Positions 1 to 64,000 of a stretch of 64,000 bases of DNA are shown here, in pieces. Source of the DNA: Nostoc sp. CENA543 (lineage in GTDB: Bacteria; Cyanobacteriota; Cyanobacteriia; Cyanobacteriales; Nostocaceae); assembly GCF_002896875.1 (NCBI RefSeq), contig NZ_CP023278.1:6516501-6580500 (forward strand), written 5' to 3'. The notes under the pieces were generated by a model. That model did not search any database, was not told where the DNA came from, and saw nothing but the letters and a program-made list of their open reading frames with translations. Every line of letters begins with the position of its first letter. The first letter of the stretch is position 1. Made by a program: the position numbers and the translations under genes.

Positions 1-1285
1 AAATCCCTTCATCAAAGTAGGGGTTTTGAGTGGAGGGAAGATTTAACTGCAAGCTACCACGGGCGAGGCGGGCTTGTCTCACACTTTGGGAAATGCTGAC
101 TAAGTTGTGTAATAGTTCGATGACATCGGGAGATTCTTTTTTCACGTCTCCCGCTAGTACCCCCTCGGCTTTGGCTTTGGTCAAGGCTGTGTCTACATGA
201 ATGACACTTGGTTGGATTTCCCATTCCAAGACTGCACCAGATTGGGCAGAGAAGGTGATTAAAAAGGAGATGGCCAGGCGATCGCTTTTGGGGACTAGGG
301 AACAACGCTCCGCCACTGCATCGGGTAACATGGGCAACACTAAATCACCCAAGTATACTGAACGACCTCGTTTTACTGCTTCCCTGTCTAAAGCTTCGTC
401 AGGCTGTATATAGTGGGAAACATCGGCGATGTGAAAACCTAATTGCCAGTTTCCTGCCACCGTTTTTTCTAGACTGAAGGCATTTTCTACTACCTTCTGG
501 TCATTATTTACTTCCGTAATAGCAAGCGTAAATAAATTACGTAAATCCAGTTTGTTTTTCAGGTCAGCCTTGAGCAGCCGTTTGGATAACTTAGAAGCTG
601 CATCGAGGATTGCGTCTGAAAAATTCCGAGATAAATCGTGTTTACAGGTAACTAAATCTATATCAGCTGCGGCTTCTGCGTCACTACCGAGAATTTGTAC
701 TACCCGACCGATGGGGGGATATTGGGCTAAAGGATAACGCAGCACTTCCACATGGGCGAGGTGGTCAAGGGCTTCCTCTAATTTCATGCCGTTAGTTAAG
801 ATTTTTAACTCAAACAGCAAACGGTCATCTAGGGGAACAGCCCGAAAACCACCATCTACTTGTTTAATCCGGGCGAGTAGAGTGTGATTAGAACGTTCTA
901 AAATTAACTTAACTTCCCCTTCTGGGGAACGGCGACGACTACCTTCTTTCAGGACTCTGACTAAAACGCGATCGCCATTCCAAGCATTACTCAAATGACT
1001 TTCACGGATATAAATATCCTCGGCCCCTTCGACATCTTGAATCGCGAAGCAAAAGCCCTTACTAGAACAACGTAGTTTAGCTTCAATTAGACCTTCTTCT
1101 GAAATGCGGCGATACTTACCCCGTTCCTTCGCCAATAGACCGATTTTCTCCAACACCTCCAAGGTGATGTGGAGTTTTTCTAAACTTTCTTCGTCCTCGC
1201 AACCGAGTTTTTTTTCCAAAACTTTGCGAGCTACCAATTTATCATCGGTGAAATTGGCAAGGAGTGTAGCGATTGAAAATTCCAT
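1..1285 (-). CDS. RNB-family (RNase II/R) protein, probably Zam-like, 3' end outside window
   Basis: N-terminal 428 residues of an RNase II/R-family protein; the rest lies beyond base 1. Translation shows an N-terminal winged-helix-like region, a cold-shock-like region (SSKGFCFAIQDVEGAEDIYI) and the start of the RNB domain, with the family signature HIADVSHYI at about residues 285-293 followed by GRSVYLGDLVLPMLP and CSLVPKSDRLA. The segment that in active enzymes carries the four metal-binding aspartates (TID..DARDFDDA in E. coli RNase R) reads AITEVNNDQKVVENAF here (residues 255-270), so the aspartates are missing. That suggests a non-exonucleolytic or altered paralogue, such as the cyanobacterial Zam proteins, rather than the housekeeping RNase R. 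The start ATG at 1283-1285 has a weak AAAGG-like sequence upstream. Family assignment is firm; the Zam assignment is inference. Confidence 0.85.
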   Translation of the reverse strand, partial: MEFSIATLLANFTDDKLVARKVLEKKLGCEDEESLEKLHITLEVLEKIGLLAKERGKYRRISEEGLIEAKLRCSSKGFCFAIQDVEGAEDIYIRESHLSNAWNGDRVLVRVLKEGSRRRSPEGEVKLILERSNHTLLARIKQVDGGFRAVPLDDRLLFELKILTNGMKLEEALDHLAHVEVLRYPLAQYPPIGRVVQILGSDAEAAADIDLVTCKHDLSRNFSDAILDAASKLSKRLLKADLKNKLDLRNLFTLAITEVNNDQKVVENAFSLEKTVAGNWQLGFHIADVSHYIQPDEALDREAVKRGRSVYLGDLVLPMLPDAVAERCSLVPKSDRLAISFLITFSAQSGAVLEWEIQPSVIHVDTALTKAKAEGVLAGDVKKESPDVIELLHNLVSISQSVRQARLARGSLQLNLPSTQNPYFDEGI

Positions 1286-2534
1286 GCAGTGAACCGACCT
1301 TTGGTCAAAACATCATGTTGGCGTAATCTGGTTCTTTGCCGTATGCCCTCACGGACTACAGTATATTAGCTGGAAACGAATTGCCTCAAGGGCGTGTTCC
1401 CGACGTTCTCATCAAGGTTCATCTACCCAGAGGGGAAGATGCGTTTTAGCTACTCAGTGCTGAGTTGTGTTAGCGGTAGCAGGGCGGTTAACAGATGCTG
1501 ATTTTGAGTTGAAGTAGAAAGCATTCAATAGTGTCACACTTAGTGAATGCTTGGCCTTTGGAGAAAAAATCCTCTTACGGAGAGAAGATTTTTCTCATAA
1601 GTGGCTTTTTTACTCAACACCGGCTAAACGCCGCGCTACCGCTAACAGCACTCAATACTCAGCACTGTTCATCAGATGATCCGTGTAGCTGGCTTTCCTG
1701 GAGAGTACACTCTCAAAGCACTTCTCACTGCATAACCATTTCAGAGTTAATCTAGGTTTGAGTACCTTCATCGAACCAAACTTAATATTAAGTAAAGCTG
1801 ACGAAAAGTTTTCCCGTTAGTGTTAATTACGCAACTGATTTTGAGTCTAGTGTGGTAATGAGTCGCCGCATCACCCAAAAAAGTGCCACATAGGGGAAAC
1901 TACAGGTGTTTTGTGGTCGAGGTTGAGGGTACTTTTGCGTGATTTGCCTCTGATTTTTTACTGAAAAAAACTGCCGAATTACCCAACTTGTCCGTATGAA
2001 GAATCAGTAACAATCAGGTACTAGGCTAAGTAGCAGTGAGGAAGAACCATTACTCCATTATTGTAGATTTAGAGGGTACTTCCAGAAAATAGTTCTGGAT
2101 CTCGAATTGGGTAATTAGTATAGCATTAATAGTCAAGGCACTGAGAATAAATGAACTATGATCATCCCATACACTAGCAAATGCTACAGCTAGATCAATC
2201 TGATGAGAGCGATCGCCTCTAGAATACCAAGTTGTTACTCATGATTTGGCAAACAATCCTCCCTCAGCTTCTCCACCACTAAAATAGAAAAATTAGCAAC
2301 ACCAAGATATGGTGGTCTAATTGTATTCATAATATTTTCCACCCACTCAAAACTTAGTGGCTGTAAAGTTAAAATACATTTACTAAACCATCCAAGACAA
2401 AATTAATCCCACTCACTCAGATTTATATTCTGAAGAGAATAATTTACTTTCTGGCAGTGCTAAAAAGTCTGGTTGTGTAAATTTCATGAGTTTTCACTCC
2501 ATAATTTCCTAGAATTAGATTTGGTAGCAGTATT
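1286..2534. other. Long gene-free region with dispersed repeats
   Basis: 1.25 kb between divergent genes. I see no convincing coding frame. It holds two oppositely oriented copies of the TAAACGCC-type dispersed repeat (about 1470-1500 and 1619-1649), and at about 2073-2120 a fragment resembling the GGGGACTTCCA inverted-repeat element found before recN (TACTTCCAGAAAATA followed by an inverted GAATTGGGTAATTA arm). The promoters of both flanking genes must lie here, but I cannot place them. Confidence 0.5.
1455..1680. repeat. Inverted pair of TAAACGCC-type dispersed repeats
   Basis: GTGTTAGCGGTAGCAGGGCG near 1479-1498 and its opposite-strand relative GGCTAAACGCCGCGCTACCG near 1624-1643, each next to CACTCAGCACT-like heptamers, face each other across about 130 bases. 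The same unit recurs in gcvP (5662-5721) and beside the KaiB-domain gene (52809-52985). Confidence 0.6.
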
Positions 2535-3320
2535 ATGTTGGCTCAATTCCAGAGCTTGTATCCCAACGGCAGTTTAGTTTCTGAATTAGTAGAAATTTTT
2601 CAGGGAAAATTTATTGTTCGCGCCAGCGTGCAGATCGAAGGTGTTACCCGTGCTACAGGTATGGCAGCCGCCGAAACCGTAGAAGCGGCTGAAGACCAAG
2701 CCAGAACACGCGCCTTAATGGTGTTAGGAATGACCAATACACCACAAACATCAGTACAAACTGTCTCAACACCCACTCCACAATCAACAACACAGTTTCA
2801 ACCTGTCAATTCCCCAATTCCTGAATCTACAGTTCCCTCAGTTACAGAAAATCACGCCGGTAGTAATCACTGGTCACTCACGCATAATGAAACTGCGGTG
2901 AAAGTTGATACAACTATTCCCAGTTACAACCCAGAGATTAGTTACCCAGCACTAGAACTCAGTCCCATCATGGAAGACACACCACCAATGTCTATTCCAG
3001 ATGCAGACAATCTACCTTTAACGGATCTTCCTCCCAGCAACGTTACCCCCTTTACACCACGTAATTCTCATCCCCCAGAAAACGTTGCGCCCATATCTGG
3101 AACTGGGAAGAAAAAGAAAAAAGCCGAACCCGTAGATTTATCTGATGTCATTGCTAAAACCGATGTAGAGTTGCAGCGACTAGGCTGGACACCAGAACAA
3201 GGAAGAGAGTATTTAATTAAAACCTACGGTAAACGCGGACGCACTTTACTAACAGAAGAAGAATTACACAGTTTTCTCAAATACCTAGAATCGCAACCTG
3301 ATCCCATTGCGGGATTCTAA
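2535..3320 (+). CDS. Conserved cyanobacterial protein of unknown function (261 aa)
   Basis: Not recognised as a named protein. Three parts are visible: a folded N-terminus of about 68 residues, with KFIVRASVQIEGVTRATGMA followed by an Ala/Glu-rich helix (AAETVEAAEDQARTRALMVL); a low-complexity Thr/Pro/Ser-rich linker of about 130 residues; and a compact C-terminal segment (about 205-256) with ELQRLGWTPEQGREYL, KTYGKRGRTLLTEEEL and FLKYLE. The strand-then-helix N-terminus recalls the end of Rad52/DdrA-type annealing folds, and the C-terminal segment resembles one I associate with single-strand annealing-type proteins; both comparisons are weak inference. The linker suggests two domains acting on a tether. 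Transcribed towards clpP, with a strong hairpin between them. The start ATG has no clear ribosome binding site. Confidence 0.75.
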   Translation: MLAQFQSLYPNGSLVSELVEIFQGKFIVRASVQIEGVTRATGMAAAETVEAAEDQARTRALMVLGMTNTPQTSVQTVSTPTPQSTTQFQPVNSPIPESTVPSVTENHAGSNHWSLTHNETAVKVDTTIPSYNPEISYPALELSPIMEDTPPMSIPDADNLPLTDLPPSNVTPFTPRNSHPPENVAPISGTGKKKKKAEPVDLSDVIAKTDVELQRLGWTPEQGREYLIKTYGKRGRTLLTEEELHSFLKYLESQPDPIAGF

Positions 3321-3673
3321 TCTCTTAGTCAGTAACTTAGGAAAGTCAGGTTTTTTACACTTAGATCCAAAAATACTGGTTTCAAGGTATAGGGGTGTAA
3401 GGGTATGAGGGTGTAGGGGTGTAAGGGTTCATGAAATGATGATTTTCTCTTTAGTCTGAATCAGTCTGAGAATTCAAAAGGGGAGGGGAAAATTAAATTT
3501 TCCCCTCCCCTTTTGCAGTAAAAGCAGTTAACTGTTCAGGACTTATATTACGCACAGAGGTGATTTGTTCAGAAGGTTTGTAAGGGTTTTGAACCCCTAC
3601 ACCCCCACACCCCTATACCCTTATACCCTCACCCAAACCCTTGATTCTTCCTATCACTGCGTAAGTCCTACAG
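3321..3673. other. Convergent intergenic region with mirrored repeats and hairpin
   Basis: Holds GTAGGGGTGTAAGGG-type heptamer repeats at about 3385-3430 and their reverse complement (CTACACCCCCACACC, CTATACCCTTATACCCTC) at about 3595-3635, arranged symmetrically around the perfect hairpin at 3476-3514. No coding frame seen. Confidence 0.6.
3476..3514. terminator. Bidirectional terminator hairpin
   Basis: Perfect 17-bp inverted repeat: AAAAGGGGAGGGGAAAA (3476-3492), loop TTAAA, then TTTTCCCCTCCCCTTTT (3498-3514). The T-run on either strand and the position between two convergent genes fit a shared Rho-independent terminator. Confidence 0.8.
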
Positions 3674-4285
3674 TTAACTGACAACAGCTACCGGACGACT
3701 ACCCGCAGAATGACGGTCAATTACTTGGTCAATCAAGCCGTATTCTTTGGCTTCCTGTGGTGACATAAAGAAGTCGCGTTCGGTATCTTCTGCAATGCGC
3801 TCAAGTGGCTGACCGGTATGTGCGGCTAAATACTCATTGAGTTTTTTCTTGTGGTAGAGAATTTCTCGCGCTTGAATTTCAATATCGGTAGCTTGACCTT
3901 GTGCGCCGCCTAAAGGTTGGTGAATCATAATCCGAGAATGGGGTAGACTCATCCGCTTACCTTTCGCGCCAGCACTCAAGAGAAAAGCACCCATACTTGC
4001 CGCTAGCCCAGTACAAATAGTACAGACATCAGGGCGAATCTGGTTCATAGTATCGAAAATCCCCATGCCAGCTGTCACCGAACCGCCAGGAGAATTTATA
4101 TACAAATAAATGTCTTTTTCTGGGTCTTCCGCATCCAGGAAAAGTAATTGAGCCACAATCAAGTTAGCTATGTTGTTGTCAACCTGTTGACCCAAAAAGA
4201 TAATTCGCTCACGCAACAGGCGTGAGTAAATATCAAAGGCGCGTTCACCGCGACCTGATTGTTCAATGACGATAGGAATAGTCAT
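3674..4285 (-). CDS. clpP: ATP-dependent Clp protease proteolytic subunit
   Basis: Serine peptidase ring subunit of the Clp protease, which degrades proteins unfolded by ClpC or ClpX partners in the cytoplasm. The 203-aa length is normal. The catalytic triad is intact and aligns with E. coli mature numbering: Ser97 in [11 protein letters not shown], His122 in MIHQPLGG, Asp171 in EDTERDFFM. The oxyanion glycines ([11 protein letters not shown]) are also present. Cyanobacteria carry several ClpP/ClpR paralogues; this one is catalytic, so not ClpR. No clpX or tig gene adjoins it, so it is a stand-alone copy; which paralogue it is cannot be decided from the window. Start ATG at 4283-4285. Confidence 0.96.
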
Positions 4286-4656
4286 GCAGCGTACTTGTAG
4301 CTATTTTAAATTCCATTTTATCGATGACAACGGCTGATTGTGGTCTTGAATCGGGGCGTAGAGGTATGGATATCCGTCTGAAGCTACAGATTTTTTCGAC
4401 TATCTACTAGCGCGCTTCTGTGCTGGGGCAGATGCTAATCATCTTTACAGGCACTTTCTATAGTGAGAGAACGTCCAGGGAAATGTGCTGATAAGTCATG
4501 ATTTTGTGGGATTGAATATCTCATATTTAAGTTTTTTTTAGCTTTTTATCAGCAAAGATACTGTTTATTTTGTGTAAATCCGGTAAAACAAGGTGACAGG
4601 GTGTAGTTAAATTCGCCTAGCCTAATCGCAATGTTGTCAACTGAGGGAGACCTGCC

Positions 4657-4812
4657 ATGCCGACAAAACTTGTGCAAGCCGCCATCATCACTTTCTTGCT
4701 GTATGTGATTGCAGGACTGAACCATAGTCCCAAAATGCAAAATAGAGCAGTTTCACCCTCAGCAGAATCGCCTGTGCAGATTATTAGTATGCTTTTCCGT
4801 TCTAGGCCTTAA
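4657..4812 (+). CDS. Possible small membrane protein (51 aa)
   Basis: Short reading frame beginning MPTKLVQAAIITFLLYVIAG, i.e. a lysine followed by one hydrophobic stretch (about residues 5-20) long enough to span or anchor in a membrane, then a polar tail ending MLFRSRP. An AGGGAG sequence at 4644-4649 sits 7 bases before the ATG, better spaced than at most genes in this window. I do not recognise the family, and the coding evidence is only the start site and the membrane-like segment. A minus-strand frame overlaps here but looks less gene-like. Confidence 0.4.
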   Translation: MPTKLVQAAIITFLLYVIAGLNHSPKMQNRAVSPSAESPVQIISMLFRSRP

Positions 4813-4851
4813 GAACTCAAGGTTTTTGGTGAATACTAAAGTTTTCCAGAA

Positions 4852-4876
4852 AAGGACTAAAGTCCTGACTACGAAC
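4852..4876. repeat. AGGACTAAAGTCCT palindromic repeat, copy 1
   Basis: AGGACTAAAGTCCTGACTAC followed by GAACT; a related copy is at about 31416-31440. A dispersed intergenic repeat that I recall from cyanobacterial genomes. Confidence 0.6.
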
Positions 4877-5021
4877 TGAATTATAGCTTTATCAGAGATT
4901 ATGGAAAAAGCAGAGGAATAAATTTAGGGATGATGGAGTGATGATCCCTAAATTTAAATTTCTCAGATGAAATGAGGTGCGATCGCCGATTTATTTCTCA
5001 TCAACTCAGCTACAACTTGCT

Positions 5022-7988
5022 TTATTGATAAGCGTCCATTGGTAAACAAGAACAAACAAAGTTTCTGTCTCCAAAAGCTGCGTCAATTCTACCTACACTC
5101 GGCCAGAATTTATGTTCTCTTGTCCACGGTGCAGGGTAGGCGGCTTGTTCGCGGGAATAGGGGTGAGTCCATTCGCCAACGATGAGGCTAGCGGCGGTGT
5201 GGGGTGCGTTTTTCAAGAGGTTATCTTCAGCATCCATCTTACCTGACTCAATTTCAGCGATTTCTTGCCTAATTGCTATTAGCGCATCACAGAAACGGTC
5301 TAATTCTGCTTTCGATTCGCTTTCTGTGGGTTCAACCATGATTGTACCCGCCACAGGCCAAGAGACAGTGGGCGCATGGAAACCGTAGTCCATGAGGCGT
5401 TTTGCTACATCATCAATTTCGATGTTGGCGGATTTTTTGAGCGATCGCAAGTCTAAAATACATTCATGGGCAACTAACCCATTCTGCCCTTTGTACAATA
5501 CCGGATAGTGGTTTTCTAATCTCTTGGCGATGTAATTGGCGTTGAGAATGGCGATTTTTGTCGCTTGCGTCAACCCAGCAGCCCCCATCATCACAATATA
5601 CATCCAAGAAATCACCAAAATACTCGCACTTCCCCAAGGTGCAGCCGCTACTGCACCGCAAGGAGAGTGGTGAGTGCTGAGTGGTGTTAGCGGAAGCGGG
5701 GCGTTTAGCCCGTGCTGAGTGGTTGCAGGTACAACAGGGTGTCCTGGTAAGAAGGGGACGAGATGGGATGCAACGCCAATTGGCCCCATACCTGGGCCGC
5801 CGCCGCCGTGGGGGATACAGAAGGTTTTGTGTAAGTTTAGGTGACATACATCTGCACCAATGTCACCAGGGCGGCAAATACCGACTTGGGCGTTCATATT
5901 TGCACCGTCCATGTAGACTTGGCCGCCGTGACTATGCACGATGGCACAGATTTCCTGTATGGCTTCCTCAAATACACCATGCGTTGAAGGATATGTCACC
6001 ATCAACGCCGCTAGTTCATGACTGTGTTTGGCTGCTTTGGCTTTTAAGTCAGTAACATCAATATTACCGTCAGCATCACAGGCAACTGCTACTACTTTCA
6101 TGCCACACATGACCGCACTGGCGGGGTTTGTGCCGTGGGCTGAGGTGGGAATTAAACAAACGTTGCGGTGTGCTTCTTGTCGGCTTTCGTGGTATTGACG
6201 AATTACCAACAGTCCGGCGTATTCCCCTTGTGAACCTGCGTTTGGTTGCAGGGAAATTCCCGCAAAACCGGTGATTTCTGCTAACCACGCCTCTAGCTGT
6301 TGAAAGAGAATTTGATAACCTTGGGTTTGTGATGCTGGTGCAAAGGGGTGAATTTTCCCAAATTCTGCCCATGTCACCGGAATCATTTCGGCTGTGGCGT
6401 TTAATTTCATGGTGCAAGAACCCAAGGGAATCATTGATGTATTGAGAGATAAGTCCTTGGTTTCTAGTTGGTGCAGGTAACGCAGTAGTTCTGTTTCCGA
6501 GTGATAACGGTTGAAAACGGGGTGAGTGAGATATGCACTATTACGGGGTAAGGCAATATGAGAAGCAACCGTTAATTCGGCGGCGGTGAAGGGTAACTCA
6601 TCTGTCAAAGCAAAAATCTGCCAGAGTTCAATGACATCTTCTAAAGTTGTGGTTTCATCTAAAGAGATACCGACAGCAGTCTTATCAAAAACCCGTAAAT
6701 TAATGTTTCTGGCTTGGCAGTCTGCGAGAATAGTATCTAGATTTTGCGTTCCCAATTCTACCCGCAGAGTATCAAAGAAGTTTTGAGAACTAATCTTGTA
6801 ACCTAGACGTTGTAAACCTGCCGCCAAAATAGCAGTTAACTGGTGAATATTCGCCGCAATATTTTTTAGTCCATCGGGGCCATGATAAATGGCATACATA
6901 CCTGCCATCACAGCTAGTAACACCTGGGCTGTGCAAATATTACTGGTGGCTTTTTCTCGGCGGATGTGTTGTTCACGGGTTTGCAAAGCTAGACGCAAAG
7001 CAGTTTTACCTTGGACATCTTTCGACACACCGACAATGCGCCCTGGGACTTGTCGTTTGTATTCTTCCTTGGTGGCGAAGTACGCAGCGTGAGGGCCGCC
7101 AAAACCCAGAGGAATACCAAAGCGTTGAGTGCTACCGACGGCGATGTCTGCCCCTAGTTCACCGGGAGGGGTGAGTAAAGTTAAACTTAGGGGATCTGCT
7201 GCTACCGTTACCAATGCACCCTCAGCATGGGCTTTTGCGATAAAAGCGCGGTAGTCATAGATAGTGCCATCACTGGCGGGATATTGCAAAACAGCCCCGA
7301 AAATTGGTTGAGCAAAATCAAAGGTCTGATGATCACCGATAATAATTTCAATGCCCAAGGGTTTAGCCCGTGTTTGTAAGACATCAATAGTTTGGGGATG
7401 ACAATCACGGGAAACAAAATAAGCAGTGGCTTTATTTTTGCACACGCCGTAGCTCATGGTCATTGCTTCGGCGGTGGCTGTACCTTCATCTAATAATGAG
7501 GCGTTGGCAATTTCCAAACCTGTTAAATCAATAATCATGGTTTGGAAATTTAACAGGGCTTCGAGTCGTCCTTGGGCAATTTCTGGTTGATAGGGGGTGT
7601 AGGCAGTATACCAACCAGGATTTTCTAGAATATTACGTTGAATTACTGGGGGAGTAATAGCATCGTAATATCCCATACCAATGTATGAGCGAAATACCTG
7701 ATTTTTCTGAGCAATTTGTTTTAATTTTGCTAAGGCGGCGTACTCAGTTTGTGCGGTTGGTAATTGTAGCGGTTGATTTAGCCTAATAGATGCGGGTACG
7801 GTTTTATCAATCAGGTCTTCTAGGGTGGATAATCCTAAAACATCAAGCATTTGCTGGATATCTTGAGAATTTACCCCTATATGCCTTTGTATAAAATTAG
7901 CTGTTTGATCTAGTGATTGATTTTGGCGATTACCTTCGGTGGGGCGTAGCCCATCGCTAGACTGAGAAATAGATGCAAAAGATACCAC
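5022..7988 (-). CDS. gcvP: Glycine dehydrogenase (decarboxylating), P-protein
   Basis: P-protein of the glycine cleavage system: PLP-dependent decarboxylation of glycine with transfer of the aminomethyl group to lipoyl-GcvH, the main photorespiratory glycine sink. 988 residues, the fused full-length type. The PLP lysine is Lys721 in [20 protein letters not shown]. The start MVSFASISQ precedes the usual FIQRHIGV entry of the family by about 30 residues. Residues about 755-777 ([19 protein letters not shown] and a few more) replace the short loop normally found between GHPVV and [14 protein letters not shown]; the DNA there (5662-5729) is a copy of the dispersed TAAACGCC repeat, so the loop is a repeat insertion. 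The frame stays open, so the enzyme is probably made. Third gene after gcvT and gcvH on the same strand. Confidence 0.97.
5662..5729 (-). repeat. TAAACGCC-type dispersed repeat inside gcvP
   Basis: Read on the minus strand: CCACTCAGCACGGGCTAAAC then GCCCCGCTTCCGCTAACACC then ACTCAGCACTCACCACTC. It matches the intergenic copies at 1619-1680 and 52809-52985, including the flanking CACTCA/CAGCACT heptamers, yet lies in frame in the gcvP coding sequence. Confidence 0.85.
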
Positions 7989-8230
7989 AAACTTAATACT
8001 CCAGACGTAACTTATTCATATTTTGCAACAAATACTCTTGACAAGCTGCCTGAGTTTGTAAATTCTTTAACAGATTATGCAAGAATTTCTTCATAGGTGT
8101 GAGAAAAACAATAGAGACGCAGCAAAGCCACGTCTCTAAAAGCTTCCTAGATAAAGCATATTTCAACCTAAGATTCAGGTAAAAGACAAAAAATCCTTCT
8201 TTTTACTTTTACCTTTTACCTTTTGCCTTC

Positions 8231-8623
8231 CTAAGCCCCTTCTACTTCCGAGCGATACTCGTCTGCTGTCATACCATCATTAAATTCATCAGGGTCATTA
8301 ACACGCAGTTTTAATAGCCACCCTTCTCCATAGGGGTCATCTGCTACTGCTTCAGGAGAATCAATTAAAGCCTCATTGCGTTCGATAACTGTACCGGTGA
8401 CTGGTGTATTTAACTCTTCCACAGCCTTCACGGATTCAATCGTACCAAACCTTTCTCCCTTGGTCAGCAAATCACCAATTTCTGGCAAGTCCAAAAATAC
8501 CACATCACCTAATTGGTCTACAGCAAATTCAGTAATACCCACAGTAGCTATTTCCCCATCTAGCCGCACGTATTCATGAGTATCCAAATATCTTAAATCT
8601 TCAGGGTAATTAAACGAAGACAT
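8231..8623 (-). CDS. gcvH: Glycine cleavage system H protein
   Basis: Lipoyl carrier that shuttles the aminomethyl group from GcvP to GcvT and electrons to lipoamide dehydrogenase. 130 residues, normal length. The lipoylated lysine is Lys66 in [18 protein letters not shown], and the N-terminal strand region [20 protein letters not shown] is typical. It lies between gcvT and gcvP with gaps of 158 and 242 bases, so the three may be one transcript or separately expressed. The gap after it (7989-8230) ends in TTTTACC/TTTTGCC heptamers. Confidence 0.97.
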
Positions 8624-8701
8624 TTCTATTCCTCTGCAATATCAAAAAATCACTCTCACAGTAACTTAGGTCATACTTAGCAATTAACCATACTGTAAGC
8701 T

Positions 8702-8768
8702 TGAGTATCTTACAACACATAGTCAAAAGTCAAAAGTTATTAGTCAATAGTCAACAGTCAACAGTCGT
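8702..8768. repeat. Heptamer repeats between gcvT and gcvH
   Basis: AGTCAAAAGTCAAAAGT and AGTCAATAGTCAACAGTCA: degenerate tandem 7-mers of the Nostocales type, directly after the gcvT stop codon. Confidence 0.7.
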
Positions 8769-8781
8769 TAACTTTGTACTT

Positions 8782-9918
8782 CTATATTGAGGGTTTGTTT
8801 TTCGATTTGTAAAAGGGACGTTTCACAACGGTGGCTGGGTATGTTTTAGTGCGAATTTCTACAGCTAGTTGCTGTCCCACTTTGGAAAACTGGGTAGGAA
8901 CGTAAGCTAAAGCCACGGGATAACCTAGTGTGGGGGAAAGAGTTCCGCTTGTGACTTCCCCAATGATTTTATCGTCTGCAATGACTGGGTAGCCATGACG
9001 GGCGATGTTGCGTCCTTGGGTTTGTAAACCGACGAGTCGGCGTTGCACACCAGCAGTTTTTTGTTGTTGTAAAACGTCTCGACCGATAAAATCGCCTTTG
9101 GTATCAAGATGAACTAACCAACCTAAGCCAGCTTCTAGGGGTGTGGTGGTGTCGTCGATATCTTGACCGTAAAGTGCCATCGCTGCTTCTAGGCGTAGGG
9201 TATCTCGCGCCCCTAGTCCGCAGGGAATAACACCAGCTTCATACAGATTTCGCCATAGTTCTACGCCGATTTCTGGGTCTAATAATACTTCAAAACCGTC
9301 TTCCCCAGTGTAACCAGTACGGGCAAGAAAGGCGGGTTGACCTAGTATGGTGGTTTGGATATGACCGAAAGCCTTAATGGGTTGTAAGTTTGCTGTGACG
9401 AAGGGTTGTAAATAACTTATGGCTTTTGGCCCTTGCACGGCAATTAAGACTTTTTCAGATGATAGGTCTTGAAAATTGACCTCGTTTTGGTCAAGATGCT
9501 GTAATAACCATGCTTTGTCTTTGCTGGTGGTGGCTGCATTGACGATGATAAATGCTTGTTGTGTCCCGGTGGCATCTTCGCCTTGGTAATAGACAATGAT
9601 ATCGTCAATGATTCCGGCTTGGGGATTTAATAATACTGTGTATTGGGCTTGTCCTGGTTGTAAACGACTTAAATCGGAAGGTACTAAACTCTGGAGTTGC
9701 GAAATTAGTTTTTTACCTTGTAGGGTAAATTTGCCCATATGGGAAATATCAAACATCCCGGCTGCGTTGCGTACAGCTTCATGTTCGCGAGTAATACCGC
9801 TATATTGTACCGGCATTTCCCAACCACCAAAGCTGGTAAAGCGGGCTTGGAGTTCTACACCCTGTTGATATAAAGGGGTTCGCGCTAAGGTTTCGGCAGA
9901 GTTTTGTTGATTAGCCAC
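8782..9918 (-). CDS. gcvT: Glycine cleavage system T protein (aminomethyltransferase)
   Basis: Transfers the methylene group from aminomethyl-GcvH to tetrahydrofolate and releases ammonia. 378 residues. Diagnostic sequence: GGWEMPVQYSGITREHEAV and GMFDISHMGKF near the N-terminus, GYTGEDGFEV and LGARDTLRLEAAM in the middle, and the C-terminal barrel region (GEVTSGTLSPTLGYPVALAY). First of the gcvT-gcvH-gcvP series on the minus strand; its upstream region (9919-10094) is shared with a divergent gene. I see no glycine riboswitch upstream. Confidence 0.97.
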   Translation of the reverse strand: MANQQNSAETLARTPLYQQGVELQARFTSFGGWEMPVQYSGITREHEAVRNAAGMFDISHMGKFTLQGKKLISQLQSLVPSDLSRLQPGQAQYTVLLNPQAGIIDDIIVYYQGEDATGTQQAFIIVNAATTSKDKAWLLQHLDQNEVNFQDLSSEKVLIAVQGPKAISYLQPFVTANLQPIKAFGHIQTTILGQPAFLARTGYTGEDGFEVLLDPEIGVELWRNLYEAGVIPCGLGARDTLRLEAAMALYGQDIDDTTTPLEAGLGWLVHLDTKGDFIGRDVLQQQKTAGVQRRLVGLQTQGRNIARHGYPVIADDKIIGEVTSGTLSPTLGYPVALAYVPTQFSKVGQQLAVEIRTKTYPATVVKRPFYKSKNKPSI

Positions 9919-9960
9919 AGGTAGTTTTACTTATGCGATCGCACTTCAATATATATTCTA

Positions 9961-10050
9961 TGGGCATCAAAAAGGCAAAAGTAAAAAGGTAAAAGGCAAA
10001 AGATTTTTTTCTTTGACCTTTTGCTTTTTACCGTTTGCCTTCTTCCTGAT
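9961..10050. repeat. Inverted AAAAGGCAAAAG/TTTTGCC heptamer block
   Basis: GGCAAAAGTAAAAAGGTAAA is followed by CTTTGACCTTTTGCTTTTTA, so purine-rich and pyrimidine-rich arms oppose each other around a T-run. It fills the divergent region between gcvT and the pentapeptide gene. Confidence 0.6.
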
Positions 10051-10094
10051 GTTTAATATTGAAAGGGAGTGTTGAGTTTTGTTAAGAAGAAATT

Positions 10095-10589
10095 ATGAAA
10101 TATTGGCGAGTGCTAGCTAGTTTTGTCTTAGCGATGGTTTTATTATTGTTTCCTGTGTCGGCGGAGGCTGCTAGTTCTTCCAGCATTACCCGTTCGGCTG
10201 GTGATGAGGTTAAGGGTAAGGATTTTAGTGGTCAAAGTTTAATTGGTAGTGAGTTTACCAATGTGGATTTAGAGAATGCTAACTTTACCAATGCTGACTT
10301 ACGGGGTGGCGTGTTTAACGGTACTGTTCTGGAGGGTGTGAATCTACATGGTGTAGATTTCACTGATGGTATTGCTTATCTAGCTAAGTTTAAAAACGCT
10401 GATTTAAGTGATGCAGTATTCACCAATGCGATGATGTTGCGTTCTACTTTTGATAATGTTGATGTCACTGGAACAGATTTTACTAATGCGGTTTTAGATG
10501 GGCTACAGGTGAAGAAACTTTGTGCTAAGGCTGATGGTGTGAATTCTAAAACTGGTGTCGATACTCGTGAGTCTTTGGGTTGTCGATAA
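10095..10589 (+). CDS. Secreted/lumenal pentapeptide-repeat protein
   Basis: 164 residues. The N-terminus is a clear signal peptide (MKYWRVLASFVLAMVLLLFP, cleavage likely after AEA near residue 26), so the protein should enter the thylakoid lumen or periplasm. The body is A(D/N)LxN-type pentapeptides (FTNVDLENANFTNADLRGG, FKNADLSDAVF, GTDFTNAVLDGL), which fold as a right-handed quadrilateral helix. Two C-terminal cysteines (KKLCAKADG and SLGCR) could form a disulfide. Small lumenal pentapeptide proteins are known in chloroplasts and cyanobacteria, without an agreed function. A terminator-like hairpin follows. Divergent from gcvT; no functional link is implied. Confidence 0.85.
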   Translation: MKYWRVLASFVLAMVLLLFPVSAEAASSSSITRSAGDEVKGKDFSGQSLIGSEFTNVDLENANFTNADLRGGVFNGTVLEGVNLHGVDFTDGIAYLAKFKNADLSDAVFTNAMMLRSTFDNVDVTGTDFTNAVLDGLQVKKLCAKADGVNSKTGVDTRESLGCR

Positions 10590-10613
10590 GATTTTTTGAT
10601 ATTAGATTAATTT

Positions 10614-10645
10614 AACCCTGATTTCTTTAAGGAATTGGGGTTTTT
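10614..10645 (+). terminator. Terminator after pentapeptide gene
   Basis: AACCC (10614-10618) pairs with GGGTT before a T-run, with an inner ATTTC/GGAAT extension. It begins 25 bases after the stop codon. Confidence 0.6.
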
Positions 10646-10690
10646 ATTTGGATTAGGAGAACACCTGGTTTTTTGCGATATTCTAAATTT

Positions 10691-10760
10691 GGCGTTGCTG
10701 ATAAGTTTGTGGAAAAGCTCACGCAGAGGCGCAAAGGCGCAAAGAAGGACGCGGAAGGAT
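10691..10760. repeat. GCGCAAAGGCGCAAAGAAGG dispersed repeat, copy 1
   Basis: TTGCTGATAAG, AAAAGCTCACGCAGAGGCGC and AAAGGCGCAAAGAAGGACGC. The same core sits inside the inverted-repeat element at 15851-15995, but here I see no terminal inverted repeats. Confidence 0.65.
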
Positions 10761-10817
10761 TATTCTTGAGGTGATCTAGGTTGGATTTTTTCAGGATTTG
10801 TAAAAGATGTCTGTTTT

Positions 10818-10850
10818 AAAAACCCCAACTAATTGTAAGAGTTGGGGTTT
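10818..10850 (-). terminator. Terminator after ABC1 kinase gene
   Basis: AAACCCCAAC (10820-10829) and GTTGGGGTTT (10841-10850) form a 10-bp stem directly downstream of the minus-strand ABC1 gene, which ends at 10858; the flanking A and T runs would let it work for both strands. Confidence 0.75.
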
Positions 10851-10857
10851 CTCTGTT

Positions 10858-12882
10858 TTATCCTCTTTTGAGAGTCAGTGATAAATTGGGTGATTGTGCT
10901 AAATCACTATTGTTGTTGCTATTAGCTTCTTCTGCTGCTGCTAGTAGTTCACGAATTAGTCTGACTATGGCTTTTTGCAGCAATTGATTGGTGATTTGTT
11001 GACCTAGCCGTTGCACGTCTGGATTAAATAATAATTGAGCAATCTGTGGTGCAAATTTGGCTGGGTCAAAGCCGCGAGTTTCCCTCAAAATACTAGAGAT
11101 GTTTTTGATGTGTTCTAGGGTTTGTTGTTGTTCAACTGTGGCGGCTGGTGTTTCGTTAATGGCTGTAATCCCTACTCTTTCTCTTAATAAATAAGTAAAG
11201 TTATGCAGCACATTTAAACCAACAGCATTCAGTCCATTTAATAGTTCATCTACTAGCTTATCGCGGATAAAAGCACCGCGTTCAGAAGAGAGAAAATCTA
11301 AACCCTGATTGACTACTAAATTAAAGTCGTATTCTTGGTTTTTACGGGCGTTGCGTAATAAGTTTTCTAAGCGATTCCACCGGAATCTACCCTCTTTAAA
11401 GAGTAAATCTTTGAGTGAGGTTCTTAATTGTGGTGCGGGGTCGGTTAATAGTCGTTTAGCAACATAAGGATAAGCCTCACTCAACACTTTAAATTCTGGA
11501 TCTATAAAGATGGCTATACCTTCTAGTGTCACCAAAGAACGAATAATTAAAGCGTAGTAGGGGGGAACGCGGAAGGGATATTCATACATTAATTCTGATA
11601 GGTCATCAGTGATGCTTTTAATGTTGAATTCCGCTACACTAGCACCTTGAGCGTTAGCAAAGACTTTGGAGAATGCGGGAATAATGGGGGTTAAATCGGT
11701 TTCTGGGGAGAGGAAATCTAGCTTGACGTAATCTTGTGCTAGTCCTTCAAAATCACGGTTAACAACGTGAACGATCGCCTCAATTAAACCATATCTTTGG
11801 GGCGGTTGAATCTCGCTCATCATCCCAAAGTCGAGATAGGCTAATTTACCATCCGGTGTGGCTAATAAGTTCCCTGGATGGGGGTCAGCATGGAAAAATC
11901 CATGTTCTAGTAATTGTCTTAAAGAACACTGCACACCGACTTCTATTAAATAGCGTGCATCTATCCCTTGAGCGTTAATTTCTGCTGTTTGGGTTAATTT
12001 TGTACCGTTAATCCACTCCATCGTTAACACACGACGGTTAGTATATTCCCAGTAAATTTTCGGTACGTAAATGTCTTTAATATGACCATATAATTCAAAA
12101 AAGCGTTCGGCATTTTCGCCTTCGTGGATATAATCCATCTCTTCAAAAATGCGATCGCCTAATTCATCTAAAATCCCGACTAAATCGCTGCGGACTCGCT
12201 TGACTTGTTTCTGTACCCAAGCCGCTAGCCCTCTTAAAATATATAAGTCTATGGTGATGCGTTCTCTTAAATCAGGACGCTGGACTTTGACAGCCACTTC
12301 TTCACCAGTTTTGAGTTTACCTTTGTAAACTTGCCCCAAGGAAGCAGCCGCAATTGGTGTGGCGGAAAGTTCGGTGTAAATCTCCTCTGGTGCGTTTCCT
12401 AATTCTTCTTCAATAAACTGATAGGCGATTTCATTGGGAAAAGCAGGTAACTGGTCTTGTAATCTGGTGAGTTCTTCCAGATAAATGGGAGGGACTAAAT
12501 CCGGTCTTGTGGATAAAGCTTGTCCGATTTTGATATAAGCAGGCCCCAAGCGCGTCAACAACTCTCTTAATTGAATTGCGCGACGGCGATCGCTTTTCAC
12601 CACAACTCCCCGTTTACTATCCCACCATAAGCCCAAAACAAAGGACAAGGTAGGACTCAAAACTGCAACAATGCGCCGCAACACCTGTAAAGGTCTTGCT
12701 TGATAATAAACAGCGATTTCCGCAGGATTGTAACTCAATGTTTCAGGCTCTGTACTAGTTGTCAACATCGCCTGTTCTCTAGTTTGGAGTTCGCCCTCAA
12801 TCGGTCGGGAGTTAGTGGGAAGTGTCTTAACAGTCATAGAAAAAGCCGCCGGTTGGATTGAATATGTTAAGCATTGTAACAA
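10858..12882 (-). CDS. ABC1/UbiB (AarF) atypical kinase family protein
   Basis: 674-residue ABC1-family protein. The family's special KxGQ motif is KIGQ at 118-121, the Ala-rich nucleotide loop is AAASLGQ at 178-184, the ATP lysine is Lys199 (VAVKVQ), the catalytic loop is HADPHPGN at 331-338 and the metal-binding DFG is at 351-353, so all key residues are present. These proteins support prenyl-quinone and lipid metabolism at membranes; in cyanobacteria and plastids, plastoquinone or tocopherol homeostasis is the likely setting, but the substrate is unknown. Two starts are possible: 12882 or the in-frame ATG at 12837 (MTVKTLPTNS), which drops 15 unconserved residues; neither has a good ribosome site. 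Confidence 0.9.
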   Translation of the reverse strand: MLQCLTYSIQPAAFSMTVKTLPTNSRPIEGELQTREQAMLTTSTEPETLSYNPAEIAVYYQARPLQVLRRIVAVLSPTLSFVLGLWWDSKRGVVVKSDRRRAIQLRELLTRLGPAYIKIGQALSTRPDLVPPIYLEELTRLQDQLPAFPNEIAYQFIEEELGNAPEEIYTELSATPIAAASLGQVYKGKLKTGEEVAVKVQRPDLRERITIDLYILRGLAAWVQKQVKRVRSDLVGILDELGDRIFEEMDYIHEGENAERFFELYGHIKDIYVPKIYWEYTNRRVLTMEWINGTKLTQTAEINAQGIDARYLIEVGVQCSLRQLLEHGFFHADPHPGNLLATPDGKLAYLDFGMMSEIQPPQRYGLIEAIVHVVNRDFEGLAQDYVKLDFLSPETDLTPIIPAFSKVFANAQGASVAEFNIKSITDDLSELMYEYPFRVPPYYALIIRSLVTLEGIAIFIDPEFKVLSEAYPYVAKRLLTDPAPQLRTSLKDLLFKEGRFRWNRLENLLRNARKNQEYDFNLVVNQGLDFLSSERGAFIRDKLVDELLNGLNAVGLNVLHNFTYLLRERVGITAINETPAATVEQQQTLEHIKNISSILRETRGFDPAKFAPQIAQLLFNPDVQRLGQQITNQLLQKAIVRLIRELLAAAEEANSNNNSDLAQSPNLSLTLKRG

Positions 12883-12956
12883 TATGTTTAAAGTAATTCG
12901 TAAATCTTAATTTTGTAAAATGTGGGTGTGGGGATGTAAGGGTGTGGGGATGTAAG

Positions 12957-13014
12957 GGAAAGACGAATGACCAATGACCAATGACCAATGACTAATGACT
13001 AATGACTAATTACT
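12957..13014. repeat. (ATGACCA)n/(ATGACTA)n heptamer array
   Basis: About seven consecutive 7-bp units, first ATGACCA and then ATGACTA. A classic Nostocales short tandem repeat. Confidence 0.85.
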
Positions 13015-13189
13015 TTTGCTACACTTAAATGTGCTTGCTAGTTCAATATTAGTAGGTATTTGCCGAATCTCAAAAATCCAGCTTAACTTCCTGTAATTTG
13101 ACAATATTCGGCATCTACTTTTAACAAAATATTAAGGTTCAAAGTTTCGCTTTTACGGTAGGCGATAGATACCTTGGTGTTTCTCTCCT

Positions 13190-13298
13190 GGGGACTTCCA
13201 GAAAATAAATTATCCAATTTCCGAGATTCAGACATCGTTCTTTTCCTCCTGCCCCCTGCCTACACAGTGATAGTATATTTTTTAAGTTGGAAGTCCCC
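13190..13298. mobile_element. Small inverted-repeat (MITE-like) element upstream of recN
   Basis: 109 bp bounded by perfect 11-bp inverted repeats, GGGGACTTCCA (13190-13200) and TGGAAGTCCCC (13288-13298). AT-rich arms follow on each side, with a CCTGCCCCCTGCC stretch inside. Too short to encode a transposase. I see no clear target duplication. It ends 42 bases before the likely recN start and supplies part of the spurious N-terminal extension of that frame. Confidence 0.65.
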
Positions 13299-13340
13299 TG
13301 CGATCCCTTCACCCCTGCTTTTTCACAGAGAGTTGTTCTG

Positions 13341-15092
13341 ATGTTGCTCTGCCTGCGAATTGAGAATTTTGCTTTAATTGATCAACTAGAACTGGAATTT
13401 GGCGCGGGATTAAATGTATTGACAGGTGAAACCGGCGCAGGAAAATCAATTATTTTAGATGCGATTGATGCGATTTTAGGGGGGAAAGTCTCTAGTCGCG
13501 CCATTCGCACAGGAACGGCTAGGGCGATGGTAGAAGGGACTTTCTCTTCAACGCCACCGTTAGCGGCTTGGTTGACGGAACAAGAAATTGATTTAATTGA
13601 TGATAGTTCTATAGTCATCAGTCGAGAAATTACAGCTACATCTAGTAATATTCGTAGCCGATCGCGGGTCAATGGGGTGTTAGTTAATCGCCAAATTATG
13701 ACGGAATTGCGCGATCGCTTGGTGGAAATTACCGCCCAAGGTCAAACTGTACAGGTGGGACAATCCGCCCAAGTCCGTGATTGGCTAGATATGTATGGCG
13801 GCGATTCCTTAGTTAAACAGCGTCAAATCATCACCGCAGCCTTTAGTGCTTACCAACAAGCCCACACCAACCTCGAAAAACGCCGCACCTCTGAACGAGA
13901 ACGTTTACAACAACTAGATTTACTCACCTATCAAGTCCAAGAACTATCAACGGCTAATCTCAGCGATCCCCAAGAATTAGAACAACTCCAACAAGAACGG
14001 GAACGTTTAAATCATGTCGTAGATTTGCAACAGATGAGTTACAAAATCTACCAAGCTTTGTATCAAAATGAAGACGAAACCCCAGCCGCATCTGATTTGT
14101 TGGGTGATAGTGAAGCCACCTTAAATGACATGGTGGAGTATGATAGCCAACTGCAACCACTCCTAGATTTAATTAGAGATGCACAAACAGCTTTAACGGA
14201 AGTCGCACGACAAATTAACACCTATGGTGAAAGTTTAGAAGCTGATCCCCAAAGGTTAGAGGAAGTAGAAGAACGCATCCGAGAGCTAAAACAAATTTGC
14301 CGGAAGTATGGCCCTAGTTTACAAGAAGCGATCGCCTATTATCAAAAAATTCAAGCAGAATTAGCAGAACTTAATGACGGTGAACAAAGTATTGAAAGTC
14401 TAGAACAGCAAACAGCAGCCTGTTTAGACAAACTCACTCAAGCCTGTGAAAAATTAACCCAATTGCGCCAAAAAACCGCCGCCACCCTCGAATCCCGACT
14501 AATAGCTGAACTCAAACCCTTGGCGATGGAAAAGGTACAGTTTCAAGTCGAAATTACCCCCACACCACCAACGGCGGCGGGTGCAGACAAAATCACCTTC
14601 ATGTTTAGCCCCAACCCCGGCGAACCATTGCAACCATTAACAGAAATTGCTTCCGGTGGGGAAATGAGCCGGTTTTTACTCGCCCTCAAAGCCTGTTTTA
14701 CCCAAGCCGACGCAGCCGGAACGTTGGTATTTGATGAAATTGATGTAGGAGTTTCAGGAAGAGTAGCCCAAGCGATCGCCGAAAAATTACACCAACTCAG
14801 CCAGCATCATCAAGTATTATGCGTCACACACCAACCCTTAGTAGCAGCAATGGCAGACTGTCATTTCAGGGTTAACAAGCAAACCATCACCCAAGGCAAA
14901 GGTAAGAAATCAAACAACGGCAACACCGAACAGCGTACAGTGGTGCGAGTGACTAACTTAGATGATTTGACTACCCGTCGGGATGAACTAGCACAACTAG
15001 CCGGTGGTAAATCCGCCAGTGATGCGATCGCTTTTGCTGAATCGTTATTACTACAAGCCGCAAATCATCGTAGTCAAGGGAAGAGGGATTAG
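13341..15092 (+). CDS. recN: DNA repair protein RecN
   Basis: SMC-like ATPase acting early in recombinational repair of double-strand breaks. 583 residues from the ATG at 13341 (MLLCLRIENFALIDQLELEF), matching the usual RecN start; the frame extends upstream to a TTG at 13287, but that part comes from a repeat element. Walker A is GETGAGKS, the ABC-type signature region is ASGGEMSRFLLALK and Walker B is TLVFDEIDVGVSGRVAQAIA; between them lies a long Gln/Glu-rich coiled coil. All motifs are intact. It stands alone on the plus strand, divergent from the ABC1 gene; the repeat element may affect its promoter. Confidence 0.95.
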   Translation: MLLCLRIENFALIDQLELEFGAGLNVLTGETGAGKSIILDAIDAILGGKVSSRAIRTGTARAMVEGTFSSTPPLAAWLTEQEIDLIDDSSIVISREITATSSNIRSRSRVNGVLVNRQIMTELRDRLVEITAQGQTVQVGQSAQVRDWLDMYGGDSLVKQRQIITAAFSAYQQAHTNLEKRRTSERERLQQLDLLTYQVQELSTANLSDPQELEQLQQERERLNHVVDLQQMSYKIYQALYQNEDETPAASDLLGDSEATLNDMVEYDSQLQPLLDLIRDAQTALTEVARQINTYGESLEADPQRLEEVEERIRELKQICRKYGPSLQEAIAYYQKIQAELAELNDGEQSIESLEQQTAACLDKLTQACEKLTQLRQKTAATLESRLIAELKPLAMEKVQFQVEITPTPPTAAGADKITFMFSPNPGEPLQPLTEIASGGEMSRFLLALKACFTQADAAGTLVFDEIDVGVSGRVAQAIAEKLHQLSQHHQVLCVTHQPLVAAMADCHFRVNKQTITQGKGKKSNNGNTEQRTVVRVTNLDDLTTRRDELAQLAGGKSASDAIAFAESLLLQAANHRSQGKRD

Positions 15093-15180
15093 GGCAGGGG
15101 CATGGGGCATGGGGCATAGGGCATTGGATTTTCTTCCCCTACACCCCTACACCCCTACACCCCTACACCCCTATTTCAAA
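15093..15180. repeat. GGGGCAT and ACACCCCT heptamers after recN
   Basis: GGGGCATGGGGCATAGGGCA followed by CTACACCCCTACACCCCTAC: two short tandem classes back to back between recN and the Uma2 gene. Confidence 0.75.
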
Positions 15181-15223
15181 ACATCGGCAAAATAGAGTTA
15201 AGAGTATTGGGCAAGGCAAATTA

Positions 15224-15778
15224 ATGACTACACTCGTCAAATCAATCACCCTAGAAGAATTTTTACAACTTCCCGAAACTAAACCCGCATCTGAATATAT
15301 AGAAGGAAAAATTAGTCAAAAACCTATGCCTCAAGGGGAACATAGCCGTCTTCAAGGTAAACTCGTCGCCACTATTAATGGAGTGGCTGAACCTCAGAAA
15401 ATCGCTCTGGCTTTACCGGAATTGCGTTGTATTTTTGGTGGTGCTGCGATCGTTCCTGATATTGCTGTATTTCGCTGGGAACGTATTCCACGCGAACCAT
15501 CTGGGAGAATCACCAATAGATTTGAAACGTACCCCGATTGGGCAATAGAAATTCTCTCCCCAGATCAAAGCATGGCCAAAGTTCTCCGTAACCTGCTGTA
15601 CTGTTCCCAACACGGTACAGAAATAGGTTGGCTAATTATCCCAGAAGAAGCTAGCATTTTATCAGTATTTCCCAGTCAACGGGTCGAAATGTTAACGGGG
15701 ACAGACAAACTGCCAATTCTTAATAACATTGACCTATCTTTAACCGTTGAACAAGTTTTTAGCTGGCTAACTCTCTAA
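15224..15778 (+). CDS. Uma2-family putative PD-(D/E)XK endonuclease
   Basis: 184 residues of the Uma2 (DUF820) family, which is greatly expanded in cyanobacteria and has a restriction-endonuclease-like fold. Family landmarks: the N-terminal ITLEEFLQLPETKPASEYIEG, the catalytic-strand region IVPDIAVFRW, then YPDWAIEILSPDQS and the YCSQHGTEIGWLI segment. The IEIL and preceding Asp fit the D...ExK-like core, although the lysine position is not obvious. Biological role unknown; these genes are often found alone between unrelated genes, as here. Start ATG at 15224, preceded by GGGCAAGGC. Confidence 0.85.
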   Translation: MTTLVKSITLEEFLQLPETKPASEYIEGKISQKPMPQGEHSRLQGKLVATINGVAEPQKIALALPELRCIFGGAAIVPDIAVFRWERIPREPSGRITNRFETYPDWAIEILSPDQSMAKVLRNLLYCSQHGTEIGWLIIPEEASILSVFPSQRVEMLTGTDKLPILNNIDLSLTVEQVFSWLTL

Positions 15779-15850
15779 TAGGGCATTGGGCATGGGGCAT
15801 GGGGTTAAAATCTACCTCATCTACCTTGTCTACTTCTCCCCGTTCCATAA

Positions 15851-15995
15851 TAGACTTCTTGCATAAATACTTTGGTGTTGCTGACAATATTGTTGAAAAG
15901 CTCACGCAAAGGCGCAAAGACGCAAAGAAGAACGCAGAAAGATAACTCTTTAATTTATGTATTCGGAGTGTTCAATTATTCGTGCAAGAGGTCTA
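15851..15995. mobile_element. 145-bp inverted-repeat (MITE-like) element
   Basis: Left end TAGACTTCTTGCATAAATA; the right end, read in reverse complement, is TAGACCTCTTGCACGAATA (three mismatches). ATAA occurs immediately outside both ends (15847-15850 and 15996-15999), consistent with a short target duplication. The interior carries the ACGCAAAGGCGCAAAG repeat also present at 10691-10760. No coding capacity, so it would depend on a transposase elsewhere. Confidence 0.7.
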
Positions 15996-15998
15996 ATA

Positions 15999-16056
15999 AC
16001 TAATGACTAATGACTAATGACTAATGACTAATGACTATTGACTAATGACTAATAAC
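15999..16056. repeat. (ATGACTA)n heptamer array
   Basis: About eight 7-bp units (TAATGAC/TATTGAC), starting right after the right flank of the MITE-like element. Confidence 0.85.
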
Positions 16057-16116
16057 CAAAAAATATGGGATGCAAATAAAGCATCCCCCATCTGTTGCAA
16101 TATTTATTGATAATAC

Positions 16117-16923
16117 TTAACCGAATCTGCCACTGACGTAATCTCTAGTGTCTTCTTGCTTGGGATTGTTGAAAATAACTTCTGTGGCATCATATTCTAC
16201 TAAGTAGCCGATACGACCTCCGGTTTCTGTGGAACGGACGTTGAAAAAGGCTGTCATGTCGGAGACTCGTGCAGCTTGCTGCATATTGTGAGTCACAATC
16301 ACAATAGTATATTGCTCTTTCAATTCATGAATCAGTTCTTCTACCCGCAAGGTAGAGATGGGGTCTAACGCTGAACAAGGTTCATCCATCAGGATGATTT
16401 CGGGTTGGACGGCTACCGCCCGTGCAATACATAATCTTTGCTGTTGTCCACCAGATAAAGATGAGCCACTTTGTCTGAGTTTATCTTTGACTTCATCCCA
16501 TAAGGCGGCTTGGCGTAAGCTTCTTTCTACCAACTCATCCATATTACCTTTGTAGCCGTTGATTTTAGCTCCAAAAGCAATGTTGTCATAAATTGATTTG
16601 GGGAATGGGTTTGGTCTTTGAAATACCATCCCAATGCGGCGGCGTACTTCTACGGGGTCGATATCAGGTGCATATAAGTTTTTGTCATAATAGAAAATCT
16701 TCCCTTCTGCTCGGAATGATTCAATTAGGTCATTGAGACGGTTATAGCATCGCAGTAAGGTACTTTTACCGCAACCAGAAGGGCCAATGAAAGCTGTAAC
16801 TTTATTTTTGGGAATGTCTAGCCAAATATTCTGCAAAGCCAGAAACTTACCATAGTAGACATTCAAGTTTTCCGTTTTTAAAACGGTCTCTGTACTATTC
16901 ACTGTGCTAATGTTAGTAGCCAT
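16117..16923 (-). CDS. pstB: Phosphate ABC transporter ATP-binding protein
   Basis: ATPase that powers high-affinity phosphate import with PstS, PstC and PstA at the inner membrane. 268 residues. Walker [10 protein letters not shown], signature LSGGQQQRL and Walker [13 protein letters not shown] are complete; [17 protein letters not shown] is the PstB-specific Q-loop region, and the ending [10 protein letters not shown] is the usual C-terminus. Last gene of pstS-pstC-pstA-pstB on the minus strand; no phoU follows. Confidence 0.97.
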
Positions 16924-16989
16924 ATATTGTTTTGGTATGCGTTAAAAAGAAAGCAAAGCAATCTCGCCAAAGCTAGAAAAAATTTGTTT

Positions 16990-17871
16990 CTAAGCTTTCT
17001 GGCGGGTTGCCCAACGAGCGATGATACTAGTGATCAACACCATCAAGACCAAAATCAAAGAAGCAGCCCAAGCTAAGGCTTGCCAGTTCTTATAGGGAGA
17101 AATAGCGAAGTTAAAAACCAAAACAGCCAGGGATGCTGTCGGTTTAAATAGGCTATCTGGCCAAAATGATGAAAATAAGGCGGTAAACAATAAAGGTGCA
17201 GTTTCTCCAGCTGCACGGGCGATCGCTAATGTAGTTCCTGTAACAATAGCTGGTAATGCCGCAGGTAAAACAACTTGTACTACAGTCTGAAAATTAGTAG
17301 CCCCTAACCCTACTGAAGCTTGGCGTAAATCTTGCGATACTAACTGCAAGGCTTCATCGGTGGTTCTCACAATAATGGGTAGCATTAATATTGAAAGCGC
17401 AAACCCCCCACCCAGTGCTGAATATGAGCCGAGATTGAGTTTTACTAAGGCTAAAACCACAACCCCATAGGCAAATACCCCTGCAATAATGGAAGGTACT
17501 CCGCTTAGGACGTTAGTCGCAAAACGTATCCATCTAGCCAGTTTACCAGAACTAAATTCTGTTAAATAGATGGCAGCAATTACACCTACAGGAATACTAA
17601 TTAATGCACCGATACCTACCATTAATAGCGTTCCCAAAATAGCGTTCCCAAAACCACCTTGTCCCCTTAAAGGGGCTGGCGGTAGTTCTGTAAAGATGCT
17701 GAAATTGAGGCTGCTAAAACCTTGAATTAAGACATAGGACAGTACCGCAAATAAAGGCAATAGTGCCAATATCCCACAAGCAAACGCTACTCCCGTCATC
17801 GCAGTGTTAAACATGGTGCGGGGAGATGTGGAAACACGAGTTAAAGCCCTTTCAGGAAAATGAGCAGTCAT
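16990..17871 (-). CDS. pstA: Phosphate ABC transporter permease PstA
   Basis: 293-residue inner-membrane permease. About six hydrophobic segments are visible, the first at about residues 22-50 (GVAFACGILALLPLFAVLSY). The cytoplasmic EAA-type loop is QLVSQDLRQASVGLGATNFQ, where the permease docks on PstB. GVPSIIAGVFAYG is a PstA/PstC family signature. It follows pstC by 21 bases and precedes pstB by 66 bases, consistent with one operon. Confidence 0.96.
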   Translation of the reverse strand: MTAHFPERALTRVSTSPRTMFNTAMTGVAFACGILALLPLFAVLSYVLIQGFSSLNFSIFTELPPAPLRGQGGFGNAILGTLLMVGIGALISIPVGVIAAIYLTEFSSGKLARWIRFATNVLSGVPSIIAGVFAYGVVVLALVKLNLGSYSALGGGFALSILMLPIIVRTTDEALQLVSQDLRQASVGLGATNFQTVVQVVLPAALPAIVTGTTLAIARAAGETAPLLFTALFSSFWPDSLFKPTASLAVLVFNFAISPYKNWQALAWAASLILVLMVLITSIIARWATRQKA

Positions 17872-17892
17872 AAATATTCTTCCACAACAAAG

Positions 17893-18843
17893 CTATATGC
17901 GTTTGACTCGCAGCACGACAAATTCAGCCAAAATATTGACCACAAGAGTCAAAACAAATAAAACTAAAGCTGCATACATCAAGGCCGCAACTTGTAAACC
18001 ACTGGCTTCGGCAAACTGATTAGCTAGTAGGGATGAAATAGTATTGGCTGGTGCTAACAGTGAGATGTTGACATTGTTAGAATTACCAATCAACATAGTC
18101 ACAGCCATTGTTTCTCCCATTGCTCGACCCAGTGCCAACATCACAGCACTGACAATACCAGAGAATGCTGAGGGAATGAGAACTTGAAGAATTGTTTCCC
18201 AGCGTGTTGCACCTAGTCCTAAAGAGGCTTGTCTTAAACTAGGCGGTACGGAAATGAGTGCATCACGAGAAATAGCTGTGATGATTGGTAAGGTCATGAT
18301 CGCGAGAATCACGCCCGCAGGTAACATTCCTGGGCCAGTGGGAGGGGTGCTAAAAATGGGCAACCACCCAAGACTACTATTTAGCCATTTCCCCAAGTTA
18401 GTTAAAATTGGTACTAGTACAAAAATTCCCCAGACACCGTACACTACACTGGGAATAGCTGCTAGTAATTCTACCAGAAACACTAAGACGGTGCGTACTT
18501 TACCTGGCAGAAAGTCTTCACTTAATAGTACAGCCGTACCTACACCGATAGGTACGGCTAATAGTAAACCAATAAAAGCACTGACGAGAGTTCCATAGAT
18601 TTGAGGTAGCACCCCATAGGTTTCATTGACTGGATTCCAGGTACTTTGGGCGAGGAAGCCAAGACCAAACTTCTGGATGGCTGGCCAAGCATCAACCATG
18701 ACCTGGAGGGTAATCCATAATAGAGTACCTGCGATCGCGATCGCAAAAATTCGAGTCAGCCAAATAAAACCTCTGTCTAATGATCGCTCTGCATCGGAGC
18801 GATTCTTAATTGCTGCTGGCAGATTCTGAGAATTTGTAGCCAT
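17893..18843 (-). CDS. pstC: Phosphate ABC transporter permease PstC
   Basis: 316-residue partner permease of PstA. Hydrophobic segments start at about residue 30 (GFIWLTRIFAIAIAGTLLWI). The family signature AIPSVVYGVWGIFVLVP and the EAA loop SVPPSLRQASLGLGATRWE are present. It is separated from pstS upstream by 230 bases, a larger gap than between the other pst genes, where differential stability or an extra promoter could lie; I see no obvious site there. Confidence 0.96.
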   Translation of the reverse strand: MATNSQNLPAAIKNRSDAERSLDRGFIWLTRIFAIAIAGTLLWITLQVMVDAWPAIQKFGLGFLAQSTWNPVNETYGVLPQIYGTLVSAFIGLLLAVPIGVGTAVLLSEDFLPGKVRTVLVFLVELLAAIPSVVYGVWGIFVLVPILTNLGKWLNSSLGWLPIFSTPPTGPGMLPAGVILAIMTLPIITAISRDALISVPPSLRQASLGLGATRWETILQVLIPSAFSGIVSAVMLALGRAMGETMAVTMLIGNSNNVNISLLAPANTISSLLANQFAEASGLQVAALMYAALVLFVLTLVVNILAEFVVLRVKRI

Positions 18844-19073
18844 GACGACTGACTGTAAAAATTAAATCAGAGATAAATGTGAGAAGCAACCAGATTACTA
18901 AATAGTTGTCGTTGCCGTGATCAAAACCATAAAAACCTAGATTGATTAAGTTTTTAGGCGTTCATCAACTCACAACGCAACGCATGACATGAGATTAACT
19001 AGTACAACACGGCATCAATTCAGTCATGCACAATCAACTCTGTTACCTGTTCGTAATAGTTCCAGACCAATAA

Positions 19074-20255
19074 CTATTTGCTAGCACTTGTACTGCTACC
19101 AACAGCAATTTTATAATCTGGGCTGATTTGGTCAGCAGCAGTAGCAACTTTTTGAACTACATTTTGAGGTAAAGGCACATATCCTAATTCAGCAGCTACT
19201 TTTTGTCCTTCAGTTAAGCCATACTCAATCATGGCTTCAATGGCTTTAGCCTTAGCTGCGTCAGGATATTTCTTATAAACCATAATCCACGAATATGTGA
19301 CTACAGGATAAGAGTCAGCACCTTCAGGATCAGTAATAAAAGCTCTTAAGTTTTCTGGGAGAGTTACAGCTTCTAAGGTTTTAGCGGCTGACTCTTCTGT
19401 CGGAACTACGAATTTTCCACCTTTGTTTTCTAAAGCAGCAAACTTCAAATTGTTTTGTTTAGCGTAGCCGTATTCAACATAACCAATCGAACCTTGTGTT
19501 TGCTGAATTTGTGCGGTTACACCTTCATTACCTTTAGCACCCACCCCAGTAGGCCAATTAACGGTTTTACCATCGCCTACTTTGCTTTTCCAGTCTGGAC
19601 TAATAGCACTGAGGTGTTTGGTAAATACCCCTGTAGTACCGCTACCATCAGAGCGATAAATTACTGTAATGGGTTGGTCAGGCAACTTGGCCTCTGGGTT
19701 AGCAGCTGCTATTTTAGGGTCGTTCCAGTTTTTAATGTTACCTAGCAGAATGTCAACATAAACAGCCCGTGGTAACTTGAGTTCACCAACATCAGGCAAG
19801 TTGTAAGCCAGAACAATACTACCTGCTGTCATTGGTAGTAATATCACACCTTTATCTGTCGACACTTTTTGGATTTCTTCATCCTTCATTGCCACGTCGC
19901 TGGCTCCAAAGTCTACAGTCCCTTTGGTAAATTGCTCAACACCAGCACCACTACCTACTGACTGATAGTTGACTTGCAAATTAGGATACTTTTTGTTTAA
20001 GTCTGTGAACCAACTTTGATATAAAGGTGCAGGAAAAGATGCACCTGCTCCTGTTAAGGAGACATTACCACCTAAATCTAATTTCGCAGGGCTGGAAGCT
20101 GTAGCATCTTTAGTAGTGCCAGAGGAAGCATCATTAGTATTATTATTGTCTGATGCTTGCTGTCCACCACAAGCAGTTAAACCTGCTGCTAGTGCTAATA
20201 CTGAGATTAAGACCGGAACACGGTTAATTTTTTTTGTCTGTAGACGTGAAAGCAT
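19074..20255 (-). CDS. pstS: Phosphate-binding lipoprotein PstS
   Basis: Periplasmic phosphate receptor of the Pst importer. 393 residues. The N-terminus is a lipoprotein signal with lipobox LTAC, lipidated Cys29, followed by an Asn/Ser/Thr-rich tether (QQASDNNNTNDASSG). The binding-fold signatures are GAGASFPAPLYQSWF, SVGSGAGVEQF and YRSDGSGTTGVFTKHL, carrying the serines and threonines that bind phosphate. First gene of the operon, with a Pho box at 20322-20340. An AGGAGGT at 20301-20307 is oddly placed, about 45 bases before this ATG, next to a tiny upstream frame (MWKFTHN). Confidence 0.96.
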   Translation of the reverse strand: MLSRLQTKKINRVPVLISVLALAAGLTACGGQQASDNNNTNDASSGTTKDATASSPAKLDLGGNVSLTGAGASFPAPLYQSWFTDLNKKYPNLQVNYQSVGSGAGVEQFTKGTVDFGASDVAMKDEEIQKVSTDKGVILLPMTAGSIVLAYNLPDVGELKLPRAVYVDILLGNIKNWNDPKIAAANPEAKLPDQPITVIYRSDGSGTTGVFTKHLSAISPDWKSKVGDGKTVNWPTGVGAKGNEGVTAQIQQTQGSIGYVEYGYAKQNNLKFAALENKGGKFVVPTEESAAKTLEAVTLPENLRAFITDPEGADSYPVVTYSWIMVYKKYPDAAKAKAIEAMIEYGLTEGQKVAAELGYVPLPQNVVQKVATAADQISPDYKIAVGSSTSASK

Positions 20256-20938
20256 AGCTTGTCAATTGTGAGTGAATTTCCACATAGGCGTTTCTAACCT
20301 ACCTCCTATGAGTAGTATTTAAAGTTAAGGCAAGGTTAACAAAAAAGAAAGAATATATTTTTTTTAGATTAGGATACTGAGTTATTTAGAAAATTAGCTA
20401 GATAAATTTTATACCCATTAATTATTATTTATTGTTCATCGAACATTTAACAATCTATAATGTGTATTCACAAAAATCTATTAATTTCTATTCAGATGCC
20501 CTTAGTCAATAAAGAATTTGTCACCAGAATAACCACTCTTGACCGCTAGATTTATTTTTACATGAAGCAAAAATAAATATGTATTTATACTGAAAAATTT
20601 TTCCTTTTTACTTACAAAATAATTGTAATGCCAAGAGAAGTTAGAAAGCTGAGGTATGACCTCGTAATTATGGCACAAAATCTAGTTTACAAAACTCTTA
20701 GAGATGTGAGCGATCGCCTAGTTAGCACGCATAAACACCAACAATACTGTCAATTATTTTACCACAATATCTAAGGCAATCCCATAAGACAACAATTAAA
20801 TCAAAATGCAAAAAAATGAACTGTTACAACAAACTACAAATGTAAATCTCCACTAATTGAGGGTATCAGCATGAGTCCCAGTTACATAGATTAATGCCTA
20901 TACTGGTTGCTGTTAGTTTTCCTTTGGCCTCATAATCA
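20256..20938. other. Divergent regulatory region pstS/bioY
   Basis: 683 AT-rich bases. The Pho box is near the pstS end; a 34-codon frame at 20670-20774 has no supporting features. No heptamer arrays here, unlike most gaps in the window. Confidence 0.5.
20322..20340 (-). promoter_or_regulatory. Pho box upstream of pstS
   Basis: On the minus strand: GTTAACCT, TGC, CTTAACTT, i.e. two (C/T)TTAA(C/T)(C/T)-type 8-mers at 11-bp spacing, the form bound by PhoB/SphR-type regulators under phosphate limitation in cyanobacteria. The first 8-mer begins with G instead of a pyrimidine. It lies about 67 bases before the pstS start. Confidence 0.7.
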
Positions 20939-21526
20939 ATGTTTGCCGCTTCCAATCAATTGCTCTGGTCTATGATTGGCTTACTCTTGACGATAGGTGG
21001 TACTTTTCTCGAAGCCCACAGTATTGCCTTACCCTGGAGTTGGAGTCAACATGGAATTAAAACTGTTTCTTTAGGTGTCTCTTATCAAATTGGTGCGGTG
21101 CTATTAATAGGCTGCCTGGGAGGACAAAATGCTGGCGCGCTGTCACAAATTGCTTATTTAGTGATGGGGTTAGCTCTACACCCTGTATTTGTTGATGGCG
21201 GCGGTGTTGGCTACGTGAGATTATCTCAATTTGGCTACTTATTAGGATTTATCCCTGGTGCATGGATTTGTGGCTTTGTGGCTTTTCAAACTAGGCCGAA
21301 GTTGGAAACTCTAACATTTAGCTGTATTTGTGGCTTGTTAACAATCCATCTGTGTGGAATTATTTATTTAATTGTTAGTCATGCTTTTCAAGGGCAAGGT
21401 TTGGATAATCCCCTATTAACACAAACCATTCTCAATTATTCTTGGTTTGCCATACCTAGCCAGCTAGCTGTAGTTTGTGCAGTCACCGTAGTAGCATATG
21501 TGTTGCGACACTTAATGTTTTATTAG
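20939..21526 (+). CDS. bioY: BioY-family biotin transporter S component
   Basis: 195-residue integral membrane protein with about six hydrophobic segments. BioY landmarks: the glycine-rich GAVLLIGCLGGQNAGALSQIA region, the YLVMGLALHPVFVDGGG segment and the GYLLGFIPGAWICGF motif. BioY binds biotin in the membrane and works alone or with an ECF module; no ECF ATPase or EcfT gene is near, so it would be solitary or use a shared module elsewhere. It lies 205 bases before lspA on the same strand. Confidence 0.85.
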   Translation: MFAASNQLLWSMIGLLLTIGGTFLEAHSIALPWSWSQHGIKTVSLGVSYQIGAVLLIGCLGGQNAGALSQIAYLVMGLALHPVFVDGGGVGYVRLSQFGYLLGFIPGAWICGFVAFQTRPKLETLTFSCICGLLTIHLCGIIYLIVSHAFQGQGLDNPLLTQTILNYSWFAIPSQLAVVCAVTVVAYVLRHLMFY

Positions 21527-21731
21527 TTGTAGGGTTAGAAGCTAAGTAAGTCGGTGAGAAAAAACCTAACTATCTTAAGAAATGTAAACTAGGCTAAAAT
21601 CCTCTTTCCCCCTGCTCCCTGCCCCCTTGCCCCCTGCCTAATCAGAACCACAAATATTTACCCTGTTCTACTTAGTATTTTTTAGTACCTGCGATCCAAT
21701 TCTTAGTCCTGATCCTCTACCCCCTAGTTTC

Positions 21732-22256
21732 ATGCGTTTCAAAAATCCTCTGTTTCTAAGTCTTGCTTTTGTCATCGTCATTTTAGACCAATTAACAAAA
21801 TACTGGGTGGTAGAAGTAGTTGCGTCTTGGCCGTTGGAAACTGTCACTAATCCAAAAACTGGCTTGACCTACGATAGACACACCCTACCACTCTTACAAG
21901 GGATATTTCATTTAACCTACGCAGAAAATCCTGGCGCAGCCTTTAGCATACTAAGCGGACAGATAGATTTATTACGCTGGCTATCTTTAGTAGTTAGTTT
22001 AGTTTTAATAGGATGGGCTTTGTTTGGGCCAGTTTTAAATCGTTGGGAGCAGATAGGATATGGCTTTATCTTAGGTGGTGCGATAGGTAACGGTATTGAT
22101 AGATTTGCTCTAGGTTATGTAGTTGATTTTTTTGATTTTCGACTGATTAATTTTGCTATCTTTAACGTGGCAGATTCATTTATTAGTATAGGTATTGTTT
22201 GTTTATTAATTGCTTCCTTGCAGAAAACGCCTAGTCCCAATCGTAGACTGCATTAA
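21732..22256 (+). CDS. lspA: Lipoprotein signal peptidase (signal peptidase II)
   Basis: Membrane aspartyl peptidase that removes lipoprotein signal peptides, for example from PstS. 174 residues, four hydrophobic segments. The catalytic aspartates are Asp132 in GYVVDFFDF and Asp148 in FNVADSFI; the NPGAAFS and GNGIDRF motifs are present. The insertion between the first and second segments (ETVTNPKTGLTYDRH) is longer than in proteobacterial LspA. A terminator hairpin follows the gene. Confidence 0.95.
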   Translation: MRFKNPLFLSLAFVIVILDQLTKYWVVEVVASWPLETVTNPKTGLTYDRHTLPLLQGIFHLTYAENPGAAFSILSGQIDLLRWLSLVVSLVLIGWALFGPVLNRWEQIGYGFILGGAIGNGIDRFALGYVVDFFDFRLINFAIFNVADSFISIGIVCLLIASLQKTPSPNRRLH

Positions 22257-22281
22257 CAGAGTTTTTGATCCATAAAAAAAA

Positions 22282-22310
22282 GGGACAAGTTGGAAAAACT
22301 TGTTCCTTGA
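22282..22310 (+). terminator. Terminator after lspA
   Basis: GGGACAAGTT (22282-22291) pairs with AACTTGTTCC (22297-22306), ten pairs including one G-T, 25 bases after the lspA stop codon. Confidence 0.65.
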
Positions 22311-22412
22311 AAAGTCTTGTTTTTTGATCCTTGTGGATTTTAGGAGGAGAGAGGTGAGAAATCACCGTCTCTACAGAAAATTTATTTATTCCTTAACAGA
22401 TTTGCAGCACTT

Positions 22413-22979
22413 TTACTTTCCAGTAGCAGGAGTTGAAGGTAAATCAGAGCTGGGAAGTTGATTTGGAGATGCGCTTTCCGGTGCGGGAGAGGTGCTTTCA
22501 GGAGTGTTAGATTCTGGTGCTGTGATATTTCCTGGTGCGGGAGTGGTGCTTTCAGGAGTGTTAGATTCTGGTACTGTGATATTTCCTGGTGCGGGAGTGG
22601 TGCTTCCAGGGGTAGTAGATTCTGGTACTGTGGGATCTCCTGGTGCGGGAGTGGTGCTTTCAGGAGTAGTAAAGTCTGGTGCTGTGGTATTTCCTGGTGC
22701 GGGGGTAGTGCTTTCGGTGGGTTGAGTTTCTACTTCAGTGCTACCAGGCGCGCTGGGTGTGGTAGGTGTAGTAGACTGATTACCTGCACAACGAGAATTA
22801 AGTGGAAAACGTTCACACAGAATTTTAAATCCTTCTGGTGACAAGTTAATTTCCGTTGGGGAACTTGTAGATGAGCTACTAGATTGAGCAATTGGGGATT
22901 TACTAGATTGAGCCAAAGCCATGTTAGCTGTGATTGCCAAAGTCAGGGCTGTACCAATCAGGGTCAGAGATTTTCCCAT
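22413..22979 (-). CDS. Secreted Pro/Thr/Ser-rich tandem-repeat protein
   Basis: 188 residues, family not recognised. The signal peptide is clear (MGKSLTLIGTALTLAITANM, cleavage near ALAQ). A short segment with a Cys pair follows (FKILCERFPLNSRCAGNQ), then about four copies of an 18-residue repeat (STTPAPGNITVPESNTPE and variants). The Pro/Thr/Ser composition suggests an extended, possibly glycosylated, cell-surface linker. The matching 54-bp DNA repeat makes copy number likely to vary between strains. Convergent with lspA. Confidence 0.8.
   Translation of the reverse strand: MGKSLTLIGTALTLAITANMALAQSSKSPIAQSSSSSTSSPTEINLSPEGFKILCERFPLNSRCAGNQSTTPTTPSAPGSTEVETQPTESTTPAPGNTTAPDFTTPESTTPAPGDPTVPESTTPGSTTPAPGNITVPESNTPESTTPAPGNITAPESNTPESTSPAPESASPNQLPSSDLPSTPATGK
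22490..22730. repeat. 54-bp tandem repeat within the secreted protein gene
   Basis: Units begin with GTGCTTTCAGGAGTGTTAGA, TTCTGGTACTGTGATATTTC and CTGGTGCGGGA, repeated about four times with substitutions that keep the 18-codon period. Confidence 0.85.
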
Positions 22980-23425
22980 AATTCTGAACTTAACCTTAAC
23001 GGAAACGGAACACTCGCACCATTAAAACAGACAATAGATTTTTTGAAAATATTCCTAAATGGGGATGTTTGCTTTTGTTGTAATGTTATGTGGATGTGCA
23101 GGGTAATAGAACTTCAAAGATTACTTTGTTGTTCAAAGTTGTAATAAATACTAAAAAGGGTAAGTAATATATGGTGCTATTAGATAACTAAAAATCAGTT
23201 TAAATAACCATTTTGCCGGATAATTCAAGATTTTAATTGGTATTAATGAGTAACGAAATAATCAAGTAAATTTACTTGAGATACAATCTCTTGATGTAAG
23301 ATTGAATCGGCAATAATTCCGTATAGCCAATTAATGTTTTGGCTTATGAGTAAAATGGTGTAAGACCAATCAGAGAAACTGCCATTAACCCGATTCTTCA
23401 CTCTTCACTGTGATGTAAGTAGCCG
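22980..23425. other. Gap upstream of the FHA-PBP gene
   Basis: 446 AT-rich bases between divergent genes. No repeats or coding frames of note seen. Confidence 0.5.
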
Positions 23426-25696
23426 ATGAACTCTCCCCAACCTCCCCAAAAGCCACAAACGTTACTTGGTCAACTGACTCAAGCAGTACATACGATTCAA
23501 GCTAGGGTTGACTTTTCTAAATTGGCACTCAAGCCTAATGCCAAGGTACCAGAACTCTGGGTGCAGGATGCCGGAGCAGATAAGGCAGAGATATATCCAT
23601 TGTTGGGCGATCGCTATCTTCTAGGGCGCAGTTCCAAATCCTGTGATATAGTCATCCGCAACCCCGTTGTCAGCCAAATTCATCTGTCCTTATCGCGGGA
23701 TTCTTCACACCGTAAACCCGTGTTTGTGATTAAAGATGAAAACTCCACGAATGGCATTTATCGCGGTAAGCGACGCGTTAATAACTTAGAACTACGTCAT
23801 GGCGATATTCTCACCCTCGGCCCGCCAGAGCTCGCGGCTTCAGTGCGTCTGCAATATGTCGATCCGCCACCGTGGTACGTCAAAGCTGCAACCTGGACTG
23901 GTTATGGTGTAGCTGGTGTGAGTGCCTTGCTAGGATTGGTGATTGGGGTGGAATCTTTAAAATTTCGCGTCCGTCCTCTACCCACAGCGACCCGTGCGCC
24001 TGTGGTAGTATATGCCCGTGATGGTAGTACCCCTTTACGTGAACCCAGAACAGTGGCTCACGTAGATATGAAGCGGCTAGAAGATTTTGGGCCTTATTTG
24101 CCGGCGGCGGTGATTGCTTCGGAAGATAGCCGCTATTATTGGCACATCGGGGTTGACCCCTTGGGTGTTTTACGGGCTGTGTTGATTAATACTCGGAGTG
24201 GGGATGTCCAGCAGGGAGCTAGTACCATCACCCAGCAGGTGTCTAGAAGTTTATTTCGGGAATATGTGGGCGCGCAAGACTCCATTGGGCGCAAAGTCAG
24301 AGAAGCCATTGTTTCCTTGAAATTAGAAGCATTCTACAGCAAAGATGAAATTTTGCTGACTTATTTGAATCGAGTATTTTTAGGGGCGGATACCTCTGGA
24401 TTTGAAGATGCGGCTAAATATTACTTTGATAAATCAGCCAAGGATTTAAATCTAGCGGAAGCCGCTACTTTAGTGGGTATTTTACCTGCTCCCAATGCGT
24501 TTAACTTTTGTGGAGATGGGCCAAGGAAACTGGATGCAGCCGACTATCGCAACCGTGTAATTAAACGGATGCTAGAAATGGGCAAAATTAGCCAAGAAGA
24601 AGCTAACCGCGCCAGAAGATCCACAGTACAAGTCAGTCCCAAGGTTTGCGAACAGCAAGCTAAGACCATTGCACCTTATTTTTATGATTATGTGTTTGTG
24701 GAACTAGAGAAAATTCTGGGTGAAGGTGCAGCCAGGGAAGGCAATTACATCATTGAAACTCAGCTAGACCCCAGAATTCAAGCTCAAGCAGAAGCATCTC
24801 TGCAAAATGCTGTCAGAACAGCCGGTTCAACTTTCCGCTTTTCTCAAGGGGGAATGGTCACTTTAGATACTAGAACTGGCAGTATTTTGGCTATGGTAGG
24901 AGGCACGGACTATCGGCAAAGTCAGTTTAATCGGGCTGTACAAGCGAAACGTCAACCAGGTTCTACATTTAAAATTTTTGCCTATACCCAAGCCCTTGTC
25001 CAAGGTATACCAGCATCCAGGACATATTCCTGTTCTCCTTTAACTTGGCAAGGTTTTACTTATCGGCCTTGTCGTTCAGGTGCAGATATAAGTTTAGATA
25101 TTGCTACTGGCTTGGCACTTTCAGAAAACCCTATTGCTTTGCGGATAGGTAGGGAAGTGGGTTTAGATAGAGTGGTGTCAATGGCACAGCGTTTAGGGGT
25201 AAAGTCATCCCTTGAACCCGTACCAGGTTTGATATTGGGTCAAAGTGTAGTCAATGTTTTAGAAATGACTGGTGCTTTCGGTGCTATCGGCAATCGGGGC
25301 GTGTGGAATCCTCCCCATGCTATTAGTAGGATTTTAGACAGCAGTGATTGCCGCGATCGCAATGATTTTAAAACCTGTCGTGTCATTTACTCCTTCGACC
25401 AAGACCGAGAAGCCAACAAAAGAGTTTTACCCACTGCTGTCGCTGACGAGATGACTAATTTAATGCAAGGGGTAGTAACAAGAGGGACTGGACGTAGCGC
25501 AGCCCTTGGACTTGGGGAAGCGGGTAAGACTGGTACAACCGATAAAAACGTTGACTTGTGGTTTATCGGTTTCATCCCCAGCCGCCGACTAGTTACAGGC
25601 GTGTGGTTAGGTAACGACAATAATTCACCCACTAACGGTAGTAGCGCACAAGCTGCTCAGTTATGGGGCAATTATATGCGGAGAATTACAAGGTAA
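23426..25696 (+). CDS. Class A penicillin-binding protein with N-terminal FHA domain
   Basis: 756 residues. Order of parts: FHA domain at about 60-145 (LGRS at 66-69, VVSQIHL at 81-87, STNG at 107-110, the residues that bind phosphothreonine), one transmembrane segment at about 158-176, a glycosyltransferase domain with Glu233 in ASEDSRYYWH and GASTITQQ at 264-271, then a transpeptidase domain with Ser513 in PGSTFKIF, SEN at 566-568 and KTG at 701-703. All catalytic motifs are intact, so it should polymerise and cross-link peptidoglycan. The cytoplasmic FHA domain implies control by Ser/Thr phosphorylation. FHA-headed class A PBPs occur in cyanobacteria. Monocistronic as far as visible. Confidence 0.95.
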   Translation: MNSPQPPQKPQTLLGQLTQAVHTIQARVDFSKLALKPNAKVPELWVQDAGADKAEIYPLLGDRYLLGRSSKSCDIVIRNPVVSQIHLSLSRDSSHRKPVFVIKDENSTNGIYRGKRRVNNLELRHGDILTLGPPELAASVRLQYVDPPPWYVKAATWTGYGVAGVSALLGLVIGVESLKFRVRPLPTATRAPVVVYARDGSTPLREPRTVAHVDMKRLEDFGPYLPAAVIASEDSRYYWHIGVDPLGVLRAVLINTRSGDVQQGASTITQQVSRSLFREYVGAQDSIGRKVREAIVSLKLEAFYSKDEILLTYLNRVFLGADTSGFEDAAKYYFDKSAKDLNLAEAATLVGILPAPNAFNFCGDGPRKLDAADYRNRVIKRMLEMGKISQEEANRARRSTVQVSPKVCEQQAKTIAPYFYDYVFVELEKILGEGAAREGNYIIETQLDPRIQAQAEASLQNAVRTAGSTFRFSQGGMVTLDTRTGSILAMVGGTDYRQSQFNRAVQAKRQPGSTFKIFAYTQALVQGIPASRTYSCSPLTWQGFTYRPCRSGADISLDIATGLALSENPIALRIGREVGLDRVVSMAQRLGVKSSLEPVPGLILGQSVVNVLEMTGAFGAIGNRGVWNPPHAISRILDSSDCRDRNDFKTCRVIYSFDQDREANKRVLPTAVADEMTNLMQGVVTRGTGRSAALGLGEAGKTGTTDKNVDLWFIGFIPSRRLVTGVWLGNDNNSPTNGSSAQAAQLWGNYMRRITR

Positions 25697-25703
25697 ATTG
25701 ACA

Positions 25704-25905
25704 ATGGGGCATGGGGCATGGGGCATTGGGCATTGGGCAAGTAGGAAGTGTGGGAGGGGTGGGAGGTGTGGGAAGATAGGGAAGAAATCTTTCCCCCCAC
25801 ACTCCCCACACTCCCCACACTCCCCCATCTTCCCAGTCCCCAGTCCTCAGTCCACAATCCCGATTCCCGATTCCCAATTCCCGATTCCCCATTCCCCAAT
25901 CCCCA
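25704..25905. repeat. Compound heptamer repeat, copy 1
   Basis: GGGGCAT units, then GGAAGTGTGGGAGGGGTGGG, GGGAAGAAATCTTTCC and CCCCACACTCCCCACACTCC, then CCCAGTCC and CGATTCC units. The purine arm and pyrimidine arm oppose each other as an imperfect hairpin. About 120 bp are nearly identical, in the same orientation, at 28346-28487. Confidence 0.85.
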
Positions 25906-25906
25906 A

Positions 25907-27409
25907 TCACTGATACCCCTGCCAAGGAGTAACTTCTAACTGACCACTAGGTTTGAAGATGACTTGAAAGTGTGCTAAAGCTTGTTTATTATCAGGGGCG
26001 GTGGAATTAGAACCGTAAACAGCTTGCATAATTTGGGGTAAAGGTGTTTCCCGAAAATAGTCAAAAGCTACTTGGTTTAGAGGTTCATAATCAGCAATTA
26101 CGCCGTCCTTATTAATAGCAACACGGTACTTCAAATCTTTGTTGAAGGTGGGGGTACCACCCCAATTTTGTCGGACTGTATCGTAAAGTGTTTTATTTAA
26201 AGTTTTGATGGTGTTGGAGTCTGTGATTTTTGCCCCTATGACTTCTGGTGTTCTGGCATATCCCCGCCAAGGACTCACCTCTAATATGCCTTTACTGGTA
26301 AAAACGACCTTAAATTGGGCAATGGGTTCATTAGGAATGGGAGGACGTTTAGCCAGACTATAAATGAGGTTGGGCAAGGGAGTTAATTCTATACCTTGGT
26401 TGGCTTCTTTGTTGACGGCTTTGTAACCAACAATAGAACCATCCGCCGCGACTCCCACACGATAAACTAAATCCTGTTTAACTTCTGTGCGACTTTTCCA
26501 AGAGGGTTCAATTTGATTCCAAACTTGACGATTTAAAGCTTTGAGTTGAGAGGGATCTGTAATTTCATTAACGTTACTTAAAAGTGCTTCTAAATCTTTG
26601 ATAGCAGGTGGAGTTGTGGCTGCTGTAGGTGCGGGAGTTGCAGCGACGGTTGTGGCTGCTGTAGGTGCGGGAGTTGCAGCGACGGTTGTGGCTGCTGTAG
26701 GTGTAGACTCAGCAATGGGTGTGGTTGTAGTTGTTGTGCTGGGAGTCTGAGTGGGAGCATTAGTTGAGGTGTTAGAACTTTGCTCCTGTGGTTTAGTTTC
26801 TGGTGGACGAACTTCTGGGGCAGGAATTAAACTGAAGGCGATCGCTGCCACTGCTAAACTAGAAACACCAATAGTTGCGGGTACGGCTTGTTTGATAATG
26901 GCTTGACTCGCACCACCGTAACGCCTGGTGACTGGTTGCAGTTCTAAAGATAACTCCGGTAAAGTTTGGGTGTCTGCAAAAAATTGATCTACAGCTTCCA
27001 CCAAATCAAACAACTGTACTGTATTTAAATCAATTTGAATGGGCTGTTGATGACGATTAGCACCAGAATTAAATTCATCCGGCGCGTTTTCAGCATGAAC
27101 TATCAATCTGTGGTGGTTAGCGTCAATTTTCTGCAATTCCACCAATTCTGAGTCTTGGTTATGTGCTTGGGGATTGGGTACATTACTTAAAAATTCCTGA
27201 GCATAGCCGCTTACAGCTCTCACCAAGCTTTCAAAAAACTCTCTTCCTCCTACAAGGGGTTGATTGTGATTGGAGATATAGCATTCTGCATTGACCAATA
27301 TTGACAGTTCTGGACGCAGTTCTTGAAACTGTGCGCCGCGTGTAGCATCACTTAATCCCTCTAGAAGCAATGTACAATTAGGTAAACTGTACTTACGTTG
27401 AATATTCAT
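25907..27409 (-). CDS. DUF4335 family protein
   Basis: 500-residue cyanobacterium-specific protein of unknown function. An N-terminal domain (about 1-160) starts MNIQRKYSLPNCTLLLEGLS. One hydrophobic segment follows (about 170-195, VSSLAVAAIAFSLIPAPEV), then a Pro/Thr/Ala-rich linker with an internal repeat (APTAATTVAATP), then two similar C-terminal units of about 110 residues, each ending LEVSPWRGY or LEVTPWQGY. The layout suggests a membrane-anchored protein with a paired domain on one side. Its ATG overlaps the stop of the DUF3038 gene (ATGA), so the two are translationally coupled. Function cannot be inferred. Confidence 0.85.
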   Translation of the reverse strand: MNIQRKYSLPNCTLLLEGLSDATRGAQFQELRPELSILVNAECYISNHNQPLVGGREFFESLVRAVSGYAQEFLSNVPNPQAHNQDSELVELQKIDANHHRLIVHAENAPDEFNSGANRHQQPIQIDLNTVQLFDLVEAVDQFFADTQTLPELSLELQPVTRRYGGASQAIIKQAVPATIGVSSLAVAAIAFSLIPAPEVRPPETKPQEQSSNTSTNAPTQTPSTTTTTTPIAESTPTAATTVAATPAPTAATTVAATPAPTAATTPPAIKDLEALLSNVNEITDPSQLKALNRQVWNQIEPSWKSRTEVKQDLVYRVGVAADGSIVGYKAVNKEANQGIELTPLPNLIYSLAKRPPIPNEPIAQFKVVFTSKGILEVSPWRGYARTPEVIGAKITDSNTIKTLNKTLYDTVRQNWGGTPTFNKDLKYRVAINKDGVIADYEPLNQVAFDYFRETPLPQIMQAVYGSNSTAPDNKQALAHFQVIFKPSGQLEVTPWQGYQ

Positions 27410-28032
27410 TCCACTTCACCGTCAAAAAGACTAATCCAGAAACGCTGCATTCCTGCTGTACCAGTACAAAATAACAATTGTCCTAGTAAATTTATCGCTA
27501 AGTCGTTCAATTTTTCATCAGAATTTACAGCCAATGCACCAAAACGACGGGCATTCATTCTGCTTTTGAAGTGCGCTCTAAATCTTTCCAAATAATTAGA
27601 TAGGCGCAAATTCTGTTCTAAGGGGATTTGTTTGTCGTTCATCTGCTGACAAATCATCAGCATTTGCCGAATGACAACTGTTAACCGTCGAGCGATGTAA
27701 CAGGCAATCACTACTAAGGCTTTTGCTTCCATAATGCTTAAAGGGCGGCGGATATGCGCTCTTCTGATGGGGTTAGAACTACGCATCCGCCACAAATTTA
27801 CCCTATCTTTGACAATGCCCTTCAAATCCAACTCTTCAGCAAAAGCCAGGATAGCTTCAGAACCACCTAATTCTAAAGCTTCTATCGCCAATAAGATGAG
27901 ATCAATTTGCAATCTAGTTCTAGCGGGACATCCCTGTCCGGCGATCGCGGGATCTGGTAAAGTGTCCAAAATCATCGGCAATGATGGGGGGGTTGGACTA
28001 TTGAACGGCGTTAAGCTTGCTGAGACATTCAT
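27406..28032 (-). CDS. DUF3038 family protein
   Basis: 208 residues from the ATG at 28032 (MNVSASLTPFNSPTPPSLPM); the frame continues upstream to 28098, but those 22 residues look unconserved. Predominantly helical, with CPARTRLQIDLILLAIEALE near the N-terminus and RRPLSIMEAKALVVIACYIA in the middle. I recognise the cyanobacterium-specific DUF3038 family, normally the upstream partner of DUF4335; the 4-base overlap with that gene is strong evidence of joint function. No catalytic motif seen. Confidence 0.85.
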   Translation of the reverse strand: MNVSASLTPFNSPTPPSLPMILDTLPDPAIAGQGCPARTRLQIDLILLAIEALELGGSEAILAFAEELDLKGIVKDRVNLWRMRSSNPIRRAHIRRPLSIMEAKALVVIACYIARRLTVVIRQMLMICQQMNDKQIPLEQNLRLSNYLERFRAHFKSRMNARRFGALAVNSDEKLNDLAINLLGQLLFCTGTAGMQRFWISLFDGEVE

Positions 28033-28487
28033 TCTATAAAATACCTTATGCGGTTCTAATAGACTAGGTAAAACTAGTACAACTAACTTTAAGATCAACA
28101 GCTAATAATCAAGATTAAACTTGTAGCCATAACAAGTCTAATGGATATATACATTACTTAGTGCTTCTACTCCTGGAGTGACTTTACGTAAATTTAAGTT
28201 TTTAAAGCATAATTTTACTCTTTTGTCCTGTGAGTAATAATCTATCTTCAGCTTGGTGTAGATTCGCGATATCGTCAATGGATAACAGCACGGATACTAT
28301 CATCCCAAGCGTATGACATTATAGTGTACGATTTTTCAGGTAACTGGGGGCATGGGGCATTGGGCAAGTAGGAAGTGTGGGAAGGGTGGGAGGATAGGGA
28401 AGAAATCTTTCCCCCCACACTCCCCACACTCCCCACACTTCCCCATCTTCCCAGTCCCCAGTCCCTAATCCCCAATCCCCAACAACT
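28033..28487. other. Divergent gap DUF3038/apt
   Basis: Promoter region for both directions plus the second compound repeat (28346-28487), which runs to the apt start codon. No gene seen. Confidence 0.5.
28346..28487. repeat. Compound heptamer repeat, copy 2
   Basis: Same order as copy 1 at 25704-25905: GGGGCATTGGGCAAGTAGGA, GGGAAGAAATCTTTCC, CCCACACTCCCCACACTCCC, CCAGTCC units. It directly abuts the apt ATG. Confidence 0.85.
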
Positions 28488-29006
28488 ATGGATCTAAAAT
28501 CTCTCATTCGCGACATTCCAGATTTTCCTAAGCCCGGCATTATGTTTCGGGATATCACTACTTTACTGCGCGATCGCGAAGGATTGCGCTATACTATTGA
28601 CTTTTTTACAGAAAAATGTATTGAGTCTGGTTTTGAGGTTGATTATGTTGCGGGTATGGAGTCACGGGGGTTCATTTTTGGTACACCATTGGCTTATAGA
28701 TTAGGTGCTGGTTTTATCCCTGTCCGCAAAAAAGGCAAGTTGCCAGCAGCAGTCCATTCAGTGGAATATCAGCTAGAGTATGGTACTGACTGTTTAGAAG
28801 TGCATCAAGATGCTTTACACCCAGGTAGCAGAGTTTTAATCGTAGATGATTTGATTGCCACTGGAGGAACAGCTACTGCCACGGCTCAGTTAGTCCAGCA
28901 AATAGGCTGCGAATTAGTGGGATTTGGGTTTATTATCGAGCTACGAGATTTACAAGGACGTAAGAATTTGCCAGATGTGCCAATAATTTCTTTAGTTGAA
29001 TATTAG
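28488..29006 (+). CDS. apt: Adenine phosphoribosyltransferase
   Basis: Purine salvage: adenine plus PRPP gives AMP. 172 residues, normal length. Begins [20 protein letters not shown], the standard APRT start. The PRPP-binding motif is [14 protein letters not shown], and [10 protein letters not shown] marks the adenine pocket region. The start codon touches the end of a CCCCAATCCCC heptamer block, so the native leader has been replaced by repeat sequence and no ribosome binding site is visible. Confidence 0.97.
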
Positions 29007-29129
29007 TCAATAGTCAATGGTCAATAGTCCACAGTGTTCTGTTTAACTTATGAACCAAAACTAACTTAGTAGATACTTCTCAGGTTGATTGAGGGGAAAT
29101 TGTTAATTTGAAATTCGGAGCAAGGTAAC

Positions 29130-30170
29130 GTGACTTCTACACGCATTTCTGGGGATACGTTTTGGAACTGGTTGATCAGATTTATCACCAGCGAAACCTT
29201 TATTTATGTAGTGAAACGGATATTGCAGTCGCTGTTGACTATTTTGTTAGCGTCGGCGTTGACATTTTTCATTATGAAATTGTCCCCAGGGAATTATGTA
29301 GACACACTGCGGTCAAATCCAAAAATTTCCCCAGAAAGAGTAGCAGAATTAATCAAGCAATTTGGTTTAGATAAGCCGTGGACAGAACAATATAGGCTAT
29401 GGTTGTGGCGCATTATCACTAAGGGTGATTTTGGTACCAGCTTTGTATACCAACGTTCAGTTGCATCGCTGTTGTGGGAGAGAGTACCAGCTACTTTACT
29501 TTTAGCGATCGCTTCTTTAATTTTCACATGGGCGATCGCTATTCCTTTAGGGATTGTGGCTGCTGTCAAACAAAATAAAGCCGCAGACCGGATTTTGCAG
29601 GTGATTAGCTATACCGGTCAAGGATTTCCCAGTTTCATTACTGTGCTGTGTCTTTTAATATTCGCCCAATACACCACACCGTTATTTCCAGTCGGTGGAA
29701 TGACGAGCATTAACCATACAGATTTATCTTGGTTCGGTAAAATCCTAGATGTAGGCTGGCACATGATTTTACCTACTATTGCCTTGAGTATCACCAGTTT
29801 TGCCGGCTTACAACGCATCATGCGTGGTGAATTACTAGACGTACTAAGACAAGACTACATCCAAACAGCACGCGCCAAAGGACTTCCAGAAAATCGAGTT
29901 ATTTATGTTCACGCGTTGCGTAACGCCATTAACCCGTTGATTACTTTGTTAGGTTTTGAGTTAGCTGGTTTATTAGGCGGTGCATTTATCGCAGAACAGT
30001 TCTTTAACTGGCCAGGTTTAGGTAGATTAACCCTGCAAGCCGTAATTGCCAAAGACCAATATTTAGTCATGGCGAGTCTAGTCATGAGTGCTGTATTGCT
30101 CAATGTCGGCAACTTAATGGCAGACTTATTACTCAAAGTAGCAGATCCTCGTATTCGTTTAGATTCTTAG
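29130..30170 (+). CDS. ABC transporter permease, DppB/OppB type
   Basis: 346-residue membrane permease of the peptide/nickel/opine importer family. About six hydrophobic segments; the EAA loop is LRQDYIQTARAKGLPENRVI; the N-terminal KRILQSLLTILLASALTFFI is typical of DppB-type subunits, as is FGLDKPWTEQYRLWL. Start is GTG at 29130, with GGAG about 10 bases upstream. No partner permease, ATPase or binding protein is adjacent, so it must assemble with subunits encoded elsewhere; cyanobacteria often scatter these genes. Substrate unknown. Confidence 0.9.
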   Translation: MTSTRISGDTFWNWLIRFITSETFIYVVKRILQSLLTILLASALTFFIMKLSPGNYVDTLRSNPKISPERVAELIKQFGLDKPWTEQYRLWLWRIITKGDFGTSFVYQRSVASLLWERVPATLLLAIASLIFTWAIAIPLGIVAAVKQNKAADRILQVISYTGQGFPSFITVLCLLIFAQYTTPLFPVGGMTSINHTDLSWFGKILDVGWHMILPTIALSITSFAGLQRIMRGELLDVLRQDYIQTARAKGLPENRVIYVHALRNAINPLITLLGFELAGLLGGAFIAEQFFNWPGLGRLTLQAVIAKDQYLVMASLVMSAVLLNVGNLMADLLLKVADPRIRLDS

Positions 30171-30198
30171 TCACTATTCACTAGTCATTAGGAAACAA

Positions 30199-30239
30199 AA
30201 TCTTGAATTTTGAATTTTGAATTTTGAATTTTGAATTGA
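30199..30239. repeat. (TTTTGAA)n heptamer array
   Basis: Five or so units of TTTTGAA between the permease gene and the next gene. Confidence 0.85.
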
Positions 30240-30255
30240 TTAGTCCCCAATCTCC

Positions 30256-30537
30256 ATGCTCTCCGAAGTCTACTACATACTGCGCTCTAAAGCTGATGGG
30301 CGTTACCTCACAGCCCGTCCTAGTGAAGAAACATCAGGTTATTTATTACTCTTTCGGGAAAATTTTGATGCTTTAAGTTATCTCAACACTCACGCGCCAG
30401 AAGTTGCAAACCGGTTTGCTATTGAGTCACTTCCAGGTACACAGTTGGGTAGTTTGCTCAAACGCTGGGGTTTTATAGGTGTGGGGATTGTGACTGACCC
30501 ATTGTTGCCGAAGGTGGATTTTCTACAGCACAGTTGA
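30256..30537 (+). CDS. Conserved hypothetical protein (93 aa)
   Basis: Short soluble protein starting MLSEVYYILRSKADGRYLTA and ending GVGIVTDPLLPKVDFL. The alternating strand pattern suggests a compact alpha/beta fold. I do not recognise a named family. It lies 28 bases before the next gene on the same strand, so they may be cotranscribed, possibly also with the permease. Confidence 0.65.
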   Translation: MLSEVYYILRSKADGRYLTARPSEETSGYLLLFRENFDALSYLNTHAPEVANRFAIESLPGTQLGSLLKRWGFIGVGIVTDPLLPKVDFLQHS

Positions 30538-30565
30538 GTAATTCAGCGTCAGGAAGCAATAAATT

Positions 30566-31195
30566 ATGGCTTACAGTGACTTTACTATCCGCAAAGTCAA
30601 ACAAGCTTTTGGACTCAGTACCATTGAAGGAGAAAAATTTCTACCACAAATCACCCCTATTACTCCTAGTTCTACCTTGAGTGACTTTTTAGCAGAAAGC
30701 TTACCATTAGCGATCGCCACAGGTAGCGAAAAGGCACGTTCTGAGTTAATTATTAGTCCGGTTTTACTAGAAGTCCGCAAGATTTTACACCGACAAATAA
30801 GTCTGTTTTCAGGGACAGAATTTACTGTGGATGCCGCATCTGGATTGAGTGGAGTTTGTGATTTTTTGATCAGTCGCTCTCCTGAACAATTAGAAATTGA
30901 AGCTCCAGCCGTAATTATTATTGAAGCGAAAAAGGCAGATTTAAATTTAGGAATTGGACAATGTATTGCCGAAATGGTTGCTGCTCAAAAATTTAATGAG
31001 ATGAATAATCAGCCTATTTCTAGAATATTTGGCAGTGTTACCAACGGTACTGCTTGGCGGTTTATCCAACTCACAGAACAAACTGTCACTATTGAGTTAA
31101 CAGATTATCCTCTGCCTCCAGTTGATTTCATACTAGGAATTCTAGTCTGGATGCTATCTTCTGGTAACTATAACAGGGAAAAGGAACAGAGTTGA
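30566..31195 (+). CDS. Hypothetical protein with PD-(D/E)XK nuclease-like core
   Basis: 209 residues. The segment GLSGVCDFLISRSP followed by VIIIEAKKADLNLGIGQCIA has the spacing and pattern of a D...(D/E)xK core with a following Q-containing helix, as in the N-terminal domain of type I restriction HsdR subunits and stand-alone relatives. SVTNGTAWRFIQL resembles the next part of that fold. No methylase or specificity gene lies nearby, so a restriction role is not supported. Seen: the motif; inferred: nuclease fold. Confidence 0.7.
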   Translation: MAYSDFTIRKVKQAFGLSTIEGEKFLPQITPITPSSTLSDFLAESLPLAIATGSEKARSELIISPVLLEVRKILHRQISLFSGTEFTVDAASGLSGVCDFLISRSPEQLEIEAPAVIIIEAKKADLNLGIGQCIAEMVAAQKFNEMNNQPISRIFGSVTNGTAWRFIQLTEQTVTIELTDYPLPPVDFILGILVWMLSSGNYNREKEQS

Positions 31196-31415
31196 AAGTT
31201 TTTTGATATCTAGGTTTTGCGATTAGTGGGACGTAGACAAAAAGTAGGCTGAAAAAATCATCAAAGGTATACACCAAAAAGCTTTGACATCGTTTTACTC
31301 AGTTTCTTAATATATCTGAGTTTGAAGCATTTTTGAGCATTCAATGTATTTATCTTGCCCTGTATAGCTTTGAGCCTTGTTTCTACCTCAACAATGTCTA
31401 AGTCCCGATATTTGA

Positions 31416-31440
31416 GGACTAAAGTCCTTATTACAAACAC
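31416..31440. repeat. AGGACTAAAGTCCT palindromic repeat, copy 2
   Basis: AGGACTAAAGTCCTTATTAC followed by AAACAC; compare the copy at 4852-4876. It lies in the 303-base gap 31196-31498, which otherwise holds only the purF terminator. Confidence 0.6.
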
Positions 31441-31445
31441 ATTAA

Positions 31446-31477
31446 AAAAGTAAGCTAGGTTTTCCCCGCTTACTTTT
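31446..31477 (-). terminator. Terminator after purF
   Basis: AAAAGTAAGC (31446-31455) pairs perfectly with GCTTACTTTT (31468-31477), 22 bases past the purF stop on the minus strand. Confidence 0.75.
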
Positions 31478-31498
31478 CTAGTCTCCAATTCCTGGTTT

Positions 31499-32998
31499 CT
31501 AAACTACGACTTTCTCCAAAATCAATTTAGAACGCTTCACCTGTTCTGGGATGGCTACGGGGTAATCTCCAGTGAAGCAAGCGGAACAAAAATTATTGGT
31601 GTCTTCCCCTGTGGCTTCCAACATTCCTGACCAACTCAGGTAAGCGAGGCTGTCTACTTCTAATTGTTGCGCGATTTCTTCTACAGATTTGGTAGCTGCA
31701 ATCAATTGATCCTGGGTATCGGTGTCAATACCGTAGAAGCAAGGATGAGTAACCGGTGGGGAGGAAATCCGCATATGTACTTCTGCTGCACCGGCTTCAC
31801 GCAAGGCTTTGACTAGTTTGCGGCTGGTTGTACCCCGCACGATGGAGTCGTCAACAATAATCACTCTTTTACCCGCCAACACATCTTTAAGCGGATTGAG
31901 TTTCATTTTGATTCCCGACTCCCGCATGGTTTGGGTAGGCTGAATAAATGTGCGTCCGACATAGCGGTTTTTAATTAAGCCTTCACCGTAGGCGACGCCA
32001 GAGGCTTGGGAAAAGCCAATAGCCGCAGGTATGCCAGAATCGGGAACTCCAAACACGATATCTGCGTCCACATAGGATTCTTTTGCCAATTGCCTTCCTA
32101 AACGCATCCGATAGCTATACAAGCTTTCATTGTGCATTTGACTATCGGGACGGGCAAAGTAAATCATTTCAAAAATACATAGTTTGGGTTGGGGTTTTTG
32201 ACTCCAATGGTAGGAGGCTAAACCTTCGTCGGTAATCCAAACTACTTCACCTGGTTCAACATCCCGCAGGTATTCTGCACCGATAATATCTAAACCGCAG
32301 GTTTCAGAAGACAAAACATAACGGACTGGGTTTTCTGGTAAAGTCCCGATAACTAAGGGACGAATGCCATTAGGGTCACGCACACCCATCACACCGACGG
32401 GTGTACCTATCACTAAACTAAATGCGCCTTGACAGCGATGAAACGCCTGAATCGCTCCTTCTAACCAGTCCGCACCTGCGTTAACTGCTTCTGCGATCGC
32501 AAAGGCAATCATCTCTGAATCAGTGGTTGTCACTAAGTTAAAATTGCTCTTGACTAACTCTTCCCGCAACTGCACAGTATTGACTAAATTGCCGTTATGT
32601 GCTAAAGCTAGTGAACCTAAGCGGGTGTCCACTACAGCAGGTTGAGCGTTGACTTTGCGACTAGAGCCGGTGGTGGAATAGCGAGTGTGACCAACCCCAA
32701 TACCGCCAGGTAACTCTTCTAAAATCGACTCATTAAAGACTTGAGACACCAAACCCATATCTTTGTGCAGGTGTACGGTTGTCCCATCAAAGGTGGCAAT
32801 GCCAGCTGATTCTTGACCCCGATGTTGTAGGGCATACAATCCAAAATAAGTTAGTTTGGCAACATTTTCTCCTGGTGCGTAGATGCCGAAAACTCCGCAA
32901 GCTTCTTCAGGCTTGTCAGGACGATTTCCCAGACCATTAATTGAGTCGTCGGTATGCTGGGCGTATTCATCCAAAGTGACGGAATCGATGGGAATCAT
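31499..32998 (-). CDS. purF: Amidophosphoribosyltransferase
   Basis: First committed step of purine synthesis: PRPP plus glutamine gives phosphoribosylamine. 499 residues. The nucleophile that becomes the N-terminus after propeptide cleavage is Cys34 in EEACGVFGIYA. The glutaminase domain shows HTRYSTTG; the PRTase domain shows RVIIVDDSIVRGTTSRKLVK. The C-terminal FCSACFTGDYP matches the cysteine pair of the iron-sulfur (Bacillus-type) enzymes, so a [4Fe-4S] cluster and a cleaved propeptide are expected. Downstream of purL on the same strand with a 217-base gap. Confidence 0.97.
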   Translation of the reverse strand: MIPIDSVTLDEYAQHTDDSINGLGNRPDKPEEACGVFGIYAPGENVAKLTYFGLYALQHRGQESAGIATFDGTTVHLHKDMGLVSQVFNESILEELPGGIGVGHTRYSTTGSSRKVNAQPAVVDTRLGSLALAHNGNLVNTVQLREELVKSNFNLVTTTDSEMIAFAIAEAVNAGADWLEGAIQAFHRCQGAFSLVIGTPVGVMGVRDPNGIRPLVIGTLPENPVRYVLSSETCGLDIIGAEYLRDVEPGEVVWITDEGLASYHWSQKPQPKLCIFEMIYFARPDSQMHNESLYSYRMRLGRQLAKESYVDADIVFGVPDSGIPAAIGFSQASGVAYGEGLIKNRYVGRTFIQPTQTMRESGIKMKLNPLKDVLAGKRVIIVDDSIVRGTTSRKLVKALREAGAAEVHMRISSPPVTHPCFYGIDTDTQDQLIAATKSVEEIAQQLEVDSLAYLSWSGMLEATGEDTNNFCSACFTGDYPVAIPEQVKRSKLILEKVVV

Positions 32999-33144
32999 GC
33001 TAGCTTTGCTCCTGGTTGGGGTGTCAAGTCACTGGGATTATTTTTTATGAACTGGATAGCGATGCTACTCTTAATAAATCTTTAACCATCCATTAAAACA
33101 CTACCTTAAATGTGTCCAAAGATGCTATTGATTTGATGGAATTG

Positions 33145-33215
33145 GGAATTGGGCATGGCAATAGGTCAAAGATAATTTTTACCTTTTGCCTTTTGCCTTT
33201 TACCTTTTGCCTTAC
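33145..33215. repeat. TTTTGCC/TTTTACC heptamers between purL and purF
   Basis: ACCTTTTGCCTTTTGCCTTT continuing to the purL stop codon region. Confidence 0.75.
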
Positions 33216-35579
33216 TTATTCTCTGACGTAAACTAAACGTCTAGCGATCGCATTTTGATAAAGATTGTTCATCTCTTCGATACTAGCTTGAATTAAGGTT
33301 TGGTTATCAGTGGTTAAAACACTTAAACCTGTATCGTGATTACCGACTGTACCGAGTTTTTGCCATGCCTGAGCCAAATTAGTCTGTAAATATGATTCCC
33401 AATTTTCTTGTTCTGCTGGCGACACGGACACAATAATTCTTGCCCCACCTTCACCAAAGAGTAATTCATCGAGACGTTGTGACTGGCTAGTTTCTAAATC
33501 AATTTGCGCGCCTAGTTTACCACCTAGACAGCATTCTGCTAAAGCGATAACTAAACCACCCTCAGCACAATCATGGGCTGAATTTACCCAACCTGCACGG
33601 ATACCTTCACGACAGACGGCTTGCACACGACGTTCTAAGCCAAAATCCACCTTAGATGGTCTACCTGCAACAGTGTTATGAATTGCGGCTAAATATTCCG
33701 ATGCGCCTAAATTATGGGGAGATGAACCAAGGAGATAAATTACATCACCTGGATTTTGCCAACCTTGACCACAAATCTTAGTTAAATCAGGAATCAGTCC
33801 AACCATCCCCACAACGGGAGTCGGGTAAATAGGTTGGGGATTACCTTGAGAATCAAGGGTTTCGTTATATAAAGAAACATTACCACCAGTTACAGGAGTA
33901 GATAATTCTTGACAACCTTCCGCTAAACCGCGACAAGCTTCAGCCAGTTGCCAATAACCAATGGGTTTTTCGGGACTACCAAAATTGAGGTTATCTGTCA
34001 CCGCTAAAGGTTCTGCACCCACACAGCTAAGATTCCGCGCCGCTTCCGCGACTACTGCCTTAGCTCCCTCATAGGGGTCAAGGTAAACATAACGGGGATT
34101 ACAATCTACTGTAGCTGCTACACCGCTTGGGGCATTAATACTTTCCCCCTGCTCACCTGCTCCCCTGCTCCCTTGCTTCCGTTCCAAAGGCCGTAAACGT
34201 ACCACTGCTGCATCTGCACCACCAGGGAAAATAACAGTATTATTCTGGACTTGGTGGTCATATTGACGATATACCCAATTTTTAGAGGCGATGGTAGGTG
34301 TATCTAGTAAAGTCAACAAAATATCACGCCAAGTTTTTAGATTCCCTTGAATTTCAATTCCCGCAGTTGTACAAGCAGGTAAAGTATCAACCGACCATTG
34401 CCAAGCTTTTTGGGCATATTCTGGGGGTTCTGCTAATAACTCACGCTCATACAGTGGGGTATTTTCTGCCAAAGCATCAGCCGGAATTTCGGCGGCGACT
34501 CCACCCTGAAAGAGAATCCTCACAATAGGTTCGGCAATTACTGTACCTGCAACAACCGCCTGTAGTCCCCAACGATGGAAAATATCAATTAATTCTTGCT
34601 CTCGTCCTTTATGCGCGACAAACAGCATCCGTTCTTGGGACTCAGAAAGTAAATATTCATAGGGAACCATCCCTAATTCCCGCACCGGAATCTTATCTAA
34701 ATCTAATTCAATCCCGACACCACCTTTGGCTGCCATCTCGGAAGTAGAACAGGTAATACCCGCAGCACCCATATCTTGAGCCGCCACTACTGCACCTGTT
34801 TTAAATGCTTCCAGACAAGCTTCTATGAGTGACTTTTCTAAAAAGGGGTCGCCTACTTGCACCGCCGGACGGTCATCAATTGATTCATCACTTAATTCTG
34901 CACTAGCAAAACTAGCTCCTCCCATACCATCGCGTCCGGTGGTCGAACCAACGTATAACACAGGATTTCCCAGACCAGATGCTCCAGATTTGACGATTTC
35001 CGGCGTTTCCATCAAGCCTAGAGCCATGACGTTCACTAAAGGATTACCGGAGTAAGCAGGGTCAAAGTAAACTTCACCGCCGACAGTGGGAACCCCAACA
35101 CAGTTACCATAGTGGGAAATACCAGCAACTACGCCAGAGAATAGCCTTTGAGTTTTGGGGTCATCCAGAGAACCAAAACGCAGGGAGTTTAACAAAGCAA
35201 TAGGACGCGCGCCCATTGTGAAAATATCTCGAAGAATACCACCTACTCCGGTGGCAGCACCTTGAAATGGTTCAACTGCTGAGGGGTGGTTATGAGACTC
35301 AATTTTAAAAGCTAGTTGCAGTCCCTCACCCAAATCTACAACCCCAGCATTTTCCCCAGGCCCAACCAAGATGCGGGGGCCAGTGGTGGGAAACTGTTTG
35401 AGTAAAGGACGGGAATTTTTATAGCAACAATGCTCAGACCACATTACCCCAAACATTCCCAATTCGGCTTTGTTGGGATGACGACCTAAGCGGCGGACAA
35501 TTTCTGTATATTCTTCTGGTTTAATACCTTCAGCAGCGATTTCTTGGGGAGAGAAGGGAGCAGGAGATGTGGCAGTCAT
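33216..35579 (-). CDS. purL: Phosphoribosylformylglycinamidine synthase, PurL subunit
   Basis: FGAR to FGAM step of purine synthesis, the small-PurL type that works with separate PurQ and PurS. 787 residues from the ATG at 35579 ([19 protein letters not shown]); the frame runs 10 residues further upstream, but this start matches the family. Landmarks: [84 protein letters not shown]. Between RPLERK and [10 protein letters not shown] it carries [16 protein letters not shown], encoded by a CCCTGCT-type heptamer repeat (34139-34185), which I judge an in-frame insertion in a surface loop. No purQ or purS nearby. Confidence 0.96.
34139..34185 (-). repeat. Heptamer repeat inside purL
   Basis: Plus strand reads CCCCCTGCTCACCTGCTCCC then CTGCTCCCTTGC, the same class as intergenic CCCCTGC repeats at 49500-49526 and 21600-21640. 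It encodes GSRGAGEQG in the protein. Confidence 0.75.
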
Positions 35580-35777
35580 GGAAATAATGCACCAAAGAGT
35601 CCAGAGCATTATTGTATCGACTTACCTGTGCTGTATGTGCAGTTCTGGGAGAGCAAATTGTCACTTTTATTTCCCAGCCAACTCAGCCTTCCAAGCATGA
35701 GTTATGGGAAACAGACTTTTGAGAAGTGCGTAGGTTTAGCCCGTTGTCAAAATTACTCTATATAGAAGGCTACAGTC

Positions 35778-36311
35778 ATGGTGTGGATATTTAGCTTATC
35801 AGCAGAATGTGGATCTGAAGAAATCATTGCCAGTAAATTTGCTCAACACTTTATGGGGCCAATATTGACGCTATCAAATGGTAGCCCATGCCTATGTCGT
35901 GCAGAAACTTTTCAAGATATCGAAAACAATTGGTGGTGTCGCGTTTACCCCAATAATATTAGTGAACTAGGAATAGATAGCCCTGAAAGTGCTTATTTAA
36001 TGACAGAATTAGGTATTCTACTCTATAAACATCTACGTACTGCCCTACAATTTCGTTATGCTTTAGTAGGTGTTGAAGTAGATGAATTTAGAACCTATAG
36101 TGAACTGATTGAAGACTTACCTAATTTATCTATACCAGGATTAGTGTTAGCAAAAAAAATTCAGCAGGAAGTTGAGGCATTACAAGTTTTTAGACTTTTT
36201 ACTTCTGGTTATGTTTGGCAACCTTATGAGGGAGAAATTTACAATCCATTAATGGCATCTCCAGACTTAAAAAATAAACTTGATGAACTTTTGGCTGCAA
36301 GTTTAACTTAG
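35778..36311 (+). CDS. Hypothetical protein (177 aa)
   Basis: Soluble protein of unknown family. It starts MVWIFSLSAECGSEEIIASK; the middle has a Trp/Cys-rich stretch (IENNWWCRVYP), followed by a helical region (AYLMTELGILLYKHLRTALQ) and acidic VGVEVDEFRTYSELIEDLP. No signal peptide or membrane segment. It lies 213 bases before the ParA-like gene on the same strand, in an AT-rich stretch, but no sequence evidence ties it to that gene. Could be an immunity- or adaptor-type protein; that is speculation. Confidence 0.65.
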   Translation: MVWIFSLSAECGSEEIIASKFAQHFMGPILTLSNGSPCLCRAETFQDIENNWWCRVYPNNISELGIDSPESAYLMTELGILLYKHLRTALQFRYALVGVEVDEFRTYSELIEDLPNLSIPGLVLAKKIQQEVEALQVFRLFTSGYVWQPYEGEIYNPLMASPDLKNKLDELLAASLT

Positions 36312-36524
36312 TCTTGATGAATTAAAGAAACCCACATAATAACCAACCACAATGATTTTTAAATCGAATCCTTTTTAAAGGACGAACCTGTGATCAATTC
36401 GATAAAAATCTAATTTATAATAGTTGCATATATTAATGGGTATTTTTATTTGCTTTACTTATATAATTTAAATTATTAATTTTTAAGGGAAATATAAAAC
36501 TATCTATTCTATATACCAAAAAAT

Positions 36525-37382
36525 ATGACAGCTAAAGTTGTTAGTATTTGTAACCTCAAGGGTGGGGTAGGTAAAACTACGATAGTTATGGCTTTGGCAG
36601 AATATCTAGCAGGCGATACTATGTATCGCAAACGGGTGCTTGCAATTGATCTTGATCCTCAAACTAATTTGACTGGCGCACTGATGTCTGAAGAAGTTTG
36701 GGAAAAGCAATTTGAAAGTAGAAAAGCTACTTTGCCATATTTATTTAGAAACCCCGAAGATTTTCTAGAGAATTTTAAACAGCATAATTTTATAGTGAAA
36801 GAAAATATATCAAACGTCAGAAACAGAAATTCTTTTACTTGCTTACATCTTATACCTAGTAGTCCTAGATTATTTGAAATCCAGGAAGATTTACCATCAA
36901 ACTATTCTTCTATTAACTTAAAACCTGTTGATCTTATTCGGAAAATAATAAAACCTTTATTGGAAAATTATGATTATGTTTTAATAGACTGCCCACCAAA
37001 TATTAACCAAGTTACTAAAAGTGCATTCTTAGCTAGTGATGCTTGTATAATACCTTGCGTACCAAATAGAATGTCAATTCAGGGACTAGATTTATTGCTA
37101 GAACAAATTGATAAATTTAATAGAAATTATGTCCATAATCTAAAACCAGTGGGGACTTTAATCTCTCGTTATAACCGAACCATAGCCCAAAGTGAAAATT
37201 TACAATCAATTATTACAAATCCTTTTTATCCACACGTATTTCAAACCAAAATACTAGAAAGAGCAAGAATTGCGGAAGGTTTAGAATTGAGTAATTATTT
37301 GACATATAGACAAAAATATGACGATTCCCATAGTTCTATGGTAGAACTAGCCAAAGAGTTCATTCAAAGAGTAGGTAAATAA
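36525..37382 (+). CDS. ParA/Soj-family ATPase
   Basis: 285 residues. The deviant Walker A is LKGGVGKTT (signature Lys12, Lys17), the A' motif is VLAIDLDPQTNLTGAL and Walker B is DYVLIDCPPN, so dimerisation-dependent ATP hydrolysis should be intact. It lacks an N-terminal helix-turn-helix, as in chromosomal Soj and cargo-positioning ParAs rather than plasmid type Ia ParA. The stop codon directly abuts the ATG of the next gene (TAAATG), implying an operon. No recognisable parB or parS-like repeat is nearby, and chromosomal partition genes are not expected beside purL, so it may position another cargo. Confidence 0.9.
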   Translation: MTAKVVSICNLKGGVGKTTIVMALAEYLAGDTMYRKRVLAIDLDPQTNLTGALMSEEVWEKQFESRKATLPYLFRNPEDFLENFKQHNFIVKENISNVRNRNSFTCLHLIPSSPRLFEIQEDLPSNYSSINLKPVDLIRKIIKPLLENYDYVLIDCPPNINQVTKSAFLASDACIIPCVPNRMSIQGLDLLLEQIDKFNRNYVHNLKPVGTLISRYNRTIAQSENLQSIITNPFYPHVFQTKILERARIAEGLELSNYLTYRQKYDDSHSSMVELAKEFIQRVGK

Positions 37383-37802
37383 ATGGATTACTCACAAATT
37401 GCAAGTTTATTAAGGGCAATTGCAGATATTATAGAATCTGAACCCAAATTAGCTAAAGCTTTAGAAAAGCATTTAAGCAATCGTCTAAGCTCTCAATCAT
37501 ATAATAATTTACCAAATTCAAAACACAATTTTACCAACGATTCTAATAATTTAGAAAACGGTGATGCTGTATTAGCAGAATGTCGGCGAATCTTACGTGA
37601 ACAAGGTGAAGAAGAATTAAACATTTACCTGACTGAATTAGGAGAGCAGATTAGGGAATTATTAAAGTATGGCCAACTAGACAGAAATCGCTCTATTCGT
37701 CGGCGGAAAGACTTAAATAGTATTGTTGAGCATATTATTGAACAATTAGTAGCTCAAGATAAAAGTGGCAAAATATTTGCACGCACAATTTCTGAAGATT
37801 AA
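37383..37802 (+). CDS. Small partner protein of ParA-like ATPase
   Basis: 139 residues, family not recognised. The N-terminal helix (SQIASLLRAIADIIESEPKL) is amphipathic; an Asn/Ser-rich, probably disordered linker follows (about 35-60); the C-terminal half is highly charged and helical (AECRRILREQGEEELNIYLT, then RNRSIRRRKDLNSIVEHII). Zero-base junction with the ParA gene. Size, charge and layout resemble the small adaptors that load ParA ATPases on cargo (ParB-like or McdB-like), but there is no sequence signature to prove it. It is not a canonical ParB: no ParB/Srx motif. Confidence 0.75.
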   Translation: MDYSQIASLLRAIADIIESEPKLAKALEKHLSNRLSSQSYNNLPNSKHNFTNDSNNLENGDAVLAECRRILREQGEEELNIYLTELGEQIRELLKYGQLDRNRSIRRRKDLNSIVEHIIEQLVAQDKSGKIFARTISED

Positions 37803-37834
37803 ATTTATCTAAATTATTTATAATTTGTTTTTCA

Positions 37835-38239
37835 TTATAAAATTAACCAATTTTCTAACTGTAAATCTTTCACTCTAGTTAAATCAGAATCATGAGAAAC
37901 TAAAATTAAATCATGAATTATAGCGGTAGCAGCTATCAAAATATCCGCATCCTGAATAATTTGACCTCTGCTGGTTAAATCAGCATGAATTTCTGAGGCT
38001 TTTTCAAAAATTTTGAGATCATCTAGAAATAATATAGGATAATCTTGGCAAAATTGTTGAAATAAAGCTAGTTTTTTAGTGGCATTACTTCTTAAAAGTC
38101 CTCTTTGGATTTCATAGTAAGTTATGCCACTAATCAAAATGTCTATTTCTAACCTACTTACCTCTTGCAATTTTAAGTTGATTTTGACATTTTGTTTTAG
38201 TGATGCTGAAACAATATTAGTATCTAATAAATAACCCAT
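37835..38239 (-). CDS. PIN-domain (VapC-like) toxin
   Basis: 134-residue PIN-domain ribonuclease. The acidic metal-binding set is Asp6 (YLLDTNIV), Glu43 (ITYYEIQRG), Asp97/Asp99 (IIQDADILIAA) and Asp117 (LVSHDSDL), all present, so it should be active; VapC toxins usually cleave tRNA or rRNA. It follows its antitoxin with stop and start codons directly adjacent. Its 3' end faces the ParA partner gene with a 32-base gap. Confidence 0.88.
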   Translation of the reverse strand: MGYLLDTNIVSASLKQNVKINLKLQEVSRLEIDILISGITYYEIQRGLLRSNATKKLALFQQFCQDYPILFLDDLKIFEKASEIHADLTSRGQIIQDADILIAATAIIHDLILVSHDSDLTRVKDLQLENWLIL

Positions 38240-38527
38240 CTAACCTCGTTTTACGGATTCGTCAAAAAGTTGCATTTGCTCTGGTGTCAAATCATTTAGC
38301 ATTCCTGAAACTAAATGTAAGGATAAAATCCTTTTAATACGTTTCGTCAATTCTTCCTCAGAGATGCTTTCCAGATCAGGAACAGCAGCCGGATCAAAAG
38401 TACGATTAATCATTGCAATCATTTCCTGTTTATTTAAGTTTTCCTGATAAAGATGATTATTGTCAATTAAGGTTTTGACAATTTCAGTTAGTCTCTGAGA
38501 ATTAGGTTGATGATTAATCAAAGTCAT
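38240..38527 (-). CDS. Putative antitoxin of the PIN toxin
   Basis: 95 residues, no recognised DNA-binding motif, though the middle (NKQEMIAMINRTFDPAAVPD) and the C-terminal LTKRIKRILSLHLVSGMLND could supply binding and toxin-wrapping segments. Assigned as antitoxin by position: first in the pair, with its TAG abutting the toxin ATG. Start ATG 38525-38527 is preceded by GAGGAAATT-like sequence on its strand, an acceptable ribosome site. Confidence 0.75.
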   Translation of the reverse strand: MTLINHQPNSQRLTEIVKTLIDNNHLYQENLNKQEMIAMINRTFDPAAVPDLESISEEELTKRIKRILSLHLVSGMLNDLTPEQMQLFDESVKRG

Positions 38528-38610
38528 AGTTAAATTTCCTCAAAATAATATGTCTGTCGCTTAAATCTTATGTTAGCAGTTTCCATTTTTCTGGAGAGGT
38601 AAGAGTTGAC

Positions 38611-38649
38611 AAAAAATAGCCGCCTCCATTCAGGAAGCAGCTATTTTTT
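38611..38649 (-). terminator. Terminator after groL
   Basis: AAAAAATAGC (38611-38620) pairs with GCTATTTTTT (38640-38649); the loop region carries an inner GCCTCC/GGAAGC arm. 22 bases past the groL stop on its strand. Confidence 0.75.
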
Positions 38650-38671
38650 AAACTTATGTGACTACAGAATA

Positions 38672-40333
<1,662 letters not shown>

Positions 40334-40428
40334 TCAATTTGGTTTTGAAAATTAATTTGGGCATGGGGCATTGGGCATTGGGCATGGTTTATGCTTATGC
40401 TTTGTGTGCCGTCACCCGCACCACTCAT

Positions 40429-40740
40429 TTAGCCAACGACTGCTAGAATGTCTTTTTCAGAGAGCAGTACGTATTCTTCAGTGCCGAGCTTGATATCTGT
40501 GCCAGCGTACTTGGAGTACAGCACTTTATCGCCAACTTTAACTTCCAATTCTTGACGGCTACCGTCGTCATTACGTCTGCCAGGGCCAAGGGCGACTACT
40601 TCACCTACTTGGGGCTTTTCTTTCGCGGTGTCGGGCAAGTAAAGACCACCGGCGGTCTTTTCTTCGGACGCGCTTACTTTGACAAAAACGCGATCGCCTA
40701 AAGGTTTAACTGTAGATACGCTTAAAGATACAGCTGCCAT
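40429..40740 (-). CDS. groS: 10-kDa co-chaperonin GroES
   Basis: Heptameric lid of GroEL, 103 residues. [20 protein letters not shown] at the N-terminus, the mobile loop [14 protein letters not shown], then [15 protein letters not shown] and [15 protein letters not shown]. First gene of groS-groL. Upstream lie a CIRCE operator (20 bases before the ATG) and a K-box-like site, the pair of controls described for cyanobacterial groE. Confidence 0.97.
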
Positions 40741-40759
40741 AATTTCAATTTCTCCAGAG

Positions 40760-40786
40760 TTAGCACTCTCAACTCCTGAGTGCTAA
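40760..40786 (-). promoter_or_regulatory. CIRCE operator (HrcA site)
   Basis: TTAGCACTC (40760-40768), nine-base spacer, GAGTGCTAA (40778-40786): a perfect match to the CIRCE consensus. It lies just before groS, so HrcA binding should repress groS-groL until heat shock. Confidence 0.97.
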
Positions 40787-40825
40787 TTTATCGAAGAGTA
40801 ACCCCCAATGGCAATAATTTGGTGT

Positions 40826-40841
40826 GTACGGGTTTCCGAAC
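40826..40841 (-). promoter_or_regulatory. K-box-like element upstream of groS
   Basis: On the minus strand GTTCGG-AAAC-CCGTAC, which fits GTTCGG-NNAN-CCNNAC, the K-box reported for light/heat induction of cyanobacterial groE genes. It lies 40 bases upstream of CIRCE, in the expected order. Confidence 0.75.
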
Positions 40842-40854
40842 TATGGTTGGTGAT

Positions 40855-40985
40855 TAGGCATTGGGCATGGGTATTGGGCATGGGGCTTTGAGAGAAGGAG
40901 ACAAGGTAGGAGAGGAAAAACTAATAACTAATGACTAATGACTAATGACTATTGACCAATGACTATTGACTAATAACTAAATAAC
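40855..40985. repeat. GGGCATG and ATGACTA heptamer arrays
   Basis: GGCATTGGGCATGGGTATTG followed by GACTAATGACTAATGACTAT units, upstream of the K-box on the groS side. Confidence 0.8.
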
Positions 40986-41733
40986 TAATTTTTATACCCT
41001 TTTGGTTAGTTGCGTAAGTATAAATTCTTAATTATTAGTATTTTTCTGGTTCTTTTCTATAAGTTACGAATATTTTTATATGGTCAACTTTATTTGCAAA
41101 GTGGGGAAATTAGTATAGAACAGTAATCAGAGAGCCGCTCGATGAGTAACAATACAGTGATCTGGTGCAACAAAATACGAGTTTATTACTTGCGAGTTTG
41201 TTGTTCTAGATAGATAATAGTTGTCTACCCGGATAGTGTCTGGTTTCGCCAAGCAAACCCGGAGGTTATTGAGCGGATCGTCCGAGAACACTTGATAGGC
41301 ATAATGGTGGTGAAAGAATATGCGTTTTTAACCCATCCTTTGCCAACAACTCCCTTACTTGCTCGTAAACATCTTTAAAGATTAAGGCTGAACATCGGCA
41401 GGGTATTGTAGAGTAGTCAGCCTATGAAAGTGCAGGTGGTTTGACAGCTAGGGTCATCATAGACCAACACTTACTGAGTGAACTACTGTGAACTAGAAAG
41501 ATTATTATTTAATCAGTGTTTTTTCACCCACCACTTTCAAAGGGATATATAATAGCGCATTATAATTACTACTGCTCTACGTATCCTTACTAGAATATTG
41601 CCAATGAGCTAACAGTCTTACAGAAAGTGGAAACTACTTGTGAGACTTCAAGTCAAGCAAGGGTAAGTTAAGTGGGAAAAATGACAACATCTCAACAATC
41701 CACCATATTAAGGATAACTATATCAAGACCTTG

Positions 41734-42411
41734 ATGGATCGAAGCGCGACAAGTGCCACTGCTATGAAAGAGCCCAGCATGAAAGATCACAAACGACTTC
41801 TACTGATTGATGATGACCCTAACCTCATCTTGCTGGTGAAGGACTATCTGGAATTCCGAGGATATGAAGTCATCACCGCAGAAAACGGACGGGAAGCTTT
41901 AGAGATTCTCGAACATGAGGTTCCCGACATGATTATCTGTGATGTGATGATGCCGGAAATGGACGGATACACATTTGTAGAACAAGTCCGGCAAAATGAC
42001 AAAACAAGTTGGATTCCTGTCCTTTTCCTGTCAGCCAAAGGACAAAGTGCAGACCGAGTTAAAGGTCTCAATAAAGGTGCCGATGTCTATATGGTCAAGC
42101 CTTTTGAGCCAGAAGAACTCGTAGCACAGGTAGAATCTTCCCTGAAACAAACTATCCGTTGGAAAGACCACCAAACCAAAGGAGGCGAAAATGGTTCTCG
42201 CATCCAAGTTCCGTTTGATGTGCAATTGACTCCGACTGAACTGAAAGTAGTGCAGTTTGTAGCTAGGGGTTTAGCTAACCGCGAAATCGCTGAAGAATTA
42301 AACGTTAGTCAGCGCACGGTTGAAAGCCACGTTTCCAATATGTTGGGCAAAACCAATCTCCATAACCGCACTGAGTTGGCGCGGTGGGCGATTGAAAATC
42401 AAATGGCTTAA
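41734..42411 (+). CDS. NarL/FixJ-type response regulator, probably Rre1/Ycf29-like
   Basis: About 225 residues. The receiver domain has RLLLIDDDPNLILLV, phospho-acceptor Asp in IICDVMMPEMDGYTF, PVLFLSAKG (Thr/Ser switch) and MVKPFEPEEL (Lys). The C-terminal LuxR-type helix-turn-helix reads LTPTELKVVQFVARGLANRE then LNVSQRTVESHVSNMLGKTN. It resembles the conserved cyanobacterial Rre1 regulator (Ycf29 in red-algal plastids), which with Hik34/Hik2 controls heat and osmotic stress genes; this is from memory of the family. Possible starts are 41734, 41764 and 41779 (MKDHKRLLLIDDD); the short N-terminal extension is uncertain. Divergent from groS. Confidence 0.88.
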   Translation: MDRSATSATAMKEPSMKDHKRLLLIDDDPNLILLVKDYLEFRGYEVITAENGREALEILEHEVPDMIICDVMMPEMDGYTFVEQVRQNDKTSWIPVLFLSAKGQSADRVKGLNKGADVYMVKPFEPEELVAQVESSLKQTIRWKDHQTKGGENGSRIQVPFDVQLTPTELKVVQFVARGLANREIAEELNVSQRTVESHVSNMLGKTNLHNRTELARWAIENQMA

Positions 42412-42413
42412 CT

Positions 42414-42474
42414 AGCTATCAGCGTTCAGCCGTCAGCTTTACAATAATTAACTGACTGCTGACAGCTGATAGCT
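42414..42474 (+). terminator. Dyad after the response regulator gene
   Basis: AGCTATCAGC (42414-42423) and GCTGATAGCT (42465-42474) pair perfectly, with an inner GTCAGC/GCTGAC pair. Starts 3 bases after the stop codon. It may be a terminator or a copy of the AGCTATCAGC-type heptamer repeat. Confidence 0.5.
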
Positions 42475-42840
42475 TAATTATTGCAGGAAGAAATAGGTGC
42501 GTAGGGGTATAAGGGTGTGAGGTTTGGGTGGATTTTTTGAAATTTCCTAAAAACCAAGAACTTTACTCTTCATTATCATTGGTAACTGCTGAGGTGTTAT
42601 CTGTTGGACGCTTTTCAGGAAACCAACAGTTTTAAAAAATTCCTCATTTGCTTTTTCCGTGTTGTAACGAGGATGGAGAAAGAGCCACAACACGGCGACT
42701 TAATAGAAGCAAGGATTGAAAACCCTAAATTTTGTTAGAATGATAATCACACACTTCAGTTAAGGAACTATTGCTAGGCAAAGTTTTGGGGTAAAAATTT
42801 AGATGTACCTTGGACTCAATTCCTTACTAGACACTTGCTC
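42475..42840. other. Gap between response regulator and gluconokinase genes
   Basis: Contains a hairpin with 9-bp arms CCGTGTTGT (42657-42665) and ACAACACGG (42687-42695), followed by GCAAGGATTGAAAAC, which looks like the end of a CRISPR repeat but occurs once only. No gene seen. Confidence 0.4.
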
Positions 42841-43374
42841 ATGATTATCCTGCTGATGGGTGTTTCTGGTTCTGGGAAAACCACTATAGGACAGATGCTA
42901 GCAACATCTTTAAACTGGGAGTTTATTGACGCAGATGATTTCCACTCGCCAGAAAACGTTGAGAAAATGCGCCGTGGTATTCCTTTAAGTGAAGCGGATA
43001 GGATACCCTGGTTACAAGATTTACAAACGGCAATTAAGCAATGGTTGCAAGAAAATAGAAATGTTGTGCTGGCGTGTTCTGCACTAAAAGCAAGTTATCG
43101 TCAATTTTTAGTCATAGATAGGGATGATGCTCTGCCCACCGTAGGTGACGATGCTCCGCCCACCGTAGGCGATCGCATTAAAATAGTTTACCTCAAAGGG
43201 TCTTATGATGTGATTCAACAACGACTGCAAGCCCGTCAAAATCACTATATGAACCCCACACTCTTGAAGAGTCAATTTACTACACTAGAAGAGCCACTAG
43301 ACGCTGTCTGTATAGATGTTACAGCCCCGCCGCAAGTCATAGTTAGAGATATTAGAACAGCTTTGCAAATTTAA
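42841..43374 (+). CDS. gntK: Gluconokinase
   Basis: Phosphorylates gluconate to 6-phosphogluconate, feeding the oxidative pentose phosphate pathway. 177 residues from the ATG at 42841 (MIILLMGVSGSGKTTIGQML); a TTG two codons upstream is less likely. Walker A GVSGSGKTT, then FIDADDFHSPENVEKMRRG and RIPWLQDL, are GntK signatures; VLACSALKASYRQFL and LKSQFTTLEEP follow. After LVIDR comes DDALPTVGDDAPPTVG, two 8-residue copies encoded by a 24-bp tandem repeat (43123-43170), absent from the family as I know it and placed before the KIVYLKGS strand. Confidence 0.93.
   Translation: MIILLMGVSGSGKTTIGQMLATSLNWEFIDADDFHSPENVEKMRRGIPLSEADRIPWLQDLQTAIKQWLQENRNVVLACSALKASYRQFLVIDRDDALPTVGDDAPPTVGDRIKIVYLKGSYDVIQQRLQARQNHYMNPTLLKSQFTTLEEPLDAVCIDVTAPPQVIVRDIRTALQI
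43123..43170 (+). repeat. Two-copy 24-bp tandem repeat inside gntK
   Basis: Unit 1 GATGATGCTCTGCCCACCGT plus AGGT (43123-43146); unit 2 GACGATGCTCCGCCCACCGT plus AGGC (43147-43170), three mismatches. Each is a multiple of three, so the frame is kept. Confidence 0.85.
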
Positions 43375-43513
43375 TTTAAGTAGAACGACTGGGAAAAACT
43401 AAACTGAGTGAAGAATAATACAATATCAAAGAACCCTCTTCCCTTCTGTCTCGTCTTCAAGATCAATCTTCACTTTGTCCTAGCTTAACTGCGATCGCAG
43501 TAGGAGAAAACGT

Positions 43514-43855
43514 ATGTTTCTCAGATTAGCGCAACAACATCAAGAATTTATTCACGACTTGGTCATTAACTTGCAAGCCCTAGCGATCGCGCTAGAGAAT
43601 AAAGGGTACACTACATCTTTCTATACCTGCGGCGACCAAATGAGAAGTGCTTCCTTCATGGTCAGTTTAGAAGAAAAGCACTTAATTCGGTTTTTAGTCT
43701 CTGACTATGGAATCACTTGGATGGAAATGTGGGATGACCGCGAGTTAATGAAATGTGAGGGTGCAGAAGCCATCACCCAACTAGACGAGTTAGCTAATTT
43801 AGTTAAGTATCCTAACGGCAAAATTCCTAAATTACATTTCTTCAGTAAAGTTTGA
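43514..43855 (+). CDS. Conserved hypothetical protein (113 aa)
   Basis: Unknown family. Starts MFLRLAQQHQEFIHDLVINL; the middle has TSFYTCGDQMRSASFMVSLE and a strand-rich segment with FLVSDYGITWMEMWDDREL, suggesting a small alpha/beta protein. TAGGAG lies about 8 bases before the ATG, a good ribosome site. Preceded by a GCGATCGC site. Not linked to a neighbour by spacing. Confidence 0.7.
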   Translation: MFLRLAQQHQEFIHDLVINLQALAIALENKGYTTSFYTCGDQMRSASFMVSLEEKHLIRFLVSDYGITWMEMWDDRELMKCEGAEAITQLDELANLVKYPNGKIPKLHFFSKV

Positions 43856-43928
43856 TGGGTGTTAGAACATCTAGCGTCAACAAATTTAACATTTATTCAA
43901 AATTAATCATCCTTAATTTATTTAAATT

Positions 43929-44906
43929 ATGTATGACAATATCTGTAAATTTATTGCCGAAAATTTCAAAGATGACTTAGCAACCTGGTTACTAGGTTCA
44001 CCGATTAAACTCACAGAATTAAGTCCTACGGAACTCTCAAATGAACCTATCCGTGCCGATTCGTTAATCCTATTACAGTCGGATAACCTAGTTCTACATA
44101 CTGAATTACGTCTAATGTGAATTAAAATCGGGTAATTCCGTAGATATTTTTAGGGGCGGGTTCACCGAGATCATCGTTAATTGTTCATGATATTTGATTA
44201 ACCCGCCCCTACCAAGTCTCATTAGCTCCCAGCATCGGCTATTTTTGGGATATAGAAGGTTTTCCTAATTCACATCAGGCGTGAATTTCAAACTGATGCA
44301 GACGAAGATATGCCCTTTCGGATGTTAGATTATCGTGTGAGGGTGTATCGGCGTTTTCCTGAAAAACAAATGCGTCAAGTGGTTATCTATTTGCGAAAAA
44401 CCGCTTCTCCATTGGTCAATAAAGATGATTTTCGGTTAGAGAAAACTTACCATGAGTTTGAGGTCATACGCCTATGGGAAGAACCAACAGAAAGGTTTAT
44501 GACTGTTCCTGGCTTATTACCCTTCGCTGCCTTAAGTCAGACTAAAGATCCTACAATGGTATTAAATGAAGTAGCAAAGGCGGTTGAAGCAATTACAGAT
44601 CAACAGCTACAAAGAAACATAGCAGCCGCCAGCGCAATTCTAGCAGGTATCGTTTTACAAAAAGATGTAATTAGCAGAATTTTCAGGAGTGAGATTATGC
44701 GCGAATCAGTCATTTATCAGGAAATTCTCCAAGAAGGTAGAGATGAAGGTAGAGTTGAAGGTCGAGTTGAAGGTCGAGTTGAAGCAACAAGAAAGTTAGC
44801 TTTAAATCTACTACAAATAGGTATGGATGTAGAGCAAATTGCTCAAGTAACTGAATTATCTCTTGAGCAAGTTCAGGCTTTACAAAAACAGATGCAAGAA
44901 TCTTAA
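43929..44906 (+). pseudogene. Rpn/PD-(D/E)XK transposase-like gene broken by a small element
   Basis: The two parts belong to one Rpn-family gene (recombination-promoting nuclease/putative transposase). Part 1 (43929-44107) encodes MYDNICKFIAENFKDDLATW through LVLHTE; part 2 (from 44283) resumes EFQTDADEDMPFRMLDYRVR and ends with the coiled EGRVEGRVEATRKLALNLLQ tail and EQIAQVTELSLEQVQALQKQ. Removing 44108-44287 (element plus one target copy, 180 bp) restores a 265-codon frame. As it stands, translation stops at LRLM in the element. The break falls in the ExQ motif of the catalytic core. Part 2 has its own ATG (44310) but would lack the catalytic N-terminal half. Confidence 0.88.
44108..44282. 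mobile_element. 175-bp MITE-like insertion with 5-bp target duplication
   Basis: Ends: ACGTCTAATGTGAATTA at the left and, read in reverse complement, ACGCCTGATGTGAATTA at the right (two mismatches in 17). GAATT flanks both sides (44103-44107 and 44283-44287), the duplicated target. It has no coding frame. Inside lies a second dyad, TAGGGGCGGGTT (near 44151) and AACCCGCCCCTA (near 44200), itself a dispersed cyanobacterial repeat. Confidence 0.88.
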
Positions 44907-44915
44907 AATCTCAAC

Positions 44916-44942
44916 AAAAAACCCGCGTTTGCGGGTTTTTTT
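44916..44942. terminator. Bidirectional terminator between Rpn pseudogene and asnS
   Basis: AAAAAACCCGC (44916-44926), loop GTTT, GCGGGTTTTTTT (44931-44942): a strong stem with A and T runs between convergent genes. Confidence 0.88.
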
Positions 44943-44961
44943 CGTCTCATTGATAGTGAGA

Positions 44962-46353
44962 TTAAAACTCAGCGTTTTGTGGTGTACGGGGGAAGGGAAT
45001 CACATCACGAATATTTCCCATACCTGTGATGAACTGCACCAGTCTTTCAAAACCCAAACCAAACCCAGCATGAGGAACGGTACCGTAACGACGTAAATCG
45101 AGATACCACCACAAATCTTCAGACTTCATTCCTTGGGCTAACACACGGCGTTCTAAGACATCTAAACGTTCTTCCCGTTGTGAACCGCCAATGATTTCCC
45201 CAATTTTCGGTGCTAGGATATCCATTGCACGGACGGTTTTTTCATCATCATTCAGGCGCATATAAAAGGCTTTAATTTGTGCGGGATAATCTGTGACGAT
45301 GACTGGTTTTTTAAAAAGTTGTTCTGCTAAATAACGCTCATGTTCTGATTGTAAATCTAAGCCCCAACTTACAGGATAATCAAATTTCACATCAGCTTTT
45401 TCTAATAGTTTGATGGCATCTGTGTAAGTTAAACGCTCAAATTGATTGTTAATGATATTTTCAGCTGTAGCTAAGACTGTATTATCAATGCGTTGATTGA
45501 AAAATTCCATGTCTTCTGGACATTTTGCTAACACATAATTAAAAATGTGTTTGAGAAACGCCTCAGCTAAATCCATATCACCTTCTAGATCACAAAACGC
45601 CATTTCCGGCTCAACCATCCAGAATTCTGCGAGGTGACGGGAGGTGTTGGAGTTTTCTGCACGGAATGTGGGGCCGAATGTGTAGACGTTGCTAAAAGCC
45701 ATTGCCATGACTTCGGCTTCTAGTTGTCCACTGACGGTTAAGTAGGTGGGTTTAGCAAAGAAATCTTGACTGTAATCGACGGCTTGATTTTCTGTGCGGG
45801 GGACATTCTTTAAATCTAAACTGGTGACACTGAATAGTTCCCCTGCGCCTTCGCAGTCGCTAGCGGTGATAATGGGTGTGTGTACCCACAAAAAACCTCT
45901 TTCTTGGAAAAATTGGTGAATAGCTGTAGAACAGGCGTTTCTGACGCGGAAAACTGCACCAAAAGAGTTGGTACGCGATCGCAAATGTCCAATGGTGCGT
46001 AAAAATTCAAAGGAGTGGCGTTTTTTTTGCAATGGATAAGTTTCGGGATCAGCATCACCGTAGACTTTCACTGCCTCGGCTGTTAACTCAATGCGCTGTC
46101 CCTTCCCTTGGGAAGCCACCAGCACACCTTTAACTTCCACTGACGCGCCTGTGTTGATTTGTTTTAAGATGGCTTCGTAGTCTGGTAAATCCTGATTGAT
46201 GACGACTTGCAAATTAGCTAGTGATGAGCCGTCATTAACTTCAAGAAACGCAAATCCCTTAAGTTCACGCTTGGTTCTCACCCAGCCTTGAACTACTAAA
46301 GACTCATCAGGTTGACCACTCCGCAATATTTCTGCAATCCGTTGACTTACCAT
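44962..46353 (-). CDS. asnS: Asparaginyl-tRNA synthetase
   Basis: Class IIb aminoacyl-tRNA synthetase charging tRNA-Asn, cytoplasmic. 463 residues. The N-terminal OB fold shows [20 protein letters not shown]; motif 2 region [20 protein letters not shown]; motif 3 [15 protein letters not shown]; the C-terminal [17 protein letters not shown] identifies AsnRS rather than AspRS. All motifs intact. Convergent with the Rpn pseudogene. Confidence 0.97.
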
Positions 46354-46438
46354 ATTCTGCTATCGATAGGGTTTGAATATAAGGCGTACTATTTAAAGAA
46401 TGCTAACAGCTAATTCTATTCAAAATCCAATATTGAGG

Positions 46439-46804
46439 CTACGCAACCAAGGACTTTAATATCCAGCCTATAATAACGCCCATACCGCCAAAGCGAATAG
46501 CTTGCCAGAAAGGTTTTTTCAGGCTACGCCAAGAAAATAACTGACTTTCTAAGTTGAGTTCTAGCAATTCTAGTTGCTGTTTAATTTGCCGTAACTCTGC
46601 TTTGATTTCTGGTGTCTGATGCTGATTGTGCTGCAATTCTTGGCGACGTTGTTGCCATTGTGCCTTTTCGGTGCGATCGCGCTGCACTTGATCATACCGT
46701 TGTTTAAACGCCGATAGCGATCGCTCTAATTCTGCTAGTTCTTGTTCTAAATTAAATTCTGGATTTTCCCCTGACTGCTGGGATGATTTTTTTGGCGGCT
46801 TCAT
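46439..46804 (-). CDS. Small coiled-coil protein with C-terminal membrane segment
   Basis: 121 residues, unknown family. A polar N-terminus, then a long Gln/Glu/Arg-rich coiled coil (about 20-90, for example ELAELERSLSAFKQRYDQVQ and QIKQQLELLELNLESQL), and a C-terminal hydrophobic stretch (FGGMGVIIGWILKSLVA) that fits a tail anchor. It lies 85 bases upstream of asnS on the same strand and diverges from the next small gene with only about 50 bases between the starts. Confidence 0.75.
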   Translation of the reverse strand: MKPPKKSSQQSGENPEFNLEQELAELERSLSAFKQRYDQVQRDRTEKAQWQQRRQELQHNQHQTPEIKAELRQIKQQLELLELNLESQLFSWRSLKKPFWQAIRFGGMGVIIGWILKSLVA

Positions 46805-46854
46805 TTACAGGTAGTACAGTAATAAGTAAATGTAACTGTTGCCAATGGTTATTT

Positions 46855-47151
46855 ATGTCTCAACCTAGCCAGGTTTCACAAACCAATCAACTCAATGAAT
46901 TTAGCGACTTAGAACTAGCCCAAGCCCTGATGGAAAGGCTGAGTATTTCACCTAACGATTGGCATCGCCTCAAGTCTAACCGCAATTCCCGCGCTAGTGA
47001 ACAAATCGCAGCCGCTATGATATTTATGCTCAAAAACCAACCCCAAGAAGCTCTTGTTAGACTAGAACAAGCTGTTGGTTGGTTAAATCGTTCTATTTCC
47101 GCCCCTCCCTGTCCAACGCATGGAAATAAGGGAATGGGGACTGGGGACTAG
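46855..47151 (+). CDS. Conserved small cyanobacterial protein (98 aa)
   Basis: Start taken at the ATG 46855 (MSQPSQVSQTNQLNEFSDLE); the frame runs upstream to 46783 into the divergent gene, so the longer form is unlikely. Helical: LELAQALMERLSISPNDWHR and EQIAAAMIFMLKNQPQEALV, then a loop WLNRSISAPPCPTHGN. The last residues (KGMGTGD) come from a GGGGACT heptamer repeat, so the repeat appears to have replaced the native C-terminus. Family name not recalled with certainty. Confidence 0.7.
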   Translation: MSQPSQVSQTNQLNEFSDLELAQALMERLSISPNDWHRLKSNRNSRASEQIAAAMIFMLKNQPQEALVRLEQAVGWLNRSISAPPCPTHGNKGMGTGD

Positions 47152-47208
47152 GGACAAGGAAAGAATTTCCTCATACCCAGTACCCGATCCCCAATCACCA
47201 ATCCCCAA
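47128..47208. repeat. GGGGACT/CCCCAAT heptamers between convergent genes
   Basis: GGGAATGGGGACTGGGGACT and CCCGATCCCCAATCACCAAT oppose each other as imperfect hairpin arms between the 98-aa gene and the RsbW-like gene. Confidence 0.7.
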
Positions 47209-47209
47209 T

Positions 47210-47659
47210 TTACCGCCTCAAAGACAGACGGGGGCGGTTTTCCATTTGCTTACACAGTCTTAGTTCTGTCCCTTTGCGATTCCACTCTACTTGATCAAAA
47301 ATTTGGTGTAGCAGACACATACCTCTGCCACTTTCTGATTCATCAGGTGGTAAATAATCGGTTGGGTCTTCATTTTCACTATTCGTAGGACTAAAGCCAG
47401 AACCCTGGTCTGATATCACCCACCAATATTGATTGTCTATTAGGGAAAAGCGGACTACAACTTTTTTACTCGGATCAAGATTATTACCATGTTTAGCTGC
47501 ATTTACTAGGGCTTCTTGGAGTCCTAGCCGCAGTTCTGCTTGTAATTTGGCTGGAATTTCCGCCAAAAGTAAGTCTAAGATAGGACAGAGATAAAGCGTT
47601 GAGGCGAAACTAAGTGTGCCCCAATAACGTCCAACTGGACGAAGGGAAATGGTAATCAC
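47210..47659 (-). CDS. RsbW-like anti-sigma factor Ser/Thr kinase (HATPase)
   Basis: 149 residues with the GHKL ATPase fold of anti-sigma/anti-anti-sigma kinases: N-box LQEALVNAAKHGNNLDPS, G1 box ISDQGSGFSP, G2 region SESGRGMCLLHQIFDQVEW. No sensor or dimerisation domain, so not a histidine kinase. Expected to bind a partner (STAS anti-sigma factor antagonist or PP2C-linked sigma regulator), but none is adjacent. Upstream 411 bases (47660-48070) hold no gene. Confidence 0.85.
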   Translation of the reverse strand: MITISLRPVGRYWGTLSFASTLYLCPILDLLLAEIPAKLQAELRLGLQEALVNAAKHGNNLDPSKKVVVRFSLIDNQYWWVISDQGSGFSPTNSENEDPTDYLPPDESESGRGMCLLHQIFDQVEWNRKGTELRLCKQMENRPRLSLRR

Positions 47660-48070
47660 GAGAGAAACCCCATAGCTTTCATTTAGCTAGACATCAGTTA
47701 GTTTTTACGGACAGCCTGATATTATTTGAGGTAGTCATACTGCCTTCAAACTTACGTCTTGATTAATAGATATTGAAAATGCTGGGGAGCATTGACTCTG
47801 TTGATTTTGTGTGATTGTTGATACATAAAACGACTTGAATTCATTCATGCTATTACATTTAGCAAGTTGAAAAATCATAGGAATTACAGAGTTAATAAAG
47901 TTCTCTTGAAGTCGTCGATTTGTAATTTCAACAATCTTTTTATTAGTGGATAGAGCCTATGCAACTTTAGTTGTATGAGCAAAATTATTGATGTTTTGAT
48001 GTTAATCCGATTTTAGCATTTTTACTATGCAATAGACTACAAATTTGCAATTTGAGTTTTTTGTAAAGGA
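47660..48070. other. Gap upstream of RsbW-like gene
   Basis: AT-rich, without heptamer arrays or coding frames that I can support. The rlmD gene ends at 48071. Confidence 0.5.
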
Positions 48071-49453
48071 CTAAGTATCCTTGCCAAAATGTGATAACAC
48101 AAGAAAGGCGGCGGCTTCAACATGAGATGTTTGAGGGAAAAAATCGGCGGGTTGAATGCGTTCAATCGTGTACAAGTCATGTTCACAAAGTAATTTCAAA
48201 TCACGAGCTAGGGTAGCTACTTTGCAGCTGACGTAAACGATGCGCTCTGGTTTCGACAATAATAAAGATTCGATGACAGCGCGATCGCATCCCTTACGTG
48301 GCGGGTCTAGTATGACTACACTCGGTATTATTCCCATGTTTGGCAGTAATTTCTCAGCCGCACCCACTTTAAATGTTACGTTATGTATACTGTTGCGCTC
48401 GGCATTAGCGATCGCTTGTTGAACTGATTGAGTTTGTAATTCTATTCCTATAGCTTGCCGTACCTGCTTTGCTAGGGGCAAAGTTAACGTACCAATGCCG
48501 CAATAAGCATCAACTAAGACTTCATCACCCTGCAATTGTAGTTGTGACTGAATAACATTTAAGAGAGCTTCAGCAGTTTCCGTAGAAACTTGGAAAAATG
48601 TATCGGGGCGGACTTGAAATTCTAATCCCGCAAATGTTTCTCGCAGATACGGTATTCCTGCAATGCAGCGAGTTTCCGCACCGAAAATAGCATTGGTGCG
48701 CTGGGGGTTGTAATTTAATGACACTCCCACTAGCTGGGGATATCGCTTTAGCCAAATCTCGGCTTGCTTAGTAATTCTTGGTAAATCTTGATCTTTGACC
48801 ACCAAAGTTAATAACATTTCACCCGTCCGCCTACCAATGCGGAGACTCAAATGGCGAATTTGTCCTTGATGGCGGTTTTCATCATAAATTGTCCAGCCTT
48901 GCTGTTGAATATCTTGCTTAACTTCCGCTAATAACGGATTTAAGCGTGAATCCTGGACTGGACATTGATTTAAATTCACTAATTGATGGCTACCCTTTTG
49001 GTAATAACCAGCTTGTACTTGACCCGTAGTAGAAATATTTAATGGATAGGTGGACTTGTTGCGATAATCCAAAGGTGAGTGTGCTACGAGGACGGGATCT
49101 ACTGATGGTGCAGTAAAACCACCGATGCGTTGTAAAGCTTGGATAACCTGATCACGTTTGGCAATGATTTGATACTCATAATCAATATGTTGCCACTGAC
49201 AACCGCCACACTTGTCAGCCACAATGCAGCTAGGGCGAATGCGGTGTGGGGAAGGTTGTAATAATTCTTTAAGTTTGCCGTGAGCGTATTTAGGTTTGAC
49301 ATTTACCAAGCGTACCAGAGCGCGATCGCCTGGTACAGTATCCGGCACAAACACCACCCGTTCTTGAAAACGCCCCACACCGTCACCTGTATCGCTCAAA
49401 TCTGCGATCGTCAGTTCTATTAATTCACCCTGTTGCCAAATAGAATTAGTCAT
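48071..49453 (-). CDS. rlmD: 23S rRNA (uracil-C5)-methyltransferase RlmD-type
   Basis: 460-residue SAM-dependent RNA m5U methyltransferase of the RumA/RlmD/RlmCD group. N-terminal TRAM domain (GELIELTIADLSDTGDGVGR), four cluster cysteines Cys76, Cys82, Cys85 (ADKCGGCQWQH) and Cys164 (NQCPVQD), SAM site DAYCGIGTLTLPLA, DPPRKGCDRAVIE, and the nucleophilic Cys in IVYVSCKVATLARD. The exact rRNA position methylated cannot be read from sequence. The start ATG (MTN) is the last unit of a TGACTAA heptamer array running to 49484, so the leader is repeat DNA and has no ribosome binding site. Confidence 0.92.
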   Translation of the reverse strand: MTNSIWQQGELIELTIADLSDTGDGVGRFQERVVFVPDTVPGDRALVRLVNVKPKYAHGKLKELLQPSPHRIRPSCIVADKCGGCQWQHIDYEYQIIAKRDQVIQALQRIGGFTAPSVDPVLVAHSPLDYRNKSTYPLNISTTGQVQAGYYQKGSHQLVNLNQCPVQDSRLNPLLAEVKQDIQQQGWTIYDENRHQGQIRHLSLRIGRRTGEMLLTLVVKDQDLPRITKQAEIWLKRYPQLVGVSLNYNPQRTNAIFGAETRCIAGIPYLRETFAGLEFQVRPDTFFQVSTETAEALLNVIQSQLQLQGDEVLVDAYCGIGTLTLPLAKQVRQAIGIELQTQSVQQAIANAERNSIHNVTFKVGAAEKLLPNMGIIPSVVILDPPRKGCDRAVIESLLLSKPERIVYVSCKVATLARDLKLLCEHDLYTIERIQPADFFPQTSHVEAAAFLVLSHFGKDT

Positions 49454-49530
49454 TAGTCATTAGTCAATAGTCAACAGTCAACAGTTATTCTTTCCCCGTT
49501 CCCCCTGCCCCCTGCCCCCTGCCCTCATTC
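49447..49530. repeat. TGACTAA and CCCCTGC heptamers, overlapping the rlmD start
   Basis: GTCATTAGTCATTAGTCAAT and AGTCAACAGTCAACAGT, then CCCCCTGCCCCCTGCCCCCT. The rlmD start codon (49451-49453) lies inside the first unit. Confidence 0.88.
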
Positions 49531-49600
49531 TTCCCCTCTTCACTTCTGTACCTCCAACTCGTTAAACTAACAAATAATATTTCGCGTGATTTAAATAATC

Positions 49601-50086
49601 ATGACTGTAATTAGCCAAGTTATTCTCAAAGCCGACGACGAACTGCGTTATCCCAGCAGTGGCGAACTCAAGAGCATTAAAGAGTTCTTGCAAACTGGTG
49701 AACAAAGAACACGCATTGCTGCTACCTTAGCGGAAAACGAAAAAAAGATAGTCCAGGAAGCCACCAAAAAACTTTGGCAGAAGCGTCCTGATTTTATCGC
49801 ACCTGGCGGTAACGCTTACGGTGATAAACAGCGCGCTTTGTGCATCCGTGACTATGGCTGGTACTTACGCCTAATTACCTACGGTGTACTTGCTGGCGAT
49901 AAAGAACCAATTGAAAGCATTGGTTTAATCGGAGTGCGGGAAATGTATAACTCCTTGGGTGTACCTGTTCCTGGAATGGTAGAAGCTATCAATTGCCTAA
50001 AAACAGCATCTTTAGACTTATTAAGTGCAGAAGATGCAGCAGCCACAGCCCCTTACTTCGATTACATCATTCAAGCGATGTCTTAG
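49601..50086 (+). CDS. apcD: Allophycocyanin-B alpha chain
   Basis: Phycobilisome core terminal emitter subunit that passes energy to photosystem I (and in part II). 161 residues, the normal length. Chromophore cysteine Cys81 in [23 protein letters not shown] and [10 protein letters not shown] are typical. The N-terminus [20 protein letters not shown] marks the ApcD type rather than ApcA. Monocistronic, as usual for apcD; upstream are heptamer repeats, downstream a terminator-like structure. Confidence 0.93.
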
Positions 50087-50187
50087 TAATTAAGTTTAAG
50101 CTGGTTCTACAACTGTGCTTCTAATCTACTAGATTGAGTGTGAAGTCTTAACCTCATACATCGATAAAATCTCCAATTTGATCATAC

Positions 50188-50250
50188 CTCCCCACATTTG
50201 GTTGTGGCTGTGGCCAGTTCTGTGTCAAGTTACCAACCAGAGGTGGGGAA
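50188..50250 (+). terminator. Terminator-like structure after apcD
   Basis: CTCCCCAC and TTTGGTTG on the left pair with CAACCAGA and GTGGGGA on the right, followed by AAATTTTATTT. Confidence 0.6.
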
Positions 50251-50259
50251 ATTTTATTT

Positions 50260-50470
50260 AGTCAATGGTCAATAGTCAATAGTCAATAGTCAATAGTCAA
50301 TACTTATTACTCAATAGTCATTACTCATTACTCATTACTCATTACTCATTACTCATTACTCAGCACTCATTACTTCTACCTTGTCTCCCTTGTCGCCCTT
50401 ATCCCCAGTCCCCAGTCCCCAGTCCCCAGTCCCCAGTCCCCAGTCCCCAGTCCCCAATCCCCAGTCCCAA
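50260..50470. repeat. Three consecutive heptamer arrays
   Basis: GTCAATA units (50261-50312), TTACTCA units (about 50325-50361) and GTCCCCA units (50402-50467, about nine copies). Confidence 0.92.
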
Positions 50471-50482
50471 TACAAACAAAAA

Positions 50483-50512
50483 GCCGACAACCTTGTTCAC
50501 AAGACTGTCGGC
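50483..50512. other. Hairpin GCCGACA/TGTCGGC
   Basis: GCCGACA (50483-50489) pairs with TGTCGGC (50506-50512), with an inner CTTG/CAAG pair. No long T-run; purpose unclear. Confidence 0.5.
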
Positions 50513-51106
50513 AATTAGTGTGTTCCCTATTAATGACTCGGCTAGAGTTCAGTAATGAGGTAATCATCTCAATTTGTTCACGGAGATCCAAGGATCTTAA
50601 TCATAAATCTATGTGATTGTTATCACTTAACTTTTTAAAAAAGGCTGCATATCTAGGTAAATTATGTCACCAGTACGAAAGCAAAACTACTTATAATAGC
50701 AAATTCACGTAAAAAAATCGCAAAATTTAGCTTTTTTTTAATCATGATTACGGATCGAAAAAAAATAAGTTCTGCTGTGCTACGTTCTGTGTCTGAGCGA
50801 TATCAGGAAAGAATAGGAAGGTTGATTTTCTCTGGATATGTGTTTTGTTCTTGAAGTTGAGCCTCCTTCTATCTGCTATCTGTTATGTTGACACTGCACC
50901 ATCATGGGAAAGAATTTTTAACAACAACAAAATTTTATATTTCTTTATATTTATAGTAATTTTCCTGTTGAGCAGGAGTTTAATCAGTTTTTCTAGGGAT
51001 GTTGTTGTAGGTTTTATTTGGATTTGTGGATAATTAATTAACTATGATACTCTGTTTTAAATCAAGCGATTGCTTTATTTAAATTTCCGAGAGTTAATAA
51101 ATAGAA

Positions 51107-51133
51107 AAGCCAGTAATATAAGTTTACTGGCTT
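51107..51133 (-). terminator. Terminator after glgA (51155-52633)
   Basis: AAGCCAGTAA (51107-51116) pairs with TTACTGGCTT (51124-51133), 22 bases past the stop on the minus strand. Confidence 0.75.
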
Positions 51134-51154
51134 CATTAAATAAATACAGTGGGA

Positions 51155-52633
51155 TTACCACTTATATCTAATCCAGTCGTAAATACTTAAGTATTCTGTG
51201 CCTGGGTAATTCCACGAATAGTCATATTTCATACCCTGAGTAGCTAGTTTTTGAAACTCTTCAGGAGACTGATACCACAAGTCAATTGCTCGATTCATTG
51301 CTGATTCTAAAGCATGATTATCAGTTTGATAAAAGACATAACCATTACGTTTTTCTGCTGGTAAATCTGGGTCGTAATCACGGTCAAATACTGTGTTGAC
51401 CAATCCACCAACACCCCGCACTATAGGGACAGTACCATACTTTAACCCAATCATTTGGGTTAAACCACAGGGTTCATAATTGCTGGGAACAACAATCATG
51501 TCTGCCCCAGCATAAATGAGGTGAGATAATTCTTCATTAAAGCCCAGTTCTAAATGAACATCTGGGTTACTATTCAAAAATGCTTTTTCATGACGAAAAT
51601 GGTCGTTAATTCTGGGTTCTGTGGCTGAACCTAGCAAGACAAATTGTGCTTCTTTATTCAGGGAATGATAAATGGCGTGGTGGACAAGATGCACACCTTT
51701 TTGATGATCTAAGCGACCGATATAAGCAATGATGGGTTTATCAGAGGCACGGAGCATTAATCGCTCACGCAAAGCTTTTTTGTTATATATTTTTTGTTCA
51801 AAATCGTCGGCAGTGTAGTTATACGGTATGTAACGGTCAATTTCTGGATTCCAAAAATCGTAATCGATACCGTTGAGTACCCCTTTAAATTTATCTCGCT
51901 GCAAATGCAAAGTATGACCTAAACCACAGCCGACTTCTGTATGTTGAGCTTCAAAAGCGTGGTGGGGTGAAACTGTGGTGACTGCATTGGAGTAAACAAT
52001 CCCCCCTTTCATGTAGTTCAATGCAAAGGGATTGAAGTTGTCACGCAGCTTATCGTATTGGAAGTAATAGGATTCTCGATTTAAACCGGTAGCCCAAAGA
52101 GTTTTAACACCTCCAATTCCTTGATGTTTAAAGTTGTGGATGGTGTAACAAACCCGTTGATGTGCCATGCCATGATACTTGTAAATTTCGTACAGCATGA
52201 CGGGAATTAAGCCTGTTTGCCAGTCATGGCAATGAATGATATCAGGACGCTTATTGCTTTGATGGAGAAATTCTAAAGCAGCTTTGCTAAAGAAGGCAAA
52301 GCGCATATCATCATCGTCACAACCGTAGTAGCAACCACGATTGAAGAAATTATCTTCTGAGTGGGGTTCAATGAAGAAACACACCCGTCCATGTACCCAA
52401 CCGCAGTAAACGGTACAGTGAATTGCCCCACCAAACCAAGGCACAGATAAGTTTAAGTAAGCCTCATGTAACCCCCAAATATGGTCGTAACGCATACAAT
52501 CATACTTGGGTAAAATTAGTTCGACGCAATTGCCCCGAATGTCTAATTCTCGACTCAAACCGTAAACGACATCCCCTAAACCTCCTGCCTTAATTACAGG
52601 AGCGCATTCCGAGGCAATCTGTACTATGTACAT
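51155..52633 (-). CDS. glgA: Glycogen synthase, GlgA2-type
   Basis: ADP-glucose-dependent glycogen synthase, GT5 family, 492 residues. The N-terminal ADP-glucose loop is KAGGLGDVVYGLSREL (Lys15), then HCHDWQTGLIPVML, TIHNFKHQGIGG, VLNGIDYDFWNP, IGRLDHQKGVHLV and the C-terminal SNYEPCGLTQMIGLKYGTVP with the catalytic Glu. It differs clearly from the second copy at 59998-61416; cyanobacteria commonly carry GlgA1 and GlgA2, the latter nearer plant SSIII/IV and associated with chain priming in some strains. Assignment as GlgA2 is by elimination and memory. Confidence 0.92.
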   Translation of the reverse strand: MYIVQIASECAPVIKAGGLGDVVYGLSRELDIRGNCVELILPKYDCMRYDHIWGLHEAYLNLSVPWFGGAIHCTVYCGWVHGRVCFFIEPHSEDNFFNRGCYYGCDDDDMRFAFFSKAALEFLHQSNKRPDIIHCHDWQTGLIPVMLYEIYKYHGMAHQRVCYTIHNFKHQGIGGVKTLWATGLNRESYYFQYDKLRDNFNPFALNYMKGGIVYSNAVTTVSPHHAFEAQHTEVGCGLGHTLHLQRDKFKGVLNGIDYDFWNPEIDRYIPYNYTADDFEQKIYNKKALRERLMLRASDKPIIAYIGRLDHQKGVHLVHHAIYHSLNKEAQFVLLGSATEPRINDHFRHEKAFLNSNPDVHLELGFNEELSHLIYAGADMIVVPSNYEPCGLTQMIGLKYGTVPIVRGVGGLVNTVFDRDYDPDLPAEKRNGYVFYQTDNHALESAMNRAIDLWYQSPEEFQKLATQGMKYDYSWNYPGTEYLSIYDWIRYKW

Positions 52634-52980
52634 TCCTAGTCCTCGCTTTACAAAAGTTTATCTTTACTATACATCCCAGTATATGAAAGATTTACTCATT
52701 GACAACCGAGTGTTTGAGTGATAAACGCACATAGATTACCTGAAACTTAGATTTATTCACTAAAAGTTCAAGATTTCTTGACTTGATTCAACACTCCACT
52801 CACCACTCATCACCGGCTAAACGCCGCGCTACCGCTAACATCACCAGCTAAACGCCTCACTTCCGCTAACACCACTCAAATCAATTCAAAATTAAAGAAT
52901 TGATTACTCATTACTCATTACTCATTACTCATTACTCATTACTCAGCACCGGCTAAACGCCGCGCTACCGCTAACAGCAC
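52634..52980. other. Gap with several dispersed repeats
   Basis: Contains tandem and single TAAACGCC-type units (52809-52985) and a TTACTCA array (52905-52948). No gene seen. Confidence 0.7.
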
Positions 52981-52985
52981 TCACC
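52809..52985 (+). repeat. Three TAAACGCC-type repeats with TTACTCA array
   Basis: Units near 52812, 52841 and 52949 read CGGCTAAACGCCGCGCTACC with GCTAACA (the middle one AGCTAAACGCCTCACTTCCG). The last runs into CACTCACC, which contains the stop codon of the KaiB-domain gene. Confidence 0.88.
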
Positions 52986-53736
52986 AATTCTCTTTCGCTC
53001 CTAACATTTGTAGAAGTTTTTCGGGATTATCTAAATCACCAACTAGACGGCGAATGGGATGAGGCCAAACTTTTACTAGGGTGGGAGTGGCAGATACTTG
53101 ATCAATTTCTGCTTGTTCAGGATTCGTTAAAACATCAATGACTTTCATTGTGTAGGGGTATCGTAGCGATCGCTCTAATTGTTCATGTAGATTCTTAAGG
53201 ATACGTTCTGTATTGGCACTATGTCCGGCGACAAATAAACGCAGAACATAGGGCTTGATTTGAGTCTTTTGTATTGGTCTAGCTGGAGGATAATATCTTG
53301 GTGCTGGTTCAGAAAGGTCTAAATTGACGACTAGATCATGTTCTTCCCAGAGTTGAGGAAATGCGGATTGATAGGTGGATAGTACCATGCGATCGCACAA
53401 CCCATCCTGCCAAGGCGCAGGTTGCCATACCAAGTCATTAGTCTCGAAAATTGCATTCAATATAGCCTGATGCTTCATTACCAATGGATAAGCTTCCGCG
53501 AATGTCTTCACTTGCTGGGTTTGCGGATCTAACCAGTGGTCAATAGTAGCTGTATAACATGGAACCAGAAAATGAGGCGGTTCTGGTAAATCGAGAATTT
53601 CTTGCAAAGCAGTACATAGATGCGAATGCCATCGACCTTGCTTATCAGGGTCAATACAGTAAATTAAATCTCCTCCTGGTGTGAATAGGGCAATTCCCTT
53701 GAATAACTGAGGTTGAAATAGCTTATCTGTAGTCAA
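52981..53736 (-). CDS. KaiB-domain protein (251 aa)
   Basis: Two parts. Residues 1 to about 160 form an uncharacterised domain (FKGIALFTPGGDLIYCIDPD at the start). Residues about 163-247 are clearly KaiB-like: YVLRLFVAGHSANTERILKN, TMKVIDVLTNPEQAEIDQV, SATPTLVKVWPHPIRRLVGD, LDNPEKLLQMLG. KaiB is the fold-switching clock protein; this is not the core clock subunit, which is about 100 residues and next to kaiA/kaiC. The only usable start is TTG at 53734-53736, since an in-frame stop lies just upstream. The TGA stop is within a dispersed repeat. It follows pilT on the same strand with 122 bases of heptamer repeats between. Confidence 0.88.
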   Translation of the reverse strand: MTTDKLFQPQLFKGIALFTPGGDLIYCIDPDKQGRWHSHLCTALQEILDLPEPPHFLVPCYTATIDHWLDPQTQQVKTFAEAYPLVMKHQAILNAIFETNDLVWQPAPWQDGLCDRMVLSTYQSAFPQLWEEHDLVVNLDLSEPAPRYYPPARPIQKTQIKPYVLRLFVAGHSANTERILKNLHEQLERSLRYPYTMKVIDVLTNPEQAEIDQVSATPTLVKVWPHPIRRLVGDLDNPEKLLQMLGAKENW

Positions 53737-53748
53737 GTTAATTTATTT

Positions 53749-53858
53749 AGGGGACTGGGGACTGGGGACTGGGGCATGGGTTATGGGGCATGGGGCATGG
53801 GGTAAAATCTTTTCTACACCCTTACACCCTTACACCCCTACACCCTTACACCCCTACC
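53749..53858. repeat. GGGGACT, GGGGCAT and ACACCCTT heptamers
   Basis: GGGGACTGGGGACTGGGGAC, GGCATGGGGCATGGGG and TACACCCTTACACCCCTACA fill the whole gap between pilT and the KaiB-domain gene. Confidence 0.88.
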
Positions 53859-55166
53859 TTAAACTCTTCCTCGGAGGAACTGAGCCATTTCATTAGGCGT
53901 TGGAGACATTTCTAAGGCTGTTTCTTCAGTGATGCGACCTTCTTGATAAAGGTTGAGCAACGACTGGTTCATAGTAATCATACCGTCAAAACCAGCTTGC
54001 TTCATCAATTCGGTAATTTCATCATACTTACCATCTTTGATCCATTCTTTAATTGCCTCTGTATTAATCAGGATATCGTGGAAAGCTGCCCGCTTGCCGT
54101 CAGTTGTCCGGCACAAGCCTTGAGCAATGACTGCCACTAAAGATTCTGCCAGTGCTACCCGCATCGCATCTTGTTCTTCACCTGAATAGAGGTTCAAAAT
54201 CCGTTCAATGGTTTTTACCGCACTGTTAGTGTGCAGAGTTCCCATTACTAAGTGACCAGTTTGAGCAGCTTTTAAAGCTGTGTTGACGGTTTCTTTGTCC
54301 CGCATTTCACCCACTAGAATCAAATCTGGGTCTTCCCGCAAAGCTGCCTTTAAGGCATTATCGAATTTTCGGGTGTGCATCCCCACTTCCCGTTGCTTCA
54401 CTAAAGATTTACGGCTTTGATGCACAAATTCCACAGGGTCTTCAATGGTGATGATGTGTTTAGCCATTTCTCGGTTGATATAGTCAATCATGGCTGCCAT
54501 TGTTGTGGATTTACCAGAACCCGTGGGGCCTGTCACCAGAATTAAGCCTTTGTGATAATGACAAATATCACGGAAGACAGGCGGTAATCTCAATTGATCA
54601 ATAGACAGAATTTTTAAAGGAATCAACCGCAGAACCATTGCATAGCCTTTGAGCGAGTCAAAGACGTTAATCCGAACACGGGCAAATTCGTACTGAGTCG
54701 CACCATCAAATTCTAGATGTTCTTGGAATCTTTGAATTTCTGCCTCACTCATTACCTCTCGCAACCAACTCATGAAGATTGCTTTGTCCGTTTCTGGGTA
54801 GTCTGTAGGGGTAATCTCTCCTCGGTTACGGAAGCGGGGGACTTCACCTATTCCTAAGTGAATATCCGAATAACCTTTATCAAAGGCTTCCTTAATAATC
54901 TCACCTAAAGTTAGCCCTGAACTAGCAGGACTAGCAACAGGCATTGGTGGTGGCATTCCCGGACGGTGCGCCGCCGCAGGAGGAGCTGGAACTGGGGGAG
55001 GTGGTGCGGCTTGTCCGCCACTTCTATTCACTGAAGACATATCCAATGTTTGGGTATATTGGCGTTGCGTCATCACATTTGGGGGTGGTGGCGGTGGCGG
55101 CGGTGCTGGCGGCACATTTCTCACAGTCACAGAGTTTGGATTGGAGGAATTGGCTGGTTCTGTCAT
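53859..55166 (-). CDS. pilT: Type IV pilus retraction ATPase PilT, with proline-rich head
   Basis: 435-residue hexameric AAA-type motor that disassembles type IV pili. The core from about residue 85 (TLGEIIKEAFDKGYSDIHLG) carries Walker A GPTGSGKST, the Asp box ITIEDPVEFVHQ, Walker B EDPDLILVGEMRD and the His box TGHLVMGTLHTNSA; all intact. The first 75-80 residues are an unusual Pro/Ala-rich tail containing PPPPPPPP and PPPPVPAPPA. Stand-alone, not next to pilB/pilC, so more like the second cyanobacterial copy (PilT2, linked to phototaxis direction in Synechocystis); that is inference. Confidence 0.94.
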   Translation of the reverse strand: MTEPANSSNPNSVTVRNVPPAPPPPPPPPNVMTQRQYTQTLDMSSVNRSGGQAAPPPPVPAPPAAAHRPGMPPPMPVASPASSGLTLGEIIKEAFDKGYSDIHLGIGEVPRFRNRGEITPTDYPETDKAIFMSWLREVMSEAEIQRFQEHLEFDGATQYEFARVRINVFDSLKGYAMVLRLIPLKILSIDQLRLPPVFRDICHYHKGLILVTGPTGSGKSTTMAAMIDYINREMAKHIITIEDPVEFVHQSRKSLVKQREVGMHTRKFDNALKAALREDPDLILVGEMRDKETVNTALKAAQTGHLVMGTLHTNSAVKTIERILNLYSGEEQDAMRVALAESLVAVIAQGLCRTTDGKRAAFHDILINTEAIKEWIKDGKYDEITELMKQAGFDGMITMNQSLLNLYQEGRITEETALEMSPTPNEMAQFLRGRV

Positions 55167-55878
55167 ATATCTTTAGAATTTCGCAGTCAAACAGGGAATG
55201 AGTAGAAATCTTGGCTCAACAGCTTGGGAATTTAGAAAACAGGGAACTTCAGGCTTCTGACTAATGTGAGAGGGTTCTGTAACACTCTGTTACATTGCTT
55301 TTGTTGGCTTTGTATAGTTTGTGACGCTAAAATAAAAACAAAAAAAATAACTATACATAAACTGGTTTAGCCTAAGAGTTTCAGAAAAAACCTCAGTAAA
55401 TATATTGTTAATAAATAGTGTTTGATAATGCAGAAAAATACGTCACTGAGGTTGCAATATTTTAAATGAGAAATTAAATGAGAGAAGTTTGGCTGTGTTG
55501 ACTATAAGTGACTAGCAGTTAACAGTGAAATCATCCGTAGATAATTTGTTGAGTCCGTTGAGACAATTATGAGAAACATCGCCATTTTTTATAAGAAATG
55601 TTAAGCATAATGCTACTCACAAGCCTGAAATAAACTTTTTGGTCAAATGATTTTTAGCTGCTATGCCTGAAGATAGATATTAAAAGTGGTATTTATGGTG
55701 AAATGTGAACTCAACTTTACATTCATAGTTACAAAAAATTAATTGTAAAGTTTAATAAATAAACCCTCATTTTTGCGGATGAGTTTTATATACTGAAACT
55801 TCATTGAATCATTCAGTTGCTTGCTCAAGCGAGATATTACTGAAATTAAATTTTGCTGTGTACTTAGGAGGAAAAGTC
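55167..55878. other. AT-rich gap upstream of membrane protein gene
   Basis: 712 bases between divergent genes, without heptamer arrays and without a supportable coding frame. Confidence 0.5.
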
Positions 55879-56256
55879 ATGGTTTTGGCTCAGAGTTCTA
55901 ATCTCGGAAAGACCTACTCCTTGTTAATGATTAAAAGTTTTTTGATATGGACTTTTACATTGGCAGTATGCTTGTTGGTTGTCGGGTTTCCATTGGTTGT
56001 ATTAATGGCTACGGTCGGATGTTTGTTGTCGATTGTTTTGCAATCTGTAATGCCTGTTAGCGCAGTATTGCTTGTTGCAGGTGGTTTGATTATGTTTAAT
56101 GTGATGTCCGTTTTAATTGGTGCAGGTGTGCTGACCATGAAAGGTGTACATCCAACAGAAGTTCAATGGTTGAGCTGGTTACACGGCGGAGAAGCAGAGC
56201 AACTGCAAACAACTGTATATGCGTCTTGCCCACTAACTTGCGACCTCAAAATGTAG
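55879..56256 (+). CDS. Small membrane protein of unknown function (125 aa)
   Basis: Start set at ATG 55879 (MVLAQSSNLGKTYSLLMIKS) because AGGAGG at 55867-55872 lies 6 bases upstream, one of the best ribosome sites in the window; the frame's longer form starts on ATT. Two long hydrophobic stretches (FLIWTFTLAVCLLVVGFPLV and VSAVLLVAGGLIMFNVMSVL) suggest two to three membrane spans, followed by a soluble tail with WLSWLHGGEAEQLQ and two cysteines (ASCPLTCDLKM). Family unknown. A terminator follows. Confidence 0.75.
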   Translation: MVLAQSSNLGKTYSLLMIKSFLIWTFTLAVCLLVVGFPLVVLMATVGCLLSIVLQSVMPVSAVLLVAGGLIMFNVMSVLIGAGVLTMKGVHPTEVQWLSWLHGGEAEQLQTTVYASCPLTCDLKM

Positions 56257-56287
56257 TTATCCCAAAAAATTCGACAAAAAGCATCTG

Positions 56288-56308
56288 CCCGGTTAAGCCG
56301 GGTTTTTT
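56288..56308 (+). terminator. Terminator after 125-aa membrane protein gene
   Basis: CCCGG, loop TTAAG, CCGGG, then TTTTTT (56303-56308), 32 bases past the stop. Confidence 0.82.
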
Positions 56309-56364
56309 CGTTTTTGGGGGAATTAGGGAATTAGGGGTGTAGGGGTAGCAGAGGAAGAAAAACA

Positions 56365-56450
56365 ATAACTAATGACTATTGACTAATGACTATTGACTAA
56401 TGACTATTGACTAATGACTATTGACTAATGACTATTGACTAATGACTAAT
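56365..56450. repeat. TGACTAA/TGACTAT heptamer array overlapping wecB start
   Basis: About twelve alternating units of TGACTAT and TGACTAA; the last contains the wecB ATG (56442-56444). Confidence 0.92.
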
Positions 56451-57560
56451 CAAAAACGTGTTTGCATTATCTTGGGAACTCGTCCAGAGGCGATTAAGTT
56501 AGCTCCGGTAATTCAGGTGTTTCAGGACGCACCGGACTTTGATTTGCAGGTGATTTTAACTGGACAACATCGAGAGATGGTTGAGCAGGTGATGCAGCTG
56601 TTCAATTTGAAGGCAAATTATGATTTGGAGATTATGCAGCCGCAGCAATCTTTGAGTGATATTACTTGCCGGAGTTTACGAGGTTTAGAACAGTTATTTC
56701 TAGAAAATAAGCCGGATTTTGTGATTGTTCAAGGTGACACGACTACGGCTTTTGCAGCCACTTTGGCGGCGTTTTATCAAAAAATTCCTGTTGGTCATGT
56801 GGAGGCTGGTTTAAGAACTGATAATCTCTATAATCCTTATCCAGAGGAAGCTAATCGCCGATTAATTTCTCAACTGACGCAGTTACATTTTGCCCCTACG
56901 GCTTTGGCTGTGGAAAATTTGGAACGTTCTGGGGTGTTAGGGGAAATTCATTTGACGGGAAATACAGTGATTGACGCGCTGTTAAATGTGGCTGCAACTC
57001 AACCTGCTTGCAATATTCCTGGTTTGGATTGGAATTCTTACCGGACTTTGCTGGCGACTGTGCATCGTCGGGAAAATTGGGGAGAACCTCTGCAAGCGAT
57101 CGCCCAAGGTTTTTTACAAATCTTAAATAATTTTCCTGATACGGCTTTACTCCTACCCTTACATCGCAATCCCACGGTGCGAGAACCATTGCAAGCATTA
57201 TTAGGCGATCATCCGCGTGTATTTTTAACTGAACCGCTAGATTATGCCGAACTTGTGGGAGCAATTGGGCGATCGCATTTTCTGTTGACTGATTCCGGTG
57301 GGTTACAAGAAGAAGCACCCAGTCTGGGAAAACCAGTGTTAGTCCTTAGAGAAACCACAGAAAGACCGGAAGCTGTGGCTGCGGGTACCGCAAAACTAAT
57401 AGGTACTGCTAGCGATAGTATTGCGGCGGCGGCTGGTGCGTTATTAAGTAATCCCACAGCATACGAAACAATGGCTAACGCCATCAATCCCTTTGGGGAT
57501 GGTCACGCAGCCGAATATATTTTGCAGATTGTCAGAAAATATTTTGGGATGGGGGATTAA
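56442..57560 (+). CDS. wecB: UDP-N-acetylglucosamine 2-epimerase (non-hydrolysing)
   Basis: Interconverts UDP-GlcNAc and UDP-ManNAc for surface polysaccharide. 372 residues. VCIILGTRPEAIKLAPVI near the start, VIVQGDTTTAFAATLA, GHVEAGLRTDNLYNPYPEE, ATVHRRENWGEPL and LTDSGGLQEEAPSLGKPVLV are diagnostic and intact. The first codons, ATGACTAAT, belong to a heptamer array, so the native 5' end has been replaced (the family usually starts MKVCIILGTRPE or similar), and there is no ribosome binding site. No other polysaccharide genes adjoin it. Confidence 0.95.
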   Translation: MTNQKRVCIILGTRPEAIKLAPVIQVFQDAPDFDLQVILTGQHREMVEQVMQLFNLKANYDLEIMQPQQSLSDITCRSLRGLEQLFLENKPDFVIVQGDTTTAFAATLAAFYQKIPVGHVEAGLRTDNLYNPYPEEANRRLISQLTQLHFAPTALAVENLERSGVLGEIHLTGNTVIDALLNVAATQPACNIPGLDWNSYRTLLATVHRRENWGEPLQAIAQGFLQILNNFPDTALLLPLHRNPTVREPLQALLGDHPRVFLTEPLDYAELVGAIGRSHFLLTDSGGLQEEAPSLGKPVLVLRETTERPEAVAAGTAKLIGTASDSIAAAAGALLSNPTAYETMANAINPFGDGHAAEYILQIVRKYFGMGD

Positions 57561-57634
57561 GGATTGGGGACTGGGGATTAGGGATTGGGAAAAATCTCCC
57601 TTGTCTTCCTTTTCCCCCTTGTCTCCCTCATTCC

Positions 57635-58471
57635 CTATCCCCGTAGTAGCGCACTGCGAGTTTCTGGGCCGACTACGCCATCGATGCGTAAGTTGTTATT
57701 AGCTTGGAATTCTTTTACTTTCCTTGCTGTCACAGGCCCGTAATAACCTGTGGGTTCAATGCCTAAAGCTTTTTGTACTTCTGAGACAGCCTCACCTTTA
57801 GAACCAAGAGTGAGGGTGACAGGGCCGCCAGTTCCTGGATTTGGTTTATCTGGCATATTGCCTGTAGAAGCTGTGGTAAACAAGGCCGTGCGAGTTTCTG
57901 GGCCGACTATGCCATCAACGCGCAAGTCGTTATTGCTTTGAAATTCTCGGACTCTTCGTGCTGTTACAGGCCCGTAATAGCCAGTGGGATTAATTCCTAA
58001 AACTTTCTGTACTTCTGCTACGGCTGCGCCTCTAGAACCAAGGCTGAGTGTAACGCGTCCACCTACACCTGCATTGTTATTGGGTTTGTTGGGGCGGGTG
58101 GCAGACATATTACCCACCCACTTTGCAGATACATATTTATTAGCAGATAGGCGCACGAAACCGTTAACTGTTTGAGTGCTGGTGATTTTTGTCCCGTTTG
58201 GTAAACAGTCTACGACCTTAGCGTCCGTTTCTGGCTGTATACGCACATTCAGACAACTGCCATTAGTTCTGACATAGGCAGCTACAGCAGATTGGGTTTG
58301 GGTAATAGCAGCAAAAAATACCATACAGCCTGCTAAAGATAACCAAGCTGAAGATTTGAGTAATTTTTGCCAATTCCAATTGAATTGGGGCAATTCGTAG
58401 TCGATATATTCAGCCTGACCATTTGCCTCTTCGTTGGCAATAACCATAGAGGAATAAGCAATATATTCCAT
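57635..58471 (-). CDS. SH3 and double peptidoglycan-binding domain protein
   Basis: 278 residues. A cytoplasmic N-terminus of about 36, one membrane/signal segment (about 40-60, SAWLSLAGCMVFFAAI), a bacterial SH3 domain (about 66-120, GSCLNVRIQPETDAKVVDCL), then two PG_binding_1 domains, each with the pattern LGSRGAAVAEVQKVLG, PTGYYGPVTARRVREFQ, VDGIVGPETRTAL. The two copies are nearly identical, indicating a recent duplication. No catalytic domain, so it is likely an envelope-anchored wall-binding protein. A peptidase gene lies upstream on the same strand. Confidence 0.88.
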   Translation of the reverse strand: MEYIAYSSMVIANEEANGQAEYIDYELPQFNWNWQKLLKSSAWLSLAGCMVFFAAITQTQSAVAAYVRTNGSCLNVRIQPETDAKVVDCLPNGTKITSTQTVNGFVRLSANKYVSAKWVGNMSATRPNKPNNNAGVGGRVTLSLGSRGAAVAEVQKVLGINPTGYYGPVTARRVREFQSNNDLRVDGIVGPETRTALFTTASTGNMPDKPNPGTGGPVTLTLGSKGEAVSEVQKALGIEPTGYYGPVTARKVKEFQANNNLRIDGVVGPETRSALLRG

Positions 58472-58763
58472 TGGTAAACACCTTATATTTTGGTAACGAC
58501 TAAAAACTTACAGACAATATTTTTGTTTGTGTAATTTTGACTACTTTATATCATAAAGCGTTTTGCTGTTGCCAAGGTTAAATACGCGGAAAATGTATAA
58601 AAATTGTTGCAAAAAGAACTGACGCGATCGCACCAGTTCTTTTTCATCATGTCTATGCTATTGTTGATTTAAGGAGACTAGACCAGCAAATATTTAGAGA
58701 TTAGTTGCTCTGATACAAAAGTCATAAAACCTTAATTTTTGCTCTCATCAAAAGCTGAGTTTT

Positions 58764-59681
58764 TCACTTATTGAAACTATGAAAAGTATCAGTGCGAATT
58801 TGGCTGCCGTGACGTAATACTTGCACCTTATCGGCACTGACTAAGTAAGAATAACTGCCATTATTAGCTTGATATTTGTTTTGACCAACACTCCACGCTG
58901 GGATTTTGATTGGTTGATGAGGATCTTGTTTTAATTGACCAATGTAGAAAAACTGGCCGTTTTCTTGGCAAACTGTAACAAATGTATTTTTGGTTTCACC
59001 GTGAACAACTGAGACACCATTGCAGCCTGTATTGTGAATGGGGGAAAGAGTTATGGGAATTGGGATGATTTGGGATGGTGAAACTGTTTGTGTTACTGAA
59101 GGTGGGACAATTGATTGGGGTTTATGAATTTGATAGCCACCAGCCGCCGTGGAAGATATGTGAGATGGGGGAGTATGGCTAGCAACGGATGAGGCTAATA
59201 AACGCTGAGGATCAGAAGCAACTTTACCATTGGGGTAAATTTCAAAATGTAAATGAGAACCGGTGCTATTACCAGTAGATCCCATTTCTGCGATGATTTG
59301 ACCTTGTTGGACTTGTTGACCTTTGCTAACTAGTAAACGGCGGTTATGACCATAAACGGTGACGCTGCCATTGGGGTGTTTGATTTCTATGGCATTTCCT
59401 AATCCCCATTCATCCCAGCCTGCTTTCATGACTGTTCCATCCGCCGCCGCCATAATTGGTGTGCCAATTGCCCCAGCGATGTCGATTCCTTCGTGTTTAT
59501 ACTTGCGGAAGCCTTGAGAAATATATCCAGTAGTAGGCCAGATAAATTGGGTATCAGAAGAGGGTGTTTGTGGAATTGCGACTTGAGTGAAGGCAGTAGT
59601 ATTGCTGATGACTACCGCAGTTAATGAAATTAATCCTGTCAAGCCATAAGTACACCCACGGAGAATAGTATTTTTTCTCAC
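58764..59681 (-). CDS. M23-family metallopeptidase (LytM type)
   Basis: 305 residues. Signal or anchor segment at about 10-32 (CTYGLTGLISLTAVVISNTT). The peptidase domain at about 47-165 has all zinc ligands: His63 and Asp67 (KHEGIDIAG), His112 (VYGHNRR), His145 in GSHLHFEI. It should act on peptidoglycan cross-bridges or as an envelope regulator. A Ser/Pro/Thr linker and a C-terminal region of unknown fold follow (QENGQFFYIGQLKQDPHQPI). Upstream of the SH3/PG-binding gene on the same strand, 292 bases apart; both concern the cell wall. Confidence 0.9.
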   Translation of the reverse strand: MRKNTILRGCTYGLTGLISLTAVVISNTTAFTQVAIPQTPSSDTQFIWPTTGYISQGFRKYKHEGIDIAGAIGTPIMAAADGTVMKAGWDEWGLGNAIEIKHPNGSVTVYGHNRRLLVSKGQQVQQGQIIAEMGSTGNSTGSHLHFEIYPNGKVASDPQRLLASSVASHTPPSHISSTAAGGYQIHKPQSIVPPSVTQTVSPSQIIPIPITLSPIHNTGCNGVSVVHGETKNTFVTVCQENGQFFYIGQLKQDPHQPIKIPAWSVGQNKYQANNGSYSYLVSADKVQVLRHGSQIRTDTFHSFNK

Positions 59682-59997
59682 AAGTTATAACCCTTGCAAA
59701 TATCGCTTAGATAGTCTGTATATATTCGTTTGTTCAAGATAGCACTGGAAATATCAGGATAAAATCCGTAAAATTTATTACTTTTATAGATGCCGCACAT
59801 TACATAGACGCAGATGTTGTAGAGAAAGTGTCAGGCGGCGATAATTTGTGCAAGGATAGCGAAAAATTTTGATGGGATCAGGCAGTTCTAAATCATTGTT
59901 AAGAAACAAGAACCCTGACTTTTTGAAAAAGTCGGGGTTCTGGAGGCTCAATGCTTTAAAAAACAGTAGCTTGCGTTATCGCTAACTCAGCCTCAAT
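59682..59997. other. Gap with hairpin between M23 and glgA genes
   Basis: 316 bases; apart from the hairpin at 59909-59941 nothing is recognised. Confidence 0.5.
59909..59941 (-). terminator. Terminator-like hairpin after glgA (59998-61416)
   Basis: AGAACCCTGACTTTTT and AAAAAGTCGGGGTTCT form a long stem with one mismatch, 57 bases beyond the stop. The AAGTCGGGGTTCT form is also a common cyanobacterial intergenic repeat, so it may be both. Confidence 0.6.
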
Positions 59998-61416
59998 TTA
60001 TTGAATGATTGCTAATTCTGGTTGTGGTGTTTCTTCTGGTTCTGGTAAGCCGTACATGGAACGATAGAGTCTGTCATATTCTTTAGCGGATTTGTACCAA
60101 CTGAAGTCTTGACTCATACCGCGTTTTTGTAGTTCTTGCCATTGGGGTTTGTAGCGGAAGCCTTCCCAGGCGCGAATCATACAGGTGAATAAGTCTAGGG
60201 GTTCGTAACGGTCGAAGCAATAGCCTGTACCTGCTTCGTTCATGGGGTCGTGGTGGGATACAGTGTCTACTAGTCCACCCGTGCGGCGGACGATGGGGAC
60301 GCTACCGTAACGCAACGCCATCATTTGGCTAATACCGCAGGGTTCAAAGCGGCTAGGCATTAAGAAGGCATCTGTACCGGCGTAAATGCGGCGGGAGAGG
60401 GGGTCATTATATAGTAGGTAGGTGGCCATGCGTCCAGGATAGCGGGAGGCTAATTGCCACATTTGGGTTTCGTAGTAGCGATCGCCTGTTCCTAGCAAGA
60501 CGAACTGAGCATCAGTATACGCCATGAAGCGGTCTAACATTTGGATGACTAAATCCAAACCTTTTTGTTCGACTAACCGCGTCACCATGCCAATTAAAAA
60601 GGCGTTTTTATTAACTTCTAAACCAACTTCTTCTTGTAGGGAAATTTTGTTAACTTTACGTTGATCTAAAGTTTCTGTTGTGAAGGTTTGAGCGATATAT
60701 TTATCGGTGGCTGGGTCGTATACCTCTGTATCGATACCGTTAACAATCCCAGATAACTTACCACTAATAAAAGATAGTAAGCCTTCTATCGTTTCACCGT
60801 AAGCTGGAGTCTTAATTTGTTCGGCGTAGGTGGGAGAAACTGTATTAACTCTATCGGCAAATTGGACTGCGGCTGCCATTGTATTATGTCCTTGCATATA
60901 CCAAGGACACCAAGTAATTTTCTCTAAATACCAACGCCAAGGCCCTTGATAAGCCAAATTGTGAATTGTAAAGACTGTGGTAATGTCTGGAGACTGGTGC
61001 ATCCACACAGGAATCATCCCTGTGTGCCAATCATGACAGTGAATAATGTCTGGTTTCCAGTGATTCCAGCAAAATTCGGCTGCACCATTGGCGAAAAATG
61101 TGAAACGCCAGTCTTCATCATCACCACCATAGATGCGACGAGGATCGAAGGCAGGATGTCCGAATAAATACAAGGGAACATCAGTACCAGGCAGAATTGT
61201 TTCGTAAACTGCAAAATCTTGGAACATGGCATATCCCCACCACACAGGTTCTTGGGGAATCTCCATTTTATCGGCGAGAAAGCCGTAATAGGGCAGGAAA
61301 ATTCTGACATCATGCCCCATTTTTCTCAAGATTTTTGGTAATGCCCCGACAACATCACCCATACCACCAACTTTAGCAATGGGTGCTGCTTCTGCTGCTA
61401 CAAATAGAATCCGCAT
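59998..61416 (-). CDS. glgA: Glycogen synthase, GlgA1-type
   Basis: GT5 glycogen synthase, 472 residues. ADP-glucose loop [16 protein letters not shown] (Lys15), [58 protein letters not shown], and [20 protein letters not shown] with the catalytic Glu. Distinct from the 51155-52633 copy: here TRLVEQKG in place of GRLDHQKG and a different N-terminal domain. Resembles the cyanobacterial GlgA1 (processive elongation) type; assignment is inference. Confidence 0.93.
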
Positions 61417-61505
61417 GGTAATTTTTATGTCCCCGGCTCTTGAGGTTTTCTGTGAAGTAATTACAAGAATTACTCATATCTAAACACATCTCGGAGCATC
61501 ATCGT

Positions 61506-62477
61506 CTAAGAACCACGTTGAATCTCTGCAAAGATAGCATCGAGAATTTCTTGCGCGCCTTGTTCCCGTAGTCGGTTGGCTAATTCTATCCCCAGGTTTT
61601 CAGCATCACTAGCTGCACCAGATACGGTGTCTTTGACTAGGTTTTGTCCGTCTATGCTGGCAACTACACCCGTTAGTGTTAAATTATCCCCATCTATTTC
61701 TGTGTTTACACCTATGGGTACTTGACAGCCACCTTCTAAACTGCGGAGAAATGAGCGTTCTGCTAAACAACGATCGCGGGTTTCGGGGTGTTCAATTACC
61801 TTCAGTAGTGAAATTAATTCTGTATCATCACCACGGCATTCGATGCCTAATGCACCTTGACCGACGGCGTGTAATGATACTTCCTTGGGGAGAATTTGGT
61901 GGACGCGATCGCCCATACCTAAACGTTGCAATCCAGCAGCCGCTAAAATTAAAGCATCGTACTCACCTGCATCGAGTTTAGCAAGGCGTGTATTTAAGTT
62001 TCCGCGCACATCTTTAAATGTCAGGTGGGGGAACTTGTGGCGTAACTGCGCCAAGCGTCGCAAAGATGATGTACCCACTACCGCACCGGCGGGGAGAGTA
62101 TCGATTTGCTTATCTTTAAATTTTTCATGCACTACTAGTGCATCGGCGGGGTTTTCCCGTTCCGTGATGGCGGCTAATGCTAAACCTGCGGGAAGGTTGG
62201 TAGGTAAGTCTTTGAGGGAATGCACGGCAAAATCAATCTCTTGATTGATCATTCCCAATTCTAGTTCCTTGGTGAATAGTCCCTTGTCGCCAATTTTGGC
62301 TAATGCTACATCCAGGATGTTGTCGCCTTGGGTAGACATGGTATGGACTTCAAAGGTAATATCTGGATAACTTTTTTGCAGTTGGTCTCTTACCCAGTAA
62401 GTCTGAACCAGGGCTAGTTGACTTTTACGTGAACCAATCCGAATTGTGCGTTGGGCTGTCGAAATAACTGAAGTCAT
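61506..62477 (-). CDS. hemC: Porphobilinogen deaminase (hydroxymethylbilane synthase)
   Basis: Tetrapyrrole pathway: joins four porphobilinogen units, supplying haem, chlorophyll and phycobilins. 323 residues from the ATG at 62477 ([20 protein letters not shown]); the frame extends 11 residues upstream without family support. The catalytic Asp90 is in [11 protein letters not shown], and the dipyrromethane cofactor Cys251 is in [11 protein letters not shown]. Arg-rich binding motifs are present ([25 protein letters not shown]). All intact. Confidence 0.97.
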
Positions 62478-62703
62478 AAAACAATATGTCAAACCAGGCG
62501 ATATTTTCACTTCTCATCTAGACTACCGCAGTGGGTGACTTACCGGATGGCGATCGCCTGATTTTAGTTAAGTTTATTTTGGTTTTTGTTTACAGTTTGT
62601 AACACTAGGGGATCAGGTGTGAGTTAGGGCGATCGTACTATATAGCGGCAATTGTTTGGATGTTAAGATTAATAGAGGTGGATAATATTAACTTGCAATA
62701 ACT

Positions 62704-63042
62704 ATGCAAATTGAAGAATATTTTACCTTTCTAGCCCCCGATGATATTAGGTTGAAAGGTACACGCGTAGGAATTGAAACTATCTTGTTTGACTACCTAT
62801 TTCATGCTAGAACACCAGAAGAAATTGCTAAAACTTACACTTCCTTAACTTTAGAACAAGTTTATGCAACTATTCTTTACTATTTACAAAATCAGCAAGC
62901 AATAGATGCTTATATGACTGATTGGATGGAGTGGGGCGATCGCATGAGAGCAGAACAAAGCCGTAACCCTAACCCAGTTCTGGAAAAGTTACGTAAGTTA
63001 AAAACAGTATTCATAAAATCGCCTCATGAAATTTATCGTTGA
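62704..63042 (+). CDS. DUF433-family protein
   Basis: 112 residues. FTFLAPDDIRLKGTRVGIET and the following PEEIAKTYTSLTLEQVYATI match the small helix-turn-helix-like DUF433 family, often encoded beside toxin genes. The tail (WMEWGDRMRAEQSRNPNPVL) is longer and more charged than usual. It lies 35 bases before the antitoxin gene on the same strand, so a three-gene unit with the PIN toxin is possible; it could also act alone. Confidence 0.8.
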   Translation: MQIEEYFTFLAPDDIRLKGTRVGIETILFDYLFHARTPEEIAKTYTSLTLEQVYATILYYLQNQQAIDAYMTDWMEWGDRMRAEQSRNPNPVLEKLRKLKTVFIKSPHEIYR

Positions 63043-63077
63043 GGTTACAATCAGGAAATAAATATTGAGTTAAATTG

Positions 63078-63326
63078 ATGAATTTACCACTGCAAAAAAT
63101 GTTCAGCGAGATTGACAAACTCACACCAGAAGAGCAATTAACGGTGATGGAATATTTAGTAGAACGTATGAAAAAACGCCTGATTCCGGCACAGACAAAA
63201 CGCAAATGGAGCGATTTAAAAGGTATGGCTTCTCATCCACTCTTTGGTGAAGATGCTCAACAGTGGGTTTCTCAAACTAGGCGTGAAGGGGATGAACATC
63301 GGGAAGATTTGTTAAAAACAGAATAA
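63078..63326 (+). CDS. Putative antitoxin
   Basis: 82 residues from the ATG at 63078 (MNLPLQKMFSEIDKLTPEEQ); a TTG one codon upstream is the alternative. The helical LTPEEQLTVMEYLVERMKKR resembles the N-terminus of small antitoxins paired with PIN toxins, and the tail (FGEDAQQWVSQTRREGDEHR) could wrap the toxin. Its TAA overlaps the toxin ATG by one base (TAATG), so translation is coupled. Confidence 0.8.
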   Translation: MNLPLQKMFSEIDKLTPEEQLTVMEYLVERMKKRLIPAQTKRKWSDLKGMASHPLFGEDAQQWVSQTRREGDEHREDLLKTE

Positions 63327-63769
63327 TGAGAATTAGTGAAGCATTAGCAGGGGTTTCTCACATATTTATTGATACAGCACCAGTTATTTATTTTGTAGAG
63401 CGTAATCCACAATTTTTTTATTTAGTAGAACCAATTTTTGACCGATTGGCAACTGATATTCAAGCCGTGGTATCTCCGATAACATTATCTGAATGTTTAG
63501 TGGGTGCTATACGTTCAGGCTTACCGGATTTAGAGCAAGCCTTTGTTGATGTATTACTCAGTAATGAAGTTGTTTTTGTAGATATCAATGCTGCGATCGC
63601 ACAAAATGCTGCAAACATTCGGATGCGTTACAATCTTCAGTTACCCGATGCTTTGCAGATTGCAACTGCTATCTCAAGCGGTTGTGATGCTTTTTTGACT
63701 AATGATGCAGCTTTGCAACGAGTCACAGAGTTGAGAATTTTGGTAGTTAGTGAGTTAGAGTTAGGGTAA
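63326..63769 (+). CDS. PIN-domain (VapC-like) toxin
   Basis: 147 residues. Metal-binding acids: Asp16 (FIDTAPVIYF), Glu56 (ITLSECLVG), Asp108 (LQLPDALQIATA) and Asp127 (FLTNDAALQ). All present, so an active ribonuclease is expected. Second PIN toxin-antitoxin pair of the window, on the opposite strand to, and not closely similar to, the one at 37835-38527. Confidence 0.9.
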   Translation: MRISEALAGVSHIFIDTAPVIYFVERNPQFFYLVEPIFDRLATDIQAVVSPITLSECLVGAIRSGLPDLEQAFVDVLLSNEVVFVDINAAIAQNAANIRMRYNLQLPDALQIATAISSGCDAFLTNDAALQRVTELRILVVSELELG

Positions 63770-64000
63770 ATTAATCTCTCAATATCCGTATCGCATCCTA
63801 ACCAGTATTTACAGTTTGGTAGGGTGCGTCAGTATGAATAATTTCTCGGTATAGTTAGCTTCTCTCGCACTGACGCACCTTAGATTTTGAAAGGCGATCG
63901 CACTATCGCACTACATAATACTTACCACTTGATTAAATTTAAAGTTTCCTTTAGTACAGTTGAAAATACTCATCCAAAAATTGTAAAAAAATTTCATCGC
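63770..64000. repeat. AGGGTGCGTCAGT inverted repeat and trailing AT-rich DNA
   Basis: AGGGTGCGTCAGT (63821-63833) and ACTGACGCACCTTA (63869-63882) face each other across 35 bases. I recall this as a common dispersed repeat in Nostocales. The rest of the edge region shows no gene. Confidence 0.6.

Follow-up and report, generated by a model that had tools for sequence, protein, structure and literature searches.

The locus examined here raises the question of what a ParA-type ATPase does when the gene directly behind it encodes a small protein that matches no ParB family. According to the available part of PMC10241942, the label of orphan is given to many ParA/MinD ATPases whose partners, by their diversity, escape recognition. 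The two genes lie in a window of 64,000 nucleotides (the whole stretch of DNA that was analysed, from Nostoc sp. CENA543), on a 7.0-Mb contig of a 7.2-Mb genome; our literature search, conducted mostly outside subscription papers, returned no paper on this ParA/partner pair. The features considered are the following.

36525..37382, + strand: parA-type ATPase gene, 285 aa, with KGGVGKTT Walker A and DLDPQ motif and no N-terminal HTH
37380..37385, + strand: TAA-ATG junction, with the TAA stop at 37380-37382 and the ATG start at 37383
37383..37802, + strand: partner gene, 139 aa, with a helical hairpin (3-36), disordered linker (34-57) and C-terminal helices (57-128)
37383..37490, + strand: partner codons 1-36, N-terminal helical hairpin of the AlphaFold2 model, proposed ParA-contact part
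37551..37766, + strand: partner codons 57-128, C-terminal helical domain of the AlphaFold2 model, proposed cargo-binding part

A ParA gene joined directly to a small partner gene

The Walker A motif KGGVGKTT occupies ParA residues 12-19 and fits the KGGXXK[S/T] pattern of ParA/MinD (deviant Walker A) ATPases; among proteins of solved structure its sequence comes closest to Soj/ParA (1wcv, E 1.9e-18, in an alignment that includes DLDPQ). The Pfam family AAA_31 scores 131.8 bits on this protein against a cut-off of 27, and since the match begins at residue 4 there is no room for an HTH; the N-terminal HTH extension that marks type Ia ParA proteins is absent from the 285-residue protein. The preliminary description of this DNA, made from the letters alone, had named the Walker motifs, the missing HTH and a TAAATG junction to a 139-aa reading frame, all of which are borne out, with zero bases separating the parA stop from the partner start. 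In four relatives (G003, G108, G088 and G090) the stop and start overlap by 1 base, and translational coupling of parA and partner across the junction is likely.

Both genes are under purifying selection. Between the window and G003, parA has accumulated 70 nonsynonymous and 92 synonymous changes (P 1e-23 against neutral evolution) and the partner 69 and 46 (fewer nonsynonymous than neutral, P 3e-6), and the partner counts between G003 and G108 are 14 and 17 (P 5e-5). This shortage of nonsynonymous changes, together with the homologues that stand behind parA elsewhere, indicates that the 139-aa frame is a real gene.

An old chromosomal slot and a partner that is often missing

We surveyed 145 genomes of the cyanobacterial family, taking 61% identity or more as the mark of a ParA orthologue. 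Orthologues are present in 18 genomes and the partner in 6, the window genome (G000) counted. Both genes are intact at 4 of the 18 orthologous loci (G000, G003, G088 and G108), and at 2 one gene is broken: the G066 parA has its first codons in another frame and one stretch missing beside an intact partner, and the G090 partner gene is split by an insertion. Partners 51-63% identical to that of the window lie behind parA in four other genomes, in one of which (G066) parA looks broken. At the other 12 of the 18 loci ParA stands alone. ParA matches occur in 22 genomes altogether, four of them without an orthologue: G099 and G063 hold decayed copies (an 85-residue fragment and a copy with five internal stops), G094 and G114 hold only a distant ParA, and G054 has a distant ParA in addition to its orthologue.

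With the locus taken as 18 kb, or as 21 kb in the case of the window, either groEL or ureD lies inside it at 16 of the 18 orthologous loci, which identifies this as an old chromosomal slot; the two orthologues away from the urease/groEL neighbourhood are those of G066 (locus L043) and G034. The module is a long-standing resident of this slot in the cyanobacterial family. Across the phylum, 14 of 386 genomes have a ParA match at E ≤ 1e-35, all 14 from the same family, and 2 of 386 have the partner, whether the search uses profile A1 or profile A4; among the seven sampled genomes of the window's genus, only the window genome has the orthologue. The preliminary description had set residence mainly on plasmids with iteron-like sites against its own proposal, and the cyanobacterial genes point the other way: the window partner has no match at E ≤ 0.01 among plasmid records, the slot is chromosomal, and a search upstream of parA in five genomes, whose upstream regions are poorly conserved, found short repeats only, with no conserved ones seen. 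As queries, the window ParA and partner found nothing in viral contigs, and a pattern search of genome contigs with the partner was likewise empty.

In one lineage the loss of the partner can be traced. In the partnerless genomes G074 and G028, the 35 bases directly 3' of the parA stop match the start of the G003 partner gene at 29 of 35 positions, in register, codon 9 being a stop (the match scores 40, and none of 200 shuffles exceeds 32), which indicates that the partner was once present there and was then lost. These two genomes are sister to the partner-bearing clade in the ParA tree (support 0.93-0.94), a tree that is weakened by a recombinant G088 and a truncated G066. The parA genes of G074 and G028 differ by 10 nonsynonymous and 30 synonymous changes (departure from neutrality at P 1e-13), so that ParA is still selected without the partner and must either work independently of it or have another one. 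The partner has thus been lost in at least one lineage, and it is absent from others: DNA comparison gave no significant remnant at the other ten partnerless loci, a six-frame profile search of the partnerless loci gave none at all (the two remnants came from the DNA comparison), and a search of 15 genomes for a partner elsewhere in partnerless genomes yielded no credible candidate (E 0.22, 0.32 and 0.58 in three of them).

Comparison of G088 (L041) with G003 (L039) gives a dS of 0.98 for parA and 0.16 for the partner, with an identity of 1.00 in the last parA bin; the G088 parA was probably swapped by recombination, with a break near its 3' end and the partner kept. One group of partnerless ParAs (L046-L051) carries an extra C-terminal tail (APLMASLL, LLQMASLV), and a similar YNPLMAS stretch occurs in a 177-aa protein at window positions 35778-36308; as a fused piece of the partner, these tails were not significant against shuffles.

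Alphaproteobacterial, viral-contig and plasmid relatives of the pair

The window ParA matched at least 5000 plasmid records; among the 40 listed, the best was Rhizobium leguminosarum pRL1 (1e-41), followed by Methylocystis iwaonis plasmids (2e-31) and by a next distinct record at 2e-21. Both of the two best distinct records among those listed carry a related partner: the protein behind the pRL1 ParA has 131 aa and that behind the Methylocystis ParA, in the one of two records examined, has 156 aa, and both have the same build as the window partner. The pair of Methylocystis iwaonis pSS37A-Re-4 (WP_350356540.1/WP_281932772.1), annotated in its record as an AAA family ATPase and a hypothetical protein, has the gene order and near-zero spacing of the window.

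The relationship of the partners is supported by profile comparison. Aligned by hhalign, nine alphaproteobacterial partners (A2) and five cyanobacterial ones (A1) match at 92.1% probability (E 6e-7) over 125 collinear columns, with shallow profiles (Neff 1.6); the A2 HMM scores 27.7 bits on the window partner, against 10.1 for the best of 2000 shuffles. M1, G75, L79, L83, D100 and G129 are invariant in a 23-row alignment of the family, and the alphaproteobacterial members (124-156 aa, 18 rows aligned) are similar in length to the window partner and collinear with it. The window pair thus has the homologous partner directly behind parA that characterises the alphaproteobacterial module with its HTH-like ParA. 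The partner reaches beyond the cyanobacterial lineage: its relatives stand behind ParA in Alphaproteobacteria as well as on viral contigs and on repAB-bearing plasmids.

The partner family is rare. Matches to it comprise 10 genome-contig loci (all alphaproteobacterial by title), 3 plasmid records and 11 viral contigs; in the class to which G492 belongs, the family is present in 3 of 240 genomes, G492 counted, with one further doubtful partial match. The Rhizobium partner found nothing among phage records. ParA lies directly upstream of the partner in 20 of 23 related loci (8 of 10 genome, 10 of 11 viral and 2 of 2 plasmid loci), a count that concerns loci found through the partner, so that ParAs standing without it fall outside the sample. 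The exceptions are L069 and L072, where the partner's N-terminus is missing or rearranged as well, and L083, which lies at a contig end.

The alphaproteobacterial pairs, distributed over chromosomes, viral contigs and plasmids, are unlike the window pair in two respects. Their ParAs have an N-terminal extension that is HTH-like by eye (Pfam HTH_17 gives only E 0.14) and is absent from the window ParA and its cyanobacterial relatives, and their partners have a basic N-terminus, with 2-4 Lys/Arg in the first 12 residues of all 18 non-cyanobacterial rows aligned, a charge that known ParA/MinD partners also have (PMC10241942, available part). For the distant cyanobacterial ParAs of G094, G114 and G054, partners of 227 aa were considered as further members; they are suggestive only and are not counted, their profile A3 aligning with A2 at E 0.011 but a probability of 3.7%, and with A1 at E 0.27.

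Several of these relatives occupy mobile settings. In 5 of the 11 viral loci, virion genes confirmed with PHROGs lie no further than about 1.5 kb from the pair: head/protease in L081, terminase in L085, tail completion/neck in L087, portal in L088, and major head and minor tail in L089. The setting of L082 and L084 is one of virion genes by eye, and integrase, recombinase or repressor genes stand near the pair in L079, L081, L083 and L086. The viral collection is phage sequence by construction, so these loci show that prophage-type sequence carries the pair and give no frequency for it. Both plasmids examined have a separate repAB, annotated on the Methylocystis plasmid and recognised by similarity on pRL1 (60% and 43% identity), so that the pair is not their main partition system. 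Occurrence on chromosomes, viral contigs and repAB plasmids describes a scattered accessory two-gene module rather than a partition cassette belonging to one replicon.

Around 8 of the 10 genome loci (leaving out L065, a near copy of L066, and L069) we found 51 ORFs, of which one encodes an integrase and no two share a Pfam family; the pair therefore stands alone. An association with defence was rejected, as seven PADLOC models matched among these 51 ORFs, each in one member, without a common context.

Architecture and family searches of the partner protein

The partner was modelled with AlphaFold2 from 21 rows, at a mean pLDDT of only 66.2. In this model helices at 57-73, 76-95 and 111-128 follow the linker at 34-57, where pLDDT is below 50, and helix 3-19 is amphipathic with a moment of 0.55, a value matched by 0.3% of 2000 shuffles; the amphipathic N-terminal helix, disordered linker and C-terminal helices predicted from the letters are all recovered. 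ParA/MinD partners contact the ATPase via a charged N-terminus, the remainder of the protein serving the cargo, according to the available parts of PMC10241942 and PMC12204374, and by analogy with this general rule we infer that the hairpin (1-36) may touch ParA; the modelled C-terminal part (57-128) is proposed as the cargo-binding domain. The first 12 residues of the cyanobacterial partners contain one Arg (R11, invariant across the five cyanobacterial rows) and one Asp/Glu and are not basic, which argues against a simple copy of the charged-N-terminus rule. A basic loop, RNRSIRRRK, precedes the last C-terminal helix of the cyanobacterial partner; the net charge of this loop is +3 to +4 in cyanobacteria and -1 to +1 elsewhere, so DNA binding by it is unsupported outside cyanobacteria.

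Searches of the family libraries with the partner gave chance-level matches only (best Pfam E 0.012, best NCBIfam E 0.033), and PHROGs and PADLOC gave nothing at E ≤ 0.1. No ParB or RHH family was found in Pfam or NCBIfam up to E 10, a range in which the HMMER filters drop most matches above E 0.1, in agreement with the earlier statement that the partner has no ParB domain. The proposal of an undescribed ParA/adaptor pair therefore holds insofar as none of the four family libraries contains a significant match, and gives way insofar as the partner is not confined to one lineage and the pair is not obligate.

Several likenesses of fold were considered and set aside. Foldseek returned nothing below E 1 for either partner model (best 1.1 and 2.5). 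In the VIA search a single ribosomal protein, presumably eL36 from the chain letters, accounts for all of the 12 top rows (Z 4.7-6.2); the best, 6elz_i, is a weak match (Z 6.2, rmsd 2.2, 50 residues aligned, model positions 61..133), and a Z of 6.2 is within the chance range for a common helical arrangement. A SAP-like DNA-binding domain, suggested by the helix-loop-helix pattern of the C-terminal part, was rejected because Pfam has no SAP match and the Foldseek results are at E 1 or above. The cyanobacterial partner profile A1 (positions 6-86, window 37398-37640) resembles histone-fold NF-YB/HapC chains with a best E of 0.0026; these matches vanish with the single partner sequence and with the wider profiles A5 and A2 (the best PDB rows of these three queries are a designed protein at E 0.0064, SMC3 at E 0.08 and a designed protein at E 2.1), and the resemblance is for this reason probably due to chance.

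What the pair may do

We favour, at a probability of about one half, the reading that the pair is a positioning or partition-type system of a ParA-type ATPase and its cognate partner, belonging to a module shared with Alphaproteobacteria. In such a system an ATP-bound ParA dimer would sit on the nucleoid, the N-terminal helix of the partner would dock on the dimer and stimulate ATP hydrolysis and release, the flexible linker would tie this helix to the helical C-terminal domain holding the cargo, and the cargo would follow the ParA gradient. Judging from context, a DNA or mobile-element complex is a more likely cargo than an organelle, given that prophage-type contigs carry the module and so do plasmids with partition genes of their own; the relatives in these settings shift the balance away from the organelle-type cargo. 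Against this reading as a whole stand the 12 partnerless loci among the 18 with an orthologous ParA, which are odd for an obligate positioning pair, the lack of a basic N-terminus in the cyanobacterial partners, the basic C-terminal loop that is not conserved outside cyanobacteria, and the low-confidence partner model with no clear fold match. So do a viral set that is phage by construction, the single integrase and the lack of a recurring Pfam family among the 51 ORFs, and the absence of a match among phage records.

The strong constraint on ParA without its partner would fit a ParA that acts alone as an interference factor and disturbs the partition of incoming plasmids or phage-plasmids, with the partner as a dispensable tuning accessory, a role that we consider rather unlikely, though more probable than any of the other alternatives. 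It would also suit an accessory occurrence on viral contigs and repAB plasmids, and there is a precedent in ParI, an orphan ParA on a Pseudomonas putida genomic island that destabilises IncP-7 plasmids (PMC9178275, available part). ParI resembles the window ParA as an accessory ParA able to persist without ParB and would be the best model for a ParA working partnerless in mobile contexts; it differs in that the available part of PMC9178275 names no partner for it. Such a role sits poorly with the presence of ParA and partner together in 20 of the 23 non-cyanobacterial loci, which were found through the partner. Next in order, and speculative, is a mobile module of inter-element conflict borne by prophages, plasmids and chromosomes, in which capture of the partition machinery of rivals would mislocalise or exclude plasmids or phage genomes, and which the cyanobacterial family would have domesticated, some members keeping only ParA.

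We give somewhat less credence to a leftover or active DNA partition cassette from an integrated element, with the partner as an unrecognised centromere binder. The HTH-like ParA extension of the relatives on plasmids and viral contigs, the basic RNRSIRRRK loop of the cyanobacterial partners and the weak resemblance in structure between the C-terminal part and a ribosomal protein chain would all fit a centromere binder. Soj/ParA of ParABS chromosome partition has the deviant Walker A ATPase in common with the window ParA, but its partner is unrelated. Against such a cassette, the window partner matches no ParB or RHH family in the filtered Pfam and NCBIfam searches, and no parS or other conserved repeat was seen upstream of parA in the five genomes; the two plasmids examined have separate repAB, and 16 of the 18 orthologous loci share a chromosomal slot.

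The least probable of these alternatives is the McdAB-type system of the preliminary description, placing a protein cargo (a microcompartment or other large complex) on the nucleoid. The layout is the same, a ParA with a small non-ParB partner made up of helix, linker and helical tail, and both pairs occur in cyanobacteria, here in a chromosomal slot. McdB has an invariant Trp in a C-terminal motif, and McdB-like proteins have Tyr or Phe in their last five residues (PMC11321042, available part), whereas the window partner has no Trp, one Phe (132) in its last 20 residues and no aromatic in the last five; this Phe is not kept in the G003, G108 and G088 partners, whose C-terminal tails have no aromatic. 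The window ParA has KGGVGKT where McdA has SGGQGKT (Table 1 of PMC9178275, available part). No McdB chain appeared among PDB sequences at E ≤ 10 with A1, A5, A2 or the window partner, McdB being very divergent. The nearest of the seven BMC matches in the genome is 0.93 Mb away on a linear reading of the contig and 0.82 Mb on a circular one, so that microcompartment genes are at least 0.8 Mb off. Cyanobacterial mcdAB need not be linked to microcompartment genes. Relatives beside virion genes also speak against this type of cargo, and the identification of the partner as McdB was rejected, for want of the C-terminal Trp and of linkage to microcompartment genes.

The three strongest new findings are a partner family that spans phyla, its settings on viral contigs and plasmids, and a loss of the partner that can be traced while ParA is still selected. 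One unnamed partner family can now be tracked through two phyla, in settings that include the vicinity of virion genes, repAB plasmids and chromosomes, and its loci form a natural series running from intact pairs to a solitary ParA, a remnant of the partner being traceable. Together the family and the loss series make two matters testable: which cargo the partner reads, and what job ParA has after the partner is lost.

Neighbouring genes and other loci

On the Methylocystis plasmid (L060, NZ_AP027146.1 35158-38666) a multiubiquitin/E2/ThiF/DUF6527 gene group and a Fic gene adjoin the pair; the group looks like a bacterial ubiquitin-like conjugation system. Genes that are HicBA-like by eye stand behind parA in G074 and G028, the HicA-like one having no Pfam match. 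Three of the partnerless ParA loci (L047:11427-14096, - strand, L049 and L050) encode an 889-aa protein in which a ParA-like domain with a KGGVGR variant is fused to a Sll1717-family P-loop ATPase, and this fusion gene adjoins a 130-aa gene without family. The window genome has further ParAs of the McdA-type SGGQGKTT at G000:C3:7469-7945 and G000:C6:5622-6110 (L003 and L005), each with a small gene adjacent, which on these small contigs are perhaps plasmid partition loci. Between the ParA pair and groEL, a PIN-domain toxin-like gene at window positions 37835-38527 (- strand; Pfam PIN, E 6.7e-14) and the 95-aa gene upstream of it form a VapBC-like pair, and related PIN genes occur in the ParA loci of G077, G031 and G137.
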